This document shows, one piece after another, positions 1 through 10,301 of a stretch of DNA of 10,301 nt. Position numbers and translations under genes: made by a program. Numbering within the stretch: position 1 is the stretch's first letter; every line of letters begins with the position of its first letter. This stretch comes from an uncultured Oscillospiraceae bacterium. Its GTDB lineage: Bacteria; Bacillota_A; Clostridia; Oscillospirales; Oscillospiraceae. The stretch lies in the NCBI GenBank assembly GCA_944387755.1, contig CALXGC010000146.1, forward strand, positions 1 to 10,301. Reading direction: 5' to 3'. Below the pieces are notes generated by a model. That model did no database searches, had not been told where the DNA came from, and worked only from the letters and a program-made list of their open reading frames with translations.

Positions 1-1589
1 CAGGGCTCCAGCAAAATACTCTCCGCCTCCATAAGGCCCTGGCGCACCGCCCGGTAGGTGGCCTGTCGGAAGTCGCCCCCCTCGGTATGCTTCACATGGG
101 CCCGGCCGGTGAGCAGGGTGATGGTCATGTCGGTGATGGGGGAGCCGGTGAGCACCCCCAGGTGCTCCTTCTCCATCAGGTGGGTGAGGATGAGCCGCTG
201 CCAGTTCCGGTCCAGCACATCCTCCGGGCAGGCGGAGGCGAAGCGGAGGCCGGAGCCCCTGGGGGCGGGTTCCAGCAGCAGGTGGACCTCCGCGTAGTGG
301 CGCAGGGGTTCAAAGTGGCCCACCCCCTCCACCGGGGCGGCGATGGTCTCTTTATAGAGGATGCTCCCGGTGCTGAAGGATACCGCCAGGCCGAAGCGGT
401 CCCGGATGAGCCGGGTGAGCACCTCCAGCTGCACGGCCCCCATAAGCTGCAGGCGAATCTCCCGCGCCTGCTCGTTCCAGGCGATGTGGAGCTGGGGGTC
501 CTCCTCCTCCAGCTCTCCAAGCTGTTTCAGGGCGGTGTGGACGTTGGCCCCCTGGGGCAGAATGACCTGATAGGACAGCACCGGCTCCAGCAGGGGGATG
601 GGGGATTCCTCCTCGAAGCCCAGGCCCTCTCCGGCGTGTGTGCGGCTGAGGCCAACCACGGCGCACACGCCCCCGGCGGGGACGGCGTCCGCCGCCTGAA
701 ACTGCGCCCCGGAGTAGACGCGGAGCTGGTCGGCCTTCTCCTCCCACACCTGCTCCGCCGGGAGAGAGCCGTCGGGCCGCTGGTTGGTGAGGAGGGCCTT
801 CACCTTTAAACTGCCGCCGGTGACTTTCAGATAGGTGAGGCGCACGCCCAGAGGGTCCCGGCCGATTTTAAAGATTTTGGCCCCAAATTCCGCCGGGTAC
901 CGGGGCGGGGCGGCGAACCGGGCGAAGCCCTGGAGAAATTCCCGCACCCCCTCCAGCCTCAGAGCGGAGCCGAACCAGCAGGGGAACACCTTCCGGTGCT
1001 GAATCAGGGAGACCACGTCCCCGTCCTCCAGTTCCCCGGTCTCCAGGTATTTCTCCAAAATTCCCTCGTCGCAGACGGCGGCGTCCTCCTGCCAGCCCTC
1101 CGGGGCAGAGAAGTCCACGCAGCCGGCGCTGAGCCGCTGTTTTAACTGCGCCAGCAGAGCCTCCCGGTCCGCGCCGGGCAGGTCCATCTTGTTGACAAAT
1201 AAAAAGGTGGGGATGTGGTACCGGGACAGCAGCCGCCAGAGGGTGAGGGTGTGTCCCTGCACTCCGTCGGCGCCGCTGACGACCAGGATGGCGTAGTCCA
1301 GCACCTGTAGGGTCCGCTCCATCTCGCTGGAGAAGTCCACATGGCCGGGGGTGTCCAGAAGGGTGACGGTCAGACCCTCCAGGTTCAGCACCGCCTGCTT
1401 GGAGAAGATGGTGATGCCCCGCTCCCGCTCCTGCTGGTCGGTGTCCAGAAAGGCGTCCCCATGGTCCACCCGGCCCAGGCGGCGCAGCTGGCCGCTCTCG
1501 TACAGCAGGCCCTCGGACAGGGTGGTCTTCCCTGCGTCCACATGGGCCAGCAGGCCCGCACATATTCTCTTGACCGGTAATTCGCCCAT
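1..1589 (-). CDS. TetM/EF-G-like translational GTPase, 3' end cut by window edge
   Basis: A ribosome-associated translational GTPase of the EF-G superfamily, closest in layout to the Tet(M)/Tet(O)/Tet(W) ribosomal protection proteins. From the ATG at 1589-1587 the frame stays open to the left edge, giving 529 residues; the stop lies outside. Visible GTPase motifs: G1 AHVDAGKTT (15-23), G2 around RGIT (57-60), G3 DTPGH (79-83), G4 NKMD (133-136) and a G5-like FGSAL near 206-210. A beta-barrel domain II follows from about 236, then EF-G-like domain III, and part of domain IV (about 425 onward). A strong GGAGGAG six bases before the ATG fixes the start. Tet(M) is 639 residues, so at least 110 are missing. 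The segment matching the Tet(M) domain IV loop reads AHVKHTEGGDF rather than the YSPVSTPADF I recall for Tet(M), so tetracycline protection is uncertain; it may be a housekeeping translation factor. Family assignment is sure, function is not. Confidence 0.9.
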   Translation of the reverse strand, partial: MGELPVKRICAGLLAHVDAGKTTLSEGLLYESGQLRRLGRVDHGDAFLDTDQQERERGITIFSKQAVLNLEGLTVTLLDTPGHVDFSSEMERTLQVLDYAILVVSGADGVQGHTLTLWRLLSRYHIPTFLFVNKMDLPGADREALLAQLKQRLSAGCVDFSAPEGWQEDAAVCDEGILEKYLETGELEDGDVVSLIQHRKVFPCWFGSALRLEGVREFLQGFARFAAPPRYPAEFGAKIFKIGRDPLGVRLTYLKVTGGSLKVKALLTNQRPDGSLPAEQVWEEKADQLRVYSGAQFQAADAVPAGGVCAVVGLSRTHAGEGLGFEEESPIPLLEPVLSYQVILPQGANVHTALKQLGELEEEDPQLHIAWNEQAREIRLQLMGAVQLEVLTRLIRDRFGLAVSFSTGSILYKETIAAPVEGVGHFEPLRHYAEVHLLLEPAPRGSGLRFASACPEDVLDRNWQRLILTHLMEKEHLGVLTGSPITDMTITLLTGRAHVKHTEGGDFRQATYRAVRQGLMEAESILLEP

Positions 1590-1596
1590 TGTAAAC

Positions 1597-1603
1597 TCCT
1601 CCG
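1597..1603 (-). promoter_or_regulatory. Shine-Dalgarno of the TetM-like GTPase gene
   Basis: On the minus strand GGAGGAG lies six bases before the ATG at 1589-1587. It is near-ideal, and it selects this start over the out-of-frame ATG further upstream. Confidence 0.85.
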
Positions 1604-1622
1604 TGCGTCAAAACGTGTCACT

Positions 1623-1651
1623 AGTATATCACAAACGCGGCTTTCCGTCGA
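1623..1651 (-). promoter_or_regulatory. Putative sigma-70/SigA promoter of the TetM-like gene
   Basis: Reading the minus strand, a -35-like TCGACG (1651-1646, four of six consensus bases) is followed by a 17-base spacer and a -10 TATACT (1628-1623, five of six). The transcript would start near 1616, leaving an untranslated leader of only about 26 bases. That leaves no room for the leader-peptide attenuator known upstream of tet(M). Confidence 0.55.
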
Positions 1652-1660
1652 GGCAAAGAC

Positions 1661-1700
1661 AAAAAAGCGCCGCAGGCGGCGTCTGCTGCCTGCGGCGCTT
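1661..1700 (-). terminator. Rho-independent terminator downstream of the surface-protein gene
   Basis: A perfect 13-bp GC-rich stem (1665-1677 with 1688-1700) and a 10-base loop. On the minus strand it is followed by a run of six T (1666-1661, partly in the stem) and then a further T-rich stretch. It lies about 67 bases past the surface-protein stop and just before the -35 of the TetM-like gene, so it insulates the two. Confidence 0.9.
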
Positions 1701-1707
1701 CCCCGGA

Positions 1708-1729
1708 GGCGGCGGGGAGAGGAGCCGCC
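1708..1729 (-). repeat. Small inverted repeat in the 3' untranslated region
   Basis: GGCGGC (1708-1713) and GCCGCC (1724-1729) form a 6-bp stem with a 10-base loop, between the surface-protein stop and the main terminator. It may protect the mRNA 3' end or mean nothing; no T-run follows it. Confidence 0.4.
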
Positions 1730-1766
1730 GGTCAGGGGACAAATACATTCAGTTTAAATGCGGAAA

Positions 1767-4061
1767 TCAGAAGTTCTGCTGCCTTCTGCGGGTGACAAGG
1801 AACAGAGCGCCAGCCGCCGCCAGGATGGCCGCGCCGCCCACGGTGAACATCGCGGTGCCCATGCCGCCGGTGTGGGGGACGGGGCTGTTGGCGAAGTTCA
1901 CGTCCACCAGGTTGGTGGCCGCGTCGGCGTCCTTGGTGATGGTAATCTCCAGAGGCGTGTCGCTCTTGACATAGTTGTCGGGAGCATCGGTCTCCACCAG
2001 GTAGTAGGTGCCCTCGTCCAGGCCGTCAATGCGCACATAGCCGTCGCTGCCGGAGACGATACCATCCTTCACAACCGTTCCGCCTTCATCGGGCTTCCCA
2101 TCGTACAGGGTAAACGTTGCGCCAGCCAGGCCGGTGGCCGTGAAGCCTTCGCTGCCGGGGGTGCCGGTAGCGGTGGTCTGGTCATACTTGAAGATGTTGA
2201 TGCCGTAGGTCTCCACGGTGACGGTGGCGGTGCTGGTCTTGTCCGTGGGGTAGGACACATAGACGCTGTTGAGATAGTCGCCGGCCTTAGCACCCTGATT
2301 CAGCGTAGTGCTGTAGGTCACGGTGATCTTGGTGGCATTCTCAATATCGGTATCGCTGATAATACCGGCTTCATACAGGGCCACCAGGTCAATGGCGATT
2401 TCAAAGTCGCAGGTGAACGCCTCCTGACCCTCCTCAGCGGGATGCTCCACGTTGGCGGTGTAGGTGTAGTAAGTAACCGTTCCGTTGCCGTTGGTCTTGG
2501 ACAGCGTGGTGTTGCCAATCTTCACAACGGGCTCTGCCGTCAGGGCGTCAAATGCGTCGTCCATCTGGTCGTGGAAGGTCAGGATGTACTCGCCGCGCTC
2601 CTCCGCCAGCAGGTTTACGGCGGGAGGCGTCTCAACTTGAGGAGGCTGCGCCGGGTCGGCCTCGATGTAGTTGAGCAGATCGTTGGGCACGTTGGACTCC
2701 AGCTGGAACGTCACCGTATCGCCGGCGGCCACGATGTCGCTGTCCACATACTGGGAGGTTTCGCCCTCGCCGGGAATCACGATGTCCTTGTCAATGCCGG
2801 GGTAGTTGGTCTTGGGTACAGGCTTGCCGCTCTGCCAGTAAATCAAATCCTTGAACCAGGTGAACGTTACCAAAAAGTTCTCCGGGTCGTCCACGCCGAA
2901 GGTTAGGGTGTGGGAGCCTTCCTCATTGGCCTTTTCAATTGCGGCCTGAATTTCTGCGTTGGCGCCTTCCGGATTCGGAGACCAACTGATTTCGGCGTCC
3001 TCTTTGCCGGTCCAGAGCCAATAGCCTTCGGTGTTAGGGGCAACATAGTTGGCGTGCAGCTCAATCTGGCCGGTGGTGTTTTGGCCGGAGACGACAAAGG
3101 AGTTGCTGCCCATGGTGTTGGCCGCCAGAATCTCCTCCGCCTTGCCGCCGTTGTCCTCCAGGTTGACCAGGCCGATAATGGCATTGGTCAGGTTGTTGTT
3201 GGAGATATTAACGGTATAGCCGTTGCTTTCCGCGCCGCCCGCGAACTGGTCCTCAAAATACGCCTTGCAGTACAGGTCGTTGCCGGTGAGGGTGTTGTTG
3301 GTGAAGGTGTAAGTACCCATGTCGCCGTCCACGCTGTCGCCGGAATACTGGTGGATAGCGAAAGCGCAGTTGGTGAAGGCGTTGCCGTCGATGGTGACAG
3401 CAGCCACGTCCGCGCTGTCGGACTGGCCGCGGATGCCCTCCATCAGGTTGGTGAAGGTGCAGCCTTTAATGGTGAAGCCGCTGTACTTGCTGATGGAAAT
3501 ACCCACGTTGCCATTGCCCTGGCCGCTCATGCTGCCATTGCCGGTGAAGTCGCAATTCCGGATGGTGAAGTGATCGGCATACACGCCCGCCTCGTTGTGG
3601 TTGCTGATGGCGGCGTTCATGTGGTGGCCGTTTCCGGGACGAGTTGTGCCGACGGTGATGGTGAGGCCGTCCAGGGTGACGTTCTGGGCGTCCCAGAGCT
3701 GAATACCGCCCAGGTCCATCCAGTTGCCGGAGTTAAAGGTTACGTCCGGAGTGGAACCGTTCAGGGTCTCTACAGTTACGTCCGCGCCGTCGGCGGCTTT
3801 AACGGTCAGACCGTCCAAATCGCTTAACACGACGAAACGGTTGTAAATACCCGTACCGACCTCGATAGTCCAGCCGGTTTTGTCCGTTTGGCCGCTGATG
3901 TAATTGATCGCTTCCTGAATGCCGTCTGCGCCGTCCTCCGCCGTCACAGAGGCAGTCTTTCCGTCATAGGAAACTGCGAAGACGGCGGTGGGCATCAGAC
4001 TCAGAACCATAGCCAGGGCCATAAGGCTGCTGAACAGACGGGATTTCAATTTTTTACCCAT
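1767..4061 (-). CDS. Sortase-anchored surface protein with beta-helix and pilin-type isopeptide domains
   Basis: A 764-residue exported cell-wall protein, probably an adhesin or pilin-like structural protein. A signal peptide occupies residues 1-29 (MGKKLKSRLF, hydrophobic core, AVFA before the likely cut). Residues about 50-345 are Asn/Gly-rich with recurring 'FTIRNC', 'VTIDGN', 'YTFTNN', 'VNISNN' turns, the pattern of right-handed parallel beta-helix (PbH1) repeats. Residues about 415-610 resemble the fimbrial isopeptide-forming D2 domain. Residues about 615-710 look like a SpaA/Cna-B domain, with a candidate bond lysine in IFKYD (K625) and the E-box YYLVETDAP (E690). The C-terminus has the sorting motif VPHTG (728-732), a hydrophobic segment (738-757) and the tail RRRQQNF. 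The frame is open further upstream to 4340, but the signal peptide sets the start at 4061; the upstream purine-rich AAAGGAG sits 13 bases before it, rather far. Target of binding is unknown. No sortase gene lies in the window. GC content looks lower than in the neighbours. Confidence 0.88.
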   Translation of the reverse strand: MGKKLKSRLFSSLMALAMVLSLMPTAVFAVSYDGKTASVTAEDGADGIQEAINYISGQTDKTGWTIEVGTGIYNRFVVLSDLDGLTVKAADGADVTVETLNGSTPDVTFNSGNWMDLGGIQLWDAQNVTLDGLTITVGTTRPGNGHHMNAAISNHNEAGVYADHFTIRNCDFTGNGSMSGQGNGNVGISISKYSGFTIKGCTFTNLMEGIRGQSDSADVAAVTIDGNAFTNCAFAIHQYSGDSVDGDMGTYTFTNNTLTGNDLYCKAYFEDQFAGGAESNGYTVNISNNNLTNAIIGLVNLEDNGGKAEEILAANTMGSNSFVVSGQNTTGQIELHANYVAPNTEGYWLWTGKEDAEISWSPNPEGANAEIQAAIEKANEEGSHTLTFGVDDPENFLVTFTWFKDLIYWQSGKPVPKTNYPGIDKDIVIPGEGETSQYVDSDIVAAGDTVTFQLESNVPNDLLNYIEADPAQPPQVETPPAVNLLAEERGEYILTFHDQMDDAFDALTAEPVVKIGNTTLSKTNGNGTVTYYTYTANVEHPAEEGQEAFTCDFEIAIDLVALYEAGIISDTDIENATKITVTYSTTLNQGAKAGDYLNSVYVSYPTDKTSTATVTVETYGINIFKYDQTTATGTPGSEGFTATGLAGATFTLYDGKPDEGGTVVKDGIVSGSDGYVRIDGLDEGTYYLVETDAPDNYVKSDTPLEITITKDADAATNLVDVNFANSPVPHTGGMGTAMFTVGGAAILAAAGALFLVTRRRQQNF

Positions 4062-4140
4062 AAAGCGCTCGCTTCTCCTTTCAAGTCCGGTCAAAATGGT
4101 TTGCCTAACATTATGGTGTGCGAAGCTGTGGAAAAAATTG

Positions 4141-4228
4141 TGCGCCTCCTCTCCGCGCACCCGGCGGAGCCTGTCAGAGGAGGCTGTCCGCCGGGTGCGT
4201 TTTTGGGGGGCGGCGCCCCCCAAAAAAA
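4141..4228 (-). repeat. Compound palindromic element in the surface-protein leader
   Basis: Two adjacent near-perfect hairpins. The first pairs 4200-4211 with 4215-4226: a 12-bp stem of T5, G6 and C closing a 3-base loop. The second pairs 4156-4168 with 4187-4199, 13 bp perfect, enclosing an 18-base arm with a smaller GCCT/AGGC stem. A third, weaker 5-bp stem (4141-4145 with 4155-4159) shares bases with the second and, on the minus strand, is followed by six T at 4138-4133. The structures could form a terminator/antiterminator pair, or the block could be an interspersed REP- or MITE-like repeat. Whether copies exist elsewhere cannot be seen here. Confidence 0.6.
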
Positions 4229-4241
4229 CCGCTTTAATACT

Positions 4242-4270
4242 ATCATAATCCATAAGAAAAGGCAAGTAAA
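4242..4270 (-). promoter_or_regulatory. Putative SigA promoter for the surface-protein gene
   Basis: On the minus strand, TTTACT (4270-4265, four of six consensus bases), a 17-base spacer and TATGAT (4247-4242, five of six). Transcription would start near 4235, at the edge of the hairpin element, giving a leader of about 170 bases. Confidence 0.55.
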
Positions 4271-4334
4271 ATGCGGAAATTTTGTTGACTTGACAGGAAT
4301 TTAACAAAGAAAGACCGAAAACAGCGGAGTTCCA

Positions 4335-4349
4335 TGACACATTTTGTCA
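4335..4349. promoter_or_regulatory. Candidate operator TGACA-N5-TGTCA
   Basis: A 15-base inverted repeat with 5-base arms, 15 bases upstream of the -35 of the activase promoter and about 65 bases upstream of the -35 of the divergent surface-protein promoter. The position suits a transcription factor site acting on the activase gene, but the arms are short and I cannot name a regulator. Confidence 0.3.
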
Positions 4350-4364
4350 GGGAAAAGGAACCGG

Positions 4365-4393
4365 TTGCGGTCTGGTGGAAAATGTATTATAAT
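4365..4393 (+). promoter_or_regulatory. Strong SigA-type promoter for the activase-fusion gene
   Basis: TTGCGG (4365-4370), exactly 17 bases, then a perfect TATAAT (4388-4393). Predicted start is near 4400. It is the best promoter match in the window and sits about 325 bases ahead of the coding start, which implies a long leader. Confidence 0.8.
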
Positions 4394-4618
4394 AAATAGG
4401 ACAACATACGCCCGGAGGATAGCGCTCCGGACCACGCGGCGGCCGCCTTTTTATGAAGGCAGGCCGCCGTACTGCCGCCAGGAGGGGAGCGGACGTGCAG
4501 ACTGCCGGAGAACAGCCGGGCGGCAGGGGCGTAAGTTGTAAAAAAAGAACGAAATTCGCACAGAAATTGTTTAAAACGGAACTAAAATTTACACTTTCTA
4601 AACACAAAATATTGTTTT

Positions 4619-4648
4619 TTGACAAGAACATAACGGAAAAGATATGTA
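4619..4648 (+). promoter_or_regulatory. Possible second promoter inside the leader
   Basis: A perfect -35 TTGACA (4619-4624) is followed after 18 bases by a poor -10 TATGTA (4643-4648); a better TAAAAT (4647-4652) is at 22 bases, too far. It might give a shorter transcript under an activator, but this is weak. Confidence 0.25.
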
Positions 4649-4708
4649 AAATGATGTCTGAACATGTACAAAACTTGAGAGAAGCGGCACCCCTGCGCCG
4701 CTCAAGCG

Positions 4709-4713
4709 AAGGA
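4709..4713 (+). promoter_or_regulatory. Ribosome binding site of the activase-fusion gene
   Basis: AAGGA lies 10 bases before the ATG at 4724. A second purine block, GGGAG at 4717-4721, is too close to be the main site. The start is also supported by protein homology: the ASKHA fold begins within ten residues. Confidence 0.6.
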
Positions 4714-4723
4714 ACTGGGAGCC

Positions 4724-7700
4724 ATGAGTAAAGAGAGAATTATTCTGCATGTAGGAATTGACGTGGGGTCCACGACCACGAAAATTGCCGCCCTGGACAC
4801 GCGGACGGGGCGGGTGGTGTACTCTGACTATCAGCGGCACCACGCGGACCAGGTGAAGAGCGTCTCCGACGCCCTGTGGAAGATCTATGGACGGTATCCG
4901 GACGCCCAGTTCCACCTGGCCCTCACCGGGTCGGGGGCCAAGCGCCTGGGCGACGCCCTGGGCGTGCCCTATGTCCAGGAGGTGGTGGCCAACTCCATCG
5001 CCCTGCGCGCCAAGTATGAGAATGTGGGCGCAGCCATCGAGCTGGGCGGCCAGGACGCCAAAATCATTTTCTTCCGCAAGGACGAGGCCACCGGCCGGCT
5101 GGAGGCCGCCGACATGCGGATGAACGGCAGCTGCGCCGGGGGCACCGGGGCCTTCATCGACGAGGTGGCCGCCATTTTGAACGTGCCCATCGAGGCGTTT
5201 AACGCCCTGGCGGCCAAGGGGGACTGCGTCTATGACGTGTCCGGCCGGTGCGGCGTGTACGCCAAGACGGACATACAGCCTCTGCTGAACCAGGGGGTGT
5301 CCAAGGAAAACCTGGCCCTGTCCGCCTTCCACGCCATCGCCAAACAGACCATCGGCGGTCTGGCCCAGGGCCTGGAGATCAAAAAGCCCGTGGCCTTCGA
5401 GGGCGGACCTCTCACCTTCAACCCCACCCTGATTCGGGTGTTTGCCCAGCGGCTGAACCTGAAGCCGGAGGAGATTCTGGTCCCGGAGCGCCCGGAGCTG
5501 ATGATGGCCTACGGCGCGGCCCTGTCCCTGGACAGCCTCTACGCCGGCCGGGACACCCAGGTGAAGCCAGAGCGGGTGCTGGACGGCCTTCAGCATGTGA
5601 AGGAGGCCGCCGGCAGCGGGGAGAAGGGAAGGCCCTTCTTCGACACCCCGGCGGAGCGGGAGGAATTCCAGCGCCGTCACACCCTTCCGGACTGGAAGCC
5701 GGTGGAGCTCCATGAGGGCCAGACCGTCCGGGCCTGGCTGGGCATCGACTCCGGCAGCACCACCACAAAATTTGTCCTGCTGGGGGAGAATGAGGAGATT
5801 TTGGACTCCTTTTACGCCCCCAACCAGGGCGACCCCCTGAACGTGGCCAAAGCCGCCCTGCTGGCCATGCGGGACCGGTATCAGAAGGCCGGGGCCAAGC
5901 TGGAGATTTTGGGGGTGGGCACCACCGGCTATGGGGAGCAGCTCTTCGCCAACGCCTTCTCCGCCGAGTGCCATGTGGTGGAGACGGTGGCCCACGCCCG
6001 CGCCGCCGCCCAGTATGTGCCGGACGCCACCTTCCTGCTGGACATCGGCGGACAGGATATGAAGGCCATCTGGCTCTCCCACGGCGTCATCACCAACATT
6101 GTGGTTAACGAGGCCTGCTCCTCTGGCTGCGGCTCCTTTTTGGAGAACTTTGCCGCCTCCCTGCATATCCCGGTGGACCAGATTGCCCAGGCGGCCTTCG
6201 ACGCCCAGAATCCTGCCCATCTGGGCAGCCGCTGCACCGTCTTCATGAACAGCAGCATCGTCACCGAGCAGCGCAACGGCAAGCTGCCTGGCGACATTAT
6301 GGCCGGGCTGTGCCGGTCTATCATTGAGAATGTCTTCACCAAAGTCATCCGTATCTCCAACCTGGACTCCCTGGGGGACACCATCGTGGTCCAGGGGGGG
6401 ACGTTCCGCAACGACGCGGTGGTCCGGGCCCTGGGGCAGTACACAGGCCGGCAGGTCATCCGGGCCCCTTACCCCGGCGTCATGGGAGCCATCGGCGCGG
6501 CCCTGCTCACCCGCGAGCGCATGGCCGGCAAAAAGCGCACCTTCATCGGCCTGGACGCCCTGGAGAGCTTTACATATACCCAGCAGGCCAACTCCCCCTG
6601 CCCCTTCTGCGCCAACCACTGCAAGCGTACCATCATTACCTTCTCCAACGGCAGCTCCTGGGTGACAAACAACCGCTGCGAGCGGGGCGAAATTCTGGGC
6701 GACCCCAGGGACGAGGGCGTCCGGGAGCAGCTCCAGGCCAGGAGCCGGGAGAAGAAGCAGACCCCCAACCTGTTCCGCCTGCGGGAGGAGCTGCTGTTTC
6801 AGGACTATCCCATCCCGGAGCCCCAGACAAAGCGGGACACGGTCATCGGCCTGCCCCGTGTGCTGGCCTTCTGGGACGCGGCCCCTTTCTGGACGACGTT
6901 TTTCCGCTGCCTGGGCTTCTCTGTAAAGCTCTCCCACAGGAGCACCCGGAAGATGTACGAGAGCGGCCTGTCCGCCGTCACCTCCGACACCGTCTGCTTC
7001 CCCGCCAAGCTGGTCCACGGCCATATCCGGGACCTGGTGCAGCAGGGGGTGGACCGGATCTTTATGCCCTCCGTCACCACCGTGCCCTCGGAGAACACGG
7101 AGAAGAACAGCGAGTCCATGTGCGCCGTGGTAAAGGGCTATCCCCTCATCATCCGCAACTCCGACGACCCGGAGCGCCAGTGGGGCGTTCCCTTTGACGC
7201 CCCGCTGTTCCACTGGTATACCGAGGCGGACCGGACGGAACAGCTGACAAAATATATGGAGGACGCCTATCAAATCCCCGCCCAGGAGGTCCGCGCCGCC
7301 ATCCGGGCGGCGGACCGGGCCCAGAAGATGTTTAGGCGGAAGCTGGTTCAGGCGGGGGAGAAGGTGCTCAACCAGGTGGAGAAGCGGCGGACCTATGCCG
7401 TGGTGCTGGCCGCCCGCCCCTATCAGACCGACGCCCTGGTGAACCACGACCTGCCCGATCTGTTTGCCGGCCTGGGCATTCCGGTGCTCACGGCGGACTC
7501 CGTGCCCGGCGCCAACGAGGTGGACCTGAGCCGGAGCATCCTGGATATTGTGAACAACTACCACGCCAGAATGCTGTCCTCGGCCATCCTGGCCGCCCAG
7601 GACCCCCGGCTGGAGTATGTGCAGATTGTCAGCTTCGGCTGCGGCCACGACGCCTATCTCTCCGATGAAATTATCCGCCTCATGGGGGAGATTTCGGGCA

Positions 7701-9133
7701 AGACCCCCCTGGTGCTCAAGCTGGACGAGAGCGACGTGCAGGGCCCCCTGCGCATCCGGGTGCGGTCCTTTGTGGAGACCCTGGCCATGCGCCGGGAGCG
7801 GGAGAAGGCCCGCCCCGTGCGGGAGCTGGAGGACCCCTACCCGGTGAAGTTCCGGCGGGAGGACAAGAAGGAGCGCCTGGTGCTGATTCCCAACGTGTCC
7901 CACGCCTTCTGCCGGGTGATGTCCGCCGCCATGGGGAAGGACGGCCTGCGCACCGAGCCCCTGCCCGTGGGCCGGGAGGAGGCCATCCGCCTGGGCAAGC
8001 AGTACGTCCACAACGACATCTGCTTCCCCGCCCAGGTGGTCATCGGCGAGGCTCTGGCCGCCCTGCGGAGCGGAAAATATGATCTGGACCATGTGGCCAT
8101 CGCCATGGCCAAATATGTGGGCGACTGCCGCCTGACCCACTACAGCGCCCTGCTGCGCAAGGCCCTGGACGACGCGGGCTTTGCCCAGGTGCCCATCGTC
8201 ACCAACGACGGAGCGGACAGCCACGACCAGCACCCCGGCTACCGGATGAGCCTGGCGGCGTCTATGCGCATCGCCTTTGCCCTGCCTATGATTGACGTGC
8301 TGGAGGAGCTTCTGAGAAAGATCCGGCCCTATGAGACGGCGCCGGGCAGCGCGAATCAAGCCTTCGCTCAGGCCCTGGACCTGCTCATCGGCGGCCTGGA
8401 GCGCCGGGGCATTCGGGGGGCGGAGCAGGGCTTCCGGAAGGCCGTCCAGGTGATGAAGGAGGTGGCGTACGACCGCTCCAATCCCCGGCCCACGGTGCTC
8501 ATCGTGGGGGAGTACCTGCTGAACTTCCACCCCGGCGCCAACCACGACATTGAGGACTATCTGGAGAAAAACGGCTTTGAGATCATCGAGGCCCGCATGA
8601 CCGACGTGATTCAAAAGCTGTACTTCAATAAAGACAGCCAGATTAAGGAGTACCACATCCACAAGCCGGCGGGGGAGAAGCTCTGGTACGCCACGGCGTA
8701 CGCCATCTTCCAGGCGGCCCACGCCATGACCGACCGCATCGCCAAAGAGCACCCCCTCTACCAGCGGGCGGTGCGCCTGCCGGAGCTGGTGGAGAAAAGC
8801 GACCCCATTATCCACCACACCTTTGACGCCGGAGAGGGCGTGCTGATTCCCGGAGAGATTCTCCACCACGCCGCCCACGGCTGCCGGGCCTTTGTGATTT
8901 TGCAGCCCTTCGGCTGCCTGCCCAACCACGTGGTGGGCCGGGGCGTGGCCAAGCGCCTGAAGGAGCTGTATCCCGACGCCCAGATTCTGCCCCTGGACTA
9001 CGACCCGGATGTGAGCTTTGCCAACCTGGAGAACCGGCTTCAGATGCTGGTGATGAACGCCAGGAGCAAGGCCCAGGAGAGCGCGAAAGCGGACGCGGAC
9101 CCGGCGCGGAGCGACATGGCGAAGGCGATTTGA
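4724..9133 (+). CDS. Giant acyl-CoA dehydratase activase / HgdB-like fusion protein
   Basis: A 1469-residue cytoplasmic protein of the 2-hydroxyacyl-CoA dehydratase activase (HgdC/BcrAD/BadFG plus DUF2229) family. Such activators use ATP hydrolysis to push a low-potential electron into an iron-sulfur partner; this protein's substrate is unknown. Module A (about 6-275) has GIDVGSTTTK (11-20), LGGQDAK (107-113) and cysteines C137 and C176. Module B (about 336-600) has GIDSGSTTTK (340-349), DIGGQDMK (440-447) and C465 and C504. Both pairs are 39 residues apart, as I recall for the HgdC cluster ligands. A linker carries C626, C629, C633, C652 (CX2CX3CX18C). Two HgdB-like modules follow: about 700-1030 (VCFPAK C758, C800, FGCG C973) and about 1050-1450 (ICFPAQ C1100, C1135, C1387, FGC C1398). 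Single-gene unit with its own promoter and terminator. Oxygen-sensitive clusters and an anaerobic lifestyle are expected. Family membership is sure; dehydratase, reductase or stand-alone electron-transfer role is open. Confidence 0.93.
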   Translation: MSKERIILHVGIDVGSTTTKIAALDTRTGRVVYSDYQRHHADQVKSVSDALWKIYGRYPDAQFHLALTGSGAKRLGDALGVPYVQEVVANSIALRAKYENVGAAIELGGQDAKIIFFRKDEATGRLEAADMRMNGSCAGGTGAFIDEVAAILNVPIEAFNALAAKGDCVYDVSGRCGVYAKTDIQPLLNQGVSKENLALSAFHAIAKQTIGGLAQGLEIKKPVAFEGGPLTFNPTLIRVFAQRLNLKPEEILVPERPELMMAYGAALSLDSLYAGRDTQVKPERVLDGLQHVKEAAGSGEKGRPFFDTPAEREEFQRRHTLPDWKPVELHEGQTVRAWLGIDSGSTTTKFVLLGENEEILDSFYAPNQGDPLNVAKAALLAMRDRYQKAGAKLEILGVGTTGYGEQLFANAFSAECHVVETVAHARAAAQYVPDATFLLDIGGQDMKAIWLSHGVITNIVVNEACSSGCGSFLENFAASLHIPVDQIAQAAFDAQNPAHLGSRCTVFMNSSIVTEQRNGKLPGDIMAGLCRSIIENVFTKVIRISNLDSLGDTIVVQGGTFRNDAVVRALGQYTGRQVIRAPYPGVMGAIGAALLTRERMAGKKRTFIGLDALESFTYTQQANSPCPFCANHCKRTIITFSNGSSWVTNNRCERGEILGDPRDEGVREQLQARSREKKQTPNLFRLREELLFQDYPIPEPQTKRDTVIGLPRVLAFWDAAPFWTTFFRCLGFSVKLSHRSTRKMYESGLSAVTSDTVCFPAKLVHGHIRDLVQQGVDRIFMPSVTTVPSENTEKNSESMCAVVKGYPLIIRNSDDPERQWGVPFDAPLFHWYTEADRTEQLTKYMEDAYQIPAQEVRAAIRAADRAQKMFRRKLVQAGEKVLNQVEKRRTYAVVLAARPYQTDALVNHDLPDLFAGLGIPVLTADSVPGANEVDLSRSILDIVNNYHARMLSSAILAAQDPRLEYVQIVSFGCGHDAYLSDEIIRLMGEISGKTPLVLKLDESDVQGPLRIRVRSFVETLAMRREREKARPVRELEDPYPVKFRREDKKERLVLIPNVSHAFCRVMSAAMGKDGLRTEPLPVGREEAIRLGKQYVHNDICFPAQVVIGEALAALRSGKYDLDHVAIAMAKYVGDCRLTHYSALLRKALDDAGFAQVPIVTNDGADSHDQHPGYRMSLAASMRIAFALPMIDVLEELLRKIRPYETAPGSANQAFAQALDLLIGGLERRGIRGAEQGFRKAVQVMKEVAYDRSNPRPTVLIVGEYLLNFHPGANHDIEDYLEKNGFEIIEARMTDVIQKLYFNKDSQIKEYHIHKPAGEKLWYATAYAIFQAAHAMTDRIAKEHPLYQRAVRLPELVEKSDPIIHHTFDAGEGVLIPGEILHHAAHGCRAFVILQPFGCLPNHVVGRGVAKRLKELYPDAQILPLDYDPDVSFANLENRLQMLVMNARSKAQESAKADADPARSDMAKAI

Positions 9134-9138
9134 GCACA

Positions 9139-9179
9139 GAAAAACCGCTGCTGGAAATCCTTCTCAGCAGCGGTTTTTC
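9139..9179. terminator. Bidirectional Rho-independent terminator between convergent genes
   Basis: A perfect 15-bp stem (9139-9153 with 9165-9179) and an 11-base loop. The outer stem is A5 on one side and T5 on the other, so it works in both directions. It begins five bases after the activase stop and ends 19 bases before the glnS stop. Confidence 0.92.
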
Positions 9180-9198
9180 CAAGATATTCAGCGCGGTT

Positions 9199-10301
9199 TT
9201 ACTTAAAGCTGTCCTTCAGGCTCACCGCCCGGTTGAATACCAGGGCGCCGGGCTTAGAGTCCTTGCTGTCCACACAGAAATAGCCCAGCCGCAGGAACTG
9301 GAAGTGGGCGGGGGCCTCCGCCTGGGCCAGGGAGGCCTCCAGCTTGCAGTTCTCCAGCACCTCCAGGGACTTGGGGTTCAGGCAGTCCAGGAAGTTTTTG
9401 TCCCCGGCGTCCGGGTCGGGGTCGGTGAACAGGTTGTCATAGAGCCGGACCTGGGCGTCCACGGCGGTGGCGGAATCCACCCAGTGAATGGTGGCGCCCT
9501 TCACCTTCCGGCCGTCGGCGGGGTTGCCCCCCTTGGACGCCGGGTCATACTCCGCCAGCACCTCGGTGACATTGCCCTCCGCGTCCCTGACGCAGCCGGT
9601 GCAGCGGATGAGATAGGCGCCCTTCAGGCGGCACTCCGGGCCGTTGGGGTACAGGCGCTTATACTTGGGAATGGGGGTCTCCAGGAAGTCGTCGGACTCG
9701 ATATACAGGTTCCGGGAGAAGGTGACGGTGCGGGTTCCGGCCTCCGGGTCGTTGGGGTTGTTCTCTACCTCCACCTGCTCGCTCTGGCCCTCCGGATAGT
9801 TGGTGATGGTGAGCTTCACCGGCCGCAGGACGGCCATCACCCGCCGGGCGTGTTCGTTCAGGTCCTCCCGCAGGCAGTGCTCCAGGAAGCCGTACTCCAC
9901 GGTGGAGGGGTTCTTGGCCACGCCGATGCGGTCGCAGAAATTGCGGATGGAGGCGGGGGTGTAGCCCCGGCGGCGCAGGCCGCACAGGGTGGGCATCCGG
10001 GGGTCATCCCAGCCGGAGACATAGCCGTCCTCCACCAGCCGGCGCAGCTTCCGCTTGGACATCACCGTGTGGTCGATGTTCAGCCGGGCAAACTCGATCT
10101 GCCGGGGTTTGGAGGGCACGTCGGTGTGTTCGATGACCCAGTTGTAAAGGGGGCGGTGGTCCTCATACTCCAGAGAGCACAGGGAGTGGGTGATGCCCTC
10201 CAGGGCGTCCTGGATGGGGTGGGCAAAGTCGTACATGGGGAAGATGCACCACTTGGTGCCCTGGCGGTGGTGCTCGATATACCGGATGCGGTAGAGCACC
10301 G
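9199..10301 (-). CDS. glnS: Glutaminyl-tRNA synthetase, C-terminal part (5' end cut by window edge)
   Basis: Class I aminoacyl-tRNA synthetase that charges tRNA-Gln with glutamine in the cytoplasm. About 367 residues are visible; the N-terminal part with the HIGH motif lies beyond the right edge (the E. coli enzyme has about 554). The fragment opens in the catalytic domain (CIFPMYDFAHPIQDA), carries the class I KMSKS-type loop as TVMSKRKL, then the highly conserved GWDDPRMPTLCGLRRRGYT. The rest is the C-terminal beta-barrel anticodon-binding region, with LNEHARRVMAVLRPVKL, DPADGRKVKG-like ADGRKVKGATIHWV and GYFCVDSKDS close to E. coli GlnRS. It ends SLKDSFK at a TAA. These are GlnRS-specific, not GluRS-like, features. 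It is convergent with the activase gene, sharing the terminator. No frameshift seen. Confidence 0.97.
   Translation of the reverse strand, partial: VLYRIRYIEHHRQGTKWCIFPMYDFAHPIQDALEGITHSLCSLEYEDHRPLYNWVIEHTDVPSKPRQIEFARLNIDHTVMSKRKLRRLVEDGYVSGWDDPRMPTLCGLRRRGYTPASIRNFCDRIGVAKNPSTVEYGFLEHCLREDLNEHARRVMAVLRPVKLTITNYPEGQSEQVEVENNPNDPEAGTRTVTFSRNLYIESDDFLETPIPKYKRLYPNGPECRLKGAYLIRCTGCVRDAEGNVTEVLAEYDPASKGGNPADGRKVKGATIHWVDSATAVDAQVRLYDNLFTDPDPDAGDKNFLDCLNPKSLEVLENCKLEASLAQAEAPAHFQFLRLGYFCVDSKDSKPGALVFNRAVSLKDSFK

Follow-up and report, generated by a model that had tools for sequence, protein, structure and literature searches.

Pairs of ATP-driven activases and HgdB-type proteins catalyze reductions that are among the most difficult known in biology and that lie at lower potentials than ordinary ferredoxin chemistry. 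In the passages of PMC8473912 that describe the HgdC-type activator, the cluster is bound by two cysteines from each subunit, and each cluster of the dehydratase is bound by three cysteines. Section 8 of PMC11971306 describes the catalytic [4Fe-4S] cluster of BzdO as held by three cysteines, and the [8Fe-9S] cluster of BzdN as having six cysteine-bound irons. For the DUF2229 family, no reaction is assigned in the passages considered of PMC5322559, PMC6952196, PMC8473912, PMC11574389, PMC10418091 and PMC11971306, and this mostly open-licence literature agrees with the earlier note, in which the reaction was called not established. A Streptococcus mutans gene annotated as '(R)-2-hydroxyglutaryl-CoA dehydratase activator-related', which may be of the fused form, was 2.2-fold up on manganese depletion according to a passage of PMC6952196.

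The window analyzed here, a stretch of 10,301 nucleotides from an uncultured Oscillospiraceae bacterium, contains an open reading frame at 4724..9133 (plus strand) that encodes 1469 residues plus a stop, with relatives of similar length. The chain had been described as two ASKHA activases followed by two D-like modules, belonging to the DUF2229 / acyl-CoA dehydratase activase-related family; reading frame, length and modules are as described, and the family assignment is borne out by PF09989 above its cut-off and by tandem BcrAD_BadFG matches. The module identities and the conservation of the candidate ligands are established by computation, and the whole chain is probably a donor-fed, single-chain, ATP-driven low-potential reductase. 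Such a one-chain version, with fixed proportions and no reassembly of activator and partner, would be convenient for structure determination and EPR.

The activase pair comprises module 1 (residues 8-275, 4745..5548, plus strand), with the candidate ligands C137 and C176, and module 2 (residues 337-605, 5732..6538, plus strand), with C465 and C504 and the extra conserved C469. TIGR00241 of NCBIfam matched two stretches of the protein (269.7 bits against a cut-off of 125.4), as did BcrAD_BadFG of Pfam, and at the sequence level the solved activator 4eht was matched by module 2 with an E-value of 1.4e-31 and by module 1 with 5.3e-20. By sequence, each unit carries the phosphate motifs and the two cluster cysteines of HAD activases, with C137/C176 and C465/C504 sitting in HgdC motifs. 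Structure prediction, a check proposed in the earlier note, supported the activase part, which was matched again when the N-terminal model was aligned with VIA-align, and the HGD-D fold of D-like module 1, the rows displayed in the Foldseek lists being ASKHA proteins. When 51 activase domains were placed in a tree, the 17 rows of activase 1 all fell into one group and the 17 of activase 2 all into another (support 100/100 for each), and both groups contain fused as well as half-split members, indicating that the two activases were distinct before the fused and half-split forms diverged. A simple tandem duplication giving activases 1 and 2 was considered and dropped, since the midpoint-rooted tree, with its long HgdC branches, shows no sister relation between them.

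Between activase 2 and D-like module 1 lies a four-cysteine element (residues 612-660, 6557..6703, plus strand) that was overlooked in the earlier note; its residues C626, C629, C633 and C652, conserved at 1.00 in 238 sequences, form a putative metal site, either Fe-S or Zn. The same cysteine spacing (3, 4, 19) was observed at the C-terminus of all four stand-alone activases compared, and these C4-tailed activases measure 319-329 aa, against 246-283 aa for the HgdC/YjiL-type activases met here. A search with the element alone for a relative of known structure returned two weak, unrelated matches.

The C-terminal half consists of D-like module 1 (residues 700-1030, 6821..7813, plus strand), with the candidate ligands C758, C800 and C973, and D-like module 2 (residues 1045-1452, 7856..9079, plus strand), with C1100, C1135 and C1398. 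Module 1 holds DUF2229 (PF09989) at residues 708-927 with 232.9 bits against a cut-off of 29.4; no Pfam or NCBIfam family is listed across module 2, so that its identity rests on profile comparison. In hhalign the two modules matched each other at 99.5% (E 2.4e-22, 310 columns) when stand-alone relatives were added, and weakly (63%, 69 columns) with the fusion sequences alone. When compared with 17 aligned HGD-D proteins, module 1 reached 96.1% (E 3.7e-9) over 133 C-terminal columns and module 2 reached 95.8% (E 8.2e-9) over 317 columns, and module 1 is of the HGD-D type by fold as well. PDB sequence-profile searches with both modules gave weak, unrelated matches only. These profile comparisons assign the two modules to an HgdB/HGD-D-type tandem pair, homologous to each other. 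The same module types and the same three-cysteine sets would also suit a fused 2-hydroxyacyl-CoA dehydratase, which would dehydrate a CoA ester by way of a ketyl radical and use ATP just to start catalysis, and some relatives are indeed named 2-hydroxyacyl-CoA or 2-hydroxyglutaryl-CoA dehydratase. However, HGD-D (PF06050) is absent from the eight Pfam families listed for the window protein at E-values up to 1, and ordinary HGD-D genes are present in 13 of the 14 genomes searched, several of them beside an activase-like gene (by eye); together with the gene neighborhoods described below, this makes a dehydratase quite unlikely. Among the stand-alone modules, all six had a Pfam HGD-D match with E < 0.01, which lay above the cut-off in three.

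All 14 candidate ligand cysteines (four in the activase pair, four in the element and three in each D-like module) are conserved at 1.00 in the 238 sequences, each longer than 1350 aa and falling into two groups (the window protein P0001 and P0121 are 37% identical), and C469 is a further cysteine at 1.00. The conserved cysteines inside the query range were all invariant in the 126-sequence alignments, and after stand-alone modules had been added each module kept just three conserved cysteines (23 rows for module 1, 22 rows for module 2). The three invariant cysteines of HGD-D correspond to C78, C108 and C335 of YjiM; in hhalign, all three cysteines of module 2 fall on them, and C973 of module 1 falls on the last, the first two lying outside the aligned columns. 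These counts bear on the reading of the protein as a double-cubane (YjiM/DCCP-like) reductase fused with its reductase partner. The [8Fe-9S] cluster of DCCP/YjiM proteins needs six cysteines per unit, and nine cysteines are common to six YjiM-like proteins, against three conserved per module here, the extra ones having no conserved counterpart in either module. Taken with BzdO and BzdN, the cysteine set therefore fits a three-cysteine cluster rather than a double cubane, and a double-cubane fusion is very improbable; of the two likenesses offered in the earlier note, HgdA/HgdB or YjiM-like proteins, profiles and cysteines uphold the HgdB type, whereas the three cysteines speak against the other. 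The cysteine map points to residues worth testing.

The gene is flanked on one side by a surface protein gene with a SpaA domain (1767-4340, minus strand) and on the other by the GlnRS gene (minus strand), with an EF-G/TetM-like ribosomal GTPase gene (3-1589, minus strand), incomplete at the window edge, further out; no dehydratase, CoA-transferase or electron-donor gene adjoins it in the window, as had been claimed. In the loci L001 and L003 (relatives, 88% identity), the fused gene lies between EF-G/TetM-like and GlnRS genes (by eye), and the SpaA-domain gene is absent between these same neighbors. A terminator-like hairpin at 9139-9179 separates the gene from the convergent GlnRS gene and folds more stably than its shuffles (z -4.9 on the plus and -5.5 on the minus strand); it is absent from the list of a simple scan. 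Of the proposal that the gene has its own promoter and terminator, the terminator is thus supported by the hairpin, but the promoter is not, resting on consensus matches (3 found against 1.3 +/- 1.3 expected in a 6-kb stretch). No Rfam family was found in the window. An antisense frame of 1443 codons (4598-8929, minus strand) beneath the fused gene is probably a by-product of codon use, and in L001, L002, L008 and L009 the fused gene was masked by longer overlapping frames.

Of 80 loci of the fused form, 77 have any gene upstream and 74 any gene downstream, and a same-strand neighbor at most 300 nt away was present in 47 and 45 of these, respectively. Pfam scans covered 43 of the 47 upstream and 42 of the 45 downstream neighbors, those of L002, L008, L009 and L010 upstream and of L002, L008 and L010 downstream being left out as likely spurious frames or gene pieces. 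The families observed included MarR (7) and ABC_tran (7) upstream, and PfkB (8), DegV (3) and MarR (2) downstream. Among the neighbor families listed (25 of 48 upstream, 25 of 52 downstream), no constant partner of the fused gene and no CoA-transferase gene were found, and CoA-transferase, enoyl-CoA reductase and Etf, the usual company expected under the dehydratase reading, do not recur there or in the window. The solitary gene, with no pathway neighbors in the window and no constant partner among the listed neighbor families of its relatives, would be in keeping with a reductive repair or activation factor that passes low-potential electrons to another metalloprotein instead of a small substrate, as happens when corrinoid proteins or methyl-coenzyme M reductase are activated with ATP; PMC12176620 and PMC6739815 offer precedents for ATP-driven metalloprotein activation. 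On the other hand, no constant neighboring target gene appears among those same listed families, and the HgdB-type enzymes described in the source passages use their open iron on a small substrate, so a repair factor is unlikely. The low-potential reductase that we prefer shares the same pump with the repair factor and the dehydratase and differs from them only in its target, so that their likelihoods are not mutually exclusive. Several regulators were also seen at fused genes, such as MarR-like regulators (by eye) adjoining them in L026, L043, L044, L047, L049 and L073, and a TetR regulator gene overlapping the Collinsella fused gene (L133); in L026, L044 and L133 the regulator gene overlaps or nearly overlaps the fused gene.

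For the low-potential reductase, we infer cluster types, cis pairing, electron order and ATP coupling as follows. The two tandem ASKHA modules would pair in cis to make one activase ('archerase'), with one [4Fe-4S] cluster held across the pair by C137, C176, C465 and C504 and reduced by ferredoxin or flavodoxin. ATP use would then drive single electrons from the activase into the two tandem HgdB-type modules, each of which would carry a [4Fe-4S] cluster bound by three cysteines, leaving one iron open. One D-like module would be the active site (module 2 at a guess, held with low confidence), and the other would store or relay electrons, as in 2-hydroxyacyl-CoA dehydratases. The putative metal site of C626, C629, C633 and C652 might be a relay to the activase cluster or a fastener of the activase to the D-like pair. 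Electrons would run from the donor to the activase [4Fe-4S] cluster, on ATP use to one D-like cluster, from there to the open-site cluster and finally to the substrate, a scheme taken from 2-hydroxyglutaryl-CoA dehydratase as outlined in part of PMC8473912. The term 'self-contained' used for the protein in the earlier note goes too far: no ferredoxin or flavin domain occurs among the Pfam and NCBIfam matches, and an outside low-potential donor is therefore presumably needed.

The one-chain layout is real and widespread, and the window protein is a member of a large, annotated and uncharacterized family, not a novelty. The earlier picture of an exceptional fusion gives way to chains of 1450-1541 aa among the matches listed (120 of 7998 scored, one being the protein itself) and to half-split and split forms; the listed relatives have the same architecture, with near full-length matches in named records. 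Named relatives include Collinsella (59%), Haliovirga (49%), and Listeria, Fusobacterium (half-split) and Acetoanaerobium (about 35%). DUF2229 was found in 179 of 199 genomes from the phylum of the Frisingicoccus genome G002 (source of L022), and matches were also seen in the control genomes of Thermus composti, Deinobacterium chartae, Thermotoga maritima and Lactococcus lactis. Thermus composti and Deinobacterium chartae are aerobes. A first set of 20 regions included full fusions in L113-L118, with lengths of 1415-1481 aa. In the half-split form (L119, L121 and L122), a chain of 976-1004 aa carries activase, activase, C4 element and module 1, and module 2 has a gene of its own behind it; in L120 the ORF caller gave a 986-aa half-split chain and no second gene. 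Stand-alone module 1, module 2 and activase genes, in that order, make up the fully split form (L125-L132). The split and fused forms are equivalent. Divergent relatives of 1348 aa (L123, 3959-8005; L124, 5765-9811) hold two activases and module 1, and blastp found neither the four-cysteine element nor module 2 in them. In L129, an additional module-2-like gene (4309-5478, 389 aa) lies right behind the triad, and in L185, L190, L192 and L205 modules 1 and 2 have no neighboring activase gene though the sequence continues.

The split form was examined at 48 stand-alone module 1 loci (8 + 40), taken mostly from the best-scoring downward and not a random sample, of which 42 contain all three triad genes. 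With probes taken from L126, L127 and L130-L132, themselves members of this set, a same-strand upstream region with at least one spoVA-type gene was found in 33 of the 48 loci (L125-L128, L130, L171, L173-L181, L183, L185, L188-L190, L192-L194, L196-L200, L202-L204, L206 and L209), and SpoVAD in 25 of the 48; some of the GerA-type matches may be germinant receptors and not SpoVAF. The spoVA-type gene lies at least 2 kb away in L200 and L204, and in L126 Pfam confirmed SpoVAD, SpoVAE and a GerA-family protein. The 92 fused or half-split loci, of which some extend hardly beyond the gene itself, gave no spoVA match. Moreover, module 1 matches of stand-alone grade (E <= 1e-50) occur in 136 of the 174 genomes that have SpoVAD vs 3 of the 25 that lack it (Fisher p 1.6e-10), and DUF2229 at 238 bits or more in long frames, a class that is fused or half-split and mostly a paralogous group, occurs in 38 of 174 vs 14 of 25 (p 9e-4), in tests over 199 genomes that ignore shared ancestry and count three of the 174 SpoVAD matches under the family cut-off. 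No report linking split DUF2229 genes with spoVA or sporulation was found in the mostly open-licence literature, and passages of PMC12888040 place spoVAD/sporulation and dehydratase/activase terms in separate contexts. The split triad is possibly a sporulation-linked archerase system. More broadly, and tentatively, the C4-tailed activases and DUF2229-type D-pairs might constitute a branch of the ATP-driven radical reductases in its own right, a third one that is biochemically distinct from HAD/BCR and from DCCP. Its split form would then act in sporulation together with the SpoVA dipicolinate system, and its fused form would be a vegetative sister favored in lineages without SpoVAD. For a family without an assigned reaction, the spoVA neighborhood of the split form is a physiological lead, and a surprising one; this link, the four-cysteine element and the cysteine map may be new to specialists.

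Compared with the known systems, the window protein shares with HgdABC/HadBCI the ASKHA activase with two cluster cysteines per module and the HgdB-type pair with three each, but differs in its single chain, its two different activase modules and its added four-cysteine element, and the sampled loci of the fused form showed no recurrent CoA-transferase or reductase neighbor. Class I benzoyl-CoA reductase (Bcr/Bzd/Mbd) likewise combines two different activase units with two units of the HgdB type, and its BzdO, in the passages considered, bears a three-cysteine [4Fe-4S] cluster of the kind proposed for the modules here, whereas its subunits are separate and the [8Fe-9S] cysteines of BzdN, as given in part of PMC11971306, have no conserved equivalents in either module; the equivalogs of this enzyme stayed far below their cut-offs (BcrA 118.2 against 578, BcrD 98.3 against 312.85 and BzdQ 113.1 against 380.2 bits). 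The methyl-coenzyme M reductase activation complex was also considered as a relative and rejected, the main text containing none of the terms 'dehydratase', 'Mmp15' and 'BadF'. YjiM/YjiL and DCCP/DCCP-R use ATP, as proposed for the window protein, to pass electrons to an HgdB-type protein, with a physiological role described as not known in part of PMC11971306, but their HgdB-type protein has more conserved cysteines than the modules here and YjiL-type activases are shorter than the C4-tailed ones. The split triad of module 1, module 2 and activase has the same parts, three conserved cysteines per module and, in four activases, the same four-cysteine spacing, and differs from the fused form in its three genes, its one activase and its often sporulation-related neighborhood.
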